In this document: positions 1 through 64,000 of the stretch, piece by piece
Layout: every line of letters starts with the position of its first letter
How positions within the stretch are numbered: the first letter of the stretch is position 1
From: Armatimonas rosea
GTDB taxonomy: Bacteria > Armatimonadota > Armatimonadia > Armatimonadales > Armatimonadaceae
NCBI RefSeq assembly: GCF_014202505.1
Contig: NZ_JACHGW010000002.1
Coordinates: forward strand, 930,001-994,000
Direction: 5' to 3'
DNA length: 64,000 bases
Made by a program: the position numbers and the translations under genes
Notes under the pieces: generated by a model
What the model saw: the letters and a program-made list of their open reading frames with translations, nothing else
What the model was told of the DNA's origin: nothing
Database searches by the model: none

Positions 1-779
1 ACCTCCATGTGGTCGGAGACAAAGCCCAGAGGGACCACGGCGACGCCGGGAACGGCCCCCCCGGCCCCCGCGGAGCGGGGGAGACTCTTGAGGTAGTCGA
101 GGATATCGGGCTCTAGCCAGGGGACCTGGGGCGGGCCGCTGCGGCTCTGGAAGGCCAGGTCCCAGCGGTAGAGGTTGCAGGCGCTGGCGATCAGGCTGGC
201 GGAGTCGCGGAGCTGCACCTCGTAGTCGCAGTTGCGTGCCATGCCCTGGGGGATACTGTGCGCCGTAAAGACCACCCGGGAGCCGTCGGGGAGCTGCGCC
301 AGAGCCTCTTTGACCCGCTCGGCCATCACGGCGACAAACTCGGGGTGGTTGTAGAAGACCCGAAGCTTATCAAAAGTAGGGGCGCCGGGGCCGACCGCCT
401 CACAGGCCTTGGCGATATCCTCGCGGTACTGGCGGCAGCCGGAGTAGGAGCTAAACGCCGAGGTCACAAACACCAGCGCGCGCTCGACCCCATCGGCCTT
501 CATCAGCGAGATCGTGTCGGTAAGAAACGGGTGCCAGTTGCGGTTGCCAAAGTAGATCGGCAGAGGAAAGCCGCTCTCTCTGAGGGCCTCGATCAGGGCG
601 CGGTTCTGGCCGTTGATGGGGCTGACCCCGCCGAAGTGGTGGTAGTGCTCCGCCACTTCCAGCAGGCGCTCGGCGGGGATATTGCGCCCCGCGGTCACGT
701 TTTGCAGAAACGGCAGGACATCGTCGGGGCCTTCTGGGCCGCCAAAGGAGAGCAGGAGCAGGGCATCGTAGTGGTTCAT
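1..779 (-). CDS. hemH: Ferrochelatase (coproporphyrin type), partial at left edge
   Basis: Inserts ferrous iron into the porphyrin ring; with HemQ next door the expected substrate is coproporphyrin III. Reading the minus strand from the ATG at 779 gives 259 residues that run off the left end. Visible are the N-terminal FGGPEGP segment, FGGVSPIN, the catalytic-histidine motif FTAHSIP, and near the edge GFVSDHMEV, which holds the conserved metal-site Glu. Its ATG overlaps the TGA of hemQ (ATGA), so the two are translationally coupled, and it is the last gene seen in the heme operon. The C-terminal ~50 residues lie outside the window. Identification is firm; substrate choice is inferred from context. 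Confidence 0.95.
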
Positions 780-1878
780 AATAGCTTCGTTCCGACCCAG
801 ATCATCTCATTCTCGATCTTGGTCTGGAAGGTCTCCACCGGCTTCTTGACCACGCCGTCGATTGCGGCGCCGGTCCTCAGGTCGAACTTACCGTAGTGCC
901 AGGGACAGACAACAGAACACTCGTCGCTGTTGATAGTTCCCTCACAGAGCGGGCCGCGGGCGTGGCTGCAGCGGTTGTTGATGGCGAGGATCTCGCCCTT
1001 GATGTTGAAGACCCCGACCATCTTGCCCTCCAGAAACACCGTCCGCGCCTGGCCCGGAGCAAGGTCCGCGAGGGGGCAGACCTCCACCCAGCTCTCTCGC
1101 GCCTCGCCGGCAGCCAAGGCCTCGGCGATGGGAGGGCCACCAAGCGTGTCGAGGGCTTCGTCGAGGCGAAGATTGACACAGGTAAAGAGCGGCGTATCTT
1201 GGAGCGTGTAGCGGCTGGACTCGGTCTCGCGCAGCTCTTGCACCAGGTCCAAGAAGTCCGCGGGCTCGTCGGTCTCGAAGGCCAGGATAAACTCGTAGTC
1301 GTCGATCCCGAAGCTGTAGGTGGTGTTGAGGCGAATCGACGGGTACTTTTTCCCCACCTCGATGTGCTCGTCCATCACCCCCTGCCGCGTGTGCTTGGAG
1401 AGCTGGTACCAGTCGCGGGTCTTGATAAACGGGTAGACAAAGACATACTTGGCCTCCGACGGATCGATGACCAGCCGCTCCTCTTCCTCGCTGCTATCGG
1501 CACCGCCCACCCGAATCTCGTAGACCGAGCGCTTGGTCTGGGAGAAGTAGGAGTAGGCGATCTGGAGGTAGCTGCCCATGCGGGTGCGTAGCAGGGCGGT
1601 GGCTAGCTCCTGGAAGACCAGCGGACTCTCGGTGATCTGCCAGAGAAGCAGCTCGCAGTCCGCGCGGGTGCCGACCGTGCTGTAGGGGCGCAGGAGCATG
1701 CGCCGGTTGAAGTTCTGGATGACACTCGAAAGCTCGCGCTTCTGCGCTGCTTGCTCGTCCTCGGGCAGGCGACGCCAGGCCGGGTCGAGCTTGTAGAAGG
1801 CGAAGCGGACATACTGGCGGCGGCTGAGCTGCCGTCCTGCCGGCGGCGCGGCGGGGGTATCGGTGGTGGATCGTGGTC

Positions 1879-1882
<4 letters not shown>
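776..1882 (-). CDS. hemQ: Coproheme decarboxylase fused to a C-terminal Rieske domain
   Basis: The final step of the coproporphyrin-dependent pathway: two oxidative decarboxylations of coproheme to heme b. Residues ~20-235 form the chlorite-dismutase-like fold, with YPFIK (Tyr150, the catalytic position), WYQL, the proximal His173 in MDEH, and the SFGIDDYEF strand. Residues ~265-368 add a Rieske [2Fe-2S] domain with CSH (Cys305, His307) and CPWH (Cys326, His329). Typical HemQ is about 250 residues and lacks this domain, so 368 residues reflects a real fusion in one frame. The start overlaps the hemL stop and the stop overlaps the hemH start (both ATGA). The Rieske part could feed electrons or sense oxidation; this is inference. 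Confidence 0.93.
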
Positions 1883-3174
<1,292 letters not shown>

Positions 3175-3209
3175 GGTGATAGGATACCCGGCTGGCCCCC
3201 CGGTTGGCT

Positions 3210-3336
3210 CGCCCCCGTTGGAGGGGGGCGTCAACGAGCCTGCGGCTGGGAAGGCCTTCGGCCATAGGGATCTCTGATGGCCGAAGGCCTTTGCGGCGGA
3301 ACGCCCGTTGACGCCCCGCTCTAACCGGGGCGGGCT
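3210..3336. repeat. Palindromic hairpin element, family A (copy 1)
   Basis: Between hemY and hemL. The left end is a hairpin with stem CGCCCCC/GGGGGCG and loop GTTGGAG (3210-3230). The right end is a hairpin with stem GCCCCG/CGGGGC and complementary-type loop CTCTAAC (3313-3331). Between them GGCCTTCGGCC and its complement GGCCGAAGGCC pair across a short spacer. The whole block can also fold as one long nested palindrome. It overlaps the last bases of hemY. No T-run follows, so it is not a standard terminator. Confidence 0.8.
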
Positions 3337-4693
3337 ACAGCCGCTCGACCGTCTCCTCCGCTTGGTGGATGCAGTCGGGGATACCGACACCGCGGTAGGC
3401 GCAGCCGGTGAGGTGTAGGCCGGGGGGGAGGGATTTTTCCAGGACAGCGATTCGGTCTAGGTGTCCGGCATCGTACTGGGGGTTGGCGTTGTGCCAGCGG
3501 AAGATGCGGTGAAAGAGCGGCTCGGCGGTGATGCCTAGGATATCTAAAAGCTGCTCTCTTGCCATCGCGAGAATCTCGTCGTCGGTTTTTTCCAGGGTCT
3601 CAGGGGTGCGCGAGCCGCCGAAGAAGACCCGGACGAGTGCCTGGCCCTCGGGGGCGCGCGACGGGAACTTCACCGACGAGATCGTCAGGGCATTGATCGG
3701 GCGCTTCTCCCGCAGGGGGATCACCATGCCAAAGCCGTGTAAGGGGCGCTTGATCTCGTCGGTGCGGAAGCCGAGGGAGAGCGTCCCCGTGCTCACCGCA
3801 CGCATCAGCTCCAGCTGCTCGGCGACCCGTGGTGCGAAGGGCTCGACCAGCGTGGCGGCGACCGAGGCGGGCGTGGTCACGATCACCTGCGCGGCGTCGA
3901 GTGTCGTGCCATCCGAGAGCGTGAGCGTGTAGCCTGTTGAGGTTTGCGTGAGCGCTGTCACCGCCGTATTGAGCTTGAGGGGGCCGGTGAGCTTGCCCAC
4001 AAGCGCGTCGACTAGCTCTTGCGTCCCGCCGGGGAACGACTGGAACATCGAGGGCCGCTTGCCGCCTTTACTGGCCTGTGCCAGCTTGGCTTTCTGCGCG
4101 AGCGTCCCACGGATCAGGCTCCCAAACTCCGTCTCCAGCTCGCGGTAGCGTGGGAAGGTCGCCAGCAGGCTCTGGCGCTCGGACTCGCCGCTGTAGATCC
4201 CCGAGAGCAGGGGCTCCCCGAGGCGCTCGAGAGCTTCTTGCCCGAAGCGGCGGCGCACAAAGCTGCCCACGGTCTCGTCGGCGGGATCGGTGCGCGCAGG
4301 GAGAAGCCAGTCTAGGCCCATGCGGAGCTTGCCGGGCCACGAGAGCAGGGGGCTTTGGAGGAAGGGCCAGAGCTTGGTGGGGACGATCAGCTGCATGCCG
4401 TCGGGGAGGGCGACCGGCTGGCCCTGGTGTAGGATGTAGATCGTGCGGAGCTGGTCGTTGGTGCCCAGGAGCCGCTCCCCAAGACCCAGCTCCCGTGCGA
4501 GCTGCGCCGCCCAGGGCTTGGTTGCCAGAAACGAGTCCGCGCCGCCCTCGACCACAAAACCGTCGATTTTCTCTGTCTGGAGCTTCCCGCCCCAGCGCCC
4601 CGACGACTCAATCAAGGTGTAGTCAAGGCCGCGCTTCTGGGCGAACCACGCCGCGCTCAGCCCGGAGATACCGCCCCCAATAATGGCAATCAT
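3335..4693 (-). CDS. hemY: Protoporphyrinogen/coproporphyrinogen oxidase, HemY type
   Basis: FAD- and oxygen-dependent oxidation of the porphyrinogen ring; in a HemQ-containing pathway the product is coproporphyrin III (CgoX activity). 452 residues. The N-terminal dinucleotide-binding motif GGGISGLSAAW is followed by the flavin contact E-S-S-G-R-W-GGKLQTE and by VEGGADSFLATKPW, a HemY hallmark; the C-terminal end has HLTGCAYRGVGIPDCIHQAEE, the second FAD-contact block. The start overlaps the hemE stop (ATGA). Its stop lies within the adjoining palindromic element. Some databases call this hemG; the sequence is the HemY family. Confidence 0.95.
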   Translation of the reverse strand: MIAIIGGGISGLSAAWFAQKRGLDYTLIESSGRWGGKLQTEKIDGFVVEGGADSFLATKPWAAQLARELGLGERLLGTNDQLRTIYILHQGQPVALPDGMQLIVPTKLWPFLQSPLLSWPGKLRMGLDWLLPARTDPADETVGSFVRRRFGQEALERLGEPLLSGIYSGESERQSLLATFPRYRELETEFGSLIRGTLAQKAKLAQASKGGKRPSMFQSFPGGTQELVDALVGKLTGPLKLNTAVTALTQTSTGYTLTLSDGTTLDAAQVIVTTPASVAATLVEPFAPRVAEQLELMRAVSTGTLSLGFRTDEIKRPLHGFGMVIPLREKRPINALTISSVKFPSRAPEGQALVRVFFGGSRTPETLEKTDDEILAMAREQLLDILGITAEPLFHRIFRWHNANPQYDAGHLDRIAVLEKSLPPGLHLTGCAYRGVGIPDCIHQAEETVERL

Positions 4694-5727
4694 GGTGTTT
4701 GGGTGTACTCATGGACAAACTCCACGAGGCGCTTGACCGTCTCGACCGGCGTGTGCTGCAAGATGCCGTGCCCCAGATTGAAGATGTGCCCTGGTCTGCC
4801 CTTGACACTATCCAGGATCGCCTCCACCTGCGGTTGGAGCGCGTCCCAGTTTGCAAAGAGTGCTACCGGATCGAGGTTCCCTTGCACCGCCACACGGTCG
4901 CCGAGTGTCTCCCACGCCGACGCCAGATCCGTGCGCCAGTCCACCCCGATCACATCGCCGCCGGCCTGGGCCATCTGCGGCAGGATTCCCCCGGTGCCCG
5001 TGCCAAAGTGGATCAAGGGGACGCCCGCCGTGCCCGCAATCTCCAGCGCGAGCTTGCTGTAGGGGAGTACAAACTTCGTGTAGTCCGCCGGGCTCAGCTC
5101 GCCCACCCAGCTATCGAAGAGCTGGAGCGCCTGCGCACCCGCCTCAGCCTGCGCGACTAGGTACTCTCCGGCGAGGGTGGCGAGCTTGGTCATCAGCAGG
5201 TGCCAGGCATCCGGCTGGTTCCACATCAGGGTCTTGACCTCGATCCGGTTCTTGCTCCCCCCGCCCTCGACCGCGTAGCTGGCGAGCGTGAAGGGCGCGC
5301 CGCTAAAGCCGATCAGCGGAATCCCCCGCGGGTCGAGCTGCTTGCGGGTGAGGCGAATCGCCTCCAAGGTGAAGCCCAGCGCTGCACGTGGGTCTGGGAC
5401 GCGCAGCGCTTCGATATCGGCGAGGGTGCGCACGGGGTTGTGGATGATCGGCCCCTCGCCCTTGGCAAACTCCAGGCTCAGGCCCATTCCCTCCAGTGGC
5501 GGGAGGATATCGGCGAAGATAATCGCGGCATCGAGGTCGAAGGCGTTGATCGGCTGCATCGTCACTTCGCACGCCAGCTCGGGGCTCTTGATGAGCTCCA
5601 GGATCGTGTTCTGTGCCCGCAGGGCGCGGTACTCGGGCATGTAGCGCCCTGCTTGGCGCATCAGCCAGACCGGCGTCGCATCGACAGGCTCGCGGCGGCA
5701 AGCGCGTAAAAATCGGCTATTTTGCAT
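4690..5727 (-). CDS. hemE: Uroporphyrinogen decarboxylase
   Basis: Removes four acetate carboxyls from uroporphyrinogen III to give coproporphyrinogen III. 345 residues from the ATG at 5727, matching the usual length; the longer open frame upstream only translates a C-rich hairpin region. The signature RQAGRYMPEYRALR near residue 30 carries the conserved Arg pair, and AAIIFADILPPLEGMG carries the catalytic Asp. The later FGTGTGG and GVDWR segments complete the active site, and LGHGILQHTPVE is the typical C-terminal block. It is coupled to hemY by ATGA overlap. Confidence 0.96.
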   Translation of the reverse strand: MQNSRFLRACRREPVDATPVWLMRQAGRYMPEYRALRAQNTILELIKSPELACEVTMQPINAFDLDAAIIFADILPPLEGMGLSLEFAKGEGPIIHNPVRTLADIEALRVPDPRAALGFTLEAIRLTRKQLDPRGIPLIGFSGAPFTLASYAVEGGGSKNRIEVKTLMWNQPDAWHLLMTKLATLAGEYLVAQAEAGAQALQLFDSWVGELSPADYTKFVLPYSKLALEIAGTAGVPLIHFGTGTGGILPQMAQAGGDVIGVDWRTDLASAWETLGDRVAVQGNLDPVALFANWDALQPQVEAILDSVKGRPGHIFNLGHGILQHTPVETVKRLVEFVHEYTQTP

Positions 5728-5740
5728 AGATAGTCTCTTC

Positions 5741-5820
5741 CCCCCTAACCCCCGCCTAGCGGGGGGACAAGTCGGAATCGGGTTCCTTGTATCCCCCCCG
5801 TTGCACGGGGGATGGGGGGG
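5741..5820. repeat. Two C/G-rich hairpins between hemB and hemE
   Basis: A hairpin CCCCCGC-CTA-GCGGGGG is followed by a second with arms CCCCC/GGGGG around GTTGCAC, then a run of G. The second loop resembles, but does not match, the GTTGGAG loop of family A. Internal to the operon, so probably a processing or attenuating structure rather than a full stop. Confidence 0.55.
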
Positions 5821-5833
5821 AGGTGTCGTTAGT

Positions 5834-6814
5834 TTACCTCTCGGCGAGCCAGCGGACGGCGTCGCGGGCAAAATACGTCAGGATCATGTCGGCTCCGGCG
5901 CGCTTGATGCTCACCAGGCTCTCTAAGGCGCAGCGCTGCAAATCAATCCAGCCGTTCTGGGCGGCGGCGTGGAGCATGGCGTACTCGCCGCTGACTTGGT
6001 AGGCGGCCAGCGGTAGCTCGTAGGCATCGCGCACCTCCCGGATGATGTCCAGATACGCCAGCGCGGGCTTGACCATCAGAATATCCGCGCCTTGTTCCAC
6101 ATCGAGCGCCACTTCCCGTAGCGCCTCCCGACGGTTCGCGGGGTCCATCTGGTACTGGCCGCGGTCGCCGAACTGGGGCGGACTCTCGGCGGCATCGCGG
6201 AAGGGGCCGTAGAAGCCGCTGGCGTACTTGGCGGCGTAGCTCATGGTGACCGTATTGACCAGCCCCGCGCTATCCAGCGCTCCGCGAATCGCCCCGATCA
6301 TGCCGTCCATCATCCCCGACGGCGCGATGATATCCGCCCCCGCCTCGGCGTGGACCACGGATGCCTTGCCGAGCAGCTCCAGGGTCGGGTCGTTGAGCAG
6401 ATACCCCGCCTCGTCCAAGACACCGCAGTGGCCATGATCCGTGTACTCACAGAAGCACATGTCCGAGATCACGAGCAGCTCGGGGCAGGCTTTTTTGAGG
6501 GCGCGAATCGTGGTGGGGATAATCCCCTCCGGGTTCCAGTTCTCGCTCCCGCAGGCGTCCTTGGTCTCGGGAATCCCAAACAAGATCACCGCGGGAATGC
6601 CCTCGTCGAACGCACGGCTCGCCTCCACGACCAGCGTGTCCGGCGACCACTGGCACTGCCCCGGCATCGAGCGGATGGGGATTTGCAGGCCGCTGCCGTG
6701 GCGCACAAAGAGCGGGTAGATAAAGTCCGCCGCATCGAGCGAGGTCTCCTGCACCATGCGGCGCAAGAGCGGCGTGCGCCGCAAGCGGCGCGGTCGAAAG
6801 ATCAAATCATTCAT
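5834..6814 (-). CDS. hemB: Porphobilinogen synthase (5-aminolevulinate dehydratase)
   Basis: Condenses two 5-aminolevulinates to porphobilinogen. 326 residues, full length. The zinc-site cysteines are present in [14 protein letters not shown], so this is a zinc-type enzyme. The two active-site lysines lie in SYAAKYAS and MVKPALAY, and [16 protein letters not shown] is the conserved loop. [16 protein letters not shown] near the C-terminal third is the family signature. Heme operon member between hemD and hemE, with repeat-containing gaps on both sides rather than overlaps. Confidence 0.97.
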
Positions 6815-6845
6815 AACTAATTTTTTCTTGCCCTCATGGAAATCA

Positions 6846-6935
6846 TGGGGCTATGGGGCCTTCGGCCGCCTCCTCGTTCCTCGTCGGTAAAATTTCGCCG
6901 AAGGCGCGGCGGCGGCACGACGCCCCATTGCCCCA
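6846..6935. repeat. Palindromic spacer between hemD and hemB
   Basis: A ~90-base imperfect palindrome. The left arm contains ATGGGGC and GGCCTTCGGCCGCC; the right arm contains GGCGGCGGC and GCCCCAT. It shares the GGCCTTCGGCC hairpin with family A elsewhere in the window. Confidence 0.6.
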
Positions 6936-6938
6936 CGT

Positions 6939-7712
6939 TTATCGTGCGGGAACGGGAACAAAATAATCCCCCAGTGCCGCGATAAGGCCGTCGAGCGTGT
7001 GCGTGGCGGGCATTACGTCCACGGTCAGGCCATGCGCCTCAGCGGCGGCGGCGGTCTGGGGGCCGATACAGGCGAGACAGACTCCGGTGAGGCTGGCGCG
7101 GCTCCCGCCCTCGCTCTCCAGCCGGGCGAGAAAGTTATCGACGGTCGAGGCGCTGGTAAAGGTTACCGCATCCACGCGCCTTTGGGCCAGTAGCGCCGCA
7201 ACATCCGCCCCGCCCGTCCCACGGATTGTTCGGTATGCCTCAACGACAGTCACAATCGCTCCACGCGCTGTGAGCTGCTCTGCGAGTGTGGGCGGGGCAA
7301 TCGCGGAGGCGGGGATGAGCACGCGCTGGCCAGGCAGGATCGGCAGCGCTTTACCTAGCGCTTCGGCGGTGAATGTCTCGGGCAGTAGAATCGCTTTTCG
7401 ACCAAGGTAGGCTGCAGAGGCTTTCGCGGTGGCGGGGCCGACGGCGGCTATAGGAATCTCTTCCACCGCATCTTCCATCTCAGGGAAGAGGGCTGCCATT
7501 GTTTGTACGGTGTTGGCGCTGGTGAGGACGAGCCAATCAAAGCGGGCAAGATCGGCGAGCGCCGCGCGTAGCGGCGCGTCGTCTTCTGGGGGAGCAATCG
7601 CGATACAGGGGTACTCGATCACCTCCGCGCCGTGGGCTTGGAGCAGGGCGGTGAAGCGGGAGTTCTGGTGGGTGGCGCGGGTGTTGACGATGCGCTTGCC
7701 GATTAGGGGCAT
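6939..7712 (-). CDS. hemD: Uroporphyrinogen-III synthase
   Basis: Closes hydroxymethylbilane with inversion of ring D. 257 residues from the ATG at 7712 (MPLIGKRIVNTRATHQN); the upstream extension to 7781 is low-complexity repeat translation. The family is weakly conserved, but the pattern is clear: an N-terminal VNTRA strand, FDWLVLTSANTVQ, IAAVGPATAKA, and the second-domain DAVTFTSASTVDNF and CIGPQTAAAAEAHGL. Its place between hemC and hemB supports the call. Activity depends on fold rather than catalytic residues, so no single residue can be checked. Confidence 0.92.
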   Translation of the reverse strand: MPLIGKRIVNTRATHQNSRFTALLQAHGAEVIEYPCIAIAPPEDDAPLRAALADLARFDWLVLTSANTVQTMAALFPEMEDAVEEIPIAAVGPATAKASAAYLGRKAILLPETFTAEALGKALPILPGQRVLIPASAIAPPTLAEQLTARGAIVTVVEAYRTIRGTGGADVAALLAQRRVDAVTFTSASTVDNFLARLESEGGSRASLTGVCLACIGPQTAAAAEAHGLTVDVMPATHTLDGLIAALGDYFVPVPAR

Positions 7713-7755
7713 GTGGCCATCTCCGTGTCGGCCATCTCCCTGCCGCTGAGACGGC

Positions 7756-7866
7756 TTCCCTCTTCCCCTGATGGCTCGCAAGCTCGCCGGGAAGAGGGAC
7801 TTTCCGGTATGCCCCTCTTCCCAGCGAGGAACGAGCGCACCCAGAGGGTACCCGCGGAAGAGGGGG
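7756..7866. repeat. Paired long hairpins between hemC and hemD
   Basis: Two successive inverted repeats with arms CCCTCTTCCC/GGGAAGAGGG (7756-7798) and CCCCTCTTCC/GGAAGAGGGG (about 7811-7866). Together they form a ~110-base structured spacer inside the heme operon. There is no T-run. It may act in mRNA processing or stability. Confidence 0.6.
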
Positions 7867-7899
7867 AGCGCTCTAAGGCGCGGGGAGATGGCACACTAT

Positions 7900-8796
7900 T
7901 TACCCCAAGAGCTCCGTGGCTCCTTGCGCCTTGGCGTCGTCGGCGAGCTGGGCTCCGAGAGCTTCGGCGTCGGAGGGGGAGGCGGTGCCGGTGACCTCGA
8001 TGCAGCGGGTGCCGTCGAGGGACAGAACCCGGGCAGTGAGGGTGAGCGTGGAGCCCTCTAGGTAGGCGTAGGCGGCGAGAGGGAGCGAGCAGCCACCGCC
8101 GAGCGCGGCGAGGAAGGAGCGCTCGGCGGTGACCGCCTGCGCGGTGGCGGTGTCGTGGAGCGGAGCGAGGGCCGCGATAATCGCGGCATCGTCGCGGCAT
8201 TGCACGGCAATTGCCCCTTGGCCGGGCGCGGGTAGGAGCACATTGAAGGGGAGGACCTCAGTGATGGTAGCGCTGTAGCCCAGGCGCTCCAGGCCGGCGT
8301 GGGCGAGGAGGATGGCATCGTAGGGGCCGCTCGGGTCGAGGGCTTTCTGGATGCGCGTATCAACATTGCCGCGGATATCGAGCAGCTGCAGGTCCGGGCG
8401 GGCGCGCAGGAGCTGGGCGGCGCGGCGGCGGCTACTGGTGCCGATGGTCGCGTGGTGCGGGAGGTCCAGGAGGCTCTTGCCGCTGCGGCTGACGAGCACA
8501 TCCCCGACCGGGGCACGCTTGAGGATCGCCCCAATTGCCAGGCCCGTGGGCTGCTCGGTGGGCAGGTCCTTGAGGCTGTGCACGGCGCACTGGATGCGGT
8601 TCTCGTGGAGCGCGGCCTCCAGCTCGGCGGTGAAGAGGCCCTTGCCGCCGATCAGCGGCAGAGGGGTATCGAGGACGCGGTCGCCCTTGGTCTGGATGAC
8701 CTCGATCTCGCCGCTCCCTTCTGGCAGGAGCGAGAGGACATGGTCGGTCTGCCAGCGGGCGAGCTTGGAGCCACGGGTGCCAAAGCGCAGGCGCAT
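7900..8796 (-). CDS. hemC: Hydroxymethylbilane synthase (porphobilinogen deaminase)
   Basis: Polymerises four porphobilinogens into hydroxymethylbilane. 298 residues. The N-terminal FGTRGSKLARWQ, VHSLKDLPTEQP with the catalytic Asp, IGTSSRRRAAQL and DIRGNVDTRI Arg clusters, and the dipyrromethane-attachment Cys in LGGGCSLPLAAY are all present. The ATG follows the hemA TAG with no gap, implying translational coupling. Full length for the family. Confidence 0.97.
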   Translation of the reverse strand: MRLRFGTRGSKLARWQTDHVLSLLPEGSGEIEVIQTKGDRVLDTPLPLIGGKGLFTAELEAALHENRIQCAVHSLKDLPTEQPTGLAIGAILKRAPVGDVLVSRSGKSLLDLPHHATIGTSSRRRAAQLLRARPDLQLLDIRGNVDTRIQKALDPSGPYDAILLAHAGLERLGYSATITEVLPFNVLLPAPGQGAIAVQCRDDAAIIAALAPLHDTATAQAVTAERSFLAALGGGCSLPLAAYAYLEGSTLTLTARVLSLDGTRCIEVTGTASPSDAEALGAQLADDAKAQGATELLG

Positions 8797-10074
8797 CTAG
8801 TTCTTCTCAGCGAAGGGACAGCGGGCCGCCTCCAGGCCAAAGACATCGCGCACCGTGTCGGCGTAGTTGACCCCGTTGCCCTCGATGGCGTTGGAGCGCA
8901 GGCGCAGGGTGGGCTCGTGCATCAGGCGGTTGACCAGGCTATGGGCCAGGATCTCAATCGCCCGCTGCGTGGCTTCATCGGCGTGGGGCAGCCGGGCAAG
9001 GGCCTTCTCGACCTCGCTCTGCGCCAGGCCCTGCGCCCAGTCCCGTAGGTCCTTGATGACCGGAGTCACCTCGCGGGTCTGGAGCCACTCGGTGAAGCGG
9101 GCGGTCTCTTGGCCGATAATCTGCTCGACGGCCGGGACCGCGGCGCGCCGTAGCTCGAAGTTGGCGTCGATCACTTGCTGGAGGGCGTCGATATCGTGGT
9201 ACGCCACGGACTCCAGGGTCGCGACTGTCTCCTCGATATCTCGGGGGACTGCGATATCCACGAGGGTGAGGGGGCGGCTTTCACGGGCGCGCACGGCGGC
9301 GGCGACCTCGCTGTAGTAGATCACGGTGTGGGGCGCACCGGTCGCACAGATCACCGCATCGGCCCAGGTGAGTGCCTCTTCGAGCTGACACCAGCTCAGG
9401 GCGCGGGCGCTGAGCTTCTGCGCGAGGTCCTCGGCATGGACCAGCGTGCGGTTGATGACGGCCAGCTCGACCGACTCGGTGGCGCGGAGGGTCTGTGCGG
9501 CGAGGACGGCCATCTCCCCGACTCCCACGACCAGCACGCGGCGCGGTGCGGTCTGGAGCACGAGCTGCGCTCCCGCATGGCTCACCGATGTCGTGAAGCG
9601 GCTGATCTCGGTCTCGGTGCGGGCGCGCTTGCCGGCCTGGGTCGCCTGGGCAAAGAGGCGCGAGAGAACCGGCCCGACTGACCCCGCGGTCTGTGCTTCC
9701 TGAAACGCCAGCCCGACCTGGCCGAGAATCTGGTCCTCCCCTAAGATCATCGACTCCAGCCCACACGCGACACGGAGCAGGTGGGTGGTGACGGTCTCGC
9801 CGGTCTTGAGGCTGAGGTGAGGAACGAGCTCGCTCTCAGGCAAGCGGTAGAGCGCACTGAAAGCGGCGACCACGCTGGCATGGTGGACCTGTGGGCGGAG
9901 CACGGCGTAGAGCTCCAGGCGGTTGCAGGTCGAGAGCAGGACGGCCTCGGAAAAAAGCTCGGTGGCCCGTAGCTCCTCCAGGGCGGTGCGCAGGGCGCAC
10001 CCCGAGAGGGCAAGGCGCTCACGCAGGGCGACCGGCGCGGTGTGGTGATTGACTCCTAGCAAAACGACTGACAC
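8797..10074 (-). CDS. hemA: Glutamyl-tRNA reductase
   Basis: First committed step of tetrapyrrole synthesis: NADPH reduction of glutamyl-tRNA to glutamate-1-semialdehyde. 425 residues. The N-terminal domain has LGVNHHTAPVALRE and the nucleophile Cys in LLSTCNRLELYA. The NADPH domain has VLVVGVGEMAVLAAQTL and INRT, then the helical dimerisation tail. The start is GTG at 10074 with AGGAG about ten bases upstream, so this is one of the Shine-Dalgarno-led genes in the window. It is the first gene of the heme operon, hence the likely control point. Confidence 0.97.
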   Translation of the reverse strand: MSVVLLGVNHHTAPVALRERLALSGCALRTALEELRATELFSEAVLLSTCNRLELYAVLRPQVHHASVVAAFSALYRLPESELVPHLSLKTGETVTTHLLRVACGLESMILGEDQILGQVGLAFQEAQTAGSVGPVLSRLFAQATQAGKRARTETEISRFTTSVSHAGAQLVLQTAPRRVLVVGVGEMAVLAAQTLRATESVELAVINRTLVHAEDLAQKLSARALSWCQLEEALTWADAVICATGAPHTVIYYSEVAAAVRARESRPLTLVDIAVPRDIEETVATLESVAYHDIDALQQVIDANFELRRAAVPAVEQIIGQETARFTEWLQTREVTPVIKDLRDWAQGLAQSEVEKALARLPHADEATQRAIEILAHSLVNRLMHEPTLRLRSNAIEGNGVNYADTVRDVFGLEAARCPFAEKN

Positions 10075-10093
10075 GTTCTTGGTTCTCCTGGGT

Positions 10094-10099
10094 AGTATA
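10094..10099 (-). promoter_or_regulatory. Probable hemA operon -10 box
   Basis: Minus-strand TATACT, 19 bases before the GTG of hemA, leaves room for a short leader with the AGGAG ribosome site. The -35 region (GGAACT at 17 bases) is weak, so activation or a GG-extended -10 is likely. Confidence 0.6.
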
Positions 10100-10192
10100 C
10101 CGCTCCTTGCGACAGCAGTTCCCTAGCGTACTTCCCAGAGATGAAGAGCGCATGAAGCTCGCCCAAAGGTTCCCTCGCGCACTCTTGTGGCG

Positions 10193-10198
10193 TAAAAT
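10193..10198 (+). promoter_or_regulatory. Leaderless -10 box for the GDPD gene
   Basis: TAAAAT ends six bases before the ATG at 10205 and no ribosome-binding site is visible, so transcription should begin at or next to the start codon. Confidence 0.65.
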
Positions 10199-10204
10199 AC
10201 CCGC

Positions 10205-10792
10205 ATGACAATCTTTGCCCACCGCGGGGCCTCCGCCGATGCCCCCGAGAACACCCTCGCCGCCTTTTTGCTCGCCGCAGAGCAAGGGGCCGATGGGATC
10301 GAGCTGGACGTGCGCCTGACCGACGATCACCAGCTCTTGGTCCACCACGACCCTATCTCAGGGAGCCGCGCGGACTACCCCCGCCACCCAACCCTCGACG
10401 AGGTGTTTGCAACCGTGGGGGAGAAGTTTGTCTGCATCAATGTGGAGCTGAAAGAGAGCGGCAATGGGCTGGAGCCGCTGGTCTTGGAGTGTATTGCGCG
10501 GCATAAAATCTTGGAGCGTGTGCTGATCTCGTCGTTCTTGCCCGAGGCGCTCAAAAACTGCCCCGGCCTGCCCTGCGCCCGCCTCTTTGCCCGCACGATC
10601 CCCGACGACTGGCCGGAGTGGCCGGTGCTCCACCCGCACTTCGCGCTGGTCACCGACGAGACCATGGCGCTCTGGCGGGAGGCGGGAAAGATTGTCAATG
10701 TCTGGACGGTCAATGACCCCGCGGAGATGAAGCGCCTCGCCGCACTTGGGGTCGATGGGCTCATCACCGACGTGCCCGCCCACTGGAAGTAG
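10205..10792 (+). CDS. Glycerophosphodiester phosphodiesterase
   Basis: Hydrolyses glycerophosphodiesters to glycerol-3-phosphate and an alcohol. 195 residues, at the short end for the family (usually ~230-250). The metal and catalytic signature is intact: FAHRGASADAPENT (His, Arg), DGIELDVRLT (Glu-x-Asp) and LVHHDP (His). Later strands VNVWTVND and GLITDVP complete the TIM barrel. No signal peptide, so cytoplasmic. Transcribed away from hemA from a leaderless promoter. The short middle suggests a minimal substrate loop. Confidence 0.9.
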   Translation: MTIFAHRGASADAPENTLAAFLLAAEQGADGIELDVRLTDDHQLLVHHDPISGSRADYPRHPTLDEVFATVGEKFVCINVELKESGNGLEPLVLECIARHKILERVLISSFLPEALKNCPGLPCARLFARTIPDDWPEWPVLHPHFALVTDETMALWREAGKIVNVWTVNDPAEMKRLAALGVDGLITDVPAHWK

Positions 10793-10880
10793 GCGTCTGC
10801 AGTGGCCTTCGGCCGCAAAGCCCGTGCCGGGCTGCAAAGTTACGCCCCCCTTCGCGAAGCCGGAGGGGGTGCCTGAGTGG
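10793..10880. repeat. Hairpin element, family D (half copy)
   Basis: Directly after the GDPD stop: GGCGTCTGCAGTGGCC, then GGCCTTCGGCC, AAAGCCCG-TGC-CGGGCT and a CGCCCCCCTTCGC block. The order and sequence match the left half of the ~200-base palindrome at 30627-30830; the right half is not obvious here, so this copy looks truncated. The following ~50 bases up to the hemoglobin gene show nothing clear. Confidence 0.65.
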
Positions 10881-10932
10881 TGCGAAGGCGGGGGAGGTAA
10901 TAATGCGGGGCCTGGGAGAGTATCGGTGAACG

Positions 10933-11883
10933 ATGAAAAGTCACTTTAACGAGAGGTCGCTTGCCGGTATCTACGAGGCGGTCGGGGGGATCGAGGCGCT
11001 CCGGCGCATCTCCCAGCGCTTCCACCACAGGGTGGAGCAAGACCCGGTGCTGCGCGGGCTCTTTCCCAAGAACATGGTCGCCTTGGAGGAGCGCCTCGCG
11101 CTCTTTCTCGCGGAGCGGACCGGCGGGCCTGCCGACTACACCGCGACACGTGGCAAGACCAGCCTGCTCTGTCGGCACGCCCACCTCGCCATTGGGACGC
11201 TAGAGGCGGAGCACTGGCTGGAGCACCTGCGCACCTCGCTCGTCGAAGAAGGGGTTCGTGACGATGCTGCAGCGCTGCTTCTCGCGAACCTGACAGAGCT
11301 GGCGGCGACCCTGGCGGACCCGCTGATCTTGCTCTACGAGCTCCCGCTAGACGAGCTGCGTGCGAGGCTCCAAGCCGATCCCGCGCTGGCGCTTGTCAAC
11401 GACCACGGCCGGAATCTGCTCTGCGCCGCCGCGATTGCCTGGGATGTGCCCCGCCTGCGCCTCCTCCTAGAGTTTGGCGCCGATATCGAGACGAAAGACA
11501 CCGGTGGCCACAACGCGCTCTACCGGGTTGCCAATGGCAGTGGCCGCGAAGAAGACGGTCGCGCGGCGCTGGAGCTGCTGATCGCGCACGGGGCGAGGGT
11601 GAATCAAACAACGGGTGTGGGGGGCATGACCCCCCTGCACATGGCCGCCCGCCGCGGAACTGTCGCTCTCGCGGAGGCGCTGCTGGGCGCCGGTGCCACC
11701 CCCGATGCCCGCGATACCAAGGGCGAGACCCCGCTCCGTCGCGCTGTGAACTGTGGCCACGAGGGGATCGTCCGCCTGCTCCTCGCCCACGGTGCGAACC
11801 CGCTGAGCCAGGATCGCCAGGGCCGCACTGTGCTCGACGCTGCCCGCCACGAGCCAATACGCGCCTTGTTGCAAACCCTTTAG
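10933..11883 (+). CDS. Truncated hemoglobin fused to ankyrin repeats
   Basis: Residues ~12-125 match a truncated (2-on-2) globin: IYEAVGGIEALRRISQRFHH, DPVLRGLFP, ERLALFLAERTGGP and the proximal-His region with His82 in CRHAHLAIG. Residues ~155-316 are about four ankyrin repeats (GGHNALYRVANG, GGMTPLHMAARRGT, KGETPLRRAVNCGH, QGRTVLDAARH, with LL-x-HGA turns). The globin could bind oxygen, NO or heme, and the ankyrins would recruit a protein partner. It sits close to the heme operon but is transcribed the other way. No signal peptide. The start at 10933 lacks a clear Shine-Dalgarno sequence. The fusion is seen directly; the function is inference. Confidence 0.85.
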   Translation: MKSHFNERSLAGIYEAVGGIEALRRISQRFHHRVEQDPVLRGLFPKNMVALEERLALFLAERTGGPADYTATRGKTSLLCRHAHLAIGTLEAEHWLEHLRTSLVEEGVRDDAAALLLANLTELAATLADPLILLYELPLDELRARLQADPALALVNDHGRNLLCAAAIAWDVPRLRLLLEFGADIETKDTGGHNALYRVANGSGREEDGRAALELLIAHGARVNQTTGVGGMTPLHMAARRGTVALAEALLGAGATPDARDTKGETPLRRAVNCGHEGIVRLLLAHGANPLSQDRQGRTVLDAARHEPIRALLQTL

Positions 11884-12203
11884 CCCCAGCGCTTTGTCTC
11901 AGCGGCGTGTGCCAAGGCGGCGAGGGTGAGCGGGCGAAAACCTTCTCCGTGCCGTAGCGCGAGCCAGAGCCAGGTGAAGGGGTTGAAGGGAACCTGCGGC
12001 CCGAGGTAGTGCGCACTGCGAAAGGCGCTCATGTCCACCTGAAAGTGCTCCGCAAAGGCATGGATCAGGCGCTCGACCTCCTCGCGTGTCATCCCAAGAT
12101 CCTGCACAAGCCGTGTCTGTGGAGTAAGCGAGATGGCAGTGGTCGTACGGTGTGCCTGTAAAAACGCGATGACCTCTCGCTCTTTTTCGTTTTCGTCGCC
12201 CAT
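11880..12203 (-). CDS. DUF1493-like small acidic protein
   Basis: 107 residues from the ATG at 12203 (MGDENEKER). The pattern TRLVQDLGMTREEVERLIHAFAEHFQVDMSAF resembles the DUF1493 / acyl-carrier-protein-like fold, where DLG replaces the DSL phosphopantetheine site; there is no attachment serine, so it is unlikely to be an active carrier. The C-terminal segment FNPFTWLWLALRHGEGFRPL is typical of the family. The stop overlaps the convergent hemoglobin-ankyrin stop. Its start lies only 22 bases from the divergent fasciclin gene, sharing a palindromic promoter (GGTAAAATACC). Function unknown. Confidence 0.65.
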   Translation of the reverse strand: MGDENEKEREVIAFLQAHRTTTAISLTPQTRLVQDLGMTREEVERLIHAFAEHFQVDMSAFRSAHYLGPQVPFNPFTWLWLALRHGEGFRPLTLAALAHAAETKRWG

Positions 12204-12212
12204 GGTTCTTGG

Positions 12213-12218
12213 TAAAAT
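12213..12218 (+). promoter_or_regulatory. Leaderless -10 box for the fasciclin gene
   Basis: GGTAAAAT is followed by seven bases and ATG (12226). The box reads GGTATTTTACC on the other strand, ten bases from the DUF1493-like start, so it may serve both genes. Confidence 0.65.
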
Positions 12219-12225
12219 ACCAGAC

Positions 12226-12936
12226 ATGGACACCAACTTCCGCTCTCGTCTTCTCCGTGTGCTCCTCGCCAGCGCGATCATCGGTAGTGTGGCAGGCTGG
12301 CTCTATCCTCATCGCTCTAACGCACAGGCAGCGTGTTTTCCGTTAGGCGCGGACAGCTACATAGATCAGGCGGGGTGTCTTGATCTAAGCCAGGCGGAGA
12401 AAAACCAGCGGCTTGCAGGTGCAGCGCTGGCCGCTTATGGGGTCTACCGAGCGAGTACAGGAGGTATTCATCTCCCCGCTCACACCGGCTCTGTACGAAC
12501 GGGTAGCGCGTCGCTGTGGGGGCTGACCCAGAGCAAGCCCGACGAGTTTGGGGCGCTGATCAAGATCCTACGCAACACCGGCGAGACCGAGACCTACCAG
12601 AGCAGTGGCCCCTACACGGTCTTCTGGCCCACCGATGCCGCGCTCACCAAGGCACTCGGGGCCGAGCGTGTTGCGGCGCTCCAAAGTCCAGCCGGCCAGC
12701 AAGACGCTCGCCACTTTATCGCCAGCCTGACGGTCTCGGGGAGCTATAGCCTCCAGCGCCTGCGGGCACTCGCCACTGAGGGGAAGACTCTCACGACCCT
12801 GACCGGCGACGAGGTAGTCCTCAAGCTCGAGGGAAACACGCTCACCGCCAACGGGGTCGCCCTGCTCCAGAGCGAGTACCCTGCTCAGAATGGCTTTGTG
12901 CTGGTCACGGAGGGGATTGTTGCCCGTGAGCCGTAG
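12226..12936 (+). CDS. Secreted fasciclin (FAS1) domain protein
   Basis: 236 residues. An N-terminal signal sequence (RLLRVLLASAIIGSVAGW, ending near NAQA) directs export. The FAS1 domain occupies residues ~100-235: the H1-like FGALIKILRNTGETETY, YTVFWPTDAAL, DARHFIASLTVSGSY and the H2-like GFVLVTEGIV. FAS1 proteins mediate weak adhesion at the cell surface. A Cys pair near the mature N-terminus may form a disulfide. The 3' end overlaps the convergent MarR gene by 32 bases. Leaderless promoter at 12213. Confidence 0.85.
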   Translation: MDTNFRSRLLRVLLASAIIGSVAGWLYPHRSNAQAACFPLGADSYIDQAGCLDLSQAEKNQRLAGAALAAYGVYRASTGGIHLPAHTGSVRTGSASLWGLTQSKPDEFGALIKILRNTGETETYQSSGPYTVFWPTDAALTKALGAERVAALQSPAGQQDARHFIASLTVSGSYSLQRLRALATEGKTLTTLTGDEVVLKLEGNTLTANGVALLQSEYPAQNGFVLVTEGIVAREP

Positions 12937-13387
12937 CATCGTCCCGGAGCCGCTTCTCCAGAGCCTTGAGGTGCGCCTCTAGCTGCTGGAGCTCTTGTGC
13001 GGAAAAGCTGCTGAGTGTCGTGTCCGCGAGAGCGGTCGCCTCCGGGCCGAGGCTACGCAAGAGATTCCCACTCTTCTCGGTCAACGTGAGCTTGTAGCTC
13101 CGCCGGTTCTCGCCGGGGAGCTTTGCCAGCAGCCCCTCGCCCAAGAGCCGGTTGATCATCACAGAGACAGTCGCACGCTCCAGAAAGAGATACTCGGCCA
13201 GAGCACTCGATGTGGCTCCACTCGTGCCGCCACAGTTCCAGACCGCGATCAGGAGCCGAAACTGTGCCTGGGTGATCCCGAAGTGGGCAAAGTGCTGGTC
13301 AAAGCCCACCGCCATACGGGTTCCGACGCGCATAAGGGCAAGGCACACGCGCGAGGCGAGCTCGGGATCACTAGGCTTCTCTGGCAT
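12905..13387 (-). CDS. MarR-family transcriptional regulator
   Basis: 160 residues. The winged helix lies at ~40-110: ITQAQFRLLIAVW, SSALAEYLFLERATVSVMINRL as the recognition helix, and LLAKLPGENRRSYKLTLTEKS as the wing. It is the second gene after the duplicated-barrel protein at 13413-14285, 25 bases downstream on the same strand, so it is likely autoregulated through the palindrome at 14287-14315. A weak -10 (TACAGT) eight bases before the ATG could give a separate leaderless transcript. The ligand cannot be told from sequence. Confidence 0.92.
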   Translation of the reverse strand: MPEKPSDPELASRVCLALMRVGTRMAVGFDQHFAHFGITQAQFRLLIAVWNCGGTSGATSSALAEYLFLERATVSVMINRLLGEGLLAKLPGENRRSYKLTLTEKSGNLLRSLGPEATALADTTLSSFSAQELQQLEAHLKALEKRLRDDATAHGQQSPP

Positions 13388-13412
13388 ATCGCCCTACTGT
13401 ACCAAAAAGTGG

Positions 13413-14285
13413 CTACTTCTTGCCGGGGCCGAAGCCCCCGCCGCGTGCAAAACCGCCCGGCGCGGTGGTGTAGAGCTCCACCGAGATCTGCGAGAGCGCC
13501 ATTCCCAGCGTGGGATCGACCTCTTTGGCGTTGGTTATCGTCGCGATCACGACAATGGGCTTCGTGTCCGCGCTCACCTCGGCGAGTGGGGGACGGGTGG
13601 GGGGAGCCATCTGTGCCATCATCTCTCCGTGTGCTGCACCGTTGTACCAGGCGAGGGTTGCTTTCTTATCCGCAAACCAGGCGACAATCACCAGCTTGCC
13701 GCTCTCACACTGCATAGCGGCGACCCCGAGGCAACCGGGGCTTTTCTGGAGGTCGGCAATCATCGTATTGCCTCGTGGAAGGGGCTTGGGAGCGGCGTCG
13801 CCCTGTGTCGGCTTACTCGGCTTGGCGGTGCTGCGCGGCACCGAGATCAGGCCCGGCACCTTCACGGTCTCGGGGGCGAAGCGTCCGCCATAGGCAAACC
13901 CACCCGTCACCGGAGTCATGCGCTCGAGGGCAAGCTGCGCAAGGCCCATCGGCTCTTGAGGGTTTTTCGAGGGCGTAAACGAGGCGATCACCAGCACAGG
14001 GCCCTTGACCGGCGTTGGCTTCACGACAGCCGTCTCGGGGATCTTGGCCAGCTGGCGCATGCCCTGACAGATCGGGCCCTGGATAAAGGCATCGGCGCTG
14101 GCGGCGCTCTCAAACCAGCCAAAGAGCGCGAGCCGTCCGCCTTGCACTTTCGCGTTTTCCAGGCCCAGGCAGCCTGGCGCACTCTTCATCGCGGAGACAA
14201 AAAAGTCGAGTCCTTGGGCCTTTGCGGAGGGCACTGTGACAGCTGCAACGGCAGCGAGAGCGAAGATTGTTGTGGTTGCTTTCAT
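13413..14285 (-). CDS. Exported protein with two ABM-like dimeric-barrel repeats
   Basis: 290 residues from the ATG at 14285; the signal peptide MKATTTIFALAAVAAVTVPS ends at AKA. The mature protein contains a duplicated ~75-residue unit: MKSAPGCLGLENAKVQGGRLALFGWF and LQKSPGCLGVAAMQCESGKLVIVAWF, each followed by a helical segment and a VLVIASFT/IVVIATIT strand. The pattern resembles antibiotic-biosynthesis-monooxygenase (ABM)-type ferredoxin-like barrels, here as a tandem pair that would make an intramolecular dimer. Operon with the MarR gene. It may bind or oxidise a small aromatic compound outside the membrane, but no catalytic residue is certain. The open frame upstream to 14522 is not used. 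Confidence 0.7.
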   Translation of the reverse strand: MKATTTIFALAAVAAVTVPSAKAQGLDFFVSAMKSAPGCLGLENAKVQGGRLALFGWFESAASADAFIQGPICQGMRQLAKIPETAVVKPTPVKGPVLVIASFTPSKNPQEPMGLAQLALERMTPVTGGFAYGGRFAPETVKVPGLISVPRSTAKPSKPTQGDAAPKPLPRGNTMIADLQKSPGCLGVAAMQCESGKLVIVAWFADKKATLAWYNGAAHGEMMAQMAPPTRPPLAEVSADTKPIVVIATITNAKEVDPTLGMALSQISVELYTTAPGGFARGGGFGPGKK

Positions 14286-14286
14286 G

Positions 14287-14321
14287 GTTAGTATTCTAAT
14301 TGTTAGAATGCTAACTGTCAA
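14287..14321 (-). promoter_or_regulatory. MarR-type operator embedded in a strong leaderless promoter
   Basis: Minus strand: TTGACA (14316-14321), 17-base spacer, TAGAAT (14293-14298), seven bases, ATG. A 13+3+13 palindrome (14287-14315; arms GTTAGTATTCTAA and TTAGAATGCTAAC, 12 of 13 pairs) covers the whole spacer and the -10 box. Binding of a MarR dimer would block polymerase directly, and the MarR gene is the second gene of this transcript. Confidence 0.85.
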
Positions 14322-14373
14322 GAGTAAAAAATCACAGCGCCCTGAAAGAAGCAAAGAAGCGCTGTGAGTTTTT

Positions 14374-15153
14374 CTAGAGCTTGGCGCTGAGGTACTCAAA
14401 CGAGGAGCGCAGGCAGTCGAAGGGGTCGCGGCGGCAGGTGTCTTGCTCGACCGCGTACCAGTCCACGCCGCTCTCCTCGCAGGCGGGCAGGATCGTGTCC
14501 CAGGGGAGATTGCCCTCGCCAATCGCCGCGATCACGGGGCCGTCTTTGGGGACAACTTCCTTGTCTTTCAGGTGGATCACGGGGACACGGCCCTTGCAGC
14601 GGCGGATCAGCGCGGCGGGATCGACCCCCGCGTGCCAGACCCAGTAGAGGTCGGCCTCCAAGTAGTAGTCTGGGCCGCCTTCGTCGATCAGGATATCCCA
14701 GAGAGTCTGCGGGCTCTCGGGGGTGACCCGCACGAACTCATGGCTGTGGTTGTGGTGCCCGAAGCGAACCCCCCCGGCCTTGAGAGCCGCGATCACCGGC
14801 GCGGAGTCGGCCAAAAAGCGCCGGTAGCCGTCGGCGTGGTCCGCCCCGTAGCTCTGGGGAATCCCCCCGATTGCCACGTAGTCGCAGCCCAGGGTGTGGT
14901 GCAGGTCGAGCTCCTCGCTCGTGTTCTGCGCGAGCCGGTCCCACGAGCGGTGGGTCGCGATGCACTTGAGGCCATTGTCATCGAGCATCGTGCGGAGCGT
15001 GGCGGCATCGAACTCCGTTTCAAAGGCCTTGACCGCCGAGACCTGCACGGCACGGTAGCCGATCTCGGAGATACGTTTGAGCGACGATGCGACATCTGCC
15101 GTCGTGGTCAGGTGGTCGCGGAGTGTGTAAAGCTGAACAGCGAGCTTGGTCAT
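14374..15153 (-). CDS. Sugar phosphate isomerase/epimerase-like TIM barrel
   Basis: 259 residues, AP-endonuclease-2-like (xylose-isomerase-like) TIM barrel: LAVQLYTLRDHL, IGYRAVQVSA, FGHHNHSHEF with paired histidines, YYLEADLYWVWHAG and VIHLKDKE, whose Glu, Asp, His and Glu positions form the usual metal site. No signal peptide. Such proteins isomerise or epimerise sugars or inositol derivatives; the exact substrate is not readable. Divergent from the ROK gene, with the two -10 boxes 13 bases apart, which hints at shared carbohydrate-linked control. Confidence 0.85.
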   Translation of the reverse strand: MTKLAVQLYTLRDHLTTTADVASSLKRISEIGYRAVQVSAVKAFETEFDAATLRTMLDDNGLKCIATHRSWDRLAQNTSEELDLHHTLGCDYVAIGGIPQSYGADHADGYRRFLADSAPVIAALKAGGVRFGHHNHSHEFVRVTPESPQTLWDILIDEGGPDYYLEADLYWVWHAGVDPAALIRRCKGRVPVIHLKDKEVVPKDGPVIAAIGEGNLPWDTILPACEESGVDWYAVEQDTCRRDPFDCLRSSFEYLSAKL

Positions 15154-15159
15154 GGGGCT

Positions 15160-15165
15160 ATTTTA
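15160..15165 (-). promoter_or_regulatory. Leaderless -10 box for the TIM-barrel gene
   Basis: Minus-strand GGTAAAAT then six bases and ATG (15153). It lies back-to-back with the ROK promoter. Confidence 0.7.
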
Positions 15166-15178
15166 CCAAGTAGGGAGA

Positions 15179-15184
15179 TACAAT
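15179..15184 (+). promoter_or_regulatory. Leaderless -10 box for the ROK gene
   Basis: TACAAT then nine bases and GTG (15194). The two divergent -10 boxes (15165 and 15179) are so close that polymerases cannot occupy both. Confidence 0.55.
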
Positions 15185-15193
15185 ACGAGCGGC

Positions 15194-16138
15194 GTGATTT
15201 TAGGGATCGATCTTGGGGGAACAAAGTCGGCGGCACTGGTGCTGCACGAAGACGGAGTCGTGGTACGTCGGGTTGCGGCTCCCACCCCTGCACACGCCGG
15301 TGCTGAGGCGCTCTTTGCCTTTCTCGTCGGCCTTGCCCAGCAAGTGCGCGGCCCTGAGACACTCACCGGTGTCGGGGTCTCGGCGGGCGCTCCGGCCGAT
15401 GCGCAAAACGGCCTTGTCTTTGCTGCGCCCAACCTTCCGGGGTGGGGGCCAGAGGGCTTCCCACTCGCCGCGCGCCTCGCCGATGTCCTCCATCTCCCGG
15501 TTCAGCTTGAAAACGATGCCGATGCCACGGCTCTGGCGGAGTGGCGCTTTGGGGCGGGGCAGGGCACGAAGAACATGGCTTTCCTGACAGTTGGGACGGG
15601 CATTGGCTCGGGGCTCATCCTTAACGGCGCGCTCCACCGGGGGCGGCGTGGTGCGGGCGGCGAGGTCGGGCATATCGCTGTGGTCACCGGCCCCGAGGCG
15701 CGCTCCTGCTCCTGTGGGCTGCGCGGCTGCCTGGAGGCCTACGCTAGTGGGCCGTCGGTGACCCGGATCGCCCAAGAGCGCGGTTGGCAGGGCGAGGCAA
15801 GCGGCCGCGCCGTGGTCGAGGCCGCCCGCGCGGGCGATCCCATCTGCCGTGGGGCACTTGCCCAGGCCGCCGAGCACCTCGGGGCGGGGCTGGCGACCCT
15901 GGCGATGCTCCTTGATCTGGAGCGGATTGTCCTAGGCACCCTCGCGGTCCATGCCGCCGACCTGCTCCTAGAGCCGATTCAGCAGAGCCTGCGCGCCCGT
16001 GCCTGGCCGCGCCTCACCGAGGGGCTTGAGGTCGTCCCCGCCGCGCTCGGCGATAGAGCCCAAGACCTCGCCGCCCTCTGCGCTTTTGCCCCCTCCGCCC
16101 CAGCCCCCTCCGCCCCCACAAATGGGGGAACTCTATGA
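15194..16138 (+). CDS. ROK-family sugar kinase
   Basis: 314 residues from a GTG start directly followed by ILGIDLGGTKSAALVL, the ATP phosphate-binding motif. ENDADATALAEWRFG holds the catalytic Asp, VGTGIGSGLI the second phosphate loop, and GHIAV with CSCGLRGCLEAYASG the ROK zinc site (His plus three Cys). No helix-turn-helix domain at the N-terminus, so it is a kinase (glucokinase-like) rather than a repressor. The C-terminus ends in a Pro/Ala/Ser tail. Its ATGA overlap with the phosphatase gene makes an unusual kinase-phosphatase operon. Confidence 0.9.
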   Translation: MILGIDLGGTKSAALVLHEDGVVVRRVAAPTPAHAGAEALFAFLVGLAQQVRGPETLTGVGVSAGAPADAQNGLVFAAPNLPGWGPEGFPLAARLADVLHLPVQLENDADATALAEWRFGAGQGTKNMAFLTVGTGIGSGLILNGALHRGRRGAGGEVGHIAVVTGPEARSCSCGLRGCLEAYASGPSVTRIAQERGWQGEASGRAVVEAARAGDPICRGALAQAAEHLGAGLATLAMLLDLERIVLGTLAVHAADLLLEPIQQSLRARAWPRLTEGLEVVPAALGDRAQDLAALCAFAPSAPAPSAPTNGGTL

Positions 16139-17409
16139 ACCTGCTGGATACCGACGAGTTTCCGCTCTTGCTGAAGCGGGGGCGCTGGGCACTGGCGCTC
16201 ACGGAGACCGGCATCTCGCTCTTCCTGGCTGTCTGGTACCGGGACCGCCCGACTGCAGCCTGGGTCGCGATGATCCTCTTGGTGGCCTACAACGCCGTGG
16301 TTCTGCTCCAGCTCTCGCGGCTCAATAGTAAGCGCATTCGTATCCGCCTGCTAGTGATCCTGGACCTGCTCTTTCTGGGCAACGCGGCCTTCTACACCGG
16401 AGGCGCGACTAGCCCCTATCTAGGGCTGTGCTACTTGATTGTCTTTGTGGCGGCGCTCTTTGGGGACCTGATGGGGGGCCTGAGCATGGGCGCTCTGGCG
16501 GGGCTGATCACGGTGGGGCTGGGGCTCATGGCACCCGCGCCCGACCAGTGGAAGGTGATCCGCGATACCGCGCCCTACTTTGTGATTGTCGGGGGCTTCA
16601 CGGGCTACCTGGTCGCCCAGATGAAGACCTGGTTCACCCGCTACCAGACCAGCTTTGCCCGCGAGCTGGAGCAGCGTCGGACCGAGGAGGCGCACCAGCG
16701 GGAGCGCGAGCTGGCGCGGGAGATCCAGCGCTCGGCGATGCCCACCCTCGCCCCGGAGTTCCCTGGGCTCACCCTCACCCTCCATAGTGAGCCGTCGCTT
16801 GAGGTGGGCGGCGATCTCTCGGTCTTTATCCCCGACCTGGCACGTGGGCGGCTGGGGCTGGCGATTGGGGATGTGGCGGGCAAGGGGATGGCGGCGGCAC
16901 TCGTGGCGACCAGTATCGGCTACCTGCTTCCCTACTTAGACCCGCACCGAAGCCCCCACCAAGCGCTGGTACGGCTCAACAAGGACCTCTGTGAGCGCCT
17001 GCCGGACACGTCGTTTGCGACCCTGCTCTACGCCGAGCTGGAGCCTGCCGTGGGACGGCTGCGGCTCTGGAACGCGGGGCACCCGCCGGCCTTGGTCTGG
17101 CGGGCGCGCGACGGTCACATCGAGACGGCGGCCTGTGGGCAGGCCCCCCCCTTAGGGCTCTTTGCGGTCTGGCACGCGCCCGAGCAAGAGCTCACCCTTG
17201 CTCCCGGCGACTTGGTGGTGTTGCACTCCGATGGCATCACCGAGGCACGTGGCATGGACGAAGCTCAGCTCTTGGGGCTAATCCGGGAGCACGCTCCCCA
17301 CGGCCCGCGTGCGCTGGTCGAGGCGATCCTGGCACGCGTCCAGCCTGTGGGCACCGATCCCCTCGATGACCTCACTCTGATTGTCTGCCAGCGGGACCGC
17401 GCGTTCTAG
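16135..17409 (+). CDS. Membrane SpoIIE/RsbU-type PP2C phosphatase
   Basis: 424 residues. Residues ~18-162 contain about five membrane helices; ~165-200 is a charged coiled linker (RELEQRRTEEAHQRERELAREIQ); ~205-420 is the SpoIIE-type Ser/Thr phosphatase. The metal Asp residues lie in LEVGGDLSVFI, LAIGDVAGKGMAAAL, VLHSDGITEA and DPLDDLTLIV, and NAGHPPALV is also present. Such proteins dephosphorylate anti-anti-sigma factors in partner-switch signalling; no partner gene lies nearby. The membrane part probably senses a signal. Start chosen from ATGA overlap with the ROK stop. Confidence 0.9.
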   Translation: MNLLDTDEFPLLLKRGRWALALTETGISLFLAVWYRDRPTAAWVAMILLVAYNAVVLLQLSRLNSKRIRIRLLVILDLLFLGNAAFYTGGATSPYLGLCYLIVFVAALFGDLMGGLSMGALAGLITVGLGLMAPAPDQWKVIRDTAPYFVIVGGFTGYLVAQMKTWFTRYQTSFARELEQRRTEEAHQRERELAREIQRSAMPTLAPEFPGLTLTLHSEPSLEVGGDLSVFIPDLARGRLGLAIGDVAGKGMAAALVATSIGYLLPYLDPHRSPHQALVRLNKDLCERLPDTSFATLLYAELEPAVGRLRLWNAGHPPALVWRARDGHIETAACGQAPPLGLFAVWHAPEQELTLAPGDLVVLHSDGITEARGMDEAQLLGLIREHAPHGPRALVEAILARVQPVGTDPLDDLTLIVCQRDRAF

Positions 17410-18194
17410 GCCCCGCCGGGGTTTCCGGGCCAGCGGACACCCGCCGCACGGAACGCGCCGGTCTCCGGGCAGAGAATGCTCATGCCACCGTCCACGGGGA
17501 CAGTCGCGCCGGTGATAAAGTTGGCGGCATCGGAGGCGAGAAAGAGCGCCACGGCGGCGATCTCCTCCGGGTGCCCGACTCGATCGAGCGGGTAGTGGGT
17601 AAAGAAGACCCGCTGCTCGTCCTCCGAGAAGCGCTCTTTCCAGGCCGCCTCCCCGCTGGTCATGATGTGCCCCGGCGCGATACAGTTCACCCGCACTCCG
17701 TAGCGCCCGATATCCGCGGCCAGCGCACGGGTCAGCCCCGCGAGCGCGGCCTTGGAGGTCGAGTAGGCCACCCGCTCGGGGATCGGCTGGTTGCCCACGA
17801 GCGAGCCCAGGTTGACGATGCTCCCCTTCGTGGCCTTGAGGTGCTCCAGACCGGCTTGGGCGAACAAATACGGCGCGCGCACATTCACCGCCTGAATCTG
17901 GTCGAAGAGCGCCACGGGGGTCTCTTCCAAGCTGGTCCCGCGCTGGTCGGCGGCGTTGTTGACGATGCAGTCGAGCCGCCCGAACGTCTCTACTGTCGCC
18001 GCAACGACACTTGCGGGAAACGAGAGCTCGGTCACATCGCCTTCCAGGCAGAGGTGCCCCTCGCCCAGAAGCGCCTTGGTTTCGTCGATGCGCCTCAGGT
18101 CGGTCGCGCACACGCTCCAGCCCACTTGGGCAAACCCGAGCGCAATCGCCCGCCCGATTCCCTGGCCCGCGCCCGTCACAATCACTGTTTTCAT
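17406..18194 (-). CDS. Short-chain dehydrogenase/reductase
   Basis: 262 residues, classical SDR: TGAGQGIGRAIALG for cofactor binding, LRR in the TDLRR turn, IVNNAADQ, the catalytic serine region IVNLGSLVGNQP, YSTSK with the catalytic Tyr and Lys, and the C-terminal TVPVDGGMS. The Asp-Leu-Arg after strand 2 favours NAD. It overlaps the convergent phosphatase stop by four bases. Substrate unknown; probably sugar or polyol, judging from neighbours. Confidence 0.9.
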   Translation of the reverse strand: MKTVIVTGAGQGIGRAIALGFAQVGWSVCATDLRRIDETKALLGEGHLCLEGDVTELSFPASVVAATVETFGRLDCIVNNAADQRGTSLEETPVALFDQIQAVNVRAPYLFAQAGLEHLKATKGSIVNLGSLVGNQPIPERVAYSTSKAALAGLTRALAADIGRYGVRVNCIAPGHIMTSGEAAWKERFSEDEQRVFFTHYPLDRVGHPEEIAAVALFLASDAANFITGATVPVDGGMSILCPETGAFRAAGVRWPGNPGGA

Positions 18195-18255
18195 GCTGCA
18201 AGTGAGTACGGCGAGTCACGCGGGAAATCCTGCTTTAGATCGCTCCCGTTGAGCT

Positions 18256-18390
18256 CGCCCCCGTTGGAGGGGGGCGTCTTGCTATCCTCGTGCCTCGGAC
18301 ACAAAGGGCTGCGCCCATAATTCGGTATGGCCGGAGGCCTTCGTGTCGGAGCCTGCGACGACAGCGAGACGCCCCCCTCCAACGGGGGCG
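18256..18390. repeat. Palindromic hairpin element, family A (copy 2)
   Basis: The most perfect copy. The 24-base terminal arms at 18256-18279 and 18367-18390 are exact reverse complements. Each arm is itself a hairpin with loop GTTGGAG or CTCCAAC. The inner part carries GGCCGGAGGCC-type sequence and CTCGTGCCTCGGACAC. It lies between divergent genes (SDR and the 785-residue protein), so it cannot be a terminator for both. Confidence 0.85.
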
Positions 18391-18415
18391 GTCTAAACGG
18401 GGGCGATCTCTTCCG

Positions 18416-18421
18416 TATAAT
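18416..18421 (+). promoter_or_regulatory. -10 box for the 785-residue protein
   Basis: A perfect TATAAT, nine bases before the ATG at 18431 and just outside the family A element. Confidence 0.6.
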
Positions 18422-18430
18422 GGTGTAGAC

Positions 18431-20788
18431 ATGATGCAGACTGCGCTTCGCTCCCTCCGCGACTATCTCACGAACTTAGACTGGGACGCCTCGCGGCGGG
18501 GGAGCCTGCTGGTGGTCGCACCGGAGCAGCTCACGACCAGCCCACCGCGGCCCGAGCAGGACGTTGAGGAGGAGAAAAAGGCGCTGGCGGAGGGAGCTGC
18601 GGCGTTTGCACGGCGGATCGGGCCGCCGGGGCGCTATGGCTACAACCCCGCGCTCTTGGAGCAAGCCTTCGAGCTGCGACGGCTACGAACCAGAACCTGC
18701 GCTGCTTTAGCGCCGTCGCTCATGGTGATTCCGGCACGCCGCTTGCCCAAGCCTGACTTCCACGCCGAAGACGAGCGCCCGGAGCTGATGGAGCTCCTGC
18801 TACGGACCTGCACCCAGACCCAGTGGGAGAAGCTCGGGAGCCGCACGGGCTTTGGGCTCCCTGACTGTGAGACCCGCGCGCAGCGTCGCCTCTTTGAGCG
18901 CATTGTTCCCAGCCCCTTGGTCGTGGGGCGCAACTATAGAAGGCAACCCAACGACCGGCTCTACTCGCCGAGCGAGCGGCTCCGCGCCCGTCTTCGAGTG
19001 GTGCTCTATGTCAGCTCCGATGCTGTCGGCTCCCAAGGTGCCGAGGCGCAGATGCTCTATTTCAACGGCGACAAAAACACGGAGATCACGCTGGTGGGGG
19101 ACAACCCCTACGCGCCGCATGACACCACGTTTGGCGCATCCCTGACCGAGAAGGTGCCGCGCAAGCAAAAGCCTGCCGCCCTGAGCTATGGCGCACTGAC
19201 CACCCCGGTCCATCTTGTTCCCACGACCACGGTCGGTGAGCTTGTGGGACAGATCGCGAGCGCGACACGCTTGCCCCTGACGGTGGACTACCGGCTGAAA
19301 CGCCACTCGGTTCTCACGTGGGGCACCCAGGTGGCGGCGGGCGATTTGCTAGAGGCGCTCTGCTGGTCGCTGGGGGGGAGCGTGCGAAAACTCGACCCCG
19401 CGGCCTTTGTTCTCACCTGGGATAAGGAGCCCCTGACCCTGCACCTCCTGCGCCACGATACCTGGGAGGCCGATGCATGGCTCGAGAGTGTCTACGGAGA
19501 GAAAGAGCCCTATAAAATAGACAACGCCTTGCCCTACCTTGCCCTCGCCGACGATGAGCCGCAGCGCTTCTCGCGGAGCTGGGTCGAGCGGCTGGCGGGC
19601 GGGCCACGCATTGTCAAGTCCGACGCGCTCCCGGCTAGTGTCCAGAACCTGCACGCGCTTGCCCTGGCGGAGCGCTTTCGCGACCAGGAAACCCCACCCG
19701 GCCTCGACTCGGTCCGCCTTGTACTCTCGGCCTGGGCGCAGCTTCTCTTGCCCGATGGCCCGGCCCTTACCCTGGAACCTCTGAGCGTCCCGCTCGGGGC
19801 GACATCGACGACTCAGGACGAGCCTGCGCTTGGCTGGGAGGGGATCGGGCTTACCCTTCGTGCCGAGACACCCGAGCAGGCAGAGCAGCTCCTCGCACTC
19901 ACCGACAAGCTCCCGCTGGCGCGACTCTTTCTGGAGGGCGATGCCCCCACGCTTGCGGCGGCGCTGAAGATGACCAAGAAGCCGCTCTGTGGGCTGGAGC
20001 GCCTGCTGACCGTGCCACCGGGGAGCGACCCACGGGTGGACCGAAATATTCTGGGACAGAGCACGTCGGAGTACGGTAAGAGCCGAGGGCGACGGGGCTC
20101 CGACTGGCTGATCCCCGATGCGCCGGGTGTACAAGAGCACTGTCGGTCAAAGGTCCAGGCGCTCGCGGCGCTTCCGGGGCTGGCGGGCTTGCGCCTCGCC
20201 GACGATACCCCGCCCGGCTACGATGCCGAGCTCTCTCTCCAAGGAATCTACTCACCGGGGGATGCGCTGGGGTACTCACGGGAGAACCGGCTGGCCTACT
20301 GGCGCGAGACCGGCACCGATCCCGCCGATATTCTCGGCTACCGCTCACGTATCACCCTTCCGTACTTCGACGAAGGGCGCGGCGTCACCGTCTCCCCGAC
20401 CTGGCAAGGCTGGCTCCGGCAGAGAGTGGTTCGGCTCCGGCGCGAGGCAACTGCGGGCCTGACCCTCCCGCTCTGGCGCACGGAACTCCTCGATATCTTC
20501 TGGCTGGGCTACGGCCACTCTGCCCCAACGATCCATCTGCTCACGACCTGGAAACCCGCCGACGATAAGACGCCCTTGGTCGATCGTGGCTGGAACGAGG
20601 GGGCGGCAGCCTACCAGAAAACCGGGCAGGTGCTCTACTTCTCCCTCGCGGTTCCCGCGCCCGTGCCCGCCAGTACGCTACAGGGCTACCTGGAGACGGT
20701 ACGAAACTCCGCCAAGGGGATGGAACTAGCGCTGGATCTCTCTTCTTGGCCCGTCGAGGCGGTTCTGAAGCTACTCAAGTCCGAGTGA
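18431..20788 (+). CDS. Large cytoplasmic protein of unknown function
   Basis: 785 residues from the ATG at 18431, placed just after TATAAT; the open frame upstream only translates the palindrome. No signal peptide or membrane helix is visible. Residues ~265-340 (VHLVPTTTVGELVGQIASAT, then LPLTVDYRLKRHSVLTW and AGDLLEALCWSLGGSV) resemble a secretin/TonB short N-terminal (STN)-like fold, which is weak evidence. The rest has no recognised motif; it is rich in Trp, Pro and Leu, with modest repeats of LPLARLFLE type. The 3' end overlaps the convergent TIM-barrel gene by 18 bases. I do not recognise a family. Confidence 0.7.
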   Translation: MMQTALRSLRDYLTNLDWDASRRGSLLVVAPEQLTTSPPRPEQDVEEEKKALAEGAAAFARRIGPPGRYGYNPALLEQAFELRRLRTRTCAALAPSLMVIPARRLPKPDFHAEDERPELMELLLRTCTQTQWEKLGSRTGFGLPDCETRAQRRLFERIVPSPLVVGRNYRRQPNDRLYSPSERLRARLRVVLYVSSDAVGSQGAEAQMLYFNGDKNTEITLVGDNPYAPHDTTFGASLTEKVPRKQKPAALSYGALTTPVHLVPTTTVGELVGQIASATRLPLTVDYRLKRHSVLTWGTQVAAGDLLEALCWSLGGSVRKLDPAAFVLTWDKEPLTLHLLRHDTWEADAWLESVYGEKEPYKIDNALPYLALADDEPQRFSRSWVERLAGGPRIVKSDALPASVQNLHALALAERFRDQETPPGLDSVRLVLSAWAQLLLPDGPALTLEPLSVPLGATSTTQDEPALGWEGIGLTLRAETPEQAEQLLALTDKLPLARLFLEGDAPTLAAALKMTKKPLCGLERLLTVPPGSDPRVDRNILGQSTSEYGKSRGRRGSDWLIPDAPGVQEHCRSKVQALAALPGLAGLRLADDTPPGYDAELSLQGIYSPGDALGYSRENRLAYWRETGTDPADILGYRSRITLPYFDEGRGVTVSPTWQGWLRQRVVRLRREATAGLTLPLWRTELLDIFWLGYGHSAPTIHLLTTWKPADDKTPLVDRGWNEGAAAYQKTGQVLYFSLAVPAPVPASTLQGYLETVRNSAKGMELALDLSSWPVEAVLKLLKSE

Positions 20789-21763
20789 GCCAAAGTACGC
20801 CACGCTCCTGTCCACGAGCCGCCATTCTTCTGCACAAACGGCCTCCGAGCTCTCGCCACGCTCCCAGGCGCTGGAGTAGGGCTGGTCTTGGGGGCGACCC
20901 TTGGCCCAGAGAATCTGAAGGGCAGGGATCAGGGTGCGGACATCGCGCTCGGGGTACTCTGCCCACCACGACACTTCGAGCAGCGGGATGGTGCGGGTTG
21001 CCTGCGCGGCGATCTCGATTCCGGGGAGCAGGTGTGGGAAGCCATTGCACCGCACGATCTCTAAAATTCTGGGAAAGTCCACGACCCCGGTTCCAGCGGC
21101 GCAGCGCACCAAGCGATAGCCCTCGGGCGCGAAGTGGATGGTGTAGTCCTTGCAGTGGATATGGCGGATCAGCGGCCCAAGTCTGTAGGCTGTTACCACG
21201 GGGTCCTCGCCGACCGCCAGCGGGTTGCCAGCATCGAGGCAGACACCAAACGCCGGGTGTGCGCCGGTCTTTTCGTAGAGCCAGAGAAAGTCCGACGTAT
21301 CCGCGTCTTGGTGGTTCTCAAACGCAAGGCTCAGGCCAAGGCTCTCTGCCACGGGCAGTAGTTCGGTGATGCGCCGCGCCAGTGCATCGCGACGGATAAA
21401 CCAGCCTTCGTGCTGACCCAGCTTGCGCCGGTCGCCGCACAGAATCCCGGAGAGGGTGAAGCGCACGACTCTTGCGCCCGCCAGTGCCGCTTTTTTCAGG
21501 TAGCCCTCGGCGTCCTCCATCTCCAAGACACTCATTCCCTCCACCACGAGCCGCAGGCCACGCTCGCCAAGGGCATCGTGGAGGGCGTCTGCGGAGAGGT
21601 CGGGGGGGAGGGGAATATCGACCCCGGCGAGGCCTCGTGCCTGCGCGGCGTCCAATAAACCGAGCGGGGAGAGCGGGCTAGGGTTGGGGGTACCGTCTTT
21701 GGTAGGCAGGTAGCCCAGGACATGCGGCAGCGCATAGGCCGTCAGAGCAAAGGGAATTGGCAT
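20771..21763 (-). CDS. Sugar phosphate isomerase/epimerase-like TIM barrel
   Basis: 330 residues from the ATG at 21763 (MPIPFALTAYALPHVLGY). Xylose-isomerase-like TIM barrel: LSLAFENHQDADTSDFLWL with the metal Glu, FGVCLDAGNPLAVGEDP, IRHIHCKDYTIHF and LPGIEIAAQ with the late Glu. A longer frame to 22048 runs through a repeat and is rejected because a leaderless promoter (TACAAT) abuts the chosen ATG. Likely acts on a sugar or polyol. It is the only gene before the upstream mobile-looking palindrome. Confidence 0.85.
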   Translation of the reverse strand: MPIPFALTAYALPHVLGYLPTKDGTPNPSPLSPLGLLDAAQARGLAGVDIPLPPDLSADALHDALGERGLRLVVEGMSVLEMEDAEGYLKKAALAGARVVRFTLSGILCGDRRKLGQHEGWFIRRDALARRITELLPVAESLGLSLAFENHQDADTSDFLWLYEKTGAHPAFGVCLDAGNPLAVGEDPVVTAYRLGPLIRHIHCKDYTIHFAPEGYRLVRCAAGTGVVDFPRILEIVRCNGFPHLLPGIEIAAQATRTIPLLEVSWWAEYPERDVRTLIPALQILWAKGRPQDQPYSSAWERGESSEAVCAEEWRLVDRSVAYFGSLGLE

Positions 21764-21958
21764 GGCAGATTGTACCTGGCTTGAAAAAGTCCCTGGGAAC
21801 AAATCCCGGACAGTGAGCCCGGACAACGAGTGTCCGGGCTTAAGAGGGCGACGGCGACCTTCGTCGCCACTCAGTTCGGTTGGCTGCGAAGGCAGCCGTC
21901 GCCCTCTTAAGCCGGAAGACTCGTTCTTCTGGTAACGTTGGCATGGCAGATTGTACCT
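21757..21958. repeat. Family C palindromic element flanked by a 21-base direct repeat
   Basis: Exact 21-base direct repeats at 21757-21777 and 21938-21958 enclose 160 bases. The core has 19-base perfect inverted arms (21837-21855 and 21895-21913, ending in CTTAAGAGGGCGACGG) around two hairpins GGCGAC-CTTC-GTCGCC and GGCTGC-GAAG-GCAGCC. Outside the arms sit hairpins with loop ACGAG (stem AGCCCGGACA) and CTCGT (stem CCGGAAGA). The direct repeats look like a target duplication from insertion. No coding capacity. A related copy lies at 48064-48165. Confidence 0.85.
21769..21774 (-). promoter_or_regulatory. Leaderless -10 box for the TIM-barrel gene
   Basis: Minus-strand GGTACAAT, five bases, ATG (21763). 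The same 21-base block including this box and ATG recurs at 21938-21958, beyond the repeat. Confidence 0.7.
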
Positions 21959-22046
21959 CGTGGTTTCTGTCTGGAACAAAGTGCACACTTGGCGACGTAT
22001 AAGAGGTAGAATGAGAGTATCTTTGGAACTCTCTGGAGGAAGAAAC

Positions 22047-22319
22047 ATGAATCGTTACCTAATCGCTCTGACGGCTGTCTTCGTTGCCGGCGCTGCGTTT
22101 GCACAGAAGCCCGCCCCGACCAAGCCCGCCCCCAAGGCACAGACCAAGTGCGCGGTCACCGACGAAGACCTGGGTAGCATGGGCAAGCCCATCGAGATCG
22201 CCTACAAGGGCAAGAACGCAAAGTTCAAGGGCAAGTCCGTCAAGGTCTGCTGTGGCGGCTGTGTCGCCAAGGTCAACAAGGAGCAGGACAAGTACTTCAC
22301 CAAGGTCTTTGGCAAGTAG
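22047..22319 (+). CDS. Small exported YHS-like metal-binding protein
   Basis: 90 residues. A signal peptide (MNRYLIALTAVFVAGAAFAQ) is followed by a Pro/Lys linker and a Cys-rich domain: TKCAVTDEDLGSMGKP, then GKSVKVCCGGCVAKVNKEQDKYFTKVF. The CxVT...VCCxGC spacing is that of YHS/heavy-metal-binding domains, expected to hold copper or a similar ion in the periplasm. Strong Shine-Dalgarno GGAGGAA seven bases before the ATG, unlike the leaderless neighbours. Stands alone, upstream of the ECF sigma operon. Confidence 0.8.
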   Translation: MNRYLIALTAVFVAGAAFAQKPAPTKPAPKAQTKCAVTDEDLGSMGKPIEIAYKGKNAKFKGKSVKVCCGGCVAKVNKEQDKYFTKVFGK

Positions 22320-22389
22320 TCTCGTCCTAAACTAAGCTCGGCTGAAAAATTGCCGATGGATTCCAGAGCCCGCCCGCGAATAGAAGAGC

Positions 22390-22968
22390 ATGTACTCACT
22401 ACTCGCTTGGCGGGCTCGCTCTTTGCCCTCCTCGTCCTCGCCCTCCACCGCGACGGTCTCAGACGAGTGGCTCACACAGCTCCGACAGGCCCACCTCGAT
22501 GGGGTCTATGCCTATGCGCGGCGACGGCTCCCCAGTGTGGAGGATGCCGAGGATGTCGCCGCCGAGACCTTTGCCGCGGTCTGTGTCGCACCGCAGCGAG
22601 TTCCTCAAGACGAGACAAAGGTGCGTGCCTGGCTCCTCGGGATTGCCCGCAACAAGCTAACCGACCTGCTGCGCAAGCGCTACAAGCGGCGTGAGCTCCC
22701 CCTCACCGACCTGGAGCCACTGGCCCTCGCTGGCCCCGAGGCACTCCTCGGACCGCCCCAGGCACAGGCACTCCGCAGCGCAATCGACGGCCTCCCGGCG
22801 GACCAGCGCGAGGCACTGCTCCTCAAGTACGCCGACGAGCTCACCCTCACCGAAGTGGGCAGGGTTCTCGGAAAGTCCGAGGCCGCGGTCTCTAGCCTGC
22901 TCCAGCGCGCCCGTGCCACGGTGCGAGAGCGTGCCGCCTATGCCTTTACGACAAAGGAAAAGTCATGA
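22390..22968 (+). CDS. ECF-family RNA polymerase sigma factor
   Basis: 192 residues. Region 2 spans ~28-95 (LDGVYAYARRRLPSVEDAEDVAAETFAAV, then VRAWLLGIARNKLTDLLRKRYKRR). Region 4 spans ~125-180 (LRSAIDGLPADQREALLLKYADELTLTEVGRVLGKSEAAVSSLLQRARATVRE). Regions 1.1 and 3 are absent, as in ECF sigmas. ATGA overlap with the next gene, a single-pass membrane protein that is probably its anti-sigma partner. The first ~20 residues (Ser-rich) are atypical, so an internal start is possible. A terminator follows the operon at 23852. Confidence 0.92.
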   Translation: MYSLLAWRARSLPSSSSPSTATVSDEWLTQLRQAHLDGVYAYARRRLPSVEDAEDVAAETFAAVCVAPQRVPQDETKVRAWLLGIARNKLTDLLRKRYKRRELPLTDLEPLALAGPEALLGPPQAQALRSAIDGLPADQREALLLKYADELTLTEVGRVLGKSEAAVSSLLQRARATVRERAAYAFTTKEKS

Positions 22969-23819
22969 ACGATCCCCTTATTGAGCAGGCTATCCCGCTT
23001 GTCTTCCCGGTGGAGAAGGCATCGGCTGCGCTCCATGCCCGTGTCCAGGCACTCCAGCCTCCGTCCCCGCCCAAGGCCACACTGCGTTTTCTGCCGCTGC
23101 GCTTCCGCTGGGTTGTGGCGATTGTGGTGCTGCTCTGGGTGGGGCACAATATCCCGGCGGCGGTGCGGGCGTGGAATAACATCGGCTACCCCTCCCAAGC
23201 GCGCCACACGACACGCTGGGTGCACGGCCCGACCAAGGACTACCTCCAAGGCGAGAACTGGTCCGCACGGGGCAAGAGCCGCGATGTTATCTACGGCAAC
23301 TGGAAGTGGGACACCAAGACCAATACCCGCTCCTGGGCCAAGTACGAGCATCCTACCGTCGTCATTATCACGGAGAGAAAGTCCTATAGCTTCACTCCGG
23401 GTGACAGCACCGTGCCGGTTCAGGTCATGACCTTGCCCAAAGCCACCCCACCCTCTCTCCAGCAACGGTTGTTCACAACCTTCTCCATCTTGTTTTTCCG
23501 TGTTTTAGATCGTCCCGTGTTCTTGCCACACGGTAAGAAGATCGTCCGCATGTTCCCAGAGAACTCCCCTGAGGGATTTGTCACCACGACCACCTACGAG
23601 CCGGAGACGGGGCGTTATATCATAGACCGCAAGAACCCCCGAGGAGAAGGATTGCTCCAGGTGAATGAGACCATGGCGGCTGTTCCTGAGTCTTACTTTG
23701 TGCCGGATTTTCCCCAGGGAGTCCGCTTTGTCACGGTACCGCCTCTCGTGATGGCCCCCGGCCCGAGTGTCACAGAGCAGGCCGCGACCCTCTGGAACAA
23801 GCTCCTACTGGGCAACTAA
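22965..23819 (+). CDS. Single-pass membrane protein, likely anti-sigma partner
   Basis: 284 residues. A cytoplasmic N-terminus of ~45 residues (ALHARVQALQPPSPPKATLRF) precedes one membrane helix at ~48-66 (FRWVVAIVVLLWVGHNIP), leaving a ~215-residue outer domain with no recognised fold. The topology and translational coupling to the ECF sigma gene (ATGA) fit an anti-sigma factor, but no zinc-binding HxxxCxxC motif is present, so it would be a non-ZAS type. A hydrophobic patch at ~170-185 (LFTTFSILFFRVLD) could be a second helix. Confidence 0.7.
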   Translation: MNDPLIEQAIPLVFPVEKASAALHARVQALQPPSPPKATLRFLPLRFRWVVAIVVLLWVGHNIPAAVRAWNNIGYPSQARHTTRWVHGPTKDYLQGENWSARGKSRDVIYGNWKWDTKTNTRSWAKYEHPTVVIITERKSYSFTPGDSTVPVQVMTLPKATPPSLQQRLFTTFSILFFRVLDRPVFLPHGKKIVRMFPENSPEGFVTTTTYEPETGRYIIDRKNPRGEGLLQVNETMAAVPESYFVPDFPQGVRFVTVPPLVMAPGPSVTEQAATLWNKLLLGN

Positions 23820-23851
23820 GCCCCTCAACACTTTCCGGTGAGCTCACACTT

Positions 23852-23881
23852 GCCTGGGGAGCGAGCTCCCCAGGCTTTTTT
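23852..23881 (+). terminator. Rho-independent terminator after the sigma operon
   Basis: Stem GCCTGGGGAG/CTCCCCAGGC with a short loop, followed directly by TTTTTT. It is one of the few classical terminators in the window. Confidence 0.92.
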
Positions 23882-23890
23882 GTTTCTGGG

Positions 23891-23896
23891 TACAAT
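23891..23896 (+). promoter_or_regulatory. Leaderless -10 box for the first DUF4139 gene
   Basis: GGTACAAT, five bases, GTG (23902), immediately after the preceding terminator. Confidence 0.65.
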
Positions 23897-23901
23897 AAGG
23901 C

Positions 23902-25830
23902 GTGAATCAATCTCTTCTCCCCGTCCGTGCGGTCACTCTGTTTTCGTCGGGGGTGGCCTACACCCAGCGTGAGGGCGCCATCGACTCTGGCGAGGTGACC
24001 GTGCCGCTCACCTTCCGCACCAACCAGATCAACGATATCCTTAAGTCCCTGATCCTCCTCGATGAAGAGGGCGGTGCCTTGCCGGCGGTCTATCCATCGC
24101 AGGACCCCGTGGAGCGCACCCTCCAGAGCTTTGCGGTCGATGTCTCGGCGTTTACCACCCGGGGAGAGCTCCTGCGCCAGCTCCGGGGGGCGGCCCTGCG
24201 CCTGGAGACCCTGAGCAAGGAGGTCTTTGAGGGGCAGATTGTTGCGGTGGAGGCGGAGAAGCAAGTACGGGGTGAGCGCTCCGTGGTCGAGGTGGAGAGC
24301 CTGACCCTGATCACCGCCGAGGGGCTGGTCTCGGTCTCGTTGGACAAGGTTCGCACCATTAAGCTTCTCGATGAGCGGCGGGACCGGGAGCTACGTGAGG
24401 CGCTGGCGGTGCTGGCGGGGGGCGCAGACGATGCCCGGAGGACCGTACAGCTACGCTTTGCGGGCAAGAAGAAGCGCAAGGTGCAGGTGGGCTACATCAC
24501 CGAGGCCCCCCTCTGGAAGATCAGCTACCGGCTCGTGCTCAGCGATACCGAGGGGCAGAAGCCCTACCTGCAGGGCTGGGCGCTGGTGGAGAACACCACC
24601 GACGAGGACTGGGAAGGGGTTCAGCTCACCCTCGTTTCTGGGCGCCCCGTGAGCTTTATCCAGGACCTCTACAAACCGCTCTACCTGCCGCGTCCGACAG
24701 TCGGGCCCGATATTATTCCCGCCGCCGCTCCGGCGCTCCACGATGCCGCGATGGCATTTGAGCTGGACGCTGCGACCGGAGCGGTGCCGATGTCGGCTCC
24801 TGCGCCCATGGCCAAGCGCTCCCTGAGAAGCGAGTCGATGCGGCAATCGGTCACGTCGCAGGCCGAGGGACGGAGTGTCGGTGAGCTCTTTCAGTACAAC
24901 ATCACGGCCCCGCTTGCCCTTCCCCGGCAGCAAGCGGCGATGATCCCCGTGGTCTCGGGCGATATTGGGGGGGAGAAGGTCTCGCTCTACAACGCCGACA
25001 CCGATCCCAAGCACCCCATGAACGCCCTGAAGCTGGTCAACGACACGGGGCTCCACCTCAAGGCCGGGCCGATCACGGTCTTCGATGGCGGCACCTACGC
25101 CGGCGATGCGCGCCTCGGGGAGGTCACGCCCAACGACACGCGGCTGATCACCTACGCGGTGGACCTGAGTATCGAGGGAGTCCGCACCGAGGAGCTACGC
25201 AACGGGAGCGCCCTGACCCTGACCATCAAGCGCGGCATCTTGGTAGTCACGTCGAAGAACCGCCGCGAGATGCTCTATAAGTTCCAGTCCAAGGCCGCTG
25301 TCCCCCGCACGGTCCTGGTCGAGCACCCGCTCTGGGAGGGCTGGAGCCTGGTCACCCCCACCGAGCCCACGGAGACCACGCGGGACCGCTACCGCTTTGC
25401 GGTCGCGCTGCCCCCGGGTGAGTCCGCCAGCCTCTTGGTGGTACAGGAGCACGCACTGGGAACCACGGTCTCCCTGCTCGAGGCGGACACGACCCAACTC
25501 ACCCACTATGCCAGCCAGGGGGAGATTCCCTCGCGCCTGAAAGAGGCCCTCGCGGTGACTATCGCCCGGCGCCGCAAGATCAACGAGCTGGAGACCAATG
25601 CCGATCTGCTCGACAAAGAGCGCACCCAGATCCACGAGGAGCAGGGCCGCATTCGTGGCAACCTGGCCACCCTCGACAAAGAGTCGCCGCTCTACCGCCG
25701 CTACCTCGACGAGCTCAATGGCCAGGAGAACCGGCTTCTAGAGCTCCGCGAAGAGGGCAATCGCCTGCGAAAGAATGCCCGTGATGCCCATACCGAACTG
25801 AAGGCTTTCCTAGACACACTGGACTTATAG
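23902..25830 (+). CDS. DUF4139 domain protein (first of a tandem pair)
   Basis: 642 residues from a GTG start. LPVRAVTLFSSGVAYTQREG at the N-terminus, a central beta-rich half with KVQVGYITEAPLWKISYRLVL and VENTTDEDWEGVQLTLVSGRP (the DUF4139 core), and a C-terminal coiled coil (~560-640). It has no signal peptide, unlike its downstream paralogue, to which it is strongly similar throughout. The family is widespread, related to the MuiA/mucoidy-inhibitor group, and of unknown biochemical role. The pair is co-directional, with 40 bases and one GTTGGAG hairpin between. Confidence 0.85.
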   Translation: MNQSLLPVRAVTLFSSGVAYTQREGAIDSGEVTVPLTFRTNQINDILKSLILLDEEGGALPAVYPSQDPVERTLQSFAVDVSAFTTRGELLRQLRGAALRLETLSKEVFEGQIVAVEAEKQVRGERSVVEVESLTLITAEGLVSVSLDKVRTIKLLDERRDRELREALAVLAGGADDARRTVQLRFAGKKKRKVQVGYITEAPLWKISYRLVLSDTEGQKPYLQGWALVENTTDEDWEGVQLTLVSGRPVSFIQDLYKPLYLPRPTVGPDIIPAAAPALHDAAMAFELDAATGAVPMSAPAPMAKRSLRSESMRQSVTSQAEGRSVGELFQYNITAPLALPRQQAAMIPVVSGDIGGEKVSLYNADTDPKHPMNALKLVNDTGLHLKAGPITVFDGGTYAGDARLGEVTPNDTRLITYAVDLSIEGVRTEELRNGSALTLTIKRGILVVTSKNRREMLYKFQSKAAVPRTVLVEHPLWEGWSLVTPTEPTETTRDRYRFAVALPPGESASLLVVQEHALGTTVSLLEADTTQLTHYASQGEIPSRLKEALAVTIARRRKINELETNADLLDKERTQIHEEQGRIRGNLATLDKESPLYRRYLDELNGQENRLLELREEGNRLRKNARDAHTELKAFLDTLDL

Positions 25831-25835
25831 AGTAG

Positions 25836-25854
25836 CCCCCGGTTGGAGCGGGGG
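25836..25854 (+). repeat. Single GTTGGAG hairpin between the DUF4139 genes
   Basis: Stem CCCCCG/CGGGGG with loop GTTGGAG: a lone unit of the family A hairpin, placed between stop and next ribosome site. Confidence 0.75.
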
Positions 25855-25870
25855 GACAGGAGAAAAGACA

Positions 25871-27934
25871 ATGCTGACAATGATGGTTCTTCCGTTGATC
25901 GCACTGGTGCCGGCAAAGCTCCCCGAGGGAGACTTGCCGGTCCGGGCGGTGACACTCTTCTCCTCCGGGGTGGCCTACACCCAGCGTGAGGCGGAGGTCA
26001 GTGACAATGCCACCATTCCCCTGGTGTTTCGCACTACGCAGATCAACGATATTCTCAAATCTCTGGTCCTGATCGACGAGAAAGGCAAGGTCCAGCCTGC
26101 GGTCTATGCCGCCAAGGACCCGGTCAATCGGACGCTCCAGAGCTTCGCTGTCGATGTTACCCAGCCGCTCGACCGCAATGCCCTGCTCAATCGTCTCCGG
26201 GGGCAAGTGGTGACCGCAAGCATCACGACCACACGAACAACGGCAGCGGGCTACGAGACGAGCGCAAAGGCGTTTACAGGCAAGCTTGTCAGTATCGAGG
26301 CCAAGTCCCTTCTCAGCGCGGAAGGGAAGCCCAGCAGTGTGGAGTTTCTCAACTTGCTGACGGAAAGCGGGCTCAAGACCCTGCGCCTCGATCTGGTGGA
26401 TGAGATCGCCTTCGAGGACCCTAAAGTTGCTAAGGAGTTTGGTGAGGCCCTGACCTTGCTCGCGACCGGAGCCGACGATAAGCGCCGCAGTGTGACCCTG
26501 CGCTTTGCGGGGCAGGGGAAGCGGCGGGTGCAGGTGGGCTATATCTCGGAGGCCCCGCTCTGGAAGATGAGCTATCGCTTGCTCCTGGGCGAGAAGTCCT
26601 ACATGCAGGGCTGGGCGCTGGTCGAGAACACCACCGATGAGGACTGGAGTGGGGTCTCCCTGACGCTGGTCTCGGGGCGCCCGATCAGCTTCATTCAGGA
26701 CCTTTATCAGCCGCAGTACCTTGCCCGCCCCGTGATTGGGGCCGATCTGAGTGTCTCGCCCCTGCCCCAGGTCTCGGAGGCGGCGATAGACTTTGCCGCG
26801 AAGAGTGATGTGGGAGCGCGGGCTGCGATTCGCAACTCGATCATGCGGGGGCAAGGGGGTGGGCAAGGCGGAAGCCAGGGCTTTGGGGCACCTGCACCCA
26901 GTGCGCCACCCGCCGAGGCTGCGGTGGATGGCCCCGCACTGGCGGGCTCCGTGGACGCGCAGGCATCGGGGGAGAAGCAAGGTGAGCTCTTTACCTATAA
27001 GATCACCTCGCCGGTCTCACTCCCACGGCAGCAAGCGGCGATGATCCCGGTGGTGGCACAGGACATTAATGCCGAGAAGCTCTCTCTCTACAACGCGGCA
27101 ACCGATGTGCGCTTCCCTCTACACGCGGTGCGTCTGAAGAACAACACCGGGCTACACCTCAAGGGTGGGCCCGTGACCCTCTTCGACGGGGGAATCTACG
27201 CGGGCGATGCACGGATGCTGGACATTCCGCCCGGCGACAGCCGCATTCTGAGCTACGCCGTGGATCTTGGGCTACGCGGAGAGCGACAAGACAAAGGAGG
27301 GACATCGGTCGAGACCAGCCTCTCCATCAAGCGCGGCGTACTGACCAGCACCCGCAAGGAGACCATTGAGGTTGTCTACACCTTCCGCAATACCTCCGAC
27401 AAGCCACGCCAAGTGCTGGTCGAGCACCCCTACGACCCTGCCTATAAGCTTGTCGCGCCTGCCAAGTTTGAGGAGCGCACCCCCGGCCTCTACCGCTTCC
27501 AGATCGCCGTGCCTGCCAGCAAGACCGAGAACCTGATAGTCAAGACCGAGCGCCCGCTGCAGGAGACCTACGCCCTCCTCGATGCGGAGCTGGACTTTAT
27601 CGAGGTCACGACGCGGCGCAAGGAGGGGGTCTCCCCCAAGCTCAAGGCCGCGCTGGAGGATGTCCTCGCCCGCCGTCGCAAGCTCCAAGACCTCCAGAGC
27701 CAGATCGCCGAGCGCGAGGGGGAGGTCAAGCAGATCGAGCAGGACCAGAGCCGGATTCGTCAGAACATGGCAGTCCTAGAGCGCACCTCGGAGAGCTATA
27801 AGAACTATGTCAAGCAGCTCGATGCGCAGGAGCTACGGATTCAGGAGCTCCGCAAGCAGGATAGTGCGCTCCGCACCCAGCGCGCCACCAGTGAGCGCGA
27901 GCTGAAGGCATTTATCGATACGCTGGAGGTCTGA
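25871..27934 (+). CDS. DUF4139 domain protein with export signal (second of pair)
   Basis: 687 residues. A short hydrophobic N-terminus (MLTMMVLPLIALVPAKL) suggests export or membrane anchoring. Then LPVRAVTLFSSGVAYTQREA, RRVQVGYISEAPLWKMSYRLLL and VENTTDEDWSGVSLTLVSGRP follow the first copy closely. An inserted Gly/Gln/Ala/Pro-rich linker (~330-375) and a C-terminal coiled coil (~585-685, ending KAFIDTLEV) distinguish it. Shine-Dalgarno AGGAG nine bases before the ATG. A family B palindrome follows the stop. The pair may act on the two sides of the membrane; this is inference. Confidence 0.85.
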   Translation: MLTMMVLPLIALVPAKLPEGDLPVRAVTLFSSGVAYTQREAEVSDNATIPLVFRTTQINDILKSLVLIDEKGKVQPAVYAAKDPVNRTLQSFAVDVTQPLDRNALLNRLRGQVVTASITTTRTTAAGYETSAKAFTGKLVSIEAKSLLSAEGKPSSVEFLNLLTESGLKTLRLDLVDEIAFEDPKVAKEFGEALTLLATGADDKRRSVTLRFAGQGKRRVQVGYISEAPLWKMSYRLLLGEKSYMQGWALVENTTDEDWSGVSLTLVSGRPISFIQDLYQPQYLARPVIGADLSVSPLPQVSEAAIDFAAKSDVGARAAIRNSIMRGQGGGQGGSQGFGAPAPSAPPAEAAVDGPALAGSVDAQASGEKQGELFTYKITSPVSLPRQQAAMIPVVAQDINAEKLSLYNAATDVRFPLHAVRLKNNTGLHLKGGPVTLFDGGIYAGDARMLDIPPGDSRILSYAVDLGLRGERQDKGGTSVETSLSIKRGVLTSTRKETIEVVYTFRNTSDKPRQVLVEHPYDPAYKLVAPAKFEERTPGLYRFQIAVPASKTENLIVKTERPLQETYALLDAELDFIEVTTRRKEGVSPKLKAALEDVLARRRKLQDLQSQIAEREGEVKQIEQDQSRIRQNMAVLERTSESYKNYVKQLDAQELRIQELRKQDSALRTQRATSERELKAFIDTLEV

Positions 27935-27935
27935 G

Positions 27936-28068
27936 GGGCCGGGGGCTTTCCGGGCATTGAAATACCCGGCATAAAAATAAGGAGCGTCCCGTGGACGCGC
28001 AGAACACAACATGCTCTGCGCGTCCTCGGGACGCTCTTTTTCCGTAGGCGGGGACTTTCAGCCCCCGA
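27936..28068. repeat. Palindromic hairpin element, family B (copy 1)
   Basis: Outer hairpins with TTGAAA-type (CCGGGCATTGAAATACCCGG) and CTTTCAG-type loops flank an inner palindrome GGAGCGTCCC-GTGGACGCGC ... GCGCGTCC-TCGGGACGCTC. It fills the gap between convergent genes. The right end contributes to the next gene's stop region. T-rich bases (CTCTTTTTCC) beside the inner stem might allow termination. Confidence 0.8.
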
Positions 28069-28392
28069 CTACCCGCTGCGGTGGAGGCGCTCGCGGGCCA
28101 TCTGGATATCGGCCTTGAGCTCGGGGTCGGTGGCGAAGCGTGCCAGGGTTTTATCGTCGGCCTTGCTCCCGATATAGCCCACGAGCCGAGCGGCATGGGC
28201 ACGCACCAGCCGCGGGCGCTTGCTTGCCACAATCGACAAGAGCTCCTTGAGCAGTGCGGCACGCAACGCCTTGGGCTGGCCGGGTGCGGCGGCACCGTGG
28301 ACATCGCGTGTCATCTGGAGCATGGCCGCCTTTGCCTTCACTTGGTCGCTCCCCGCCATCGTGTCGGCGAGGGAGGTGAGTAGCTCACGCAT
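28069..28392 (-). CDS. Small all-helical HEAT-like protein
   Basis: 107 residues from the ATG at 28392 (MRELLTSLADTM), preceded by GAAAGGA as ribosome site. Composition and spacing (KALRAALLKELLSIVASK, HAARLVGYIGSKADDKTLARFATD) suggest two or three HEAT-type helical repeats. No catalytic motif. It starts two bases after the stop of the Gfo/Idh/MocA gene, so the two form an operon and the small protein may bind or regulate that enzyme. An upstream TTG start is possible but less likely. Confidence 0.65.
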   Translation of the reverse strand: MRELLTSLADTMAGSDQVKAKAAMLQMTRDVHGAAAPGQPKALRAALLKELLSIVASKRPRLVRAHAARLVGYIGSKADDKTLARFATDPELKADIQMARERLHRSG

Positions 28393-28394
28393 GT

Positions 28395-29657
28395 TCAAAT
28401 TCCTTTCAGGCTCCAGGGCGCACGGTACGGCTCGTAGAGTAGCCGGTTGGCCTCTTCATCGTTGATAAACTTCCAGGTCTTGGGGTCGTAGGTGAGCTTC
28501 CGCCCGACCGTGTAGGCGATATTGGCGATAATCGGGAGGATGATCACCTTCACCCCGATCTCGACATCCATCACCGGCTTCTCGCGGGTCTTGATGCAGT
28601 GGCGCCAGTTGCGGCGGTGCCGCTCGGTGGGGTCGGTGTTCTCGGGGTGGAGGAACGCCTTGAAGCCATCGGCGGGAGGTGTGTAGAGCTTGGCCTTCTC
28701 CTCCGTGGCGCAGCCGCCATCGCCGCCCGCGACAATCAGGTCGCCCTTGTCGCCGGTGTAGGTGCCGCCCCACTCGCCCTCGAAGCGCTCGGGGACCACG
28801 CCGGGCTGCTCCCAGATCAGGGTCCACTTCGGGTTGGAGAACTCCCACTTTGCCTTCATGGTCAGCGGCGCATCGTAGACCGAGTTGGGGTTGGTCTCCC
28901 CGCTCGCCTCGACCGTCACCGGGGCGTCCCAGCCGTCTTGGCCCGTCAGCCAGAGCGCGATCGACATGGCGTGGTTTCCCCGGTCGCGGATAAAGCCACC
29001 GCCCGAGTCCATGAGCCAGCGGAAGTTGAAGTGGACAATCGCGGGGTTGTAGGGGCGCCAGCCCAAGGGGCCAAGCCACATGTCCCAGTTGAGCTCAGGG
29101 GGCGCGGGGCCTTCCTTGCCAAAGTTGTTGTCGGAGACATAGTTATTGGGGTGCCAGAGCTTGACCTCTTTGATCTTGCCGATCTGCCCATTGCGGATGT
29201 AGTTACAGGCCACAGCCGCGCTCGGGTGCGAGCGCCCCTGCGAGCCGATCTGCACCACCCGCTTGTAGCGCCGCGCCGCCGCGATCATCGCCTGCCCCTC
29301 TTCGATCGTCTTACAGGTCGGCTTCTCGCTGTAGACATCCTTGCCCGCCTGGCAGGCATGCACGGTCATGAGGGCGTGCCAGTGGTCCGGGGTTCCAATC
29401 GTGACCGCGTCGATATCCTTGCGCTCCAGCACGCGCCGGTAGTCGTCGGTGAGGAGCGGATTGCCCGTCACGCGCTTGGCGTTGTTCTTAAGGTGGTTGG
29501 CGTCGACGTCACAGAGCGCCGCGCAGGAGTCGGGGACCACGTGGCTGCTGCCCATGCCGCCCAGCCCGATATGTCCGTAGATAATTTTCTCGTTGGCCCC
29601 CTTGGGGTTCTGGGGGAAGATCGTCGCAAACGAGTCCACACGCTTCTTTGAGTCCAT
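28395..29657 (-). CDS. Gfo/Idh/MocA family oxidoreductase
   Basis: 420 residues. Rossmann part: IIYGHIGLGGMGSSHV, AVTIGTPDHWHALMTVHA and the catalytic-lysine motif SEKPTCKTIEEGQ. The C-terminal dehydrogenase domain has WDMWLGPLGWRPYNP and SGGGFIRDRGNHAMSIALW, typical of the large subgroup common in Planctomycetes and Armatimonadetes that acts on sugar derivatives, including GH109-like enzymes. These often carry a Tat signal; here the N-terminus (MDSKKRVDSFATIFPQ) lacks one. Ribosome site GAGAGG before the ATG. Substrate unknown. Confidence 0.9.
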   Translation of the reverse strand: MDSKKRVDSFATIFPQNPKGANEKIIYGHIGLGGMGSSHVVPDSCAALCDVDANHLKNNAKRVTGNPLLTDDYRRVLERKDIDAVTIGTPDHWHALMTVHACQAGKDVYSEKPTCKTIEEGQAMIAAARRYKRVVQIGSQGRSHPSAAVACNYIRNGQIGKIKEVKLWHPNNYVSDNNFGKEGPAPPELNWDMWLGPLGWRPYNPAIVHFNFRWLMDSGGGFIRDRGNHAMSIALWLTGQDGWDAPVTVEASGETNPNSVYDAPLTMKAKWEFSNPKWTLIWEQPGVVPERFEGEWGGTYTGDKGDLIVAGGDGGCATEEKAKLYTPPADGFKAFLHPENTDPTERHRRNWRHCIKTREKPVMDVEIGVKVIILPIIANIAYTVGRKLTYDPKTWKFINDEEANRLLYEPYRAPWSLKGI

Positions 29658-29711
29658 GCCTCTCTCGTTCGACAGGCGTGACGGTTCTTCCTCTTTTTGA
29701 CCGCTCTCGGT

Positions 29712-29825
29712 GAGATCGCCCCCGTTGGAGGGGGGCGTCTTGCTGTCCTCGTGCCTCGGACACGAAGGCCTCCGGCCATCCCAGCGCGAAGCGCTCGTTG
29801 ACGCCTCGCTCCAACCGAGGCGATC
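29712..29825. repeat. Palindromic hairpin element, family A (copy 3)
   Basis: Left hairpin CGCCCCC-GTTGGAG-GGGGGCG; right hairpin GCCTCG-CTCCAAC-CGAGGC. The right stem differs from copies 1 and 2 but keeps pairing, so both strands changed together. The inner part has GGCCTCCGGCC and AAGCGCTCGTTGACGCC, shared with copies 4 and 5. Confidence 0.8.
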
Positions 29826-29830
29826 ACACT

Positions 29831-30226
29831 CTACTCCTGTGTTTGTCGCCTAAAGTGCCAGGCCAAGAAGAGATGGAGAGCGGCGAGACAAACACCAATC
29901 CCAGCGGCCCAGAGCGTGAACAAATGCCCCTCCGCACCCATGTCTTGGTCTAGCGTGTAGCCCATTGGAATCAGTCCCAGCCAAGCGATAGCCAGAAGCA
30001 CCTGACAGGCCAGGGTGATTGTTCGTAGGCGCAGGAGGCCGACAAGCGCCACGAGAAAGAACCCGATCCCGACCCCCTGTGCCATCCGAACATAGGCCTG
30101 CCTGAGCCCCATGTCTTCGAGAACATGGGCAACGTAGAGAGAGCCAAGGCCGTAGAGCATGCACAGCACCGATGCGAATACCTCTAGCGGCAAGAGTCTG
30201 TCGTGTTTCTGCTCTTGCCGTTGCAC
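29831..30226 (-). CDS. Four-helix membrane protein (downstream paralogue)
   Basis: 131 residues, four predicted membrane helices (~14-33, 48-66, 72-90, 102-122) with short loops and a charged C-terminus (AWHFRRQTQE). No family is recognised. It shares length, topology and local similarity (LEVFASVLCMLYG versus LEWIAAVLCLLYG; LHLFLAWHFR versus LHLAAARHIR) with the gene just upstream, so the two arose by tandem duplication. Spacing is three bases, one operon. Possibly a membrane scaffold or sensor subunit; no evidence for transport. Confidence 0.7.
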   Translation of the reverse strand: MQRQEQKHDRLLPLEVFASVLCMLYGLGSLYVAHVLEDMGLRQAYVRMAQGVGIGFFLVALVGLLRLRTITLACQVLLAIAWLGLIPMGYTLDQDMGAEGHLFTLWAAGIGVCLAALHLFLAWHFRRQTQE

Positions 30227-30229
30227 GGC

Positions 30230-30616
30230 CTAGCCCTCGTTGCGCAGGCGGATATGTCGGGCGGCGGCGAGATGCAAGGCGGTCATCAGGGCGGCACCGA
30301 CACCCGAGAGAACCCCATTCCAGTAGCCCGGCGCGTCTTTGTTGCCACAGAGCGCCAAGATTCCCAGAACCAGGAGGCAGATCAGGAGCCAGCAGAGCGC
30401 GATCGCGTACTGGCAGGCACTGGCAAGCGCTCGGTCGCCGCGCAGGAGCGTGATGGTGGCGACAAAGGAAACCAGCGCGACCGCTCCGAGAACGATATTG
30501 AAGGGCTCTTGTCTGTTGCTCAGCATCCACACGGTTAGCATACCACCGTAGAGTAGGCACAAGACGGCAGCGATCCACTCCAGCGGGGAGAGCGCAAGGC
30601 GTTTTGGTGGTTCCAT
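30230..30616 (-). CDS. Four-helix membrane protein (upstream paralogue)
   Basis: 128 residues, four membrane helices (~12-30, 40-58, 66-90, 102-120). Begins MEPPKRLALSPLEWIAAVLCLLYGG. It is a paralogue of the next gene in the operon, with the same arrangement of helices. A leaderless -10 (TAGAGT) sits five bases before the ATG at 30616, and the family D palindrome begins within that promoter. Function unknown. Confidence 0.7.
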   Translation of the reverse strand: MEPPKRLALSPLEWIAAVLCLLYGGMLTVWMLSNRQEPFNIVLGAVALVSFVATITLLRGDRALASACQYAIALCWLLICLLVLGILALCGNKDAPGYWNGVLSGVGAALMTALHLAAARHIRLRNEG

Positions 30617-30621
30617 GGCTC

Positions 30622-30627
30622 ACTCTA
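30622..30627 (-). promoter_or_regulatory. Leaderless -10 box for the four-helix protein pair
   Basis: Minus-strand GGTAGAGT, five bases, ATG (30616). The GG of the extended box is already part of the neighbouring CACCGATTGAAATCGGTG hairpin. Confidence 0.6.
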
Positions 30628-30830
30628 CCACCGATTGAAATCGGTGTCTGCAATGGCCTGCGGCCACAAAGCCCGTGCCGGGCTACAATATTGCGCCCCC
30701 CTTCGCAGCGAAGAATGAGCCGCCCAGAGGGCACCCGGCCGGAGGGGGTGGCGAGCCCTAGCGAGCCGGGGGAGGCTAGCCCGGCACGGGCTTCGCGGCT
30801 GAGGGACGAAGCCACTGCAGACGCCTCATT
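30627..30830. repeat. Palindromic hairpin element, family D (full copy)
   Basis: About 200 bases. Left: hairpin CACCG-ATTGAAAT-CGGTG, TCTGCAATGG, TGGCC-TGC-GGCCA, AGCCCG-TGC-CGGGCT. Centre: C-rich/G-rich blocks. Right: TAGCCCGGCACGGGCT and GCCACTGCAGACGCC, complementary to the left arm. It ends at the GH127 stop codon. The left half recurs at 10793-10880. Confidence 0.8.
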
Positions 30831-32612
30831 TCATGGGGCGGATGACGTCGCGACAACCGGGAATTCCGCGACTCGGAGGAGTGTCGAGCCATACGGAACC
30901 AGCGTGAGTTCCTCCGCGGGCGTCGTGACCGCAACGGGGGAGGGTGGCAGCGGTCCGGCGGCGTGTTTTTCGAGCCCCCACTCGGGGACGCGGTGCCCGG
31001 TCGCTTTGATGGTCAGCGTCTCTTTGTCCAGCACCAGCGGCTTGCTCAGATCGAGCGCATAGTTCCACGGCGTGGTCGGGTGCACCTCCCGATCCGCCCA
31101 CGGCTCCGGGCCATCAGGACGCACCTCCTCCCCGATCTTCAGCCCAAAGAGCAGCGACCCTACGTAGATAGAAACGCCATCATTCTCTAGGCCCGTGACA
31201 ACTTGGACAACATAACTAAGATTGAGAACAACAGGTGAGCCTAACTGGAGTGTTACTGCGGCAAATCTCCCCGCGCTGACAGGGTTCCCATTCAGCATTG
31301 CGTTCTCTACTGAGGCAGGAATGGGAAGCCGGAGTATTGCTTCACCAGAGGTTGCTGTGATGGTGATGGTCTCTCCATAGGGATAGTTCGTCTCAACCGA
31401 AAACGAAACGGAATCTGTGGTGACGGTGCAGGGAGCCAGAGAGAGGGCTACAAGTGCACCATCTTCGCACTGCATCCAGAGATGGCTGGTGAGCTTGGGC
31501 CAGCCTTGGTGAAAGTTCGCGGTGCAGCAGCCGAAGTTAGGCTCAAGCCCGAAGAGATTGGAGCGTGGGCCATTGGTCGTGAAGATCGTTTCCTCTTTGG
31601 TTTTGGAGTCGGTGCACAGCACTTGGTTCACTTGCTGATCGTACTGGTGTCCCCACATGTCATCCGTGAATGTCGCGGGGAGGGCGTTGTAGGCAATTCG
31701 TTCAAACCGGGAGGACAGTAAGATATCGCCATAGATTGCAAAACACTGCTCCAAGGAGAACATAGCCTCGACAACGGCACAGAGCTCGGTGCCTTGTGAT
31801 GGGGATTTGCCGGCAAGGGACTCATCACCACTGAACATCCCATTCGCCTGACCATGATAGAGACCTAAGTGAAGTATCGCATCCTCCAAATGGCTAATGT
31901 CAGAGCCAGGCCGATAGAGCGATTCTTTCAGAGCCATCCCATGATTGACCACATGGTTCTCCAGTGTCCATTTCGTTGCCTTGTCCGTGTGCTCGAAGTT
32001 CTCGAAGTGCGCTTGCCAGTTGTAGCCTTGCTCGGCGGCGAGGGTGAGCAGGTCATCGAGCCAGGCTTCGCCGGTTTGCTCTTTCAGCCACTTAATCGAG
32101 ATCGCCAGCTCCATCCAGCGCATCTTGGCCCAGTCCCAGAGCGGGGTCTCTTGCATCACGTCGTGGATGCGCCGCATGGCCTTGAGCATCGCGGGGACGA
32201 TGCGCGGGTCTTTTGTCGCTTCGTGCCACTGGGTGAAGACTTTAAAGAGAATAAACTGCGGCCAGGGATCATTTTTTCTTTCTCCGTGGCTCTCGTTGGC
32301 GGTGCGCGGACCAAACCAGCCGTCGGCGTGCTGGCCGGCGAGAATGAGCTCGATCCACTCGGTCGCCACTCCGATTAGGTGCTCGTCTTGGAGGAGGAAG
32401 GCGAGCGGGACAAAGCCATCGAGCCAGTAGGGGACGCGCTCCCAGCCCTCGGCGCTTCCCCCGCGCCACTGGCTGTCCTTGATGTCCGGCCAGAACTCGT
32501 GCAGGTGCCCGCCCAGCCCGTCGGCTTGGGTCTGGAGCTGTTTCTTAAGCCAGCCCGAAGGCAAGATCGCCCCGAGCGGCAGGGGCTTGGCAAACGGCGT
32601 TGTGGTGCTCAT
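30831..32612 (-). CDS. GH127-family beta-L-arabinofuranosidase-like protein
   Basis: 593 residues from the ATG at 32612, chosen because TAGAAT lies seven bases upstream. GH127/DUF1680 hydrolases release L-arabinofuranose using a zinc-held Cys nucleophile; the needed set is present: Glu276 and Cys278 in TELCAVVEAM, Cys362 and Cys363 in FGCCTANFHQGWP. An (alpha/alpha)6 barrel fills the first two thirds and beta domains the rest. No signal peptide, so it probably acts on imported oligosaccharides. The stop lies at the edge of a family D palindrome. Plant-polysaccharide use is inferred. Confidence 0.88.
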   Translation of the reverse strand: MSTTTPFAKPLPLGAILPSGWLKKQLQTQADGLGGHLHEFWPDIKDSQWRGGSAEGWERVPYWLDGFVPLAFLLQDEHLIGVATEWIELILAGQHADGWFGPRTANESHGERKNDPWPQFILFKVFTQWHEATKDPRIVPAMLKAMRRIHDVMQETPLWDWAKMRWMELAISIKWLKEQTGEAWLDDLLTLAAEQGYNWQAHFENFEHTDKATKWTLENHVVNHGMALKESLYRPGSDISHLEDAILHLGLYHGQANGMFSGDESLAGKSPSQGTELCAVVEAMFSLEQCFAIYGDILLSSRFERIAYNALPATFTDDMWGHQYDQQVNQVLCTDSKTKEETIFTTNGPRSNLFGLEPNFGCCTANFHQGWPKLTSHLWMQCEDGALVALSLAPCTVTTDSVSFSVETNYPYGETITITATSGEAILRLPIPASVENAMLNGNPVSAGRFAAVTLQLGSPVVLNLSYVVQVVTGLENDGVSIYVGSLLFGLKIGEEVRPDGPEPWADREVHPTTPWNYALDLSKPLVLDKETLTIKATGHRVPEWGLEKHAAGPLPPSPVAVTTPAEELTLVPYGSTLLRVAEFPVVATSSAP

Positions 32613-32619
32613 GAGAGGC

Positions 32620-32625
32620 ATTCTA
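32620..32625 (-). promoter_or_regulatory. Leaderless -10 box for the GH127 gene
   Basis: Minus-strand GGTAGAAT, seven bases, ATG (32612), next to a family B palindrome. Confidence 0.65.
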
Positions 32626-32629
32626 CCGG

Positions 32630-32775
32630 GGATTTGCCGGGGGCTGCCGGGCATTAAAATACCCGGCAGAAGGGAGGGAGCGTCCCGTGGACGCGGGAGA
32701 CGCTGGGACTTCGCGCGTCCACGGGACGCTCCCCAAAATCCGAGGCGGGTATTTTAATGCCCGACAAATCCCCGA
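32630..32775. repeat. Palindromic hairpin element, family B (copy 2)
   Basis: Located between divergent genes. Outer hairpin CCGGGCATTAAAATACCCGG and the opposing GGGTATTTTAATGCCC; inner GGAGCGTCCCGTGGACGCG and CGCGTCCACGGGACGCTCC. The TTGAAA loop is changed to TTAAAA here on one side and TTTTAA on the other, a matched change. Confidence 0.8.
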
Positions 32776-32779
32776 CGGG

Positions 32780-32785
32780 TATAAT
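32780..32785 (+). promoter_or_regulatory. Leaderless -10 box for the S10 peptidase gene
   Basis: GGTATAAT, six bases, ATG (32792). Perfect -10 consensus with no ribosome site. Confidence 0.7.
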
Positions 32786-32791
32786 CCGGCC

Positions 32792-34228
32792 ATGAGCGAC
32801 GAGAAAAAGCCCGACGAGGGCGCAAAGAAGAGTGAGTTTGTGGAAGAGACACCGGTGGTCACGCAGCATGAGGTGGTGCTCGGTGGCAAGACCATCCAGT
32901 ACTCCGTGACCGCGGGGCGGATGCCACTGAAGAACGCCAAGGACGAGATCGAGGCGCAGGTCTTCTACATGGCCTACACCAAGGACGACGACCGCCCCGC
33001 CAAGGAGCGCCCGCTACTGATCTCCTTCAACGGCGGCCCGGGCTCGTCGAGTGTCTGGCTACACCTGGGGACGATCGGTCCCAAGCGTGCCGCCCAGCTC
33101 CCCGATGGCAGCCTGCCGCCGCCACCTTACGCGGTCGAGGACAACCCGCACACCTGGCTGGAGCAGTTCGACCTGGTCTTTATCGACCCGGTGGGGACGG
33201 GCTTCTCGCGTGCAAAAGACGACGAGACGGCCAAGAAGTTCTGGGGCGTCCAGGGCGATATCGAGAGTCTTGGTGAGTTTATCCGGCTCTTTATCACCCG
33301 CAACAAGCGCTGGAGCTCGCCGCTGTACATGGTGGGCGAGAGCTACGGAACCACGCGCGGCGCGGGGCTGGCGGGATACCTTGCCGACAAGGGAATCGCG
33401 CTCTCGGGGCTGCTGCTGATCTCTACCGTGCTGAACTTCCAGACCCTGCGCTTCACGCCCGGCAACGACCTGCCCTTCATTCTCTACCTCCCCACCTACG
33501 CCGCGACCGCCTGGTACCACAAGAAGCTGGCCAAGATCATCCTCAACAAGCCGGTGGAGAAGCTCATCAAGGAAGTGGAGACCTTCGCGATGGGCGAGTA
33601 CGCCACGGCGCTGCTCAAGGGGGATCGCCTCCTTCCCAAGGAGCGCATCAAGCTGATCGCGACTCTTGCTAAGTACACCGGCCTCTCGGAGACCTACCTC
33701 GACCGCAACGATCTTCGAATCGAGCACTGGAGCTTCTGCAAAGAACTCCTGCGCGACCGCGGAGTCACCGTGGGCCGCCTGGACAGCCGCCTCACCGCGC
33801 AGCAGGGCAACGAAGGCGGTGCCCACCCGGATTTTGACCCGTCGCACGCCGCGATCTCCCCGGGGTACACGGCTTGCTTCAATAGCTATGTCCGTGAGCA
33901 GCTCGGCTACGAGTCGGACCTGGAGTACAACATCCTCGGTGGGCTCTACGGCAAATGGAACTGGGGTGATGGCAATAACTTCACCGACACGGCAGGGGCG
34001 CTCAAGTCTGCACTGACCAAGAACCCGTACATGAAGGTCTTTGTCGCGCAGGGCTTTTATGATCTGGCCACCCCGCACGCCGCCGCCGAGTACACCTTCG
34101 CGCACATGGGTCTGCCCGCCGTGCGCAAGGCCAACTTCACCCAGTGCTACTACCCATCGGGGCACATGATGTATATCGAAGAAGGCTGCCTGGCGCAGCT
34201 CAAGGCCGATGTCCTAAGCTGGCTGTAG
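32792..34228 (+). CDS. Serine carboxypeptidase (peptidase family S10)
   Basis: 478 residues. Oxyanion and substrate region SFNGGPGSSSVWLHLG (~79-93); nucleophile Ser184 in MVGESYGTTR; Asp424 in FVAQGFYDLATPH; His458 in YPSGHMMYIEEG. The triad is complete. FIDPVGTGFSR is also diagnostic. No signal peptide, though S10 enzymes are usually exported, so it may act in the cytoplasm or leave by another route. Start chosen from the leaderless TATAAT promoter. A family B palindrome follows the stop directly. Confidence 0.92.
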   Translation: MSDEKKPDEGAKKSEFVEETPVVTQHEVVLGGKTIQYSVTAGRMPLKNAKDEIEAQVFYMAYTKDDDRPAKERPLLISFNGGPGSSSVWLHLGTIGPKRAAQLPDGSLPPPPYAVEDNPHTWLEQFDLVFIDPVGTGFSRAKDDETAKKFWGVQGDIESLGEFIRLFITRNKRWSSPLYMVGESYGTTRGAGLAGYLADKGIALSGLLLISTVLNFQTLRFTPGNDLPFILYLPTYAATAWYHKKLAKIILNKPVEKLIKEVETFAMGEYATALLKGDRLLPKERIKLIATLAKYTGLSETYLDRNDLRIEHWSFCKELLRDRGVTVGRLDSRLTAQQGNEGGAHPDFDPSHAAISPGYTACFNSYVREQLGYESDLEYNILGGLYGKWNWGDGNNFTDTAGALKSALTKNPYMKVFVAQGFYDLATPHAAAEYTFAHMGLPAVRKANFTQCYYPSGHMMYIEEGCLAQLKADVLSWL

Positions 34229-34362
34229 GCGGGGCCGGGGGCTGAAAGTCCCCGGCAGAGGGGAAGGAGCGTCCCGGGGACGCGTGGAGTGAGTTGTGTT
34301 CTGCGCGTCCTCGGGACGCTCCCCAAAATCGGAGGCGGGGATTTCAACCCCCGACAGCATGC
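34229..34362. repeat. Palindromic hairpin element, family B (copy 3)
   Basis: Outer hairpins CCGGGGGCTGAAAGTCCCCGG and GGGGATTTCAACCCCC; inner GGAGCGTCCCGGGGACGCG and GCGCGTCCTCGGGACGCTCC. It sits between convergent genes, and its right end supplies the last codons and the TGA of the GNAT gene (34344). Confidence 0.8.
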
Positions 34363-34850
34363 CCGGGGAGCAACAACTCGTAGTAGATCTCTTGCTCCTC
34401 GGTGCCGTCGTGCCAGGTGTGTGGCTCGCGGTGGGTTTCTTGAAAGCCGAACGCTTGGTTGGCGCGCATCGACGGTGTGTTCGAGGCGCGGTGCCCGACC
34501 ACAAGCCGGGTAAAGCCCTGCTCGCGTGCCCAGTCGAGTCGTGCTTGGTAGAAGAGGCGCGAGAGCTTTTGGCCGCGGTAGGCGGGCTTGAGATAGCTGG
34601 CGATACACATCGCCGTCGTGGGATCATTGGGATGGGCGAGGATGCCCGTGAGACCAATCAGAGACGTGTCGTCGTAGAGCAGGAAGACCGCCTTGCTGGG
34701 GCCGGCGCTCCACGTGCGCCACTGGGCTTCGTCGTAGACACTCTCGCGGGCGTAGCTGCTCCCAAAGACACCCGGCTCGGACTGAAGCGCCTCTAAGCGA
34801 AGGGTGCGGACGAGCTCCCAATCGTCTTGTGTGGCAAGCTGCAACTTCAT
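34344..34850 (-). CDS. GNAT acetyltransferase
   Basis: 168 residues. LATQDDWELVRTLRLEALQSEP at the N-terminus, FLLYDDTSLIGLTGIL strand pair, acetyl-CoA loop in IASYLKPAYRGQKLSRLFY (Q/RxxGxx type), and ASNTPSMRANQAFGFQETHR as the final helix-strand. Acceptor unknown. The start overlaps the stop of the upstream hypothetical gene by ATGA. The C-terminal residues GHAVGG and the stop are encoded by the family B repeat, so the reading frame has been extended or trimmed by it. Confidence 0.88.
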   Translation of the reverse strand: MKLQLATQDDWELVRTLRLEALQSEPGVFGSSYARESVYDEAQWRTWSAGPSKAVFLLYDDTSLIGLTGILAHPNDPTTAMCIASYLKPAYRGQKLSRLFYQARLDWAREQGFTRLVVGHRASNTPSMRANQAFGFQETHREPHTWHDGTEEQEIYYELLLPGHAVGG

Positions 34851-35347
34851 CGGATGGCCTCTTCGAGGCTGCGCCAGCGGGTGGCTTGCTCGGCGGCGGG
34901 GATGGACTTCTTGTCCCAGCGGCGCAGGGTCTCGGCGCGCCAGGCACGGGGGATGCTCTCCTCATACGCCGCGATCCAAAGGCAGGCTGCGCGGAGCTTC
35001 TCCCGGAGCCGCTCGCCGTCGTCCGGGGTGGCGGGGTAGAGGAGCTCGGCATCACGCACCGTCCAGATATCCGGCGGCAACTCCGACGGCGCGAGGCGGA
35101 TCTTAAAGTCTTGCCGCAGGAGCCAGAGGCCATCGTAGAAGAGCCCAAAGGCCCAGAGCGTGGCGGGGGGCTGGCGGTAGCGCGAGAGGTCTTTCTCCGC
35201 CGCGTGGTGCTCGCGGACAAAGCCTTGGGCGAGGAGCAGATTGCCGTCGCTGTGGCGGATGTCCTGCCCCCAGCACCAGCACTGCTGGTCCAGTAAGAGC
35301 TTTCCCTCACGGATCACCGCAGGCGGCACGCGCCAGATGGATGCCAT
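34847..35347 (-). CDS. Conserved-looking protein of unknown function
   Basis: 166 residues, no signal peptide. Rich in Trp, with RVPPAVIREGKLLLDQQCWCWGQDIR, LWAFGLFYDGLWLLRQDFKIRL and LREKLRAACLWIAAYEESIPRAWRAETLRRWDKK. I do not recognise a family. Codon use and GC match the neighbours. ATGA overlap with the downstream GNAT gene, and 12 bases from the upstream glycoside hydrolase, so it belongs to that operon. Might be the acetylation target or a partner; this is speculative. Confidence 0.65.
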   Translation of the reverse strand: MASIWRVPPAVIREGKLLLDQQCWCWGQDIRHSDGNLLLAQGFVREHHAAEKDLSRYRQPPATLWAFGLFYDGLWLLRQDFKIRLAPSELPPDIWTVRDAELLYPATPDDGERLREKLRAACLWIAAYEESIPRAWRAETLRRWDKKSIPAAEQATRWRSLEEAIR

Positions 35348-35359
35348 CGACAGCGCGAC

Positions 35360-36643
35360 CTAGTCCTCGTCGTCTTCTACCAGCTCGGCGGCTTCCAGGC
35401 AGAGGACCCAGTCGTTGTGGCGACCGGAGGTGGGGGAGGCAACCGTGACCTCGCCGACGCAGTCCACTTCGTCGTCGTCGACTGCGATTCCGGTTCGGGG
35501 ATCGAGCCAGCTGACGGCGGCCATCTCAAAGCCGAGGTCGTCGATAGTGAGGGTGAGCTCGCCGCCCTCGGGGAGGTAGCAGAGCAGGTAGCTATCGCCA
35601 GTGAGGCAGCGCGCGCCCGTGCCGTCGGTGAGGATGCGCTCCTGAGCGGGGACTCCGGTGGTGAAGTCGCGCTCTTCGAAGAGCGAGCGCAGGTGGCGCA
35701 CCTGCCAGGCCCCGGAGAAGTGCAGTGCCTCGCTCCAGTGCGTGTCGGCGTAGGCGATCGCGGCATGGCGGCTGGGATCAAAAAACTGCCAGACATCCTG
35801 GCAGCCGTAGGTGACCCCGCACGCCCCCGCCAGCACCGAGCGCCAGAGCGCCGAGCGCACGTCGTCGTCTCTAAAGCGGCTCGTATCCGGCTTCCAGTTG
35901 ATCGGGTGGTTCTCGTAGCTGGGCTCGGCATCGAGGGTCGGCTTGGCGGGCGCAAGGGCGTAGTCCTTGTCCACCATCGCCGCGTTGTCGATCCGCCGCG
36001 CCCCGTGGCCCGATTGGATCATGTTGAAGTCCAGCCAGTCCTCGGTGTGGAACGCATCGCTGGAGTGGCACCCGCCCTGGGGATGGAAGGTAATGAGGTG
36101 GTTGGGATCGGAGTCGCGCAGGGCCTGACCCAGCTTGCGAAACGTCTCGCGCTCTTCGTCGGTGGTCGGCTTGCGGTCTCCGCCGTTGATCCAGATAATA
36201 TTCTCGCGGTGGAGATAGCGCAGCCCCAGCCACTTGCCGTAGGCGTAGGCATTGGTGGGGTTAAAGACCACTGGCCCCGTCCCCCAGGCCTTCACTACCT
36301 TGTCGCCCCACGTGGGCAGGAGCCCCATCATCAGCCCGAGGCTCTCGGCGTAGTCTAGCACAGCGTCCACATGGGCGAAGTACTTCTCATTGGGCTTGGT
36401 CGGATCGAGGTCGTGGAGGGGCAGGTCGCCGTTTTGGTTGGGCTCGGTCAGGCCCTCGAACTCGGCGAGCAGAACCGCCTGAATCACCGTGAAGCCCTGC
36501 TCCGCGCGCACGTCTAAGTAGTGCTTGGCCTCGTCGAGTGTCAGCCGGTGAAACAGCTCCCAGGCCGTGTCGGCGAGGTAGAAAAAGGGGGTCTGGTCGT
36601 CCCACTGAAGAAAGCGGCCATTGTCGGTAACGCGGAGGTTCAT
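35360..36643 (-). CDS. DUF4038/GH140-like glycoside hydrolase
   Basis: 427 residues. A TIM barrel begins LRVTDNGRFLQWDDQTPFFYLADTAWELFHRL, the DUF4038/apiosidase (GH140) signature. HRENIIWINGGDRKP holds a conserved acid region, WLDFNMIQSGHG a barrel strand, and AEPSYENHPINW the likely catalytic Glu. The C-terminal ~90 residues form a beta sandwich resembling the putative collagen-binding domain found in this family. No signal peptide. Leaderless promoter at 36650. Probably cleaves a plant side-chain sugar. Confidence 0.85.
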   Translation of the reverse strand: MNLRVTDNGRFLQWDDQTPFFYLADTAWELFHRLTLDEAKHYLDVRAEQGFTVIQAVLLAEFEGLTEPNQNGDLPLHDLDPTKPNEKYFAHVDAVLDYAESLGLMMGLLPTWGDKVVKAWGTGPVVFNPTNAYAYGKWLGLRYLHRENIIWINGGDRKPTTDEERETFRKLGQALRDSDPNHLITFHPQGGCHSSDAFHTEDWLDFNMIQSGHGARRIDNAAMVDKDYALAPAKPTLDAEPSYENHPINWKPDTSRFRDDDVRSALWRSVLAGACGVTYGCQDVWQFFDPSRHAAIAYADTHWSEALHFSGAWQVRHLRSLFEERDFTTGVPAQERILTDGTGARCLTGDSYLLCYLPEGGELTLTIDDLGFEMAAVSWLDPRTGIAVDDDEVDCVGEVTVASPTSGRHNDWVLCLEAAELVEDDED

Positions 36644-36649
36644 GGACGC

Positions 36650-36655
36650 ATTTTA
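36650..36655 (-). promoter_or_regulatory. Leaderless -10 box for the GH140-like gene
   Basis: Minus-strand GGTAAAAT, six bases, ATG (36643). The upstream side carries a short CCCAT/ATGGG and GCGG/CCGC hairpin set in the 64-base gap to the next gene. Confidence 0.7.
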
Positions 36656-36707
36656 CCTTGCGGGCGGCTAAAGCGGCCCGTTGTTGCGGCAAGACCCATA
36701 AATGGGC

Positions 36708-37385
36708 CTACAGGTTTAAGGCTTCTGCAATCTCTCGTGGGAAAGTCCGATCAGGATTGTCCGCTTCAGGTAAGAGGGAAGGCAAAGTGTTGTCTTGAGC
36801 AATGGCGTGGAGATAGAGTGGTTTACCGACACGCTCGCCGTGGAGCCAGTAGCGAGAAAAACCACGTGCCAGCTTGCCTTTCTGATCCCAGAGTCGCTCA
36901 ATTCCGTGGAGCTGATCCTGATACCAGTGCTTCTCAGCTCTAAGTTGGCCATTGGAAAATTGCCACTCATAGCCGTGGAGCTGACCGCTTACAAAGTTGT
37001 AGGCTTCCGCTAGGCTGGTGTTGCCGTCTTCATCTTCGGACCACCAGAGATCGAAACCACTCCCCTGTTCCATTGTGTAGGTGCCTAGGAGTCGGCCCTC
37101 ATTAGCCCACTGGTAGGCGGTACCGTGTTGTAGTCCCCGTTCGTAGGGCTGTGCAGAGATCAGGTTTCCCTTTGTGTTCCAGAAGTACTGCCAGCCGTGC
37201 TTGTTGCCGTTTTGAAAAGCGTACTCGTTTGCCGGAAGCCCACTGGGATGCCAGAGACGAATCCCGACAAGCTCGTCCTCGATGTAGTACTCTGCCCGCA
37301 TAGGACATCGCCCCTCCCCGCGTGCGGTGACTTTTTCCCGGGCTGTGGGGGGAATGCACGAGTGGTAGGCTGTCTCACGAGTCAT
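36708..37385 (-). CDS. MORN/YwqK-like repeat protein
   Basis: 225 residues with at least four repeats of the MORN/YwqK type: RLWHPSGLPANEYAFQNGNKHG, YFWNTKGNLISAQPYERGLQHG, EWQFSNGQLRAEKHWYQDQLHG and RLWDQKGKLARGFSRYWLHGERVG. Such repeats form an extended beta sheet and bind partners or membranes. The YwqK group is annotated as antitoxin in some toxin-antitoxin pairs, but no toxin is next to it. The ATG overlaps the phosphoesterase stop (ATGA); an inner ATG at 37301 is possible. Local base composition is less GC-rich than average. Confidence 0.75.
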   Translation of the reverse strand: MTRETAYHSCIPPTAREKVTARGEGRCPMRAEYYIEDELVGIRLWHPSGLPANEYAFQNGNKHGWQYFWNTKGNLISAQPYERGLQHGTAYQWANEGRLLGTYTMEQGSGFDLWWSEDEDGNTSLAEAYNFVSGQLHGYEWQFSNGQLRAEKHWYQDQLHGIERLWDQKGKLARGFSRYWLHGERVGKPLYLHAIAQDNTLPSLLPEADNPDRTFPREIAEALNL

Positions 37386-38149
37386 GGTGTGGCTCCGACA
37401 AAGATCAGCACGCGGCTGTCGGTGTTGCAGAAGAGGTTGGTGCCTTCGGTGTGGAAGGGCGTGGGCCAGTAGCAGTGGCCAAACACGACTAGTAAATCGT
37501 CTTCGTACTGGAGCTGCTCGTTGAGGGCGCTCCAGCCACGGTGCCGCTCGGTGGGGCCTTCGGGGCCTTGGTGGAGCAGGAGAATATCGGCCTGGGGGCG
37601 CGTGGCTCTCTCGACCGCACGCAGAAACTCTGTCTCGGTCTTGCGCTGGTTGCGCTCTGGGTTGCCCACAATCCCGCCGACACCGCCCACCGTGAGCCCC
37701 GCGACCGAGGCTTTCGTGCCATCAAGCAGTGTCACTTGGGAAGCGATGGCCGCAGGCGTGGCCTCGTCGTGGTTGCCCAGCACGGCAAGTGTCTGGGGCG
37801 CGAGGGGGGCGAAGGCATTGAGCACCGGAGTGATATCGCCGGTTCCGCCGCGCTTGTGGCAGTCGGGGTAGTCGTAGAAGTCGCCCGCCAGCAGGCAGAA
37901 GTCCAAAGGGGGGACTTGCCCGAGCTCCTGGAGAAGCGCTAGCTCCTCGGCGAGCACCTCACCCAGGAGCCGGTTACGCTTGCCCTGTTCGCGGCCTTGG
38001 AGGTCGGCGGTCACCAAAAAACAAGGCGCGGTTTTCTTCTCCCAGGCGTAGCGCACCAGAGCAACCTCCAGCAAGCGCCGCTCCGGCTTGTCCGCCCCCG
38101 ACGATAGATAGCGGATCGTGTGGATTGTCTCGGGATCAGAGAGAGTCAT
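37382..38149 (-). CDS. Calcineurin-like metallophosphoesterase
   Basis: 255 residues. Metal-site blocks: FLVTADLQGR (Asp, modified first block), LAGDFYDYP, VLGNHDEATP, ILLLHQGPEG and VVFGHCYWP. The usual first block DxH is replaced by ADLQ, so metal 1 binding may be altered. Nearest functional class is the small cytoplasmic phosphoesterases. It overlaps the GNAT gene by 14 bases and the MORN gene by ATGA, in a four-gene operon 39225-36708. Confidence 0.82.
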   Translation of the reverse strand: MTLSDPETIHTIRYLSSGADKPERRLLEVALVRYAWEKKTAPCFLVTADLQGREQGKRNRLLGEVLAEELALLQELGQVPPLDFCLLAGDFYDYPDCHKRGGTGDITPVLNAFAPLAPQTLAVLGNHDEATPAAIASQVTLLDGTKASVAGLTVGGVGGIVGNPERNQRKTETEFLRAVERATRPQADILLLHQGPEGPTERHRGWSALNEQLQYEDDLLVVFGHCYWPTPFHTEGTNLFCNTDSRVLIFVGATP

Positions 38150-38567
38150 GTCGTCGTAGCCAGGTTCCGATTACCTTGCTCATGCCAACGGTCTCCTCAG
38201 TGTAGGCGAGAGTGGTGTACAGAGGGACAGCATCTTCTGTAAATAAGGCCACATGTTGCCCAGAGAGCTTTGCTTCCAGTAAGGCCATCATCGCGGTGGC
38301 AACTCCTTGCCGTCGATAGGCAGAGTAGGTCCAGACATCGACAATGTAGGCGTTGCAGACTCCATCGGAGAGGGCGCGTGCGGTGCCGATAGGCTGCGGG
38401 CCGGCATAGGCGATAACGGTCGCAAAGCTATTGCGAAACGACTCCTCTAGCTGCTCCGCCGTTCGCCCATTATGGAAACGATCCGCGATCAGCAACGCCC
38501 TAAGCTCCTGCCAGTCGACAGCAGAGAGATCGGTCTTATACAAAATCGGTACTTCTGGCTTGGTCAC
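38136..38567 (-). CDS. GNAT acetyltransferase
   Basis: 143 residues. N-terminal strand-helix DWQELRALLIADRFHNGRTAEQL, strand PIGTARALSDGVCNAYIVDVWTY, acetyl-CoA loop YRRQGVATAMMALLEAKL and the final ALFTEDAVPLYTTLAYTEE. Matches small GNATs that acetylate amines or protein N-termini. Overlaps the downstream phosphoesterase start by 14 bases and begins ten bases after the upstream hypothetical gene, so it is an operon member. Confidence 0.88.
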   Translation of the reverse strand: MTKPEVPILYKTDLSAVDWQELRALLIADRFHNGRTAEQLEESFRNSFATVIAYAGPQPIGTARALSDGVCNAYIVDVWTYSAYRRQGVATAMMALLEAKLSGQHVALFTEDAVPLYTTLAYTEETVGMSKVIGTWLRRHDSL

Positions 38568-38577
38568 AGTCTTGCTC

Positions 38578-39225
38578 CTATAGGTTTGGCAGGGAGAGGA
38601 TCAGCGCATGATCTTGGAGGAAGCGTGCGGTGACCGCTTTTCGGTAGCGCACCAGGTTGGCTTGGACCGTCTTGAGGTGCGTGTCACGGGTCTTGCGCAG
38701 GGTGGTGCTGGCTTGGGGGGCCTCTTTGGCATCGTGCGTCGCGGCGACTAGCGCGGCGGTCTCGGCGACAAGCTCCGCGTGGGTATAGCCGCCTTGAAGG
38801 GTAAGGGGTGGCGTAAAGTCGGGAAGGGAGGCGGCATTGAGGCGTGCCCAGAGATCTGCCATATCGTGGATAGTCTGCTCCCAGAGGCTGTCATTTGCAG
38901 TCATCGAGGGAATCAGCGGCAGCGCGGCGGCAAACTCCGTCTCGGCAAAGTCGGCGAGCACCGTGGCCCGGAACGAGCGCAGGCGCTCACGAAGGCTCGC
39001 ACGCAGCGCCTTACGGCGGCTAATCGCGGTCTCGGAGCGGTTCATACTTTGCGTAACCGCTTGCGCATTGGCCTCAAAAGTCGTGCGATCTGCGGCGAGC
39101 GCCGCCACATCATAGCCCCCCCGCAGCGTGAGTGCGTCGGGTGCAAGCGCTGCATTCACTGCAAACCAGTGCTCAAGAAATCGGCTCATCACCGCCGGTG
39201 CATCTTTCACAGAGACGTTTGGCAT
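38578..39225 (-). CDS. Helical protein with two related halves, unknown function
   Basis: 215 residues from the ATG at 39225, with GGAG seven bases upstream. Two halves resemble each other: LTLRGGYDVAALAADRTTFEANAQAV...SRRKALRASLRERLRSFRATVLADF and LTLQGGYTHAELVAETAALVAATHDA...LRKTRDTHLKTVQANLVRYRKAVTARF. Each gives a GGY turn followed by long helices, so an internal duplication is likely. No known domain. First gene of the four-gene operon. The ~138 bases upstream, to the UDG gene, are relatively AT-rich with no clear promoter. Confidence 0.68.
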   Translation of the reverse strand: MPNVSVKDAPAVMSRFLEHWFAVNAALAPDALTLRGGYDVAALAADRTTFEANAQAVTQSMNRSETAISRRKALRASLRERLRSFRATVLADFAETEFAAALPLIPSMTANDSLWEQTIHDMADLWARLNAASLPDFTPPLTLQGGYTHAELVAETAALVAATHDAKEAPQASTTLRKTRDTHLKTVQANLVRYRKAVTARFLQDHALILSLPNL

Positions 39226-39363
39226 CACAATACTCCTGTATATGGGGGAATAGGCAGGTAAAAAACAATCGCCTTGACGTTTCTTCTGCCATAGCGGAGT
39301 ATATCCAAAATTAGGAAAGTTAAAACTAATGCTCCTCAAGTTTGAAGCATCGCGAGAAGTTTC

Positions 39364-39960
39364 TCAGAAAATAGAAGCGTTTATACCTAGTACTTCCGCG
39401 ACACGCAAGCGCAAGGCGGGGACGATGTCTTCGTCGAACCAGGGATTGCGCCGCAGCCAGAGATTATTGCGCGGGCTGGGATGGGGCAAGGGAACGACAC
39501 TCGGCCAGTGGTCACGCCAGCCTTGCACAATTTCCGTGACCGAGCCGCGCACCGTGGGCAGGTGATAGGCCATGGCATACTGCCCGATCACAAGCGTGAG
39601 CTGAAGATTTGGCAAGTGCGCCAGAAGCTTCTTGCGCCAAGCCGGGGCGCACTCAGGGCGTGGAGGCAGGTCGCCGGACTTGCTGGTGCCGGGGTAGCAA
39701 AAGCCCATCGGGAGTAGCGCGATTTGGTGCGGGTCGTAGAAAACGGCGGGCGTGATCCCCAGCCAGTCGCGGAGCCGCTCCCCGCTCGGGTCATCGAAGG
39801 GAATCCCCGACGCATGGACGCGCCGCCCTGGCGCCTGCCCGACAATCAGAATCTTGGCATCGGAGTGGCACTGGAGCACCGGGCGCGGCCCGTGCGGCAG
39901 GTGCTCCGCGCAGAGCGTGCACGCACGAACGTCGGTGAGGAGTACATCGAGTGGTGTCAT
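39364..39960 (-). CDS. Uracil-DNA glycosylase family protein
   Basis: 198 residues from the ATG at 39960; the longer frame upstream only translates repeat DNA. Motif 1 is ILIVGQAPGRRVHASGIPFD, with GQAPG as in family 4-like UDGs; the second is PLPHPSPRNN, the HPSPRN motif. Two Cys (CTLCAEHLP) at the N-terminus could belong to an iron-sulfur cluster, but the later Cys pair is incomplete, so cluster binding is doubtful. Removes uracil from DNA. Monocistronic between repeats. Confidence 0.88.
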   Translation of the reverse strand: MTPLDVLLTDVRACTLCAEHLPHGPRPVLQCHSDAKILIVGQAPGRRVHASGIPFDDPSGERLRDWLGITPAVFYDPHQIALLPMGFCYPGTSKSGDLPPRPECAPAWRKKLLAHLPNLQLTLVIGQYAMAYHLPTVRGSVTEIVQGWRDHWPSVVPLPHPSPRNNLWLRRNPWFDEDIVPALRLRVAEVLGINASIF

Positions 39961-39968
39961 CGTGTTTT

Positions 39969-40146
39969 CCCCCCGGTTGGAGCAGGGGGACTGGAGAGCG
40001 TCGCGTCCCCCCCCGGTTGGAGCGGGGGGGCTGGAGAGCGCTACGCGCTGCAAAGCCCGTTCCGGGCATGGGAATTTGTATGGCCGAAGGCCTTCCCAGC
40101 GGAGCTTGCGACGCTCGTTGACGCCCCGCTCTCACCGGGGCGATCT
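39969..40146. repeat. Palindromic hairpin element, family A (copy 4)
   Basis: The left hairpin is duplicated in tandem (CCCCCCG-GTTGGAG-C and an adjacent near copy, each followed by CTGGAGAGCG). Then GCCCG-TTC-CGGGC, GGCCGAAGGCC, GCGACGCTCGTTGACGCC and the closing hairpin GCCCCG-CTCTCAC-CGGGGC. The doubled left hairpin is unique to this copy. Confidence 0.75.
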
Positions 40147-40154
40147 AACCGAGA

Positions 40155-41009
40155 CTACGCATCCCGCCACGAATGCGCCGCCTTCCACCCAAGGACGCGC
40201 TCGGCCTTGCTGCAGTTAAAGACACTCTGGAACTCCCCATGGCCCTCGGCCAGGAGCGCGAGCGCCTCGTTGCCGTAGTGGTCTTGGAGAGCGTTGTGGA
40301 GCGGCGTGTCCAGGCAGGTATCCGCTGCGGCGATCAGAAATACCTCGTGGCCCGTGGTGTCGGCCTCGATCGCACAGCGAAACGCCGTGGCGACATCGCG
40401 CACATCGATGTAGCTCCAGAAGTTGCCGCTGCCGCCGTGCGGGTAGTTGGCCCGGCGGTCGGCGAGCCAGGTGTAGGTCTCGGGGGTGATGACATTGTTG
40501 ATGCGCAGGGAGACAATTGGCATCTCGGGGTAGCGCACGGAGAGCGAGTCGGAGATTACCTCGCCCAGGTACTTGGAGAGCGCGTAGGCATTGGGAGTCG
40601 TGGCGCGGTCCTCCTCAGCAAAGGGCAGGCGCGGGGGGAGCTGGGTGGTGGTCAGCCAGCCGGTCGCCATCTCCGACGATGCATAGACAAGGCGCTTGAC
40701 CCCAAAATCGCCGGCAGCCTGGAGCACGTGGTAGGTCGAGAGCGTGTTGTTGGCAAAGACTGTCTGCCGTGGGTCCCCGCTGGGGGCTGGGTTGGCTGCG
40801 ACATGACAGACAAAGTCGGGCTTCACCTGCGCAAAGGCATCGTAGACCTCGCCCGCATTGCAGAGATCCACTTTGATAAACGCGCCGGGGAGCCCCTCTA
40901 AGCGCCGCTGATCGAGGTTGGTCACCTCGTAGCCCGCCGCTACCAGCTCGCGGACCACATAAGAGCCCGCCTTTCCACTACCGCCCGTCACAAGAACTTT
41001 CTTACTCAT
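40155..41009 (-). CDS. NAD-dependent sugar epimerase/dehydratase
   Basis: 284 residues, extended SDR. VLVTGGSGKAGSYVVREL for NAD binding, NLDQRR, VCHVAANPAPSGDP, LVYASSEMATG and catalytic YALSKYLGE (Tyr, Lys), then the substrate-binding RINNVITPETY and WSYIDVRDVATAF. Resembles UDP-glucose-4-epimerase-like uronate or hexose enzymes. Leaderless promoter TACAAT six bases before the ATG. Function within the cell envelope or sugar catabolism is not resolved. Confidence 0.9.
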   Translation of the reverse strand: MSKKVLVTGGSGKAGSYVVRELVAAGYEVTNLDQRRLEGLPGAFIKVDLCNAGEVYDAFAQVKPDFVCHVAANPAPSGDPRQTVFANNTLSTYHVLQAAGDFGVKRLVYASSEMATGWLTTTQLPPRLPFAEEDRATTPNAYALSKYLGEVISDSLSVRYPEMPIVSLRINNVITPETYTWLADRRANYPHGGSGNFWSYIDVRDVATAFRCAIEADTTGHEVFLIAAADTCLDTPLHNALQDHYGNEALALLAEGHGEFQSVFNCSKAERVLGWKAAHSWRDA

Positions 41010-41015
41010 GGCACG

Positions 41016-41021
41016 ATTGTA
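41016..41021 (-). promoter_or_regulatory. Leaderless -10 box for the epimerase gene
   Basis: Minus-strand GGTACAAT, six bases, ATG (41009). Confidence 0.65.
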
Positions 41022-41060
41022 CCCCTTGCCCAGGGAAGTTCTGTGACGGGCAAGTTTGTG

Positions 41061-41654
41061 CTAGAGGTGAATCCCCAGGCTCAGGCTGTACTGGTCGGCG
41101 CGCACCCCGCTGAGCGAGCCGAGACCGGTGTAGCGCGCCTCGATAAATGCCTTGCTTCCCAGCGGAGTTCCGAGCAGAAACGAGGGGACAAAGCGGGTGC
41201 CACTGAGGTTCTTGATCGCGAGGGGGCCATCGGCGCTGGTAGCACGTGTTGTCGAGCGGGTTGCAGAGAATATATCCGATGCCGCGGGCCCGGGGACATC
41301 GAGCTTGAGGCTTGCCACGCCCAGCCCAAAACCGTAGTAGCTCCGTGCCCCCGATGTCGTCGGAGCGCGCTCGACGTAGGAGAGGCCCGTCGCCGTGAGC
41401 GTGTTGCCCTGGCCCTCGCTGAGGAAGTGGGTGAGCTCCCACGACGGCACCCCGACCTGGCGCTGACTGCCCCGGCTCGCCGTCCCAAGACCGATAACCA
41501 GGCCGCTCTCGGAGATGCCTTTGCGGGTGCTCTCACTCAGGAGCGAGGTGCCACCCGCAAAAATATAGGTCCCCGATGTTAGAACGGGCTCCTCGGCGTG
41601 TGCCATAAGGCCGGTGAGCAAGAGCGCCGAAGCGCTGAGAATAAGACGATTCAT
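41061..41654 (-). CDS. Exported beta-barrel-like outer membrane protein
   Basis: 197 residues from the ATG at 41654. A signal peptide (MNRLILSASALLLTGLMAHA) precedes alternating Gly/aromatic strands typical of small OmpA/OmpW-like barrels: SGLVIGLGTASRGSQRQVGV, SYYGFGLGVASLKLDV, FVPSFLLGTPLGSKAFIEARYTGLG and the terminal QYSLSLGIHL. Ribosome site AAGGAA upstream. It implies a diderm envelope. Ligand unknown. Confidence 0.8.
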   Translation of the reverse strand: MNRLILSASALLLTGLMAHAEEPVLTSGTYIFAGGTSLLSESTRKGISESGLVIGLGTASRGSQRQVGVPSWELTHFLSEGQGNTLTATGLSYVERAPTTSGARSYYGFGLGVASLKLDVPGPAASDIFSATRSTTRATSADGPLAIKNLSGTRFVPSFLLGTPLGSKAFIEARYTGLGSLSGVRADQYSLSLGIHL

Positions 41655-41712
41655 CAAGAGAAGTTCCTTTCTTCTTAAACCAATAAGGCTCCGCAACTTC
41701 TATGCTATCGTA

Positions 41713-42297
41713 TTATTTTTTTCCTTTGGGAGGCTGCCAGGCATCTAGGCGTGTAAGCTGATCCGGGGTGAGGAGTGGGCGTAGTTTGGCGCGGGCATCG
41801 GTCATGACCTCACGGCTCTTATTGGCAGCGTCCTGGCGGGCATCGGGATCGCTGCGGTTGGCGCGGGCACTTTTCTGGAGCTCGGTGAGCTTGTCCTGGA
41901 GCTGGTCAAAGATCGGGGTGACCTTGACTTTCTGGTCGGCGGTGAGCTGGAGGCTCTCGATCAGCTCCCCAAACATCGACTTGCTGGCCGGCTCTTTCTT
42001 TCCCTTCTTGGCCTGCTCCAGCGCCTCTTTAAACTGGGCTTGCTGGTCAGGGGTGAGAGTGGCGAGGATATCGGCCTCCAGCTTGAGGGTGATCCCCTCC
42101 AGCTTGGTGCGCTGGGGATCGGTGAGGGTGAGGCTATGGACCGCCGCTGCCAGAGCCGCGAGCTGACTGCGGTCGCGGCTACTGGTGCTGGCGGCGGTGC
42201 TCTTGCTTGCCTTGCGGGCTTGCTTGTCGGGCTTCTGTGCGTGGGAAGGCAGGCTTAGAGCAAGAAAAACGGTGGAGAGAAGAAGGATATTTTTCAT
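41713..42297 (-). CDS. Exported Spy/CpxP-like LTxxQ protein
   Basis: 194 residues from the ATG at 42297. Signal peptide MKNILLLSTVFLALSLPSHAQ, then a Lys/Ser linker and helices with three LTxxQ-type motifs: LTDPQRTKLEGI, LTPDQQAQFKEAL and LTADQKVKVTPIF, plus LTPDQLTRLDAW at the end. The set resembles CpxP/Spy periplasmic chaperones. 58 bases upstream of the barrel gene on the same strand, so they may be co-expressed; a chaperone with its client is a fair inference. Confidence 0.82.
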   Translation of the reverse strand: MKNILLLSTVFLALSLPSHAQKPDKQARKASKSTAASTSSRDRSQLAALAAAVHSLTLTDPQRTKLEGITLKLEADILATLTPDQQAQFKEALEQAKKGKKEPASKSMFGELIESLQLTADQKVKVTPIFDQLQDKLTELQKSARANRSDPDARQDAANKSREVMTDARAKLRPLLTPDQLTRLDAWQPPKGKK

Positions 42298-42342
42298 GTC
42301 CTCACCGACGAAAAAGCCTGCCTTGGGGTTCACTCCGCTTGT

Positions 42343-43194
42343 CTAGGCGCGCCCCTCTTGCTCCGCGGTCAGGAGCGGGTTACCGTCTTTGGCCTTGGCC
42401 GCGGCGAGCCCCTCGGCGGCCTGGCGCTCCCAGAGCAGGCGGGAGAGGACCCGGCGCACCATCGCGAGCTGCACGGCGATCTCGGCGTACTCGTTTTGCT
42501 TGGAGTGGTGCTCAACCCCCCAGCAGCCCGTGTAGCCCGCATCCAGGAGGAGTGCCATCTTCTCGGCCAGGCAGGTGTGGGTGACCCGGGCATCGACATG
42601 GGTGTGCACCGCGTAGGGCGCGAGCCGCCGGTCGCCTTCGTCGGGGTCGCCCAGCTCCCAGTGCCCGATGTGCAGCAGGATCCCGTAGGCCGGGTGCGCG
42701 ACTGTCTTGGCGATCGCTTCCATGTTGTCGGCGATCAGCGAGATGCCCCAGTGGGTCTCGGGGCCGACCGAGAAGCCATGCTCCTGCCCAAAGACACAGT
42801 ACTCACGGAACTGGTCGGAGACAATCTCCAGCTGCTCGGGGCTCATGTGCTCTAGCTTGCCGCCGGTGTCGATCCGCACGGTCTTTGCCCCGAGGGTCGC
42901 GGCGACTCTTAGGTGCTCAAAGGCCAGCTCGCGGTTCTTGGCGCGCGCTTCAGGGCTATCTTCCCAGACATGGCAGCCATCGGCGTGGTAGTTGACCAGG
43001 GTCAGCTCGCGCTCGTCAAGCCCCTGGCGCACCTTGCGGATCAGCGCGCTGTCCAGCGAGGGAAGCAAGCCGTTCCAGATATCGGCGGTGTCGAGGCCGA
43101 AGCGGTAGCGGCAGCTCTCCAGGTAGCCAAAGATATCGATCTTGCCCTCGGAGAGGAGCCCGTGGACACTGTAACCTGCGATAGAGATCTTCAT
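42343..43194 (-). CDS. Sugar phosphate isomerase/epimerase-like TIM barrel
   Basis: 283 residues from the ATG at 43194 (MKISIAGYSVHGLLSEGKID), with AGGAAAA as ribosome site. AP-endonuclease-2-like barrel: LTLVNYHADGCHVWED, KTVRIDTGGKLEHM, FSVGPETHWGISLIADN with a metal Glu, GILLHIGHWELGDPDEGD, AVHTHVDARV and GCWGVEHHSKQNEYAE. The third such barrel in the window. Substrate unknown; often inositol or keto-sugar metabolism. Confidence 0.85.
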   Translation of the reverse strand: MKISIAGYSVHGLLSEGKIDIFGYLESCRYRFGLDTADIWNGLLPSLDSALIRKVRQGLDERELTLVNYHADGCHVWEDSPEARAKNRELAFEHLRVAATLGAKTVRIDTGGKLEHMSPEQLEIVSDQFREYCVFGQEHGFSVGPETHWGISLIADNMEAIAKTVAHPAYGILLHIGHWELGDPDEGDRRLAPYAVHTHVDARVTHTCLAEKMALLLDAGYTGCWGVEHHSKQNEYAEIAVQLAMVRRVLSRLLWERQAAEGLAAAKAKDGNPLLTAEQEGRA

Positions 43195-43208
43195 TGTTGT
43201 TTTTCCTT

Positions 43209-43331
43209 CGAGGGGTTGAAAATCCCTCGCTAGAGGCGCTGCGCGCCCAGGGCCCTCTGGGCCGGTGAATGCGCCGTTCGGTAGGACGTCCGGCAACTTG
43301 TTGCCTTCAGCGAGGAATTTTCAACTCCTCG
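43209..43331. repeat. Palindromic hairpin element with TTGAAA loops (copy E)
   Basis: Left hairpin CGAGGGGTTGAAAATCCCTCG (shown here as 43209-43229) and right CGAGGAATTTTCAACTCCTCG (43311-43331) close a block containing GGGCCCTCTGGGCC and GGCAAC-TT-GTTGCC. It uses the TTGAAA/TTTCAA loop of families B and D but a different centre. Lies between co-directional SGNH and TIM-barrel genes. Confidence 0.75.
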
Positions 43332-43346
43332 CACACCCAGGTCGTT

Positions 43347-43946
43347 TTAGCGGCTCAGAAACGGCCGCACCGCCTCGGCGAGGATCTTGTAGCCATCGGC
43401 GTTGAGGTGGAGCTTGTCGGTGATAAAGAGCTCGGGGCGCGGCTCTCCTGTGGGGCCAAAGAGCTTCTCGCGCACGGGGATAAAGTCCACCCCGTTGCGC
43501 TGGCAGAGGCGCTGGATAATCCGATTGGTCTCCACGACGGCATCGCGCTGGGCCCAGCGGCTGGGGCTGCTCGTCAGCTCGATAAACGAGAGCCGGGTGC
43601 GGGGCAGAAGCTGGCGGACGGTGACCACGAAGTCGCTGAAGTCTTGGGCCACCTGCCGGGGCGTCCGCTTGGCATTGATGTCGTTGGTTCCCGCAAAGAG
43701 CACGATCTGGCGCGGCTGGTAGGGGAGCAGGATGCGCGGGGCAAAGTGGGTCGAGTCTGGGAGCTGGGAGCCGCCAAAGCCCCGGTTGAGCGTGTTGTAG
43801 CCGGGGAAGTCCTTCTCAAGGCTCTTCCAGATACGGATGGTCGAGCTTCCGACAAAGACAATGCCGCCGGGGCGTGGGAAGCGCTTGCGGTCCGCTGCCT
43901 CGAAGGCCGCGATCTCTTTCTCCCACTGTTTCGGGTTTGCTTGCAT
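43347..43946 (-). CDS. SGNH/GDSL-family hydrolase
   Basis: 199 residues from the ATG at 43946, chosen because CATAAT lies six bases upstream. Blocks: GGIVFVGSSTIRIW (variant of GDS, with the catalytic Ser in GSST), LNRGFGGSQ (Gly), VLFAGTNDIN (Asn), and DKLHLNADGYK (Asp-x-x-His). This is the intracellular GDSL type seen near sugar genes, acting on acetyl esters. No signal peptide. It starts inside the last codons of the upstream phosphotransferase gene. Confidence 0.88.
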   Translation of the reverse strand: MQANPKQWEKEIAAFEAADRKRFPRPGGIVFVGSSTIRIWKSLEKDFPGYNTLNRGFGGSQLPDSTHFAPRILLPYQPRQIVLFAGTNDINAKRTPRQVAQDFSDFVVTVRQLLPRTRLSFIELTSSPSRWAQRDAVVETNRIIQRLCQRNGVDFIPVREKLFGPTGEPRPELFITDKLHLNADGYKILAEAVRPFLSR

Positions 43947-43952
43947 GGGCCA

Positions 43953-43958
43953 ATTATG
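43953..43958 (-). promoter_or_regulatory. Leaderless -10 box for the SGNH gene
   Basis: Minus-strand CATAAT, six bases, ATG (43946). It lies at the end of the phosphotransferase gene. Confidence 0.5.
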
Positions 43959-44892
43959 CCACACTTTGCGCTCGTGCGCGGGCTTTCATCGCGAGCTCCT
44001 CGATGCGGCGGGGGCAGCGGTCGATTGCCCAGCGCACGAGATCAAACGCCTTGAGAAGCGCCAGATCTTGCACCTGAGCAAGGAGCGCCGCCCGCGTCTC
44101 AATCGGCCAGCCGTAGCCATCGAGAAACGTCCCAAGGAACTCGTCGGGCACATTCAGCAGGTCGTAGTGGGGGACGACATGCGCCTCAGCACAGCCCCAG
44201 TCGAGGAGTACCAGCGTGCCCTCTGGGGTAAGGACCGTGTTGCGCGGCGATAGGTCTCCATGACACAGCCCCAGCGCGACAGGCTGGCTCTGGAGCGCGG
44301 TGAAGCGCGCCACGATGAAGTCGCGCTGGTGGGAGGCGTAGACCCCTAGCCCAAGCAGGGCATCGTTTGCGGTGAGGCTATCAAGGTTGTAGCGCACAAA
44401 ACGCTGCCACCCGCGCTGTGCCGGTGTTGGGCAAAAGACCGCCACGCTTGGGGGAATGTTGGAAGGGGGTGGAGGAACGAAGGAGAAGATATCCGCCGAC
44501 TCGCCAAATCCCGCGAGGGAGCAGGTGTGAAAGCGTCGGGCGTAGCCGCCCAGAGTGTGCCAGAGAAGGTGGGGCGCAAGCGTGCTCTGCGCCCCATTCA
44601 CTCCCTCGATATAGCTTAAAATCTGGTAGGGCCAGCCGTCGTGGATGCCGAACTGGAGCACGAGTGGGCTGGGAATCCCGAGGCGGGTGGCCTCCTCCAA
44701 ACACCAGAGCTCTTTGGTGTAGGATGCCTCCGCGCCCGCTCTGTCCTCAGGCTTAGGCAGGCGCACGACGATCCGTTTTTTGGGGAACTGGGCCACGAAA
44801 ATATCGTTGACGCTTCCAAGGCCCGGTAGCGCTTCGATACGTGTGGCGGCTTGGCCGAAAAACTCTCGGGCGATGGCTTCCGCGCGAACCAT
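43954..44892 (-). CDS. Aminoglycoside phosphotransferase (APH)-family kinase
   Basis: 312 residues from the ATG at 44892 (MVRAEAIAREFFGQ), with TAGGAT seven bases upstream. Kinase features: LGSVNDIFVAQFPKKRIVVRLP (lysine loop), catalytic GLCHGDLSPRNTVLTPEG and the metal Asp in LVLLDWGCAEAH. APH-like enzymes phosphorylate small alcohols (choline, fructosamine, homoserine, antibiotics); there is no reason to assume resistance. Divergent from the LuxE-like gene, with the two -10 boxes five bases apart. The longer frame to 45252 crosses that gene and is rejected. Confidence 0.87.
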   Translation of the reverse strand: MVRAEAIAREFFGQAATRIEALPGLGSVNDIFVAQFPKKRIVVRLPKPEDRAGAEASYTKELWCLEEATRLGIPSPLVLQFGIHDGWPYQILSYIEGVNGAQSTLAPHLLWHTLGGYARRFHTCSLAGFGESADIFSFVPPPPSNIPPSVAVFCPTPAQRGWQRFVRYNLDSLTANDALLGLGVYASHQRDFIVARFTALQSQPVALGLCHGDLSPRNTVLTPEGTLVLLDWGCAEAHVVPHYDLLNVPDEFLGTFLDGYGWPIETRAALLAQVQDLALLKAFDLVRWAIDRCPRRIEELAMKARARAQSVA

Positions 44893-44899
44893 AGCCCCC

Positions 44900-44905
44900 A
44901 TCCTA
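44900..44905 (-). promoter_or_regulatory. Leaderless -10 box for the APH-family gene
   Basis: Minus-strand TAGGAT, seven bases, ATG (44892). Its end is five bases from the divergent TATGCT box, so the two promoters exclude each other. Confidence 0.5.
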
Positions 44906-44910
44906 TCAGG

Positions 44911-44916
44911 TATGCT
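44911..44916 (+). promoter_or_regulatory. Leaderless -10 box for the LuxE-like gene
   Basis: GGTATGCT, six bases, ATG (44923). Confidence 0.55.
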
Positions 44917-44922
44917 AACACC

Positions 44923-46002
44923 ATGAGTACTGTTTCTCCCGGTGCGATCCAGGCCGCACAAGATGCTCTCGATGCCCATGTGCGCGAGATTATCGCCTGG
45001 CACTTCTCCCCCGAGACCGGCTGTCCTTTCTGGCTCGACTGGGCCAAGTCCGCCGACTTCGACCCGATCAAGGCCGTGACCTGCGCTGCGGACCTGGCCA
45101 AGTTCCCACACTTCCAGGACGAGTGGCTGCGCGACCTGCCCAACGAGGTCTGGGTGCCCAAGCCCTACACCGGCCGCCCGTTCTTTGTCTTTGAGACCGG
45201 CGGGACCACGGGGATGCCCAAGCAGCGGATCGGCTGGGACGACCACAAGCACGACTACGAGGAGTTCTCAGCAGGCCTCGACGACAAGTTCTTCCCCAAG
45301 GGCGGCAACTGGCTCATGCTCGGCCCCACCGGCCCACGCCGCCTGCGCCTCGCCATCGAGCACCTGGCCAACTTCCGCGGCGGCTCGTGCTACCACACCG
45401 ACCTGGACCCGCGCTGGGTGAAGCGCCTGATCGCCGATAAAGAGTTTGAGACCGCCAAGAAGTACAAGAAGCACGCGGTCGAGCAGGGCGCGACCTTGCT
45501 CAAGCACCGCAAGATCAGCTGCCTCTTCACCACGCCGCTACTCCTAGAGGCGCTGGATGAGTATGTCAATGTCCCCGATGCCGGAATCAAGGGAGTCTTC
45601 TGCGGCGGGACGTCGATGAACCCGCAGACCGTGCGCTTCCTGATCGAGGAGATCCTCGACAACCGCGCTCAGTTTGTCCCGACCTACGGCAACACGCTCA
45701 TGGGCCTCGCCCAGAGCCGCCCGGTGACCCGCGAGGACAACTACTCCATCACCTACCACGCCCCGCAGCCCCGCGCCGTGCTCCGCATTGTCGATCCCAA
45801 CGACACCCAGACCACCGTGGACTACGACACCTGGGGCCGGGTCGAGCTCTCGACCCTCACCAAGGAGTTCTTCATGCCGCGCTTCCTGGAGCGCGACGAA
45901 GCCCTGCGCCGCCAGCCCTGGGGCCGCTTCGCCTGGGACGGTGTGGGGGAAGTGCGCCCGTTTGGCGCACTGGAGACCAAGGCCATCGAGGGCGTCTACT
46001 AG
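44923..46002 (+). CDS. LuxE/phenazine-type AMP-binding acyl-activating protein
   Basis: 359 residues. FVFETGGTTGMPKQRIGW is the adenylate-forming P-loop; LFTTPLLLEAL, VFCGGTSMNPQTV, VPTYGNTLMGLA and YDTWGRVELSTLTKEFFMPRFLERD fill the ANL core, while the small C-terminal subdomain is short. Similar proteins are labelled phenazine-biosynthesis or arylcarboxylate-reductase components and pair with an aldehyde dehydrogenase; such a gene lies at 51788. It probably activates a carboxylic acid for reduction to an aldehyde. Codon use is extremely GC-biased, consistent with strong expression. Exact acid unknown. Confidence 0.72.
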   Translation: MSTVSPGAIQAAQDALDAHVREIIAWHFSPETGCPFWLDWAKSADFDPIKAVTCAADLAKFPHFQDEWLRDLPNEVWVPKPYTGRPFFVFETGGTTGMPKQRIGWDDHKHDYEEFSAGLDDKFFPKGGNWLMLGPTGPRRLRLAIEHLANFRGGSCYHTDLDPRWVKRLIADKEFETAKKYKKHAVEQGATLLKHRKISCLFTTPLLLEALDEYVNVPDAGIKGVFCGGTSMNPQTVRFLIEEILDNRAQFVPTYGNTLMGLAQSRPVTREDNYSITYHAPQPRAVLRIVDPNDTQTTVDYDTWGRVELSTLTKEFFMPRFLERDEALRRQPWGRFAWDGVGEVRPFGALETKAIEGVY

Positions 46003-46006
46003 AGAC

Positions 46007-46528
46007 TTACCAGGAGCCCTGGAAAGAGGTTGGAGGGAGCGCCCAAGACTTGGTGCGCTCCTTTCCTTTTTCTGACATCATCTCGCCTGCCTCTACGGAA
46101 AATTTGCCATCTCGAAGAGCGAAGCGGAAGCTGTCATTGTCGTTGTTTTCATAGGCACTGACCCGAAGGTGTTGTGGCTTTTCACCCCTGCGCTCCATAG
46201 GAACAATGGTGACCCAGCGTGGGTATCCTTCGACATCTCGCCAAAAATAGCTCTGTAGCTGGCCAGGGTAGAGCGCTTCCAGCCGACGGCACGTCTGGTG
46301 GTACAAGTCCTTAATGGTGCTTCCTTGTGCGGGATGATCGTAGGTATTGATATGCAGATCCCATGAGGAGAGGGGGCCGAGCTGTGGGCGGTTGGAGTCG
46401 TGAAGGGATTGGATGAGGTCTCTTGCCACCTGAACGTCGGAAGGAGGCTTGATCACATAAAAGATGGCAATCACAAGACTGACGGCGAGTGCGGCAATGA
46501 TGATTGCAGGTTTTTTCACGAAATTCAC
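46007..46528 (-). CDS. Membrane-anchored protein of unknown function
   Basis: 173 residues. An N-terminal helix (~7-27, AIIIAALAVSLVIAIFYVI) anchors the protein with the rest outside. The outer domain (VARDLIQSLHDSNRPQLGPL, YHQTCRRLEALYPGQLQSYFWR, WVTIVPMERRGEKPQHLRVSAY) has no recognised fold. ATGA overlap with the retropepsin-like gene upstream, so they are in one operon and the peptidase may act on or with it. Base composition is lower in GC than the adjacent LuxE-like gene. Confidence 0.7.
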   Translation of the reverse strand: MNFVKKPAIIIAALAVSLVIAIFYVIKPPSDVQVARDLIQSLHDSNRPQLGPLSSWDLHINTYDHPAQGSTIKDLYHQTCRRLEALYPGQLQSYFWRDVEGYPRWVTIVPMERRGEKPQHLRVSAYENNDNDSFRFALRDGKFSVEAGEMMSEKGKERTKSWALPPTSFQGSW

Positions 46529-46950
46529 CTCGTGGCTGGCATCACTTCAAACATGGACTGAGAACGGAAGAAGCAGACGTTGAATTCCTGGAAGAAGTTA
46601 ACTTGGCCTAGAAGTACTCGGACGTGGTCGGTTTGTGCCCACGCAAAAGCAAGTCGAACCGGTGGAAACGAGGCGACGGTTGCCGAAAGTACGACACCAC
46701 GGGCAGGAATCTGTGCGAGATTTCCTGCAAGTGTGATGGTGTGGTGCTGGTCTTCCCAGCTTAAACCTAGCTCCAGTCCTAAACTATAGGGAAGAACATT
46801 GATAGAAGCACCTGTATCCAACATGCCCGCTGTTGCAAGTTGCTGGCTCTGATACGAGAGGAAGAAGGGAAGCAGGGGAACGAGGCTAGAGCCAGGAAGA
46901 TGGGGATTCGCATTCACGAACGGGAATGTGGCAGGCTCCAACTCTGTCAC
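46525..46950 (-). CDS. Retropepsin-like aspartic protease
   Basis: 141 residues. The active-site motif LDTGASINVLP is followed by the flap and strand region HTITLAGNLAQIPARGVVL and LRF-type hydrophobics ending VRVLLGQVNFFQEFNVCF, typical of single-domain retropepsins that work as dimers. No signal peptide. ATGA overlaps link it to the 73-residue partner upstream and to the membrane protein downstream. Similar peptidases are commonly found next to just such a small helical protein in cyanobacteria and allies, as far as I recall. Confidence 0.82.
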   Translation of the reverse strand: MTELEPATFPFVNANPHLPGSSLVPLLPFFLSYQSQQLATAGMLDTGASINVLPYSLGLELGLSWEDQHHTITLAGNLAQIPARGVVLSATVASFPPVRLAFAWAQTDHVRVLLGQVNFFQEFNVCFFRSQSMFEVMPATR

Positions 46951-47168
46951 ATTCTGCCTGCCTTATCGTCCTCAAGCAGTTTTTGCAACGAGGCAGCTGC
47001 CTCATGGTTCTCCGCGGGTGTCCACACGGGATAGGAATTTTCGAGGACAACACCTGCTTTTGTCAGCTCTTCTTGCTGGGCTAGCTCAGCGAGAAGCTCT
47101 TGCACGAGCATAAATTTCTCCTGGCGTGGGAGGGCATGGAGCGCAGGACGTAACTCGGTCAGGGACAT
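46947..47168 (-). CDS. Small helical partner protein of the retropepsin
   Basis: 73 residues from the ATG at 47168, preceded at five bases by TAAAAT. Pattern SLTELRPALHALPRQEKFMLVQELLAELAQQEE, then YPVWTPAENHEAAASLQKLLEDD. The LPRxEK helix and the YPVW(T/S)P...AA..L tail match a small family often encoded immediately before aspartic proteases. Its role may be antitoxin-like or substrate-like. The upstream frame to 47282 overlaps the next gene and is rejected. Confidence 0.7.
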   Translation of the reverse strand: MSLTELRPALHALPRQEKFMLVQELLAELAQQEELTKAGVVLENSYPVWTPAENHEAAASLQKLLEDDKAGRM

Positions 47169-47173
47169 GTCTG

Positions 47174-47179
47174 ATTTTA
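47174..47179 (-). promoter_or_regulatory. Leaderless -10 box for the small-partner/retropepsin operon
   Basis: Minus-strand TAAAAT, five bases, ATG (47168). Confidence 0.55.
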
Positions 47180-47224
47180 TCACTGCCTTGAATGCATTTA
47201 CGACGCCGGTGCCCTTTTCTTTTG

Positions 47225-47548
47225 TTAGGGACGAGCACCGTGCGCGATCAGTAGCTGCCGCATCTGGGGATTTTGGGTCCAACGGATCATTCGGTAGTCG
47301 CTGTGGAGAGGGCCACCATCGAAAGGATCGCGGCCCATAAGGCGGTAGGCTGTTGCCTTGAGGTCATAGCCGGACCAGAGTGCGTTGGGGTCTACGCCTG
47401 CGTCCAAGAGCTTCTCGACCTTGGCGATATCGTTTCTGCTGATGGCTTCGGTGAGGGCATAGTCGCGCTCGTTGCGCTGCCAGAGGAGCGTGCTTCCTAG
47501 CAGAAAAAAGCAAAAAAGTACCAAGATGAGCCGCTTGATATATTTCAT
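47225..47548 (-). CDS. Membrane-anchored short ankyrin-like protein
   Basis: 107 residues. An N-terminal helix (~5-23, RLILVLFCFFLLGSTLLW) followed by one ankyrin-like unit: ALTEAISRNDIAKVEKLLDAGVDPNALWSG, then a loop and a closing QMRQLLIAHGARP. The insert between the two repeats (DPFDGGPLHSDYRMIRW) is unusual. It lies 11 bases downstream of the lipoprotein gene on the same strand. Probably a periplasmic protein-binding module. Confidence 0.7.
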   Translation of the reverse strand: MKYIKRLILVLFCFFLLGSTLLWQRNERDYALTEAISRNDIAKVEKLLDAGVDPNALWSGYDLKATAYRLMGRDPFDGGPLHSDYRMIRWTQNPQMRQLLIAHGARP

Positions 47549-47559
47549 GGAAGTCCGGC

Positions 47560-48018
47560 CTACTCCGCGAGTTTTTTGAGGCCCGCTTCGATGGTCTGCG
47601 TGTTTGGCCCCTCACGGAGCGCGATCCCGAGGTCGGGGCGGGTGAGGGCTTCGTTGACCTTGGGGGCCATGAGGATCGTCTTGCCCAAGCGAATGACGAT
47701 GGTCTTATGGAGCGCTCCTTGGGTGAAGGCGGTGAGCTTCTTGGTGTCGTCGGGAGTGAGCCGTACCTGGATCACCGACGCTTTCGATCCCTTCGGCGAG
47801 GTCGTTTGGGGGGTGGCACTCTCCAGGTGGGTGAGGGAGAGCTCGGGTGTCGCGGCGATATAGCCTAGCTTGGGATAGTGCTCGGTATCGAGAAACTGCC
47901 CTCCCTCCACCTTCGTGGCGCTTAGCGTGTAGAACGTCAGCGGAGTGGGCGGCGCGCTCTTCTGGCACCCGGCAAGGACGAGGAGCAGCAGAGTAAGCGA
48001 GGTGGTGAGGGTGCACAT
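47560..48018 (-). CDS. Lipoprotein with a SecD P1-head-like domain
   Basis: 152 residues. Signal peptide with lipobox LVLAGCQK (lipidated Cys at ~18). The mature part, YTLSATKVEGGQFLDTEHY...LSLTHLESATPQT...VIQVRLTPDDTKKLTAFTQGALHKTIVIRLGKTILMAPKVNEAL, follows the SecDF P1 head pattern (LT..G..K...T....GK.lai.ld..vl.aP.i). It lacks SecD membrane helices, so it is a stand-alone head domain on a lipid anchor. May assist export or simply reuse the fold. Family C palindrome follows upstream. Confidence 0.72.
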   Translation of the reverse strand: MCTLTTSLTLLLLVLAGCQKSAPPTPLTFYTLSATKVEGGQFLDTEHYPKLGYIAATPELSLTHLESATPQTTSPKGSKASVIQVRLTPDDTKKLTAFTQGALHKTIVIRLGKTILMAPKVNEALTRPDLGIALREGPNTQTIEAGLKKLAE

Positions 48019-48063
48019 ATGAGGATTGTACTTCTTTCAAAAGTGTCCGCAACCACCAGAGTT

Positions 48064-48165
48064 CCGGCTTAAGAGGGCGACGGCTGCCTTCGCAGCCAAC
48101 CTAACCTACTGCGTCCGCAGGGACGCGTCGCCCTTGCAAGCCCGAGGACTCGTTCCTCGGGAAAC
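48064..48165. repeat. Palindromic hairpin element, family C (copy 2)
   Basis: CCGGCTTAAGAGGGCGACGG then GGCTGC-CTTC-GCAGCC, then GCGTCC-GCA-GGGACGC, CGTCGCCC, and a closing hairpin CCCGAGGA-CTCGT-TCCTCGGG. The CTCGT hairpin and the opening AAGAGGGCGACGG match copy 1 at 21757, but the arms are less perfect and no flanking direct repeat is visible here. It lies in the gap between two minus-strand genes (48195 and 48018). Confidence 0.75.
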
Positions 48166-48194
48166 TCTTGAAAGAGGTTGTTTCTTTCTTTGGG

Positions 48195-48623
48195 TTAGTG
48201 CTTCGTGGCGTAGTGTAGCCAGGAGCTCTCCGGGAGACCTGGGCCAGGCTTGCCATCAACCGCCGTGACTTTCCCCTGGTGGACGATCTCTTTGAGCCCA
48301 TCGGGGCCATCCGTGGTGAGGAGGCTATTGCTCTCGACACACATCCAGGAATGATTGACCTGTACCCAGGAGTGCTTGCCGGTTCGCACCAGGAATTTCC
48401 CTAGATACTCTCCCTTTTGAATGCGCTGCCAGCCCGGAGCGAGCTTTCTTTCGGGAGCGGAGCTATTGGTCTGAAAGCGACAGTCTGCCGAGAGAGGCTT
48501 GATCTCGACCAGACCGTGCCATTTGGAGAACATCAGGGGGACATCACCACCGGCGACGGCGATTTTTGTTCCATTCAAAACAACCAGTGTCATGACCACA
48601 ACCAGCATCAACTTTTTCTTCAT
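48195..48623 (-). CDS. Exported protein of unknown function
   Basis: 142 residues from the ATG at 48623, with GGAG eight bases upstream. Signal peptide LMLVVVMTLVVLNGTKIAVA. The mature part has two Cys (ADCRFQ, SWMCVE) that may form a disulfide, and a beta-rich body: MFSKWHGLVEIKPL, RIQKGEYLGKFLVRTGKHSWVQVNHSW. The pattern suggests an SH3-like or LysM-unrelated beta barrel; no family is recognised. Isolated gene with a ~155-base upstream gap holding no clear feature. Confidence 0.65.
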   Translation of the reverse strand: MKKKLMLVVVMTLVVLNGTKIAVAGGDVPLMFSKWHGLVEIKPLSADCRFQTNSSAPERKLAPGWQRIQKGEYLGKFLVRTGKHSWVQVNHSWMCVESNSLLTTDGPDGLKEIVHQGKVTAVDGKPGPGLPESSWLHYATKH

Positions 48624-48779
48624 CACGAACTCCTCGACTGCTGTTTTGGTAGGGGGCATCTCTGCAGATGGCTCTCTCCCCTCTTTAAGGTGGTTCCAAG
48701 CACGGTAGAGCGCTCGTATAACTTGGCAACCGTTAGGAGATAGTTTACCCTAAGAGTCGTGTTACCACTCGTAGCGAGT

Positions 48780-49751
48780 CTAGCCTTGGGTATCACCGAC
48801 TTTGGTCCGAGTATGGAGAACCTCGCCGTCGCGCAGGCCGAGCTCTTGGAAGCCACTACGGAGTGCGACCCGGCGGGAGGCGGTGTTGTCGGGGGCAGTG
48901 AGCAGCTCAAGCTGCTCGAAGCCGTATGTCTCGAAGGCGAGCTGGCAGGCCAATGCGACTGCGCGGGTGGCGACCCCCTTGCCACGGTGCTCGGGGTAGG
49001 TCCAGTAGGAGAGATTGGCCGTGCGCCTCTGGCTGTCGCTCTCAAGCGGCTGGAGCTCGCAGCCGCCGAGGAGCGTGGACGAGTGCGCGTCGCGGACCGC
49101 GAAGGGAAAGCGCACCCCGCTTAGGCGCTCCTGCTCCCAGCGCGCCAAGACCGCCTCGGCGTGCGCGACGCTGGGGACAAAGTCTGCGGGGAAGTCGAAG
49201 CGCAGGCGGTGCTCGGGGTCGTGGTCACCGGCGCAGAGCACCGGGGCATCGGTGGCGGCGAAGCGGGTCAGGCGCACCGTGCCATCGCTACGCGCGGCGA
49301 GCGTGCGGGTCATAAAAGTGCTGTTGGGATCGTCTTTGTAGGCGGCAAACGGGCCGCAGGCCACAAACCCAAAGCGTGTGTAGAGCTGGTGGGCCGGCGC
49401 AAAGAACGGCTGTGAGCCCGTCTCCAGGCTGAGGCGCATGTAGCCCCGCTCGCTGGCCTCGTCGAGGACATGCGCAAGGAGCCGCGCGGCCACCCCGCGC
49501 CGACGAAACGCCGCTGCGGTGCGCATGGACTTGAGCTCGCCGTGCTGGGGAGTCAGCTCCTTCAGTGCCGCGCAGCCCGCCAGAGTGCCGCCGTCCCAGA
49601 GCGTCCAGAACGTGAGCTCAGGCTTTCGCAACCCCTCTAAATCCAGCGCGTGCACACTCTCCGGCGGCGAGACCGCCCGCATGTCCGTGAGGTGCTCCTC
49701 CAAGAGCTGCGCGACCTCGGGGCGGGTTAAGTTGTCGAGCTGAATGGTCAT
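48780..49751 (-). CDS. Tandem GNAT-GNAT acetyltransferase
   Basis: 323 residues made of two GNAT domains. First (~1-150): GCAALKELTPQHGELKSMRTAAAFRRRGVAARLL and QLYTRFGFVACGPFA, the YsnE-like type. Second (~155-320): RLTRFAATDAPVL, GGCELQPLE, LSYWTYPEHRGKGVATRAVALAC and ASRRVALRSGFQELG, the RimJ-like type. Two complete acetyl-CoA loops (RRRGVA, HRGKGVA) suggest both are active. Seen directly in one frame. Its start overlaps the membrane-protein gene by ATGA. Substrate unknown. Confidence 0.9.
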   Translation of the reverse strand: MTIQLDNLTRPEVAQLLEEHLTDMRAVSPPESVHALDLEGLRKPELTFWTLWDGGTLAGCAALKELTPQHGELKSMRTAAAFRRRGVAARLLAHVLDEASERGYMRLSLETGSQPFFAPAHQLYTRFGFVACGPFAAYKDDPNSTFMTRTLAARSDGTVRLTRFAATDAPVLCAGDHDPEHRLRFDFPADFVPSVAHAEAVLARWEQERLSGVRFPFAVRDAHSSTLLGGCELQPLESDSQRRTANLSYWTYPEHRGKGVATRAVALACQLAFETYGFEQLELLTAPDNTASRRVALRSGFQELGLRDGEVLHTRTKVGDTQG

Positions 49752-50029
49752 GCGGGTCTCTCGGTGGGCTTCTTAAGAAAACCGAAGTAGAAGCAGAGCA
49801 GAAAGAAGACAAAGTGGATCGCGCTCCGTGTCCCTGCCAGCTCCGGTGTCTGGATCATCGCTGTTCCTAAGATCGGGACGGAGACTTTGGCTAGCGAGAG
49901 GTAGAGCAAGACGCCACTACTCACGAAGAATGCCCCCGCAAGAAACTTACGCACCTCGATGCTCTTTTTGACAAAATAGAGTGTCGCACCCCCGAGGAGA
50001 AGCGCGGCGATTGCGTAGAGGATAAGCAC
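49748..50029 (-). CDS. Three-helix membrane protein of unknown function
   Basis: 93 residues with three membrane helices (~3-20, 28-48, 68-86) and a short polar C-terminus (KKPTERPA). Start LILYAIAALLLGGATLYFV. No family recognised. Coupled by ATGA to the tandem GNAT gene downstream and one base from the preceding small gene, so part of a three-gene operon. Confidence 0.65.
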   Translation of the reverse strand: MLILYAIAALLLGGATLYFVKKSIEVRKFLAGAFFVSSGVLLYLSLAKVSVPILGTAMIQTPELAGTRSAIHFVFFLLCFYFGFLKKPTERPA

Positions 50030-50030
50030 T

Positions 50031-50387
50031 TCAGATTACCTCCGGCGTGGAGCGTAGCGTCTCCAGGGCTTGCTTCAGGCGATCGTAGTCGCAGGGCCTG
50101 AGCTCAATCTCACTAATTCGCCCACTTGTTCGGCGAAACCGGACGATCAAGCGGCGTTGCCCCCACACTGTTCCCCCATCGCGTATCTCTAGAATATCGC
50201 TGGGCGCGATCTGGTGCTCTAGGTCGTAGAACTCTGAGAATAGCTTAAAGAGGGCGAAGACTGAGGTCACTTGTAGCCCCGTGGAGGTGACGCGGATCGT
50301 CAGCGCATTTGAGGCACCGAGGCCAACTTGGTTGTGATCGAGGGAGCTACCTGAGGCAAATTTTTCCTCATAGAGAAGGATAGACAT
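50031..50387 (-). CDS. Small beta-rich protein, possibly PH-like
   Basis: 118 residues from the ATG at 50387 (MSILLYEEKFASGSS); a GTG five codons upstream is an alternative. Strand-rich: LTIRVTSTGLQVTSVFALFKLF, DILEIRDGGTVWGQRRLIVRFRR and ISEIELRPCDYDRLKQALETL, the layout of a bacterial PH-like domain ending in a helix. No catalytic residue. A minus-strand TATACT lies ~25 bases upstream, so it has a short leader. First gene of a three-gene operon. Confidence 0.65.
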   Translation of the reverse strand: MSILLYEEKFASGSSLDHNQVGLGASNALTIRVTSTGLQVTSVFALFKLFSEFYDLEHQIAPSDILEIRDGGTVWGQRRLIVRFRRTSGRISEIELRPCDYDRLKQALETLRSTPEVI

Positions 50388-50438
50388 TATTACCTGCTTC
50401 ACTGTTGCTTCGGAATGGGGTCAGTATAGCATCTCAGG

Positions 50439-50444
50439 TAAAAT
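50439..50444 (+). promoter_or_regulatory. Leaderless -10 box for the beta-propeller gene
   Basis: GGTAAAAT, six bases, ATG (50451). Confidence 0.7.
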
Positions 50445-50450
50445 GGGCGC

Positions 50451-51623
50451 ATGCAAGACTGGACACGGTTTCGAGGACCCAATGGCACGGGGATCGGGCA
50501 GCCCACGGGAGTCGCGGCGGATTTTACGGACAAGGACGTTCGCTGGAAGGCGACTCTCCCCGGCGAGGGGCACTCGTCGCCGGTGCTCATGGGCGAGTCG
50601 TTGTTGGTGACGGCGGCCCAGCGCGAGGCGGGGAAGCGGCACTTGGTCTGCCTGGACACCAAGACCGGAAAAGAGCGCTGGCGGCAGAGCTTTGACTTCA
50701 AGGTCTACCACACCCACGAGCTCAACACCGCCGCCAGCGCGACTCCCACGGTTGACAAAGAGCGGGTCTACGCCACCTGGCCTAGCGACGAAAACTTTGT
50801 GGTGACGGCGCACACGCTGGCGGGAAAGCCGGTCTGGCAGCGGGAGTTTGGGGCCTTTCCCACCCAGCACGGAGGCGCATCGGCCCCGATCCTCTACGAC
50901 GGTATGCTGATCTTCTCCCGCGAGCCGGAGAACGCGCCGGGCGGGCTGGTGGCGCTGGATGCCAAGACCGGACAGACACGCTGGGAGGTGAAGCGGCCCA
51001 GCAAGGACGCCCCCTACGCGGTTCCGATGCTCTACCAGCCCGAGAAGACCGCCCCGATGCAGCTGCTCTTTGCGAGCACGGCCCAAGGGATCACGAGTGT
51101 CGAGGCCGCAACCGGGAAAGTCCTCTGGGACCTGCCAGGGCTCTTTAGCCTGCGCTGTGTCGGCTCCCCGATCTTCGCGGGTGGGCTGATCTTCGCCGGG
51201 ACCGGGGTGGGCAATGGCAGCCGGCTCTTTGTGGCGCTGAGGCCCGGTGCAAACGGTGGCAAGCCGGAGCTCGCCTGGAAGCAGACCCGCAACACGCCCT
51301 ACGTTCCTTGCCCGCTCTATGCCAATGACCTACTCTTCCTCTGGGGCGATGGCGGCGTGGTCCACTGCGTGAAGCCGACGACTGGGGAGACGGTCTGGCT
51401 GGAGCGTGTGGGCGGGAACTTCTATGGCTCGCCCGTGTTTTGTGAGGGGAAGCTCTGGGCGACAAGTAATAAAGGTGAGCTGGTGGTGATCGCCGCCGAG
51501 AAGACCTTCAAGATCCTAGGCCGCCACGACCTGGGAGAGGGAACCAACTCGACGCCCGCCTTTGGCGAGAAGACGCTCTACCTGCGCACGCTGAGCCACC
51601 TCACTGCCGTGAGCGGGAAGTAG
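50451..51623 (+). CDS. PQQ-like beta-propeller repeat protein
   Basis: 390 residues of repeating beta blades: VCLDTKTGKERWRQSF, AHTLAGKPVWQREFG, VALDAKTGQTRWEVKRP, VEAATGKVLWDLPG and VKPTTGETVWLERVG, each ending in the W-containing strand of a PQQ/WD-like propeller. It begins DWTRFRGPNGTGIG, as in outer-membrane PQQ-repeat proteins of Planctomycetes, but has no signal peptide. No PQQ-binding or metal residues are evident, so it is more likely a binding scaffold than an enzyme. Leaderless promoter. Confidence 0.88.
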   Translation: MQDWTRFRGPNGTGIGQPTGVAADFTDKDVRWKATLPGEGHSSPVLMGESLLVTAAQREAGKRHLVCLDTKTGKERWRQSFDFKVYHTHELNTAASATPTVDKERVYATWPSDENFVVTAHTLAGKPVWQREFGAFPTQHGGASAPILYDGMLIFSREPENAPGGLVALDAKTGQTRWEVKRPSKDAPYAVPMLYQPEKTAPMQLLFASTAQGITSVEAATGKVLWDLPGLFSLRCVGSPIFAGGLIFAGTGVGNGSRLFVALRPGANGGKPELAWKQTRNTPYVPCPLYANDLLFLWGDGGVVHCVKPTTGETVWLERVGGNFYGSPVFCEGKLWATSNKGELVVIAAEKTFKILGRHDLGEGTNSTPAFGEKTLYLRTLSHLTAVSGK

Positions 51624-51626
51624 TCG

Positions 51627-51767
51627 CCCTGGTTGGAGCGGGGCGTCAACGGGCGTCGCAGACTCCGCCGCAAAGGCCTTCGGCCATCGGGCTTATTTAT
51701 GGCCGAAGGCCTTTCCAGCGTGAAGCGCTCGTTGACGCCCCCTTCCCACGGGGGCGGTCCAACAGGA
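51627..51767. repeat. Palindromic hairpin element, family A (copy 5)
   Basis: Left hairpin CGCCCTG-GTTGGAG-CGGGGCG, where one T-G pair replaces C-G. Centre GGCCTTCGGCC...GGCCGAAGGCC. Right GAAGCGCTCGTTGACGCC and hairpin GCCCCC-TTCCCAC-GGGGGC. A T-G pair tolerated in one orientation favours a structure acting as RNA. Confidence 0.8.
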
Positions 51768-51787
51768 CACATTAAAGGAATCCAAAC

Positions 51788-53209
51788 ATGTCATTGCCGT
51801 ATCTACCGACCCTGCGTCGGGGCCAAGTCTACGAGAGCCTGGAGAAGGCCGAGCTCAAGAGTGTCAAGAGCGGGGAGCTTGTCGCCCATGTTGGGCAGGT
51901 CAACGCGGGCGTGATCCGCCGTGACCTACGCAAGCCGTCGCGTGCCTGCCTGCGCGATATCCCTGTCGCACGGCTCCTAGAGATCTGCGCCGACGCCGGC
52001 AAGCACTTTATGGAGTCCGCGCTCCCGCTGGGCGATGGGCAAGTGCAGACCCCCGACGACTATATCGCGCAGCTGGCGGCGACCAGTGGCCTACCGCACG
52101 TCATGATCCGCCGCAACATGGCCAAGATCAACCAAGTCTTCACCCAGATGCCCACCATCCTCAAGGGCCTCACCCGCGGGATGCCCTTAGACGTCCTAGA
52201 CAACGGCTACGGCGAGCAGAACGGCGTCCCCGTGAGCTACTACGCCACCACCGCGGCGCTGGGAGTCGTGCTTCCGAGCAACTCCCCGGGCGTCAACTCG
52301 CTCTGGATTCCCTGTATCGCCCTCAAGATTCCGATCGTCCTCAAGCCAGGCCGCGAGGAGCCGTGGACCCCGTTTCGCATCATCCAGGCGTTTCTCGCCG
52401 CCGGTGCCCCGCCCGAGGCATTTAGCTTCTACCCCACCGACCACGAGGGGAGCGCCGCGGTGATGGAGCACTGCAAGCGCGCGATCATCTTCGGCGATCA
52501 GGCGACGGTCGAGCGCTACGCGGGCAACCCCGGTGTCAGTGTCCACGGTCCCGGCTGGAGCAAGGTGCTTATCGGCGAGGATAAGATCGAGCGCTGGCCG
52601 GAGTTTATTGACGTCATCGCATCGTCGATTGCGGACAACGGCGGCCGCAGCTGCATCAATGCCAGCGCCGTGGTGGTTCCCAAGTACGGCGCTGAGATCG
52701 CCGATGCACTGGCCAAGAAGCTCGCCGCTATCGAGCCGCGCCCCGCCAGCGATCCCGATGCCGTTCTCTCGGGCTTTGCCAACCCCAAGATGGCCGAGTG
52801 GATGGATGGCGCGGTCACCGATGGCCTGAAAACGTCGGGTGCGGAGGATGTGACGGCCAAGTACCGCACCGGCGAGCGCTTGGTGGAATTGGATGGCAGC
52901 ACCTACCTGCGCCCAACCATCGTCCGCTGTAATAACTTCCAGCACCCGCTCTCCAACAAGGAGTACCTCTTCCCCTACGCCAGCGTGGTCGAGGTGCCTC
53001 AGAGCGAGATGCTCAGCCAGATCGGCCCCTCGCTGGTCGTCATGGCGATCACCGAGGACCAGGCCTTCATCGACCAGCTCTTCGACTGCCCGCTCATCGA
53101 CCGCCTCAACCTCGGCCCCATCTCCACGATGGTCACGTCGTGGGACCAGCCCCACGAAGGCAACCTCTTCGAGTTCCTCTACAAACGCCGCTCGCTCCAG
53201 CGGGCGTAG
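51788..53209 (+). CDS. Aldehyde dehydrogenase / LuxC-like acyl reductase
   Basis: 473 residues with ALDH fold. The catalytic Cys lies in NGGRSCINASAVVVP; LGVVLPSNSPGVNSLWIPCIALKIPIVLKPGREEPWTP forms the NAD(P)-binding part; and the long N-terminal helix bundle (~1-110) is typical of the LuxC-like or CoA-acylating subclass. With the LuxE-like gene at 44923 it may reduce a carboxylate to an aldehyde via an acyl-AMP or thioester intermediate. Ribosome site AAAGGAA before the ATG. Followed by a Rho-independent terminator. Confidence 0.8.
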   Translation: MSLPYLPTLRRGQVYESLEKAELKSVKSGELVAHVGQVNAGVIRRDLRKPSRACLRDIPVARLLEICADAGKHFMESALPLGDGQVQTPDDYIAQLAATSGLPHVMIRRNMAKINQVFTQMPTILKGLTRGMPLDVLDNGYGEQNGVPVSYYATTAALGVVLPSNSPGVNSLWIPCIALKIPIVLKPGREEPWTPFRIIQAFLAAGAPPEAFSFYPTDHEGSAAVMEHCKRAIIFGDQATVERYAGNPGVSVHGPGWSKVLIGEDKIERWPEFIDVIASSIADNGGRSCINASAVVVPKYGAEIADALAKKLAAIEPRPASDPDAVLSGFANPKMAEWMDGAVTDGLKTSGAEDVTAKYRTGERLVELDGSTYLRPTIVRCNNFQHPLSNKEYLFPYASVVEVPQSEMLSQIGPSLVVMAITEDQAFIDQLFDCPLIDRLNLGPISTMVTSWDQPHEGNLFEFLYKRRSLQRA

Positions 53210-53223
53210 TCCCTCCTCCCCAG

Positions 53224-53266
53224 CCCCTCCTCCCGAGAATCGCGGGAGGAGGGGAGAGGTTTTTTT
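53224..53266 (+). terminator. Rho-independent terminator after the ALDH gene
   Basis: Stem CCCCTCCTCCCG/CGGGAGGAGGGG, seven-base loop, then AGAGG and a run of seven T. The T-run is slightly removed from the stem, but alternative pairing of the upstream CCTCC with GAGAGG closes the gap. Confidence 0.75.
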
Positions 53267-53270
53267 CCTT

Positions 53271-54008
53271 ATGTCGACCATGGAGCGCTATTTTTCGGGT
53301 GAGTGCGAGGCCGTTTGGGCAGAGCTAAACTGTGGAGTGGACCGCTTTGGAAAGCCGATCTCTACTGAGGATGCCGAGGCTGTGGCATGGGAAACCATGC
53401 GCCGTGTACGGCACAACATCGAAATTCTTATTCCTCGACTTACCGAAATGGGCTATGACTTTGGAAACCATTGGTTGAAGTGGCCTTCTGAGCGAATTGG
53501 GATACCTTGGTTTCGGGGTGCACACGTGCCACCAGATGCAAATATTGAGGAGAAAATTGCGTTTTGGGAAGCGAAAGCTGGTTCAATCCCATTGGCGCTA
53601 AAGGCGTTTTGGAGAGAGGTTGGCAGTGTTGATCTTTGTGGCATCATGACTCACTGGCCGCGTTCCTGCCATGACCCGCTGATGGTTTGGCCAATCGATG
53701 AGGTGTTTGAGTACTATGAGTACTCCAAATACAGTCATTCTGGCCAGCCGCCCTACACATTTTGTGCATCAATATCCGTGGATGATGTCATGAAGTACAC
53801 ACCTGCTGGTGGAGCTGATTACTTTATTGATCTCCCTGAGGCATTGGCTGACCCTCTTTTAAAGATTGAGCCCAATCGAACGACCTTTGTGAATTACCTC
53901 CGTATTGCCTTCGAGTGGGGCGGTTTTCCTGGGTTCAAGCAACTTGGTTATAAGGATGCTCCGATGGAGGATATTGCAAAACTCCGTGAGGGACTTTTGT
54001 CCATTTAG
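53271..54008 (+). CDS. AT-richer protein of unknown function
   Basis: 245 residues from ATG at 53271 (MSTMERYFSGECEAVW), directly after the ALDH terminator. Visible: ECEAVWAELNCGVDRFGKPISTEDAEAVAWETMRRVRHNIEIL, ALKAFWREVGSVDLCGIMTHWP and a C-terminal FEWGGFPGFKQLGY. The AFWREVGSVD pattern with surrounding helices is reminiscent of SMI1/KNR4-type proteins, but the match is not firm. GC content is clearly lower than in both neighbours, suggesting recent transfer. No signal peptide. Confidence 0.65.
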   Translation: MSTMERYFSGECEAVWAELNCGVDRFGKPISTEDAEAVAWETMRRVRHNIEILIPRLTEMGYDFGNHWLKWPSERIGIPWFRGAHVPPDANIEEKIAFWEAKAGSIPLALKAFWREVGSVDLCGIMTHWPRSCHDPLMVWPIDEVFEYYEYSKYSHSGQPPYTFCASISVDDVMKYTPAGGADYFIDLPEALADPLLKIEPNRTTFVNYLRIAFEWGGFPGFKQLGYKDAPMEDIAKLREGLLSI

Positions 54009-54059
54009 TTATTGATAGGTAGTCGACGTGATAAAATTGGGGGTGAAAGGATGTTTGCT

Positions 54060-54332
54060 ATGCCACACCCGCGTTTTTCGGGCGACGAGATTGTGCGCCT
54101 TGGGGAAGAACTCTACGAAGCGACCGTTCGAGCGTTGGTAGAGACCGACGAAAACATCGGCAAAATTGTCTCCATTGATGTTGAAACCGGTGACTTCGCC
54201 GTGGATGCTGATCCGGTGCGCACGGGTCTTCAGGTGCAGGCTAAGCATCCGGGGGCTGCGATCTACGGGAAGCGAATTGGCTACAATGCTGCCTTTGCCT
54301 TAGGAGGAACCCTCACGAAGTCCGCATCGTGA
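54060..54332 (+). CDS. Small conserved protein, possible antitoxin-like family
   Basis: 90 residues from the ATG at 54060 (MPHPRFSGDEIVRLGEELYE), with GAAAGG nine bases upstream; an ATG nine bases earlier is possible. Then VETDENIGKIVSIDVETGDFAVDADPVRTGLQVQAKHPGAAIYGKRIGYNAAFALGG. The GKIVxIDxETGDFxxD and RIGY(N/D)A patterns recur in small proteins of cyanobacteria and Chloroflexi usually found next to aspartic-protease genes. No protease lies next to it here. Moderate GC. Function unknown. Confidence 0.68.
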   Translation: MPHPRFSGDEIVRLGEELYEATVRALVETDENIGKIVSIDVETGDFAVDADPVRTGLQVQAKHPGAAIYGKRIGYNAAFALGGTLTKSAS

Positions 54333-54348
54333 AAGTTACGCCGTTGTG

Positions 54349-54990
54349 ATGCTTCTTGATGACAACTCCCTGACGCGCTCCTCGGTGGTGGCGAACTCGA
54401 CGATGAACCGGGAGCGGGGGCTTTTGGGGGCTAATAGCTACGCCAAAGACCTCGGGTTTGCGCCGCTGGTGTGGCTGGAGGGGCGACGTCCGGCGCGGTG
54501 GCTGGATTTATGCTGTGGCTCTGGGCGGGCGCTGATCGAGGCGGCGGGGCTGTGCATCGGGCAGGGGATCGAGATTGTCGGGGTGGACTTGGTGGGGCTC
54601 TTTGCCGACGGCGGCGACGACTTTCCGCACCTGCGCCTGATCGAGAGCCCGGTGGGGGAGTGCGCTTTGGAGGGGCCGTTTGAGCTGATCACCTGTGTGC
54701 ATGGCCTTCACTACCTTGGGGATAAGCTCGGGACTCTGGCGCAGTACGCCGCGCTGCTTTCCGAGACGGGGCGCTTGGTGGGGCACTTGGACTTGGTCAA
54801 TATTCAGGGAGTGGAGCGGCGTAGGCTCCTGGCATTGCTCCGAAAACACGGCTGGCGCTACGACACGCGTCGGCACCTGATCGAGGGGACGGTGCAGAGC
54901 CAGCCGCTGCCGCTACGCTACTTGGGCGCGCTGGACCACGACGCGCCAAACTTCACGGGGCAGCCCGGTGTGAACTCGTTCTACGAATAA
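54349..54990 (+). CDS. Class I SAM-dependent methyltransferase
   Basis: 213 residues from the ATG at 54349; a GTG three bases earlier is possible. Motif I is ARWLDLCCGSGRALIEAA; motif II has IVGVDLVGLF with the acidic residue that binds ribose; ELITCVHGLHYL and LLSETGRLVGHLDLV follow as motifs III and post-III. The C-terminal part is short. Acceptor unknown. Convergent with metK, which makes its cofactor, sharing a bidirectional terminator. Confidence 0.87.
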   Translation: MLLDDNSLTRSSVVANSTMNRERGLLGANSYAKDLGFAPLVWLEGRRPARWLDLCCGSGRALIEAAGLCIGQGIEIVGVDLVGLFADGGDDFPHLRLIESPVGECALEGPFELITCVHGLHYLGDKLGTLAQYAALLSETGRLVGHLDLVNIQGVERRRLLALLRKHGWRYDTRRHLIEGTVQSQPLPLRYLGALDHDAPNFTGQPGVNSFYE

Positions 54991-54994
54991 AAAC

Positions 54995-55020
54995 GCCCCC
55001 GGTCCATGTGGGCCGGGGGC
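54995..55020. terminator. Bidirectional hairpin terminator
   Basis: Stem GCCCCCGG/CCGGGGGC with loop TCCATGTGGG. ATAAAAAC precedes and ATTTGG follows, so it can end both the methyltransferase and metK transcripts. Confidence 0.75.
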
Positions 55021-55033
55021 ATTTGGGTGTAGG

Positions 55034-56260
55034 TTAGGCCAGCTCGCTGGCGCGGCTGGTGTCCTCCCAGGGGAAGCTAGGGTTACCGAAGTGGCCGTTC
55101 TTGGCGGTGGCTTGGTAGATCGGGCGGCGCAGGTTGAGCGTCTCGATAATGCCCTTGGGGGTCAGATCGAACTTGCTCTTGAGGCGGGCCGAGATCTCCG
55201 TGTCGGGGAGCTTGCCCGTGCCGAAGGTATCCACACGCACCGAGACCGGCTGTGCAACCCCGATGGCGTAGGCGAGCTGGATCTCGCACTTGCTGGCCAG
55301 CCCCGCGGCGATAACCAGCTTGGCGAGGTAGCGCGCGACATAGGCTGCCGAGCGGTCTACTTTTGTCGGGTCCTTGCCCGAGAACGCACCGCCGCCATGG
55401 CGCGCGTAGCCGCCGTAGGTATCGACAATGATCTTGCGCCCGGTCAGACCCGAGTCGCCGTGGGGGCCGCCGATCAGGAAGTTGCCGGTCGGGTTGACAA
55501 AGCAGCGGATGGCGTTGTCAGCGACGGTCGCATCGAGGTTGTCGGGAGAGAGCGCCACGAGCTCGCCGGTGATGAGACTGGGGCACTCCTTGAGGAGAAC
55601 CGGGCGGATCAGGGTCTCGATAATCTCCTGGCGCGCCTCGTCGGTGAAGTAGGGCTTGCCGTGCTTGGAGGCCATGACACTCTCATCGTGCTGGGTGGAG
55701 AGCACAATGGCATCGAGCCCGACTGGCTTGCCGCTGCTGTCGTACTTGACGGTCACCTGGCTCTTGGCATCGGGGCGGAGCCAGGCCAGTTTCTTGGAGT
55801 TGCGCAGCTCGACATGGGTCGCGACAAGCTGGTGCGCGACCTGGATCGGCAGGGGCATCAGCGCCTCGGTATCGTCGCAGGCATACCCAAACATCAGACC
55901 TTGGTCGCCCGCACCGCCCGAGTCGACGCCCATGGCGATATCGGGGGACTGGGCATGCACAAAGTTAAAGACACGCACCTCGTTGGCAGAGAAGAGCATC
56001 GCAGGATCGTTGTAGCCAATCTCCGCAATCACCGCGCGAGCCAGCTCATCGACCTTGCGTGCGGTTAGGGCGTCTTTTTGCGTGGTAATCTCCCCCGCGA
56101 CCACCACGGTATCTGTGGTGACCAGCGTCTCACAGGCAACACGGCTGGTGGGTAGCTCCGCGAGGCAGAAGTCCAGGATGGCATCACTGATTTGATCGGC
56201 GATCTTATCGGGATGGCCAACGGAGACGGACTCCGAGGTAAACAGGGAAGTATCAGACAT
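55034..56260 (-). CDS. metK: S-adenosylmethionine synthetase
   Basis: Makes S-adenosylmethionine from ATP and methionine. 408 residues. Start [30 protein letters not shown], with the catalytic His in GHPDK; metal and phosphate site residues in [33 protein letters not shown] and [19 protein letters not shown] are the two PROSITE signatures. Full length. Controlled by the SAM-I riboswitch upstream, so its own product shuts it down. Highly conserved, no oddity. Confidence 0.98.
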
Positions 56261-56317
56261 TTCGTTCTCTCTTTAGTTCCGTGTCCAGCCTGAGGCGTGC
56301 GGCGAGAGAAGAGTGTC

Positions 56318-56424
56318 TCTTGTCTTCGCAGGAAGCGCCTGCTCGGAATTCGCACCAGGCTACGCAGATTCGCGCCGGTTGCGGTGGTTTCATAGGGCCG
56401 ATCCCTCCGCCACTCTGGACAAGA
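56318..56424 (-). ncRNA. SAM-I (S-box) riboswitch upstream of metK
   Basis: On the minus strand: P1 TCTTGTC/GACAAGA closes CAGAGTGGCGGAGGGA, TCGGCCCTATGAAACC, CGCAACCGG and CTGGTGCGAATTCC. These match the SAM-I core (GAGGGA, GGCCC-AUGAAACC, GCAACC, GGUGCUAAUUCC). The 57 bases between P1 and the ATG have no U-run; TTCTCTC just after P1 can pair with GAGAGAA next to the start, so control is probably translational. Confidence 0.93.
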
Positions 56425-56438
56425 CTGTTGTCATGTTT

Positions 56439-56467
56439 ACTCTACCATGCGGAAAAATAGCCGTCAA
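56439..56467 (-). promoter_or_regulatory. metK promoter
   Basis: Minus strand TTGACG (56462-56467), 17-base spacer, TAGAGT (56439-56444). Transcription would start just upstream of the riboswitch P1. Confidence 0.8.
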
Positions 56468-56471
56468 TAGC

Positions 56472-56500
56472 TTGACAGAGGGAAAGACCTATGGTATTAT
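56472..56500 (+). promoter_or_regulatory. tRNA-Lys promoter
   Basis: TTGACA (56472-56477), 17 bases, TATTAT (56495-56500), with the tRNA beginning 14 bases after the -10. Nearly consensus, back-to-back with the metK promoter. Confidence 0.85.
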
Positions 56501-56514
56501 TCCCCTTGCGTTTC

Positions 56515-56587
<73 letters not shown>

Positions 56588-56595
56588 TCCGAAAG

Positions 56596-56630
56596 CAGCC
56601 ACTATCAGTAACTGATGGTGGCTGTATTTC
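56596..56630 (+). terminator. tRNA-Lys terminator
   Basis: Hairpin CAGCCACTATCAG-TAA-CTGATGGTGGCTG (12 of 13 pairs), followed by TATTTC. Ends the tRNA transcript before the recombinase promoter. Confidence 0.8.
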
Positions 56631-56641
56631 TTGTAAGAGTG

Positions 56642-56670
56642 TTGACGCTGTTGATAGCTATTGCTACATT
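56642..56670 (+). promoter_or_regulatory. Recombinase promoter
   Basis: TTGACG (56642-56647), 17 bases, TACATT (56665-56670). A short leader with AAGGGG as ribosome site precedes the ATG at 56700. Confidence 0.7.
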
Positions 56671-56699
56671 CAAAATGATCTATCCGTAAGGGGTGTCAG

Positions 56700-57725
56700 A
56701 TGTACAAAGCTTTGGGCCAAAACAGCCTCATCACCTGGGAGGAAGCCATCCAGGAGTTCTCCTACCACCTTCAGGCGACACGCTCGCCTCAGACCCTGCG
56801 CTTCTACAAAGTCCAGCTCCGGCAGTTCACGCCTTGGGCCAATGAGAACCAGGTGCCCTTCCAGGGCTTCGGCAAGCGCCACCTCGACCGGTACCTCGCG
56901 TACCGGCAAGGCAAAGGCATCGGGCCGACCACGCTCCGCCATGATGCCATTTGCCTGAAAGCTCTGTGCAAGTGGTGCTCACGCAACGATCTTCTGGAGC
57001 GCAACCCGCTGGCCGACTACGAGATTCGCAAGGCTCCTGCCCCTGCCCGCTACATGCCGCCCGATGATGATGTCCGGGCAATCTTAGAGGCGACCCGTAA
57101 CTACTTCGACCCTACCAAGAATCCCGATGCCCGTTTCCTACCTCCCGGCAAACGACTCTTTCACCGGGATCGCAATATCGCCATCACCATCGGACTGCTC
57201 GATAGCGCGTGTCGTGTGGGAGAGCTACTCGCCTTGAAGGTGGAGGACTACCGCATCAAAGAGCGGATGATCTACATCCGGGAGAGCAAAGGTCGCGAAC
57301 CCAGAGCGCTTCCGGTCAGTCCGGGATGGGCCAGTGCGATGGAAATCTGGCTCCGACTCCGAAAGAAGCTCATGTCCAACCTGCCTCCTGAGGAAGATGA
57401 GGGCTGGCTCTTCATCAACGAGATGGGCAATCAGGCTGATATTCACTCGTTCCGCCGTGCCCTCAAGACCTATGCTCGCTGGGCAAACCTGCCCGGCTCT
57501 ATCACACTTCACAGCCTACGTCGTTTCTCGCTCAACAAACTCGCCAAGACAAACTTGCTTGCCGCTCAGACTATCGCAGGGCATAAGGAGACAAAGACCA
57601 CGTTGCTCTACACTAAACTCGACCCGGACTTCGTTCGTGACGTGCACCAGAGCGTTGGTGTTGTCCAGAAGATTCTTCAGAATCCAGCCAAGGAACTGGT
57701 GGTTCGTCGCAAGCGTTTGGTTTGA
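56700..57725 (+). CDS. Tyrosine site-specific recombinase (integrase)
   Basis: 341 residues. N-terminal SAM-like/core-binding domain ~12-105 (EEAIQEFSYHLQATRSPQTLRFYKVQLRQF), then the catalytic domain with the complete set: Arg172 in CRVGELLAL, Lys197 in ESKGREPR, His271 and Arg274 in LHSLRRFS, His295 in AGHKETKTTLLYTK and Tyr304. It has no XerC/D-like neighbours. Directly downstream of tRNA-Lys, so it is the likely integrase of the element that starts here. The matching distal att site is not seen within the window. Confidence 0.95.
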   Translation: MYKALGQNSLITWEEAIQEFSYHLQATRSPQTLRFYKVQLRQFTPWANENQVPFQGFGKRHLDRYLAYRQGKGIGPTTLRHDAICLKALCKWCSRNDLLERNPLADYEIRKAPAPARYMPPDDDVRAILEATRNYFDPTKNPDARFLPPGKRLFHRDRNIAITIGLLDSACRVGELLALKVEDYRIKERMIYIRESKGREPRALPVSPGWASAMEIWLRLRKKLMSNLPPEEDEGWLFINEMGNQADIHSFRRALKTYARWANLPGSITLHSLRRFSLNKLAKTNLLAAQTIAGHKETKTTLLYTKLDPDFVRDVHQSVGVVQKILQNPAKELVVRRKRLV

Positions 57726-58171
57726 GGAGGCAGGCACTCCAGCACAAGCAGTCCCTTGTGAGTTATTCCACACCTTTGCCAGCCCGCACTCAGAAAACAG
57801 TAGCCTGGGTTCGGACTGGCGATTTTGGTTGGATTGACGTAGGTGTAGAAACGCTCGCCCGGCCAGCGTTGCCAGGCCCACTGCATCGCCTCGCCGATTA
57901 AATCGCTGGAGCGTGTCGTCCCCTCGTTGCGAAACACTGCCGCGTTTACTCCCCAGGGGCTTCGTAAACCCCAGGCATGCCGCCGATCCTGGCTGATGTG
58001 GTGCCGCCAAACAAAGAGAGCATCCTGGTTCTGTGTAATCAGAACCATCTTCTCCCCCGGCCCGACAAAGAGTTGTGCCTTTTTGGGCCGACGTGGTGAG
58101 CAGGAGTAGTGGCGCTGGTAGAGTGCGAGGGCTGTGGGATTGCCATCGCGGGTGAGAATCCAGTAGGAAAT
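57677..58171 (-). pseudogene. Mobile-element gene with an ATT in place of a start codon
   Basis: A clear coding stretch: SYWILTRDGNPTALALYQRHYS, LFVGPGEKMVLIT, DALFVWRHHI, GVNAAVFRNEGTTRSSDLIGEA, WPGERFYTYVNP and PNPGYCFLSAGWQRCGIT. These are motifs of a family common in phage and mobile islands, of unknown function. No ATG, GTG or TTG lies between the upstream in-frame TAA (58181) and these residues except at an internal ATG (58048) that would drop 41 conserved residues. An ATT at 58171 sits where the start should be: either a rare start or a recent ATG-to-ATT change. The 3' end overlaps the recombinase by ~49 bases. Confidence 0.6.
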
Positions 58172-58301
58172 GGGAAGTGGTTAGGGCTTACCCCGTCACC
58201 ATAGCCCTACGTCTCCAAGGCTGCAAAAAGCGTCCCGCTGTAGAGACTGCCAACTCCAATCAAGCCTTCCGCTTGATGAAGACGAGGCGGAGTCTTCTAG
58301 C

Positions 58302-58694
58302 ATGGATCGGTTGCTTTTTACCCCACGCACTCTGAGTGGTGAGCGCCTCCAACTCCATGTTTCGCCCCAAGATAGCCGAAAGTCTCGGCGGGGCAAGCAC
58401 TGGAAGGCGCTCGTCACTGATCTAGATAGTGGGCTGGCCTACCTGTGTCGCGGAGCGTCCTGTGGACTGCCCCGCTGCTTCTGTGATGCTCTGGTGGTTG
58501 AGATCTATCCCAGCTTGAGCGACGTTCCCGAGGACTTACAACAACGCCTTGCTCGCTCCGAGTATCGCTACCGTGCAAGCGGCCATGGCTTGCACGATAG
58601 GTTCACGCGTGGCGAGACACTGACCCAGCGGGAGAGGCTCCGCCTGGAGCGATGGTATCAAGAGCGTGACGCTGCCCAAGCTGTCGTGATGTGA
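58302..58694 (+). CDS. Small mobile-element protein of unknown function
   Basis: 130 residues. MDRLLFTPRTLSGERLQLHVSPQDSRKSRRGKHWKALVTDLDSGLAYLCRGASCGLPRCFCDALVVEIYP, with three Cys that might bind metal, then a charged helical C-terminus (LRLERWYQERDAAQAVVM). No recognised domain. The LVTDLDSGLAYLCRGASCG stretch resembles unannotated phage-like proteins. Divergent from the gene at 57677-58171, with ~130 bases between and nothing definite there. Confidence 0.55.
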   Translation: MDRLLFTPRTLSGERLQLHVSPQDSRKSRRGKHWKALVTDLDSGLAYLCRGASCGLPRCFCDALVVEIYPSLSDVPEDLQQRLARSEYRYRASGHGLHDRFTRGETLTQRERLRLERWYQERDAAQAVVM

Positions 58695-58809
58695 AAGTTC
58701 CTCTAGTGATGCCGACGACGCTCGGGCAACAGGAGCTTGCTTCTCCAGGAACCCTCCCGAAACGCTTTCAGCTTGCCCGAGCGGATGTACGGCAGAACTT
58801 TCTCAAGGT

Positions 58810-59028
58810 CTACCTGTCGTTTTCCATTTCTACTCGGAGAAGACGACGAACCATACCCGAGAGACCTTCAGGCTGACGCTTGGCCCATTCAACCAGCTCA
58901 GGCTCCATCAGGATGCTGGTAAGTTGCATCTTGAGTCCTGGTGGTCGGCCTGGACCTGACCTTTTCAAGGGAGCTTGGGCCACCGGGTTTCTGGTGGATA
59001 TGTCCTCTGGGATTGGCAGTAAACTCAT
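58810..59028 (-). CDS. Small ribbon-helix-helix-like protein
   Basis: 72 residues. A basic N-terminus (VAQAPLKRSGPGRPPGLKMQ) leads into LTSILMEPELVEWAKRQPEGLSGMVRRLLRVEMEND, which has the strand-helix-helix layout of antitoxin or plasmid-copy RHH regulators. It probably binds DNA. No toxin gene is next to it; the adjacent DUF2075 gene is divergent across the AT-rich spacer, which could be its target region. Confidence 0.55.
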   Translation of the reverse strand: MSLLPIPEDISTRNPVAQAPLKRSGPGRPPGLKMQLTSILMEPELVEWAKRQPEGLSGMVRRLLRVEMENDR

Positions 59029-59199
59029 TAGCCAAAAATAACACGAACCAGATATTTATCAACCCTTGATTAAAAACAATTAATTATATATATAATTAAT
59101 TACTGATTGAATTCAGTCTTAGTAAATAATCAGAACAAACAGCATGAAGAATTAACCATAAGACATTCTCAATAAATCTTTTATATTAACAATTTATCC
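59029..59199. promoter_or_regulatory. AT-rich intergenic region with a perfect 24-base palindrome
   Basis: ~170 bases of very low GC in a GC-rich genome. A perfect palindrome at 59078-59101 (arms AATTAATTATAT) sits midway between divergent genes, and several AT runs could act as -10 boxes (TATATT near 59176). It looks like a foreign promoter or a bound regulatory site. Confidence 0.6.
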
Positions 59200-60444
59200 A
59201 TGAATGCATTGATAACGAATGATTTAAATGGCCTTACGGATAGACTTGAACCTATGCTCCAAGGTAAACAGGAGTTTATTCTGACCAATGAGCAGAAAGC
59301 AGTGTTTGACAAAGCAACAGCACTCGCAACAAAGTCGCAAAAAGGCTCCAAGAATGTCCTGATTGTTCAGGGTGGCCCTGGAACAGGCAAGTCCGTGGTT
59401 GCCATCAACTTACTGGCGGTTCTGACCAAGCAAAACCTTACGACTCAGTATGTTTCAAAGAACGCGGCACCACGAGCGGTCTACCAAAGTAAGCTCGCTG
59501 GAAAATTCACAAAGCACCACATCGCAGAGCTTTTCAAGGGATCAGGAGCCTACACACAGACATCCGAGAATGCCTTCGATGCACTCATTGTAGATGAAGC
59601 ACATCGGCTCAACGAGAAGTCTGGTTTGTACCAGAACCAGGGCGAAAACCAGATTCTGGAGATCATCCGCTCTGCACGCTTGAGCCTCTTCTTCATAGAC
59701 GAAGACCAGCGCGTTACCCTCAAAGACATCGGGGAAGTCCAGCAGATTCGGCACTGGGCCGAGTCCCAAGGAGCGACGGTTCACGAAATGGCGCTCACCT
59801 CACAACTTCGCTGCAATGGGTCTGACGAGTACCTTGGCTGGCTTGACAACGCACTCCAGATGAAGCCAGCCGCTCGGGGTAGCATTGAGAAAATCGGCTA
59901 CGACTTTCGGGTTGTGGATTCACCCACCGAGCTACGCGACCTGATCTTTGAAAAAAACAAGCTGGCGGGAAGGGCGCGACTGGTTGCCGGATACTGCTGG
60001 GACTGGAAAAGCAAGAACTACCCCACGGGAAAGGTGATGGACATCGTCCTTGAGGAACACGACTTCGCTATGCGCTGGAACCTGGCCTCCGATGGGAGCC
60101 TCTGGCTCATCAAGCCAAAGTCGGTGACCGAGGTCGGGTGCATCCACACTTGCCAGGGGTTGGAGCTGGATTATGTGGGAGTGATTATCGGCCCTGACCT
60201 GATCGTCCGTGACGGTGTGGTCATCACCGATGCCACCAAACGCTCTAGTCAGGATCGCTCGGTACAGGGCTACAAAACCCTTCGTCAGGAATCCGCAGAG
60301 CAGGCTGAAAAGCAAGTGGAGTCCATTGTGAAAAACACGTACCGCACCTTGATGACTCGGGGGCAAAAAGGGTGCTACGTCTTTTGCACCGATAAAGAGA
60401 CCCAGGAGTATTTCTCGAAACAGGTGGTGGGCTTGGCGAGCTAG
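59200..60444 (+). CDS. DUF2075-type ATPase lacking the usual N-terminal domain
   Basis: 414 residues. Walker A is VQGGPGTGKSVVAIN (~56-70), Walker B LIVDEAH (~129-135), followed by the helicase-like motifs FFIDEDQRVTLKDIG, LTSQLRCNGSDEYLGWL and the C-terminal GCIHTCQGLELDYVGVIIG. This is the DUF2075/COG3410 superfamily-1-like ATPase. Typical members are 600 or more residues with ~200 extra at the N-terminus (nuclease-like); here the protein begins at the residue just before the ATPase core, so that part is missing. Starts in an AT-rich spacer without a ribosome site. Such genes are often near defence or mobile loci. GC is lower than chromosome average. Confidence 0.85.
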   Translation: MNALITNDLNGLTDRLEPMLQGKQEFILTNEQKAVFDKATALATKSQKGSKNVLIVQGGPGTGKSVVAINLLAVLTKQNLTTQYVSKNAAPRAVYQSKLAGKFTKHHIAELFKGSGAYTQTSENAFDALIVDEAHRLNEKSGLYQNQGENQILEIIRSARLSLFFIDEDQRVTLKDIGEVQQIRHWAESQGATVHEMALTSQLRCNGSDEYLGWLDNALQMKPAARGSIEKIGYDFRVVDSPTELRDLIFEKNKLAGRARLVAGYCWDWKSKNYPTGKVMDIVLEEHDFAMRWNLASDGSLWLIKPKSVTEVGCIHTCQGLELDYVGVIIGPDLIVRDGVVITDATKRSSQDRSVQGYKTLRQESAEQAEKQVESIVKNTYRTLMTRGQKGCYVFCTDKETQEYFSKQVVGLAS

Positions 60445-60479
60445 CAACGAGTTTCTGAACCCGTAGCGAAAACCAAAAG

Positions 60480-60513
60480 CCGCTCCCAGATCATCAAAGT
60501 CTGGGAGCGGTTT
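60480..60513. terminator. Bidirectional hairpin between convergent genes
   Basis: Stem CCGCTCCCAGA/TCTGGGAGCGG, nine-base loop, AAAAG before and TTTCT after. Suited to end both the DUF2075 and the opposing transcript. Confidence 0.75.
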
Positions 60514-60530
60514 CTCTATCCTGATCAAAT

Positions 60531-61433
60531 CTACCTGGCCTGTTTGACTCTACTTTCTAGGCGATGATGCTCTGATTTTGCTCGATGATGCTCGGAGAAG
60601 AGAAGTCTGTCTATTCGCTTCTCCAGGAACCTGCGTATCGGGTCGAAGCTAAAGGCTAGAACTAGCACTCCAAAACGTGTCACTCCGCCCGATTCCAGAC
60701 TGGCGAACTTCTCAGTTGCCAGGAGTACCAAGGCGCTGTAGACCGCCAGTATCAACGAGAGCGCCATTCCCGCTCCCAACGTTCGACTCAAGAAGATGCG
60801 GATGTCGAAGAGCTGATGGCGCACCACCGCGTAGGCCACACAGAGCAGGAGCACCAGTGTGGAGAGCGGGCCGATGTCTATCCAGCGGAAGTCATGGTTG
60901 ATGTAGGGAATCAGGACATTGGAGATGAGAGAGATACTCCCCGTCCCCAGAATCCCGACTCCGAGCAACAGAAGTTGATCCGAGACGTGGGGTGGGAGTC
61001 CTCGCCTGCCCCGCTCTCGAAAGGCAAGGATGATGGCACCCCCCAGACAAACCAGCAGGTGCAAGACGTAGAAGGAAAACACCGGACCGTAGATCGTCTG
61101 GTGGCTCTCACCAGGTGTCATGCTCAGAACTTCGGCGGCATCTACCCACGGTGTGAAGGCACTCACCAAAGCCATTGCCGCCGTGATCCAGCCCAGTTGC
61201 CGCTCTTGGATTCTCGCAGGCAGATGCGCCACATCCCGTACCAGGCGATAGACCCCATAGACTGCCAGGCTCGCCATCGCAAAGTTCAGCCGCCCGACAG
61301 TCAGAACATTAGCCTCGGTGCTGTAGTGCTGAAAGTAGTAGAGGGTCAGTGTCCAGCCCAAGAGCGCCAGGGCAGAACGGCCAGTACCGCCGCGTGAACC
61401 GAATCGGAACCAAGGATGGGCAGTTCCGGCCAA
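60531..61433 (-). pseudogene. Remnant of a seven-helix membrane sensor kinase
   Basis: 300 residues, at least six membrane helices, starting LALLGWTLTLYYFQHYST...VGRLNFAMASLAVYGVYRLVRD, as in the N-terminal membrane half of histidine kinases of cyanobacterial/firmicute type, ending FDPIRRFLEKRIDRLLFSEHHRAK, after which the kinase HisKA and ATPase domains should follow but do not. The first ~25 residues (HPWFRFGSRGGTGRSA) do not look native and overlap the acetyltransferase fragment in another frame. Both ends are therefore truncated. Treated as a broken gene; a stand-alone sensor protein remains possible. Confidence 0.65.
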
Positions 61434-61645
61434 ACAAGATGCGTGGGAACCTCACCTGCCTCATCAGGAGTGACTAGTTGAAGCCCTCCTATGAGCAAGT
61501 CTTTCTCCCAGCAACCAAAGAACCCTGAGCGATTCAGATGCGCCCGGAGCTGGTCGCCTGGCTGCCAGCCTTCCTCCTCCGCGATCTGCTCAAAGAGCTG
61601 AAGAACCGTGTTCTGCTCTGCAATCCCAACCTTGTAGCTTCCCAT
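61346..61645 (-). pseudogene. N-terminal fragment of a GNAT-like acetyltransferase
   Basis: 99 residues: LFEQIAEEEGWQPGDQLRAHLNRSGFF, LLIGGLQLVTPDEAGEVPTHLVWPELPI and VHAAVLAVLP, which match the start of a family of ~200-residue acetyltransferases, where the last motif should be followed by the acetyl-CoA loop. Instead the reading frame ends WRSWAGH after a few foreign residues, inside the sensor-kinase remnant. The junction near 61370 looks like a deletion that fused two genes out of frame. Confidence 0.65.
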
Positions 61646-61678
61646 ATCGTGGTCTTTCCTGGCTATTATATCTGCCTT

Positions 61679-61699
61679 TTGGCAAATCTATTTGCCCAA
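61679..61699. promoter_or_regulatory. Palindrome upstream of the first HTH gene
   Basis: TTGGCAAAT-CT-ATTTGCCCAA, an inverted repeat with one extra base, 34 bases before the ATG at 61733. Likely operator for the adjacent XRE-type regulator or its paralogue. Confidence 0.55.
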
Positions 61700-61732
61700 T
61701 TATGTACTGTATCTACCCCAGAATTGGGAACC

Positions 61733-62023
61733 ATGCCACGAGGTGATACCCGTCTTAGGACTGAGAGCGGCCAACTCAACCAGATCGCAGAGCGACTACG
61801 TGCCCGTCGCCGTGTACTGAAACTAACCCAGGAGCAGCTCTGTGGGCGGCTCGCTGATGTGACGAGCTCGCGCTGGATCGCAGCTCGTAAGGAAATCGTG
61901 CATCTAGAGGCTGGCACCCGAATTGTCTCTGACCTGGAGCTACTTGCTCTCGCCCAGGCGCTCGATTGCCCCCCAAACTGGCTGCTCACTGGCGAGGAAG
62001 CCACTCCGAAAACTTCAGCTTGA
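61733..62023 (+). CDS. XRE-family HTH regulator (first paralogue)
   Basis: 96 residues from the ATG at 61733 (MPRGDTRLRTESGQLNQI). The HTH spans ~20-75: LRARRRVLKLTQEQLCGRLADVTSSRWIAARKEIVHLEAGTRIVSDLELLALAQAL. DCPPNWLL then a short tail follows. The upstream frame to 61538 overlaps the opposite acetyltransferase fragment and is rejected. About half the residues match the next HTH gene, including MPRG..RLRTE and RIVSD.ELLALA.AL, so the two are tandem duplicates. Confidence 0.82.
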   Translation: MPRGDTRLRTESGQLNQIAERLRARRRVLKLTQEQLCGRLADVTSSRWIAARKEIVHLEAGTRIVSDLELLALAQALDCPPNWLLTGEEATPKTSA

Positions 62024-62080
62024 AGTCGTGTCTCTTCCCATGTTCCTTCTCTTATCATCGCGATATTGTACATGATGATT

Positions 62081-62094
62081 AGACCAAGTGGTCT
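62081..62094. promoter_or_regulatory. Palindrome upstream of the second HTH gene
   Basis: AGACCA-AG-TGGTCT, a perfect 6+2+6 inverted repeat 33 bases before the ATG at 62128. Sequence differs from the palindrome at 61679, implying different regulators. Confidence 0.55.
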
Positions 62095-62127
62095 ACTTTG
62101 TTGGCAAGGTGGCTCGGATAATGAGCC

Positions 62128-62418
62128 ATGCCGAGAGGGGCCCCCCGTCTTCGTACCGAGCAAGATCAACAAAACCTGGTTGGTCCAACTGTCAAAGCCA
62201 CCCGAAAGCAGCTTGCCCTGACTCAGGATGCGCTCTGTGCTCGCCTGGCAACGGCCACCTCAGGGCGCTGGAGCCCGACGATCTTCGACATCTACCGAAT
62301 CGAGAGCCAGCGGCGCATCGTCTCCGACATGGAACTACTCGCTCTTGCGATAGCTCTGGAGTGTGACCTCTACGACCTGCTGGGTACGACCAAGGAAGCG
62401 ACCACTCTCCCAGGTTAA
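62128..62418 (+). CDS. XRE-family HTH regulator (second paralogue)
   Basis: 96 residues. MPRGAPRLRTEQDQQNLVG, HTH at ~22-75: VKATRKQLALTQDALCARLATATSGRWSPTIFDIYRIESQRRIVSDMELLALAIALECDLYDLLG. Same layout and length as the gene before it. Its stop overlaps the convergent serine recombinase stop by four bases. Such regulators commonly control excision or a defence cargo in an element; the target is not known. Confidence 0.82.
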   Translation: MPRGAPRLRTEQDQQNLVGPTVKATRKQLALTQDALCARLATATSGRWSPTIFDIYRIESQRRIVSDMELLALAIALECDLYDLLGTTKEATTLPG

Positions 62419-64000
62419 GACTGACTTGATTGTGCCGCGACCAACAGATAAGCTACTCGGGACAATTGAGACTCTTGTTTCAAAAGTTTGATTAACGGCT
62501 CGTTAGGACTACCAAAAGCGACTTCCGAGATTTCGGGGGTCGTTTTTCCTTTACCAGAGCTACTTTCCACCAGTTTGAACGACTCATTTTCGTCCTCTCT
62601 TAGAAAGAAGGGGGCAAGCTCTGGAAGTGGCTCTAGGAGCAGCTTTTTGCCGGTTTGATTCTCGTCCTCTCTCACGAGGATCATGCTCTGCGCAAAGCGG
62701 CTCAGGATGCTTTGTTTGATTGTTGGTCCTCCCTCCTCGAAGCGCTGGCGGGCACGTGCTGCGAAACTGATAGTGTCATCCAGTTCTTTCAGTACCGCAC
62801 CAATTGGCTTTCCTTGCCCCTGAACCTTCGCGTTTAACTTCACCAGCTCTGCTTGAAGCGACTCTTTCTTTTGCGAGTACTCCTTGGTCGTGATGCCCCC
62901 CTCCAAGTGCAGATCCAGTAATCTCTCCAGACCTTTCTGTTTGCGCTCTATTTCTTGCTCAAAGCGCAGACGAGCGTCGGCCTGATCGCTGAGATGTTGC
63001 GGAGCCAGCTCCCGAATCATCTGCTTGAGCATCGCTTCCATGCCCTCAGGCAACTCCGCCCTGGCAAGGAAGGCGAGAACCTGGTCTTCCAGTGCCTCCT
63101 CCCGAACCCCGGTTCGGTCACAGGTTTTGTGGGCATTGGTGCAGTGGTAGTAAACATGCCCCTTGGCGCGGCTGGCAGTGACCATCGAGCCGCAGCGTCC
63201 ACAACGAATCATCCCCCTCAGGACAAACTCGTGCTTGCGGCGGCGAGAAACTCGGCCCCGTCCGAAGATCGCTTGCACCTTGTCGAACTCATCTTCAGAG
63301 ATCATGGGAGTGTGAATTCCTGGGTAGGTCGTGTCCTTGAAACGGCACTGCCCCATGTAGAAGGGATTCCCAAGCACTTCATAAAAGCGTTTGGCGGAAA
63401 TGGGCCTTGCTGGATGCTTCTTGTAGGGGCGGCAGCGGTAACCCCATGTATCGTTGAGGGTATCAAGTACCTTTACCGGGGGCACTCCCAGCAGAATGAG
63501 ATCGAAGGCTTTTCGCAGAAGGGGAAAGCGCTCGAGGTCTTCAATGACGCTTTTGCGCCCCGTGACGGGGTCACGGTAGTTCAGATACCCCTCAGGGGCA
63601 CGGGAGAGCCACTGCCCTTCGGCGCGGCGGGTGATGAACTTCTCGGTGACTTCGTGCGAGAGCTTGTCCACGTAGTATTTTGCCTGGGAGAAGATCATGG
63701 AGAGCATAAACTTACCCTCAGGCGAGTTCTCAAAGTTGTAGCCGGAGCCAAAGCATATATCCGCAAGCTTCTTCCTATCCAGTAGATCAAGCACTCGCCC
63801 ACCATCCACAGCGTTGCGAGCGAGTCGGTCGGGATGCCAGGTAAGGATTCCCTCCGCTTCCCCCGCCTCAATGCGCCGTACCATCTCCATGAACTTCGGG
63901 CGATTGTCAGCGAGCTTGGCAGAGCGGGACTCCTCAATCGTCTCAACTATCTGTATGCCACGCTCAGTAGCTAGCTTTCGGCAGATACTGATCTGATCGT
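62415..64000 (-). CDS. Large serine recombinase, partial at right edge
   Basis: 528 residues are visible; the N-terminus with the catalytic Ser lies beyond 64000. The frame is open from the edge: SICRKLATERGIQIVE, ESRSAKLADNRPKFMEMV and EGILTWHPDRLARN belong to the resolvase catalytic domain. Then a recombinase domain (GYLNYRDPVTGR, LGNPFYMGQCRFKDTTYPG), a zinc ribbon (RCGRCGSMVTASRAKGHVYYHC...TCDR) and a long coiled coil (~300-400). It has the features of phage-type large serine integrases. Its opposite orientation to the tyrosine recombinase suggests two nested or adjacent elements. Confidence 0.93.
   Translation of the reverse strand, partial: DQISICRKLATERGIQIVETIEESRSAKLADNRPKFMEMVRRIEAGEAEGILTWHPDRLARNAVDGGRVLDLLDRKKLADICFGSGYNFENSPEGKFMLSMIFSQAKYYVDKLSHEVTEKFITRRAEGQWLSRAPEGYLNYRDPVTGRKSVIEDLERFPLLRKAFDLILLGVPPVKVLDTLNDTWGYRCRPYKKHPARPISAKRFYEVLGNPFYMGQCRFKDTTYPGIHTPMISEDEFDKVQAIFGRGRVSRRRKHEFVLRGMIRCGRCGSMVTASRAKGHVYYHCTNAHKTCDRTGVREEALEDQVLAFLARAELPEGMEAMLKQMIRELAPQHLSDQADARLRFEQEIERKQKGLERLLDLHLEGGITTKEYSQKKESLQAELVKLNAKVQGQGKPIGAVLKELDDTISFAARARQRFEEGGPTIKQSILSRFAQSMILVREDENQTGKKLLLEPLPELAPFFLREDENESFKLVESSSGKGKTTPEISEVAFGSPNEPLIKLLKQESQLSRVAYLLVAAQSSQS

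Follow-up and report, generated by a model that had tools for sequence, protein, structure and literature searches.

Truncated globins fused to ankyrin repeats in three bacterial phyla: candidate heme proteins with a conserved docking groove

Introduction

Globin-coupled sensors carry a 3/3 globin N-terminal to an output domain, which is either enzymatic or serves chemotaxis. Truncated globins are widespread, with roles that are mostly unsettled. One of them, in Streptomyces avermitilis, is reportedly joined to a small enzyme fold, giving a chimera of a truncated hemoglobin and an antibiotic monooxygenase.

The group II truncated hemoglobins (TrHbO) are represented in the PDB by entries such as 5d1v, 2bmm, 1ngk and the Bacillus subtilis protein YjbI (1ux8). 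According to passages of one paper, residues at B10, CD1, E7, E11 and G8 jointly set ligand stability, and the same passages mention neither ankyrin nor fused domains (PMC4720485). Distal residues such as E10 are noted elsewhere to be able to ligate the iron in some truncated globins (PMC11904497). YjbI is described as having a protein hydroperoxide peroxidase-like activity that requires Tyr63, and as needing Tyr25, at B10, for resistance to HClO (PMC9536834). A tie between bacterial ankyrin repeats and heme protein function is likewise seen in the catalase-associated proteins AnkB and Cj1386 but these, according to a review, are separate proteins encoded beside catalase, and have no globin (PMC10294975).

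The protein considered here is encoded in a stretch of 64,000 nucleotides of the Armatimonas rosea genome (hereafter the window) and resembles several of these systems in part. In common with the group II truncated hemoglobins it has the globin fold, the F8 His, Trp at G8 and, in the clade to which it belongs, the GGPxxY motif, but it differs from them in its ankyrin repeats, in having His for Tyr at B10 and in a CRHAH motif that replaces their M-R-H stretch. As in globin-coupled sensors, with which an earlier note on this DNA compared it, the globin is N-terminal to the output domain. That comparison needs correcting, since the window globin is of the 2/2 truncated kind (PF01152), not the 3/3 kind, and is followed by a non-enzymatic docking domain, the only C-terminal families found by Pfam being ankyrin ones. 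With the S. avermitilis chimera it shares the combination of a truncated globin and an extra domain, although that domain is ankyrin rather than a small enzyme fold. The fusion is therefore neither a globin-coupled sensor, given its 2/2 globin and non-enzymatic output, nor a plain group II globin, given its B10 His. We found no description of a globin-ankyrin fusion in the open-licence literature; the architecture may already figure in automatically compiled domain databases.

Results and discussion

Gene and domain architecture

The fusion gene lies on the forward strand at window positions 10933-11883, where an ORF of 316 residues plus stop, exact in coordinates and frame, has full-length homologues. 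Two Pfam domains are recognised in the protein, each well over its cut-off: Bac_globin (PF01152, E = 5.4e-21) at residues 13-126, window 10969-11310 (+), and a C-terminal Ank_2 (E = 1.7e-29). The ankyrin domain, counting repeats and caps, covers about residues 129-316, window 11317-11880 (+). PF01152 is a 2/2 family and no other globin family matched at E ≤ 1. The earlier description of a globin followed by ankyrin repeats in one frame is thus borne out in ORF, frame and both domains.

In a model of the full-length protein (pLDDT 87, pTM 0.68), residues from about 126 to 316 take up an ankyrin fold, with Z of about 24-26; the pTM leaves the mutual placement of the two domains unsure. The last globin helix of the model runs from 110 to 127 and the next helix from 130 to 136, so that the junction, of around two residues, is short and rigid. 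Both domains evolve under purifying selection, with dN/dS values of 0.10-0.28 in eight of 12 domain comparisons, the remaining four being saturated. A promoter and terminator scan of positions 10000-12400 produced nothing beyond chance.

Distribution of the fusion

A survey of architectures combining globin and ankyrin domains, as the earlier note had proposed, shows the fusion to recur among soil bacteria, in Armatimonadota, Acidobacteriota and one member of the Chloroflexota. Both domains are encoded in one frame in 22 of 291 Armatimonadota genomes, although one instance, in G087, is cut by the contig end. In a second collection, scanned with one genome per species, fusions account for 26 of the 74 matched loci: 23 from Acidobacteriota, two from Armatimonadota and one from Chloroflexota (Dictyobacter kobayashii). 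Two of the 26 (L058 and L068) come from genomes already in the Armatimonadota count, or are near copies. This recurrence, in 22 genomes and again in 26 loci, argues that the fusion is no accident.

Within the order of one Acidobacteriota genome (G292), matches that run across both domains occur in 21 of 150 genomes. In contrast, even draws of other genomes gave fusions in 0 of 395 for Acidobacteriota, with four candidates scored per genome, and 0 of 300 for Chloroflexota, with six. With so few candidates scored, and set against the 21 of 150 and the 23 Acidobacteriota loci, these zeros should not be taken as true absences. In the window's own family the fusion is confined, among the 12 genomes reported, to the window genome, and its closest fusion relatives belong to other families (G108, 70% identical in the globin). 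So scattered an occurrence, and closest relatives that belong to other families, suggest that the fusion has moved by horizontal transfer.

Two further candidates, from Verrucomicrobiota (L088) and Ozemobacteraceae (L091), were rejected as fusions, having ankyrin repeats without a globin. At a Ktedonobacter racemifer locus (L086:8013-8417) just the ankyrin half is present, with no globin frame before it, as a result of either decay of the gene or an error in the assembly. Three other ORFs of about 250-270 residues (L087:2303-3115, L089:2039-2830 and L155:2-751) have a globin in their C-terminal half; those at L087 and L155 match no Pfam family besides globin.

Two clades of fused globins

A tree was built from 55 fused globin domains, 21 unfused ones and five solved references over 129 columns. 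All 55 fused domains fall on one side of a single branch (SH-aLRT 94). One unfused sequence (L169) is placed among them; its contig ends inside the gene. Two clades are evident. Clade A (support 99) contains ten sequences of 315-372 residues, including that of the window; clade B (support 98) contains 45, of 305-503 residues as judged by ORF, with a longer linker that includes extra helical sequence. In one clade B member (L084) the frame is lost in the ankyrin part. With so few columns the finer forks are weak, as are 35 of the 78 inner branches.

The globin domain and its heme site

Searched by sequence against the PDB, the globin finds its best matches among the group II truncated hemoglobins, namely 5d1v (E = 4e-20), 2bmm (about 1e-18) and 1ngk (about 3e-16). 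Since ankyrins, natural and designed, took up the Foldseek list for the full-length model, the globin was also modelled alone (pLDDT 83). This model superposes on 5d1v with Z 17.4 and an rmsd of 2.1 over 121 residues, but group I truncated globin structures tie with 5d1v to within 1 Z unit, so that the fold alone cannot separate the groups, whereas the ranking by sequence can.

The alignment places His82 at F8, Trp95 at G8, Phe44 at CD1 and His31 at B10, the G8 position being fixed by two mutants in the alignments, 2qrw (WG8F) and 4uzv (a triple mutant). The earlier note's proximal His82 and GG signature both stand, His82 aligning with the F8 His and both GG pairs being present. His82, lying within the CRHAH motif (11170-11184, +), and Trp95 (11215-11217, +) are each conserved in 55 of 55 fused globin domains. 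A Tyr at B10 is a trait of group II, seen in its solved members, and here the window has His31 (11023-11025, +); for this reason we call the globin group II-like rather than a plain member of the group. Judged on its residues, the window globin is a group II-like truncated globin of heme-binding type. The same genome encodes, elsewhere on contig C1, a standalone group II-type globin of 148 residues with Tyr at B10 (L154:9886-10332), so that the fusion is more than just the housekeeping globin of this genome.

The heme pocket differs between the clades. At B10, clade A has His in all ten members, while clade B has Tyr in 43 of 45, with one His and one Phe. Around F8 the clade A sequence is CRHAH, against ESHxR in clade B, and the linkers differ too. 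Cys80 and His84 of CRHAH are present in 10 of 10 clade A members and absent from the corresponding columns of clade B, save for one other residue type at each. Equally, the Tyr of GGPxxY, Tyr69 in the window protein (11137-11139, +), is found in 10 of 10 clade A sequences but in just four of 45 in clade B.

Tyr69 aligns, by offset in the alignment, with Tyr63 of YjbI, the residue on which the peroxidase-like activity depends (PMC9536834). The fusion might be viewed as a docked heme enzyme, a globin with peroxidase or NO dioxygenase activity that its ankyrin groove places on a client protein, for instance to rid the client of hydroperoxides as YjbI does in B. subtilis. The retention of this Tyr throughout clade A, and of Trp G8 in all 55 domains, would be in keeping with such a role. 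Against this, 41 of the 45 clade B members, and so most of the fusions, have no equivalent of YjbI Tyr63, and the position of YjbI Tyr25 is occupied by His31 in the window and by His throughout clade A; among the neighbour families listed (see below) there is no conserved gene for a redox partner. We consider a docked enzyme somewhat doubtful, while noting that it comes close behind the sensor reading developed below.

The ankyrin groove

In the ankyrin domain, the most striking conservation is in two consecutive repeats. Arg240-Arg241 (11650-11655, +) occupy groove positions 13-14 of the third repeat that is clear to Pfam and are kept in 55 and 49 of the 55 fusions, respectively. In the following repeat, the sequence RRAVNC (residues 269-274; 11737-11754, +) retains Arg270 in 55, Asn273 in 50 and Cys274 in 51 of 55, Asn273-Cys274 again being positions 13-14. 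Other ankyrin residues kept across both clades are His193 and Tyr197 (53 of 55 each) and Asn201 (49 of 55). For comparison we took 119 repeats from 76 other ankyrin proteins encoded at the same loci, a set picked by pattern and hence biased to well-formed repeats. Positions 13-14 vary in this background, where RR is found in four of the 119 repeats and NC in one. We take these positions to be those that are randomised for target binding in designed ankyrin libraries. A regular expression for the groove matched 25 of 55 fusions and one of 76 background proteins; as it proved too strict, per-column counts were used instead.

The near-invariance of Arg240, Arg241, Arg270, Asn273 and Cys274, a pattern read from aligned sequences, suggests that the groove has one conserved partner. 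That partner might be the protein's own globin, the ankyrin domain acting as an intramolecular cap or merely stabilising the protein, with nothing bound from outside. Groove conservation by itself would look alike whether the groove served an outside partner or the fused globin, and the full-length model gives no contact information. A groove that served its own globin would nevertheless be expected to change along with the globin surface, and the surfaces of the two clades diverge, in CRHAH against ESHxR and in their linkers, while the groove stays as it is. This counts against the cap, which we regard as unlikely.

We favour, tentatively and at a little short of even chances, a soluble heme protein with an ankyrin groove for one conserved partner, acting most probably as a switch that responds to a gas or to redox state through its heme. 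The fusion would be a soluble, probably cytoplasmic, group II-like truncated globin that binds heme; its groove would hold the partner, and that hold would alter when the globin bound a ligand or was oxidised. The distal pocket differs by clade and the ankyrin residues do not, which amounts to a changing input and a constant output, as expected of a sensor family. A docked enzyme would account equally well for a groove that is constant beside a pocket that diverges. Any rigid coupling of globin to ankyrin domain, as the short junction in the window protein might imply, is not general, given the longer linker and extra helical sequence of clade B.

A more specific version of the switch can be put forward as a speculation that we think rather less probable than its outline. 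The fusions would then form a new class of heme sensor, in which a 2/2 globin has an ankyrin groove as its output and takes up or releases a single partner according to the ligand or redox state of the heme. In clade A, the B10 His, which faces the F8 His, could itself ligate the heme iron, and Cys80 and His84, near the proximal ligand, could form a second redox element. The pocket would have been retuned between the clades, the partner remaining the same across three phyla.

At least 55 fused domains carry a pointer to their own function in the form of a near-invariant docking groove, and the identity of the partner would tell what the fused globin senses or acts on. With His or Tyr at B10 and an unchanged output, the two clades form a natural experiment in heme-pocket chemistry. 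If the sensor reading is true, a non-enzymatic docking output joins the known kinds of globin sensor.

Genomic context

In the window genome the fusion does, literally, stand beside a heme operon, as the earlier note had it. The operon, hemA-C-D-B-E-Y-L-Q(Rieske)-H by Pfam, is divergent from the fusion and fills window positions 1-10074 on the reverse strand, with the start of hemA 859 bp from the fusion on the opposite strand. Between them, on the strand of the fusion, is a gene of the GDPD family (PF03009; 10205-10792, +). Downstream of the fusion are a DUF1493 gene, a gene for a fasciclin-domain protein and a MarR gene.

This adjacency is the one observation in favour of the fusion switching heme synthesis through HemA or the adjoining operon, and it is not repeated in relatives. 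A tblastn search (E ≤ 1e-6) with the nine heme proteins of the window matched nothing in the 597 kb of 43 other fusion loci, whose flanks have a median length of 8 kb, 60 of 86 being at least 5 kb. Of the other genomes with a fusion, 15 of 18 gave a hemA match, the exceptions being G113, G125 and G087, and in all 15 hemA is distant from the fusion or on another contig; in the four where both are on the same contig (G014, G108, G303 and G1100) over 1.5 Mb separates them. A genome of the same genus (G001) keeps hemA, 88% identical, without a fusion beside it. No fusion was found in that genome, and the 16.7 kb upstream of its hemA contain no match to the fusion, to the GDPD, DUF1493, fasciclin or MarR genes or to two further window genes. 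Five other genomes of the family likewise have hemA without the fusion, in stretches of 6-18 kb. The link to the heme operon was accordingly rejected, on the searches with hemA and hemC and with all nine genes, on the positions of hemA in 19 fusion genomes and on synteny within the family; as far as tested (43 loci and 15 of 15 genomes with hemA), relatives of the fusion lie far from heme genes, an outcome that the earlier note had itself named as counting against the idea. Of the proposal of a heme- or gas-dependent protein-binding switch for heme synthesis, what survives is a globin of heme-binding type joined to a protein-binding ankyrin domain, with the heme-anchoring residues kept in 55 of 55 and those of the groove nearly invariant, while its tie to heme synthesis and HemA is not supported. 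We view control of heme synthesis as highly improbable.

The remaining neighbours are no more constant. Clustering of neighbour ORFs, defined by a greedy longest-ORF method that admits some spurious ones, revealed no family in more than five of 44 loci, and those that recur do so at varying distance and strand. Similarly, Pfam assignments for two sets of neighbours, of 36 and of 67 proteins and together 103 out of 151 listed, include no family in more than five proteins. In the fusion loci examined, no conserved neighbour gene thus points to a pathway.

These neighbours also bear on whether the fusion could carry heme or help to assemble heme proteins, its ankyrin domain binding an apo-heme-protein such as catalase and its globin passing heme to that protein or shielding the site. 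There is a precedent of a kind, in that ankyrin proteins of other bacteria are reported to interact with catalases and promote them, one through heme trafficking (PMC10294975). Around the fusions, though, a peroxidase family appears once among the 103 neighbour proteins of 43 loci, in the families listed, and catalase is absent from the commonest ones listed (25 of 54 and 25 of 100). The complete retention of the F8 His and Trp G8, moreover, suggests stable heme binding over hand-over, and we judge a carrier role improbable.

Two minor features of the heme region may be recorded. Comparison of window positions 10205-16138 with the same-genus locus (L210, from G001) reveals a heme operon conserved in the genus, with an entirely different block right upstream of hemA. 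Within the window's operon, a single ORF at 779-1882 (-) combines a domain of chlorite-dismutase/HemQ type (residues 47-236) with a Rieske [2Fe-2S] domain (residues 264-352).

Follow-up and report, generated by a model that had tools for sequence, protein, structure and literature searches.

Within the window, by which we mean the whole stretch of 64,000 nucleotides that was analysed, the minus-strand gene of a TIM-barrel protein borders on a non-coding, palindromic segment of 160 bp that lies between two copies of the sequence TTGGCATGGCAGATTGTACCT (Table 1). Read directly from the sequence, the two copies are identical at 21/21 positions, and the repeat spans a -10-like TACAAT box, the start codon (ATG) of the TIM-barrel gene and the 4 bases that follow it. 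It had been predicted that a 160-base non-coding palindrome with 19-base perfect arms sits here between identical 21-base copies of the promoter and start of the adjacent gene, and the length of the interior, the exactness of the repeat, the motifs that it covers and the two arms were all confirmed. When folded as DNA, the region 21757-21959 reached -59.9 kcal/mol, compared with -31.2 for shuffled sequences (z = -8.4), and the region had no match in Rfam. TACAAT-type -10 boxes lie 5-8 bases 5' of an ATG at 21938-21958 and in many other flanks of the same palindrome family, which suggests that many transcripts in this genome are leaderless.

Table 1. Features of the window (positions counted from its first nucleotide)
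Feature	Position	Strand	Remarks
TIM-barrel gene, PF01261, xylose isomerase-like	20771..21763	-	domain match; promoter and start duplicated
Left 21-bp repeat of L001 (probable target-site duplication)	21757..21777	+	contains TIM-barrel promoter and start codon
Inserted palindromic element, family C, 160 bp	21778..21937	.	about 55 copies in G000
Extra half-hairpin units CCCTGGGAACAAAT, CCCGGACAGTGAG outside left hairpin	21778..21817	+	unit number differs among copies
Left outer hairpin CCCGGACAACGAGTGTCCGGG	21818..21838	+	fold and covariation
Left 19-base perfect arm GGCTTAAGAGGGCGACGGC	21837..21855	+	sequence
First inner hairpin GGCGACCTTCGTCGCC	21853..21868	+	fold and covariation
Second inner hairpin GGCTGCGAAGGCAGCC	21882..21897	+	fold and covariation
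Right 19-base perfect arm GCCGTCGCCCTCTTAAGCC	21895..21913	+	sequence
Right outer hairpin CCGGAAGACTCGTTCTTCTGG	21912..21932	+	followed by 5 bases (TAACG) up to right repeat
Right 21-bp repeat of L001	21938..21958	+	21/21 identical to left
Second family C copy of window	48040..48161	-	present at orthologous place in G001
Family B palindrome, comparison set	18225..18420	.	family halves flank Y1 gene of L055; L288 copy with 17-bp duplication
Family A palindrome, comparison set	27945..28075	.	family flanks Y1 gene of L054
SAM riboswitch	56317-56425	-	elsewhere in window
tRNA gene	56515-56587	+	elsewhere in window

The interior of the repeat (copy L001) belongs to a palindrome family, here called family C, with about 55 copies in the 6.33-Mb genome of the window (G000, Armatimonadota; 110 two-strand covariance-model matches and 81 blastn matches) and 4 copies in a MAG of the same genus (G001, Armatimonadetes, JAPLCP01). 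The second copy of the window is common to both genomes and is therefore older. In the aligned copies, which are about 120-160 bp long, two outer and two inner hairpins are arranged around a stem of 14 pairs, the inner hairpins standing in inverted order with a spacer of 13-14 bases. The hairpin stems vary in sequence with pairing kept (changes on both sides in 154 cells of the alignment versus 57 in shuffles; 94% of cells paired) and loops such as AACGAGT are conserved; the pattern of G-U pairs favours neither strand. Many copies carry extra half-hairpin units, in varying number, outside the outer hairpins, and in L012, L025, L042 and L008 such units (CCCGGACAACGNAGTNN, about 14-17 bases) have accumulated there in tandem. 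At L237:1001-1050 (G000 C4:400938-400987) a remnant that has lost the core consists of two outer hairpins back to back. Elements of like architecture and other sequence, with outer loops TTGAAA or ATAAAT, were found in hosts from other families of the phylum, namely G006 (L151, L155, L160), G013 (L152, L156) and G017 (L149, L158, L165, L168). Covariance-model matches in G004 fell within coding DNA and appeared to be due to chance, the sole viral match was likewise a chance arm within a coding gene, and a search of plasmids for family C gave no match.

Long flanking direct repeats were found at 4 of the 55 family C copies examined and were absent from the other 51. Besides the 21/21 match at L001 they comprise 17/17 bases at L016, 16/16 at L004 and 22/24 at L164, the last in G001. 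When every left flank was paired with the right flanks of all other family C copies (1332 pairs), the maximum was 13, against 21 for L001, and in the corresponding comparison for L164 it was 12. An unbiased scan of 1.22 Mb of sequence yielded 19 exact direct-repeat pairs of at least 14 bp at a spacing of 85-320 bp, one of which surrounds a run of N and was set aside; a strong palindrome (arms of at least 13) lay inside 4 of the 18 usable pairs, these being only L001, L004, L016 and L288, a family B copy that is described below. The right repeat of L001, L004 and L016 starts at a near-constant boundary, 24-25 bases past the conserved core, and the left ends of these copies are variable, lying 3, 31 and 40 bases beyond the left hairpin. 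The terminal bases of the elements are GGCTT/AACG (L001), TTTCC/CACAT (L016) and AGCAA/TTTG (L004). All three repeats touch the start region of the adjoining gene. At L164 the final codons of the left gene recur, out of place, in the right repeat, and the orthologous site in G000 has those codons once and no element. A direct repeat beside the half-copy at G001 C181 proved to be two tRNA genes and was not counted as a target-site duplication (TSD).

Comparison of the two related genomes shows that family C is mobile, copies being present in one and absent from the other. The clearest case is L016, whose flanks are 87% and 91% identical to contig 161 of G001, where the element is lacking; the two flank alignments overlap by exactly 17 bases, TGGCAAACACTCCTTGA, which are present in a single copy in G001. 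Insertion with duplication of the target is thus demonstrated at L016 by an orthologous empty site. The element is also absent from the orthologous place in G001 at L028, L023, L037, L015, L021 and L009, and no duplication was visible at these six sites (L028, L023 and L021 among them), so that the comparison is clean only at L016. At L015 (G000 C8:111506) family C has split a 16-base bidirectional promoter, as found in G001 C142, and the two genes are now served by separate promoters, each on the side of the element where its gene lies. For the window copy, the test envisaged in the original prediction gave a divided answer: in the G001 ortholog the promoter occurs once, as GGTACAATTTCGTATGCC, and the element is lacking, as anticipated, and the upstream neighbour of the ortholog is a different one, so that there is no strict empty site and the comparison is suggestive only. 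L288 and the right flank of the window element were without a match in the portion of G001 that was compared.

These results bear out the original reading of the 21-bp repeat as a TSD and of the element as mobile, since sister copies have repeats of 16, 17 and 24 bp and one of them has an empty site; we infer that the repeat at L001 arose in the same kind of event as that at L016. A lack of duplications at other family C copies had been named as evidence against this, and most copies do lack them; loss is expected in old insertions, and 4/55 copies keep their repeats. Most family C copies are probably without repeats because of their age, as selection may act on the gene-proximal copy only and leave the gene-distal copy to drift. 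Family C is short and non-coding, has inverted repeats and multiple copies, and in addition has flanking TSDs (4/55) with an empty site in a relative (exact at L016), as is usual for a MITE. The proposed classification as a non-autonomous, MITE-like unit accordingly agrees with the non-coding interior, the 19-base arms, the roughly 55 copies and the TSD, with the qualification that structure and dispersal are REPIN-like. Taken together, L001 is very probably a non-autonomous, REPIN-like palindromic mobile element that was inserted at the promoter and start of the TIM-barrel gene with a 21-bp target duplication.

Promoter and start motifs adjoin family C more frequently than they do the palindrome families A and B, which are found in other settings: an outward promoter-ATG motif was present within 150 bases of 22/37 family C copies and of 8/57 A and B copies (p = 5e-6). 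The neighbours of all family C copies included no transposase and no recurrent gene. A possible autonomous partner at L037, where half-copies stand 1.5 kb apart, was rejected, as they flank kdsA and another gene and not a transposase. With a TSD, each side of the element retains a promoter or an undamaged gene end, so that insertions at tight gene borders could survive, and the duplication explains how these palindromes can land on promoters and overlapping gene ends without destroying them.

Families A and B also served as controls for the flanking repeats. The first 57 copies had no flanking repeat above the null, no duplication was seen at seven empty sites of the two families in G001, and a 27-base overlap at L106 was an alignment artefact. 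The set was then enlarged to 88 with 25 more copies (2 of them already included) and 8 further palindromes of the window, and this brought to light L288, a family B copy in which an exact 17-base repeat, TTCTAGAGCGGCGTCTT, surrounds an element of 153 bases. The stop codons of two convergent genes lie overlapping within this repeat, and the 17-bp duplication alone keeps both genes intact. Long TSDs thus occur at 4/55 family C copies and 1/88 controls, and the notion that they are a hallmark of family C as against palindromes that flank Y1 genes was dropped; with L288 a long TSD is no mark of family C alone. A long TSD is documented for one family C copy by its empty site and for one family B copy by the anatomy of its genes, and REPIN-like palindromes in G000 and G001 insert with long TSDs of variable length, 16-24 bp.

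G000 has 7 genes for Y1 (IS200-like) transposases, which lie among other palindrome families, including A and B; family C flanks none of the seven. Six of the 7 proteins score 66-74 bits against the IS200 model NF033573 (cut-off 55) and 25-36 bits against the REP-transposase model NF047646, which is below its cut-off of 80. At L055:1300-2010, L054:1280-2075 and L059:1350-2010 the Y1 gene lies between halves of family B, of family A and of a relative of family B, respectively, an arrangement that resembles autonomous versions of the palindromes, and at L060:1250-1870 (G000 C1:923756) a Y1 gene with its middle deleted still lies between palindrome halves. Nothing was found that connects family C itself with a transposase. 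A Y1 (HUH, IS200-like) transposase of G000 acting in trans would nonetheless be the likeliest candidate enzyme for family C, as a palindrome family that flanks a Y1 gene (family B, L288) shows the same kind of TSD, and the covarying hairpins would be compatible with an enzyme that, as HUH/Y1 enzymes do, recognizes single-stranded DNA in folded form. On such a scheme the hairpins would serve for recognition of the folded element, which would be joined to target ends produced by staggered cuts 16-24 nt apart, and filling of the gaps would generate the direct repeat. Elements of the IS200/IS605 group are reported to generate no sizeable TSD (PMC2817692), so that this scheme would require the opposite strand to be nicked as well, at a distance of about 16-24 nt. 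Our working hypothesis, which we put forward only tentatively, is that REPIN-like palindromes served by Y1 enzymes may insert by such a two-strand, staggered reaction with a TSD of 16-24 bp, preferentially at promoters and gene ends opened by transcription.

Among other explanations, capture during repair comes closest, although we consider it unlikely. Folded palindromic DNA or cDNA would be ligated into a staggered break with long overhangs that are then filled in, and no dedicated enzyme would be involved; this would suit the variable TSD length and left ends and the absence of a linked transposase, but 55 structured copies and the preference for gene starts suggest a dedicated process, and the near-constant right boundary of L001, L004 and L016 also speaks against it. 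Somewhat less likely still is a MITE of an IS1202-group DDE insertion sequence whose transposase acts in trans on the element ends. The IS1202 group makes TSDs of 16-28 bp (PMC10132070), a range into which our lengths of 16, 17, 17, 21 and 24 bp (L288 included) fall and which corrects the earlier remark that 21 bases is long for known transposases. The ends of the elements, however, lack the reported 5'-TGT, they vary in sequence while the hairpin structure is kept, and the Y1-linked family represented by L288 has the same TSD. Insertion through RNA by target-primed reverse transcription, as for a bacterial SINE-like element, is improbable: covarying hairpins, one constant and one variable end and variable TSDs are features that it would share, but the G-U pattern singles out no strand and the family of L288 is one associated with a DNA transposase. 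That no transposition took place, the direct repeat being a product of chance or of a local duplication unrelated to the palindrome, is scarcely credible, for although repeats are absent at most copies, the null comparisons at family C copies never gave one of such length, palindromes lie within 4/18 usable repeat pairs of the 1.22-Mb scan, and at L016 the exact empty-site match refutes it.

Insertions with a long, variable TSD and an empty site allow the step of insertion itself to be approached directly. Should these duplications be the work of Y1 enzymes, they fall outside the accepted scheme, in which no TSD is formed; otherwise, bacterial palindromes have a further mobilizer that has yet to be named.

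The closest parallel to family C is with REPIN/REP sequences and their RAYT (TnpA-REP) transposases, which likewise comprise paired palindromes with inverted hairpins, scattered through intergenic DNA in tens to hundreds of copies, and single-copy Y1 genes that the same genome carries amid related palindromes; the inner hairpins of family C, inverted and with a short spacer, have the form by which a REPIN is recognized. Family C differs in having four hairpins and not two, in its long TSDs and in the lack of a Y1 gene of its own, and the Y1 proteins of G000 score, in 6 of 7 cases, above the cut-off of the IS200 model and below that of the REP-transposase model. Like ERIC, NEMIS/Correia and RUP MITEs, family C is short and non-coding, with inverted ends and target duplications in young copies. 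In those MITEs a known transposase determines a TSD of short, fixed length, whereas the TSDs of the palindromes in G000 and G001 are of 16-24 bp and variable. CGTC-tagged REPs resemble family C in having hairpins beside a CGTC motif and no dedicated transposase, but they are defined by an unpaired 5' CGTC tag and a CCA tail around one hairpin (PMC3733652), whereas in family C the tag lies in reversed orientation on the opposite side of the hairpin, with most of its bases paired in the long stem. The IS1202 group, similar in TSD length, consists of 1.5-kb coding elements with TGT-type ends, an end sequence not common to family C, and casposons, with TSDs of 14-15 bp (PMC6977970), share a long TSD but are large, carry cas1, target tRNA genes and have a TSD of fixed length. 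From the TSD-free IS200/IS605 elements family C and family B are set apart by the 17-bp duplications at L016 and L288. In structure and dispersal the element resembles REPINs, and its TSD is the defining trait of a MITE; searches of the open-access literature yielded no account of long TSDs in elements of the REP type.
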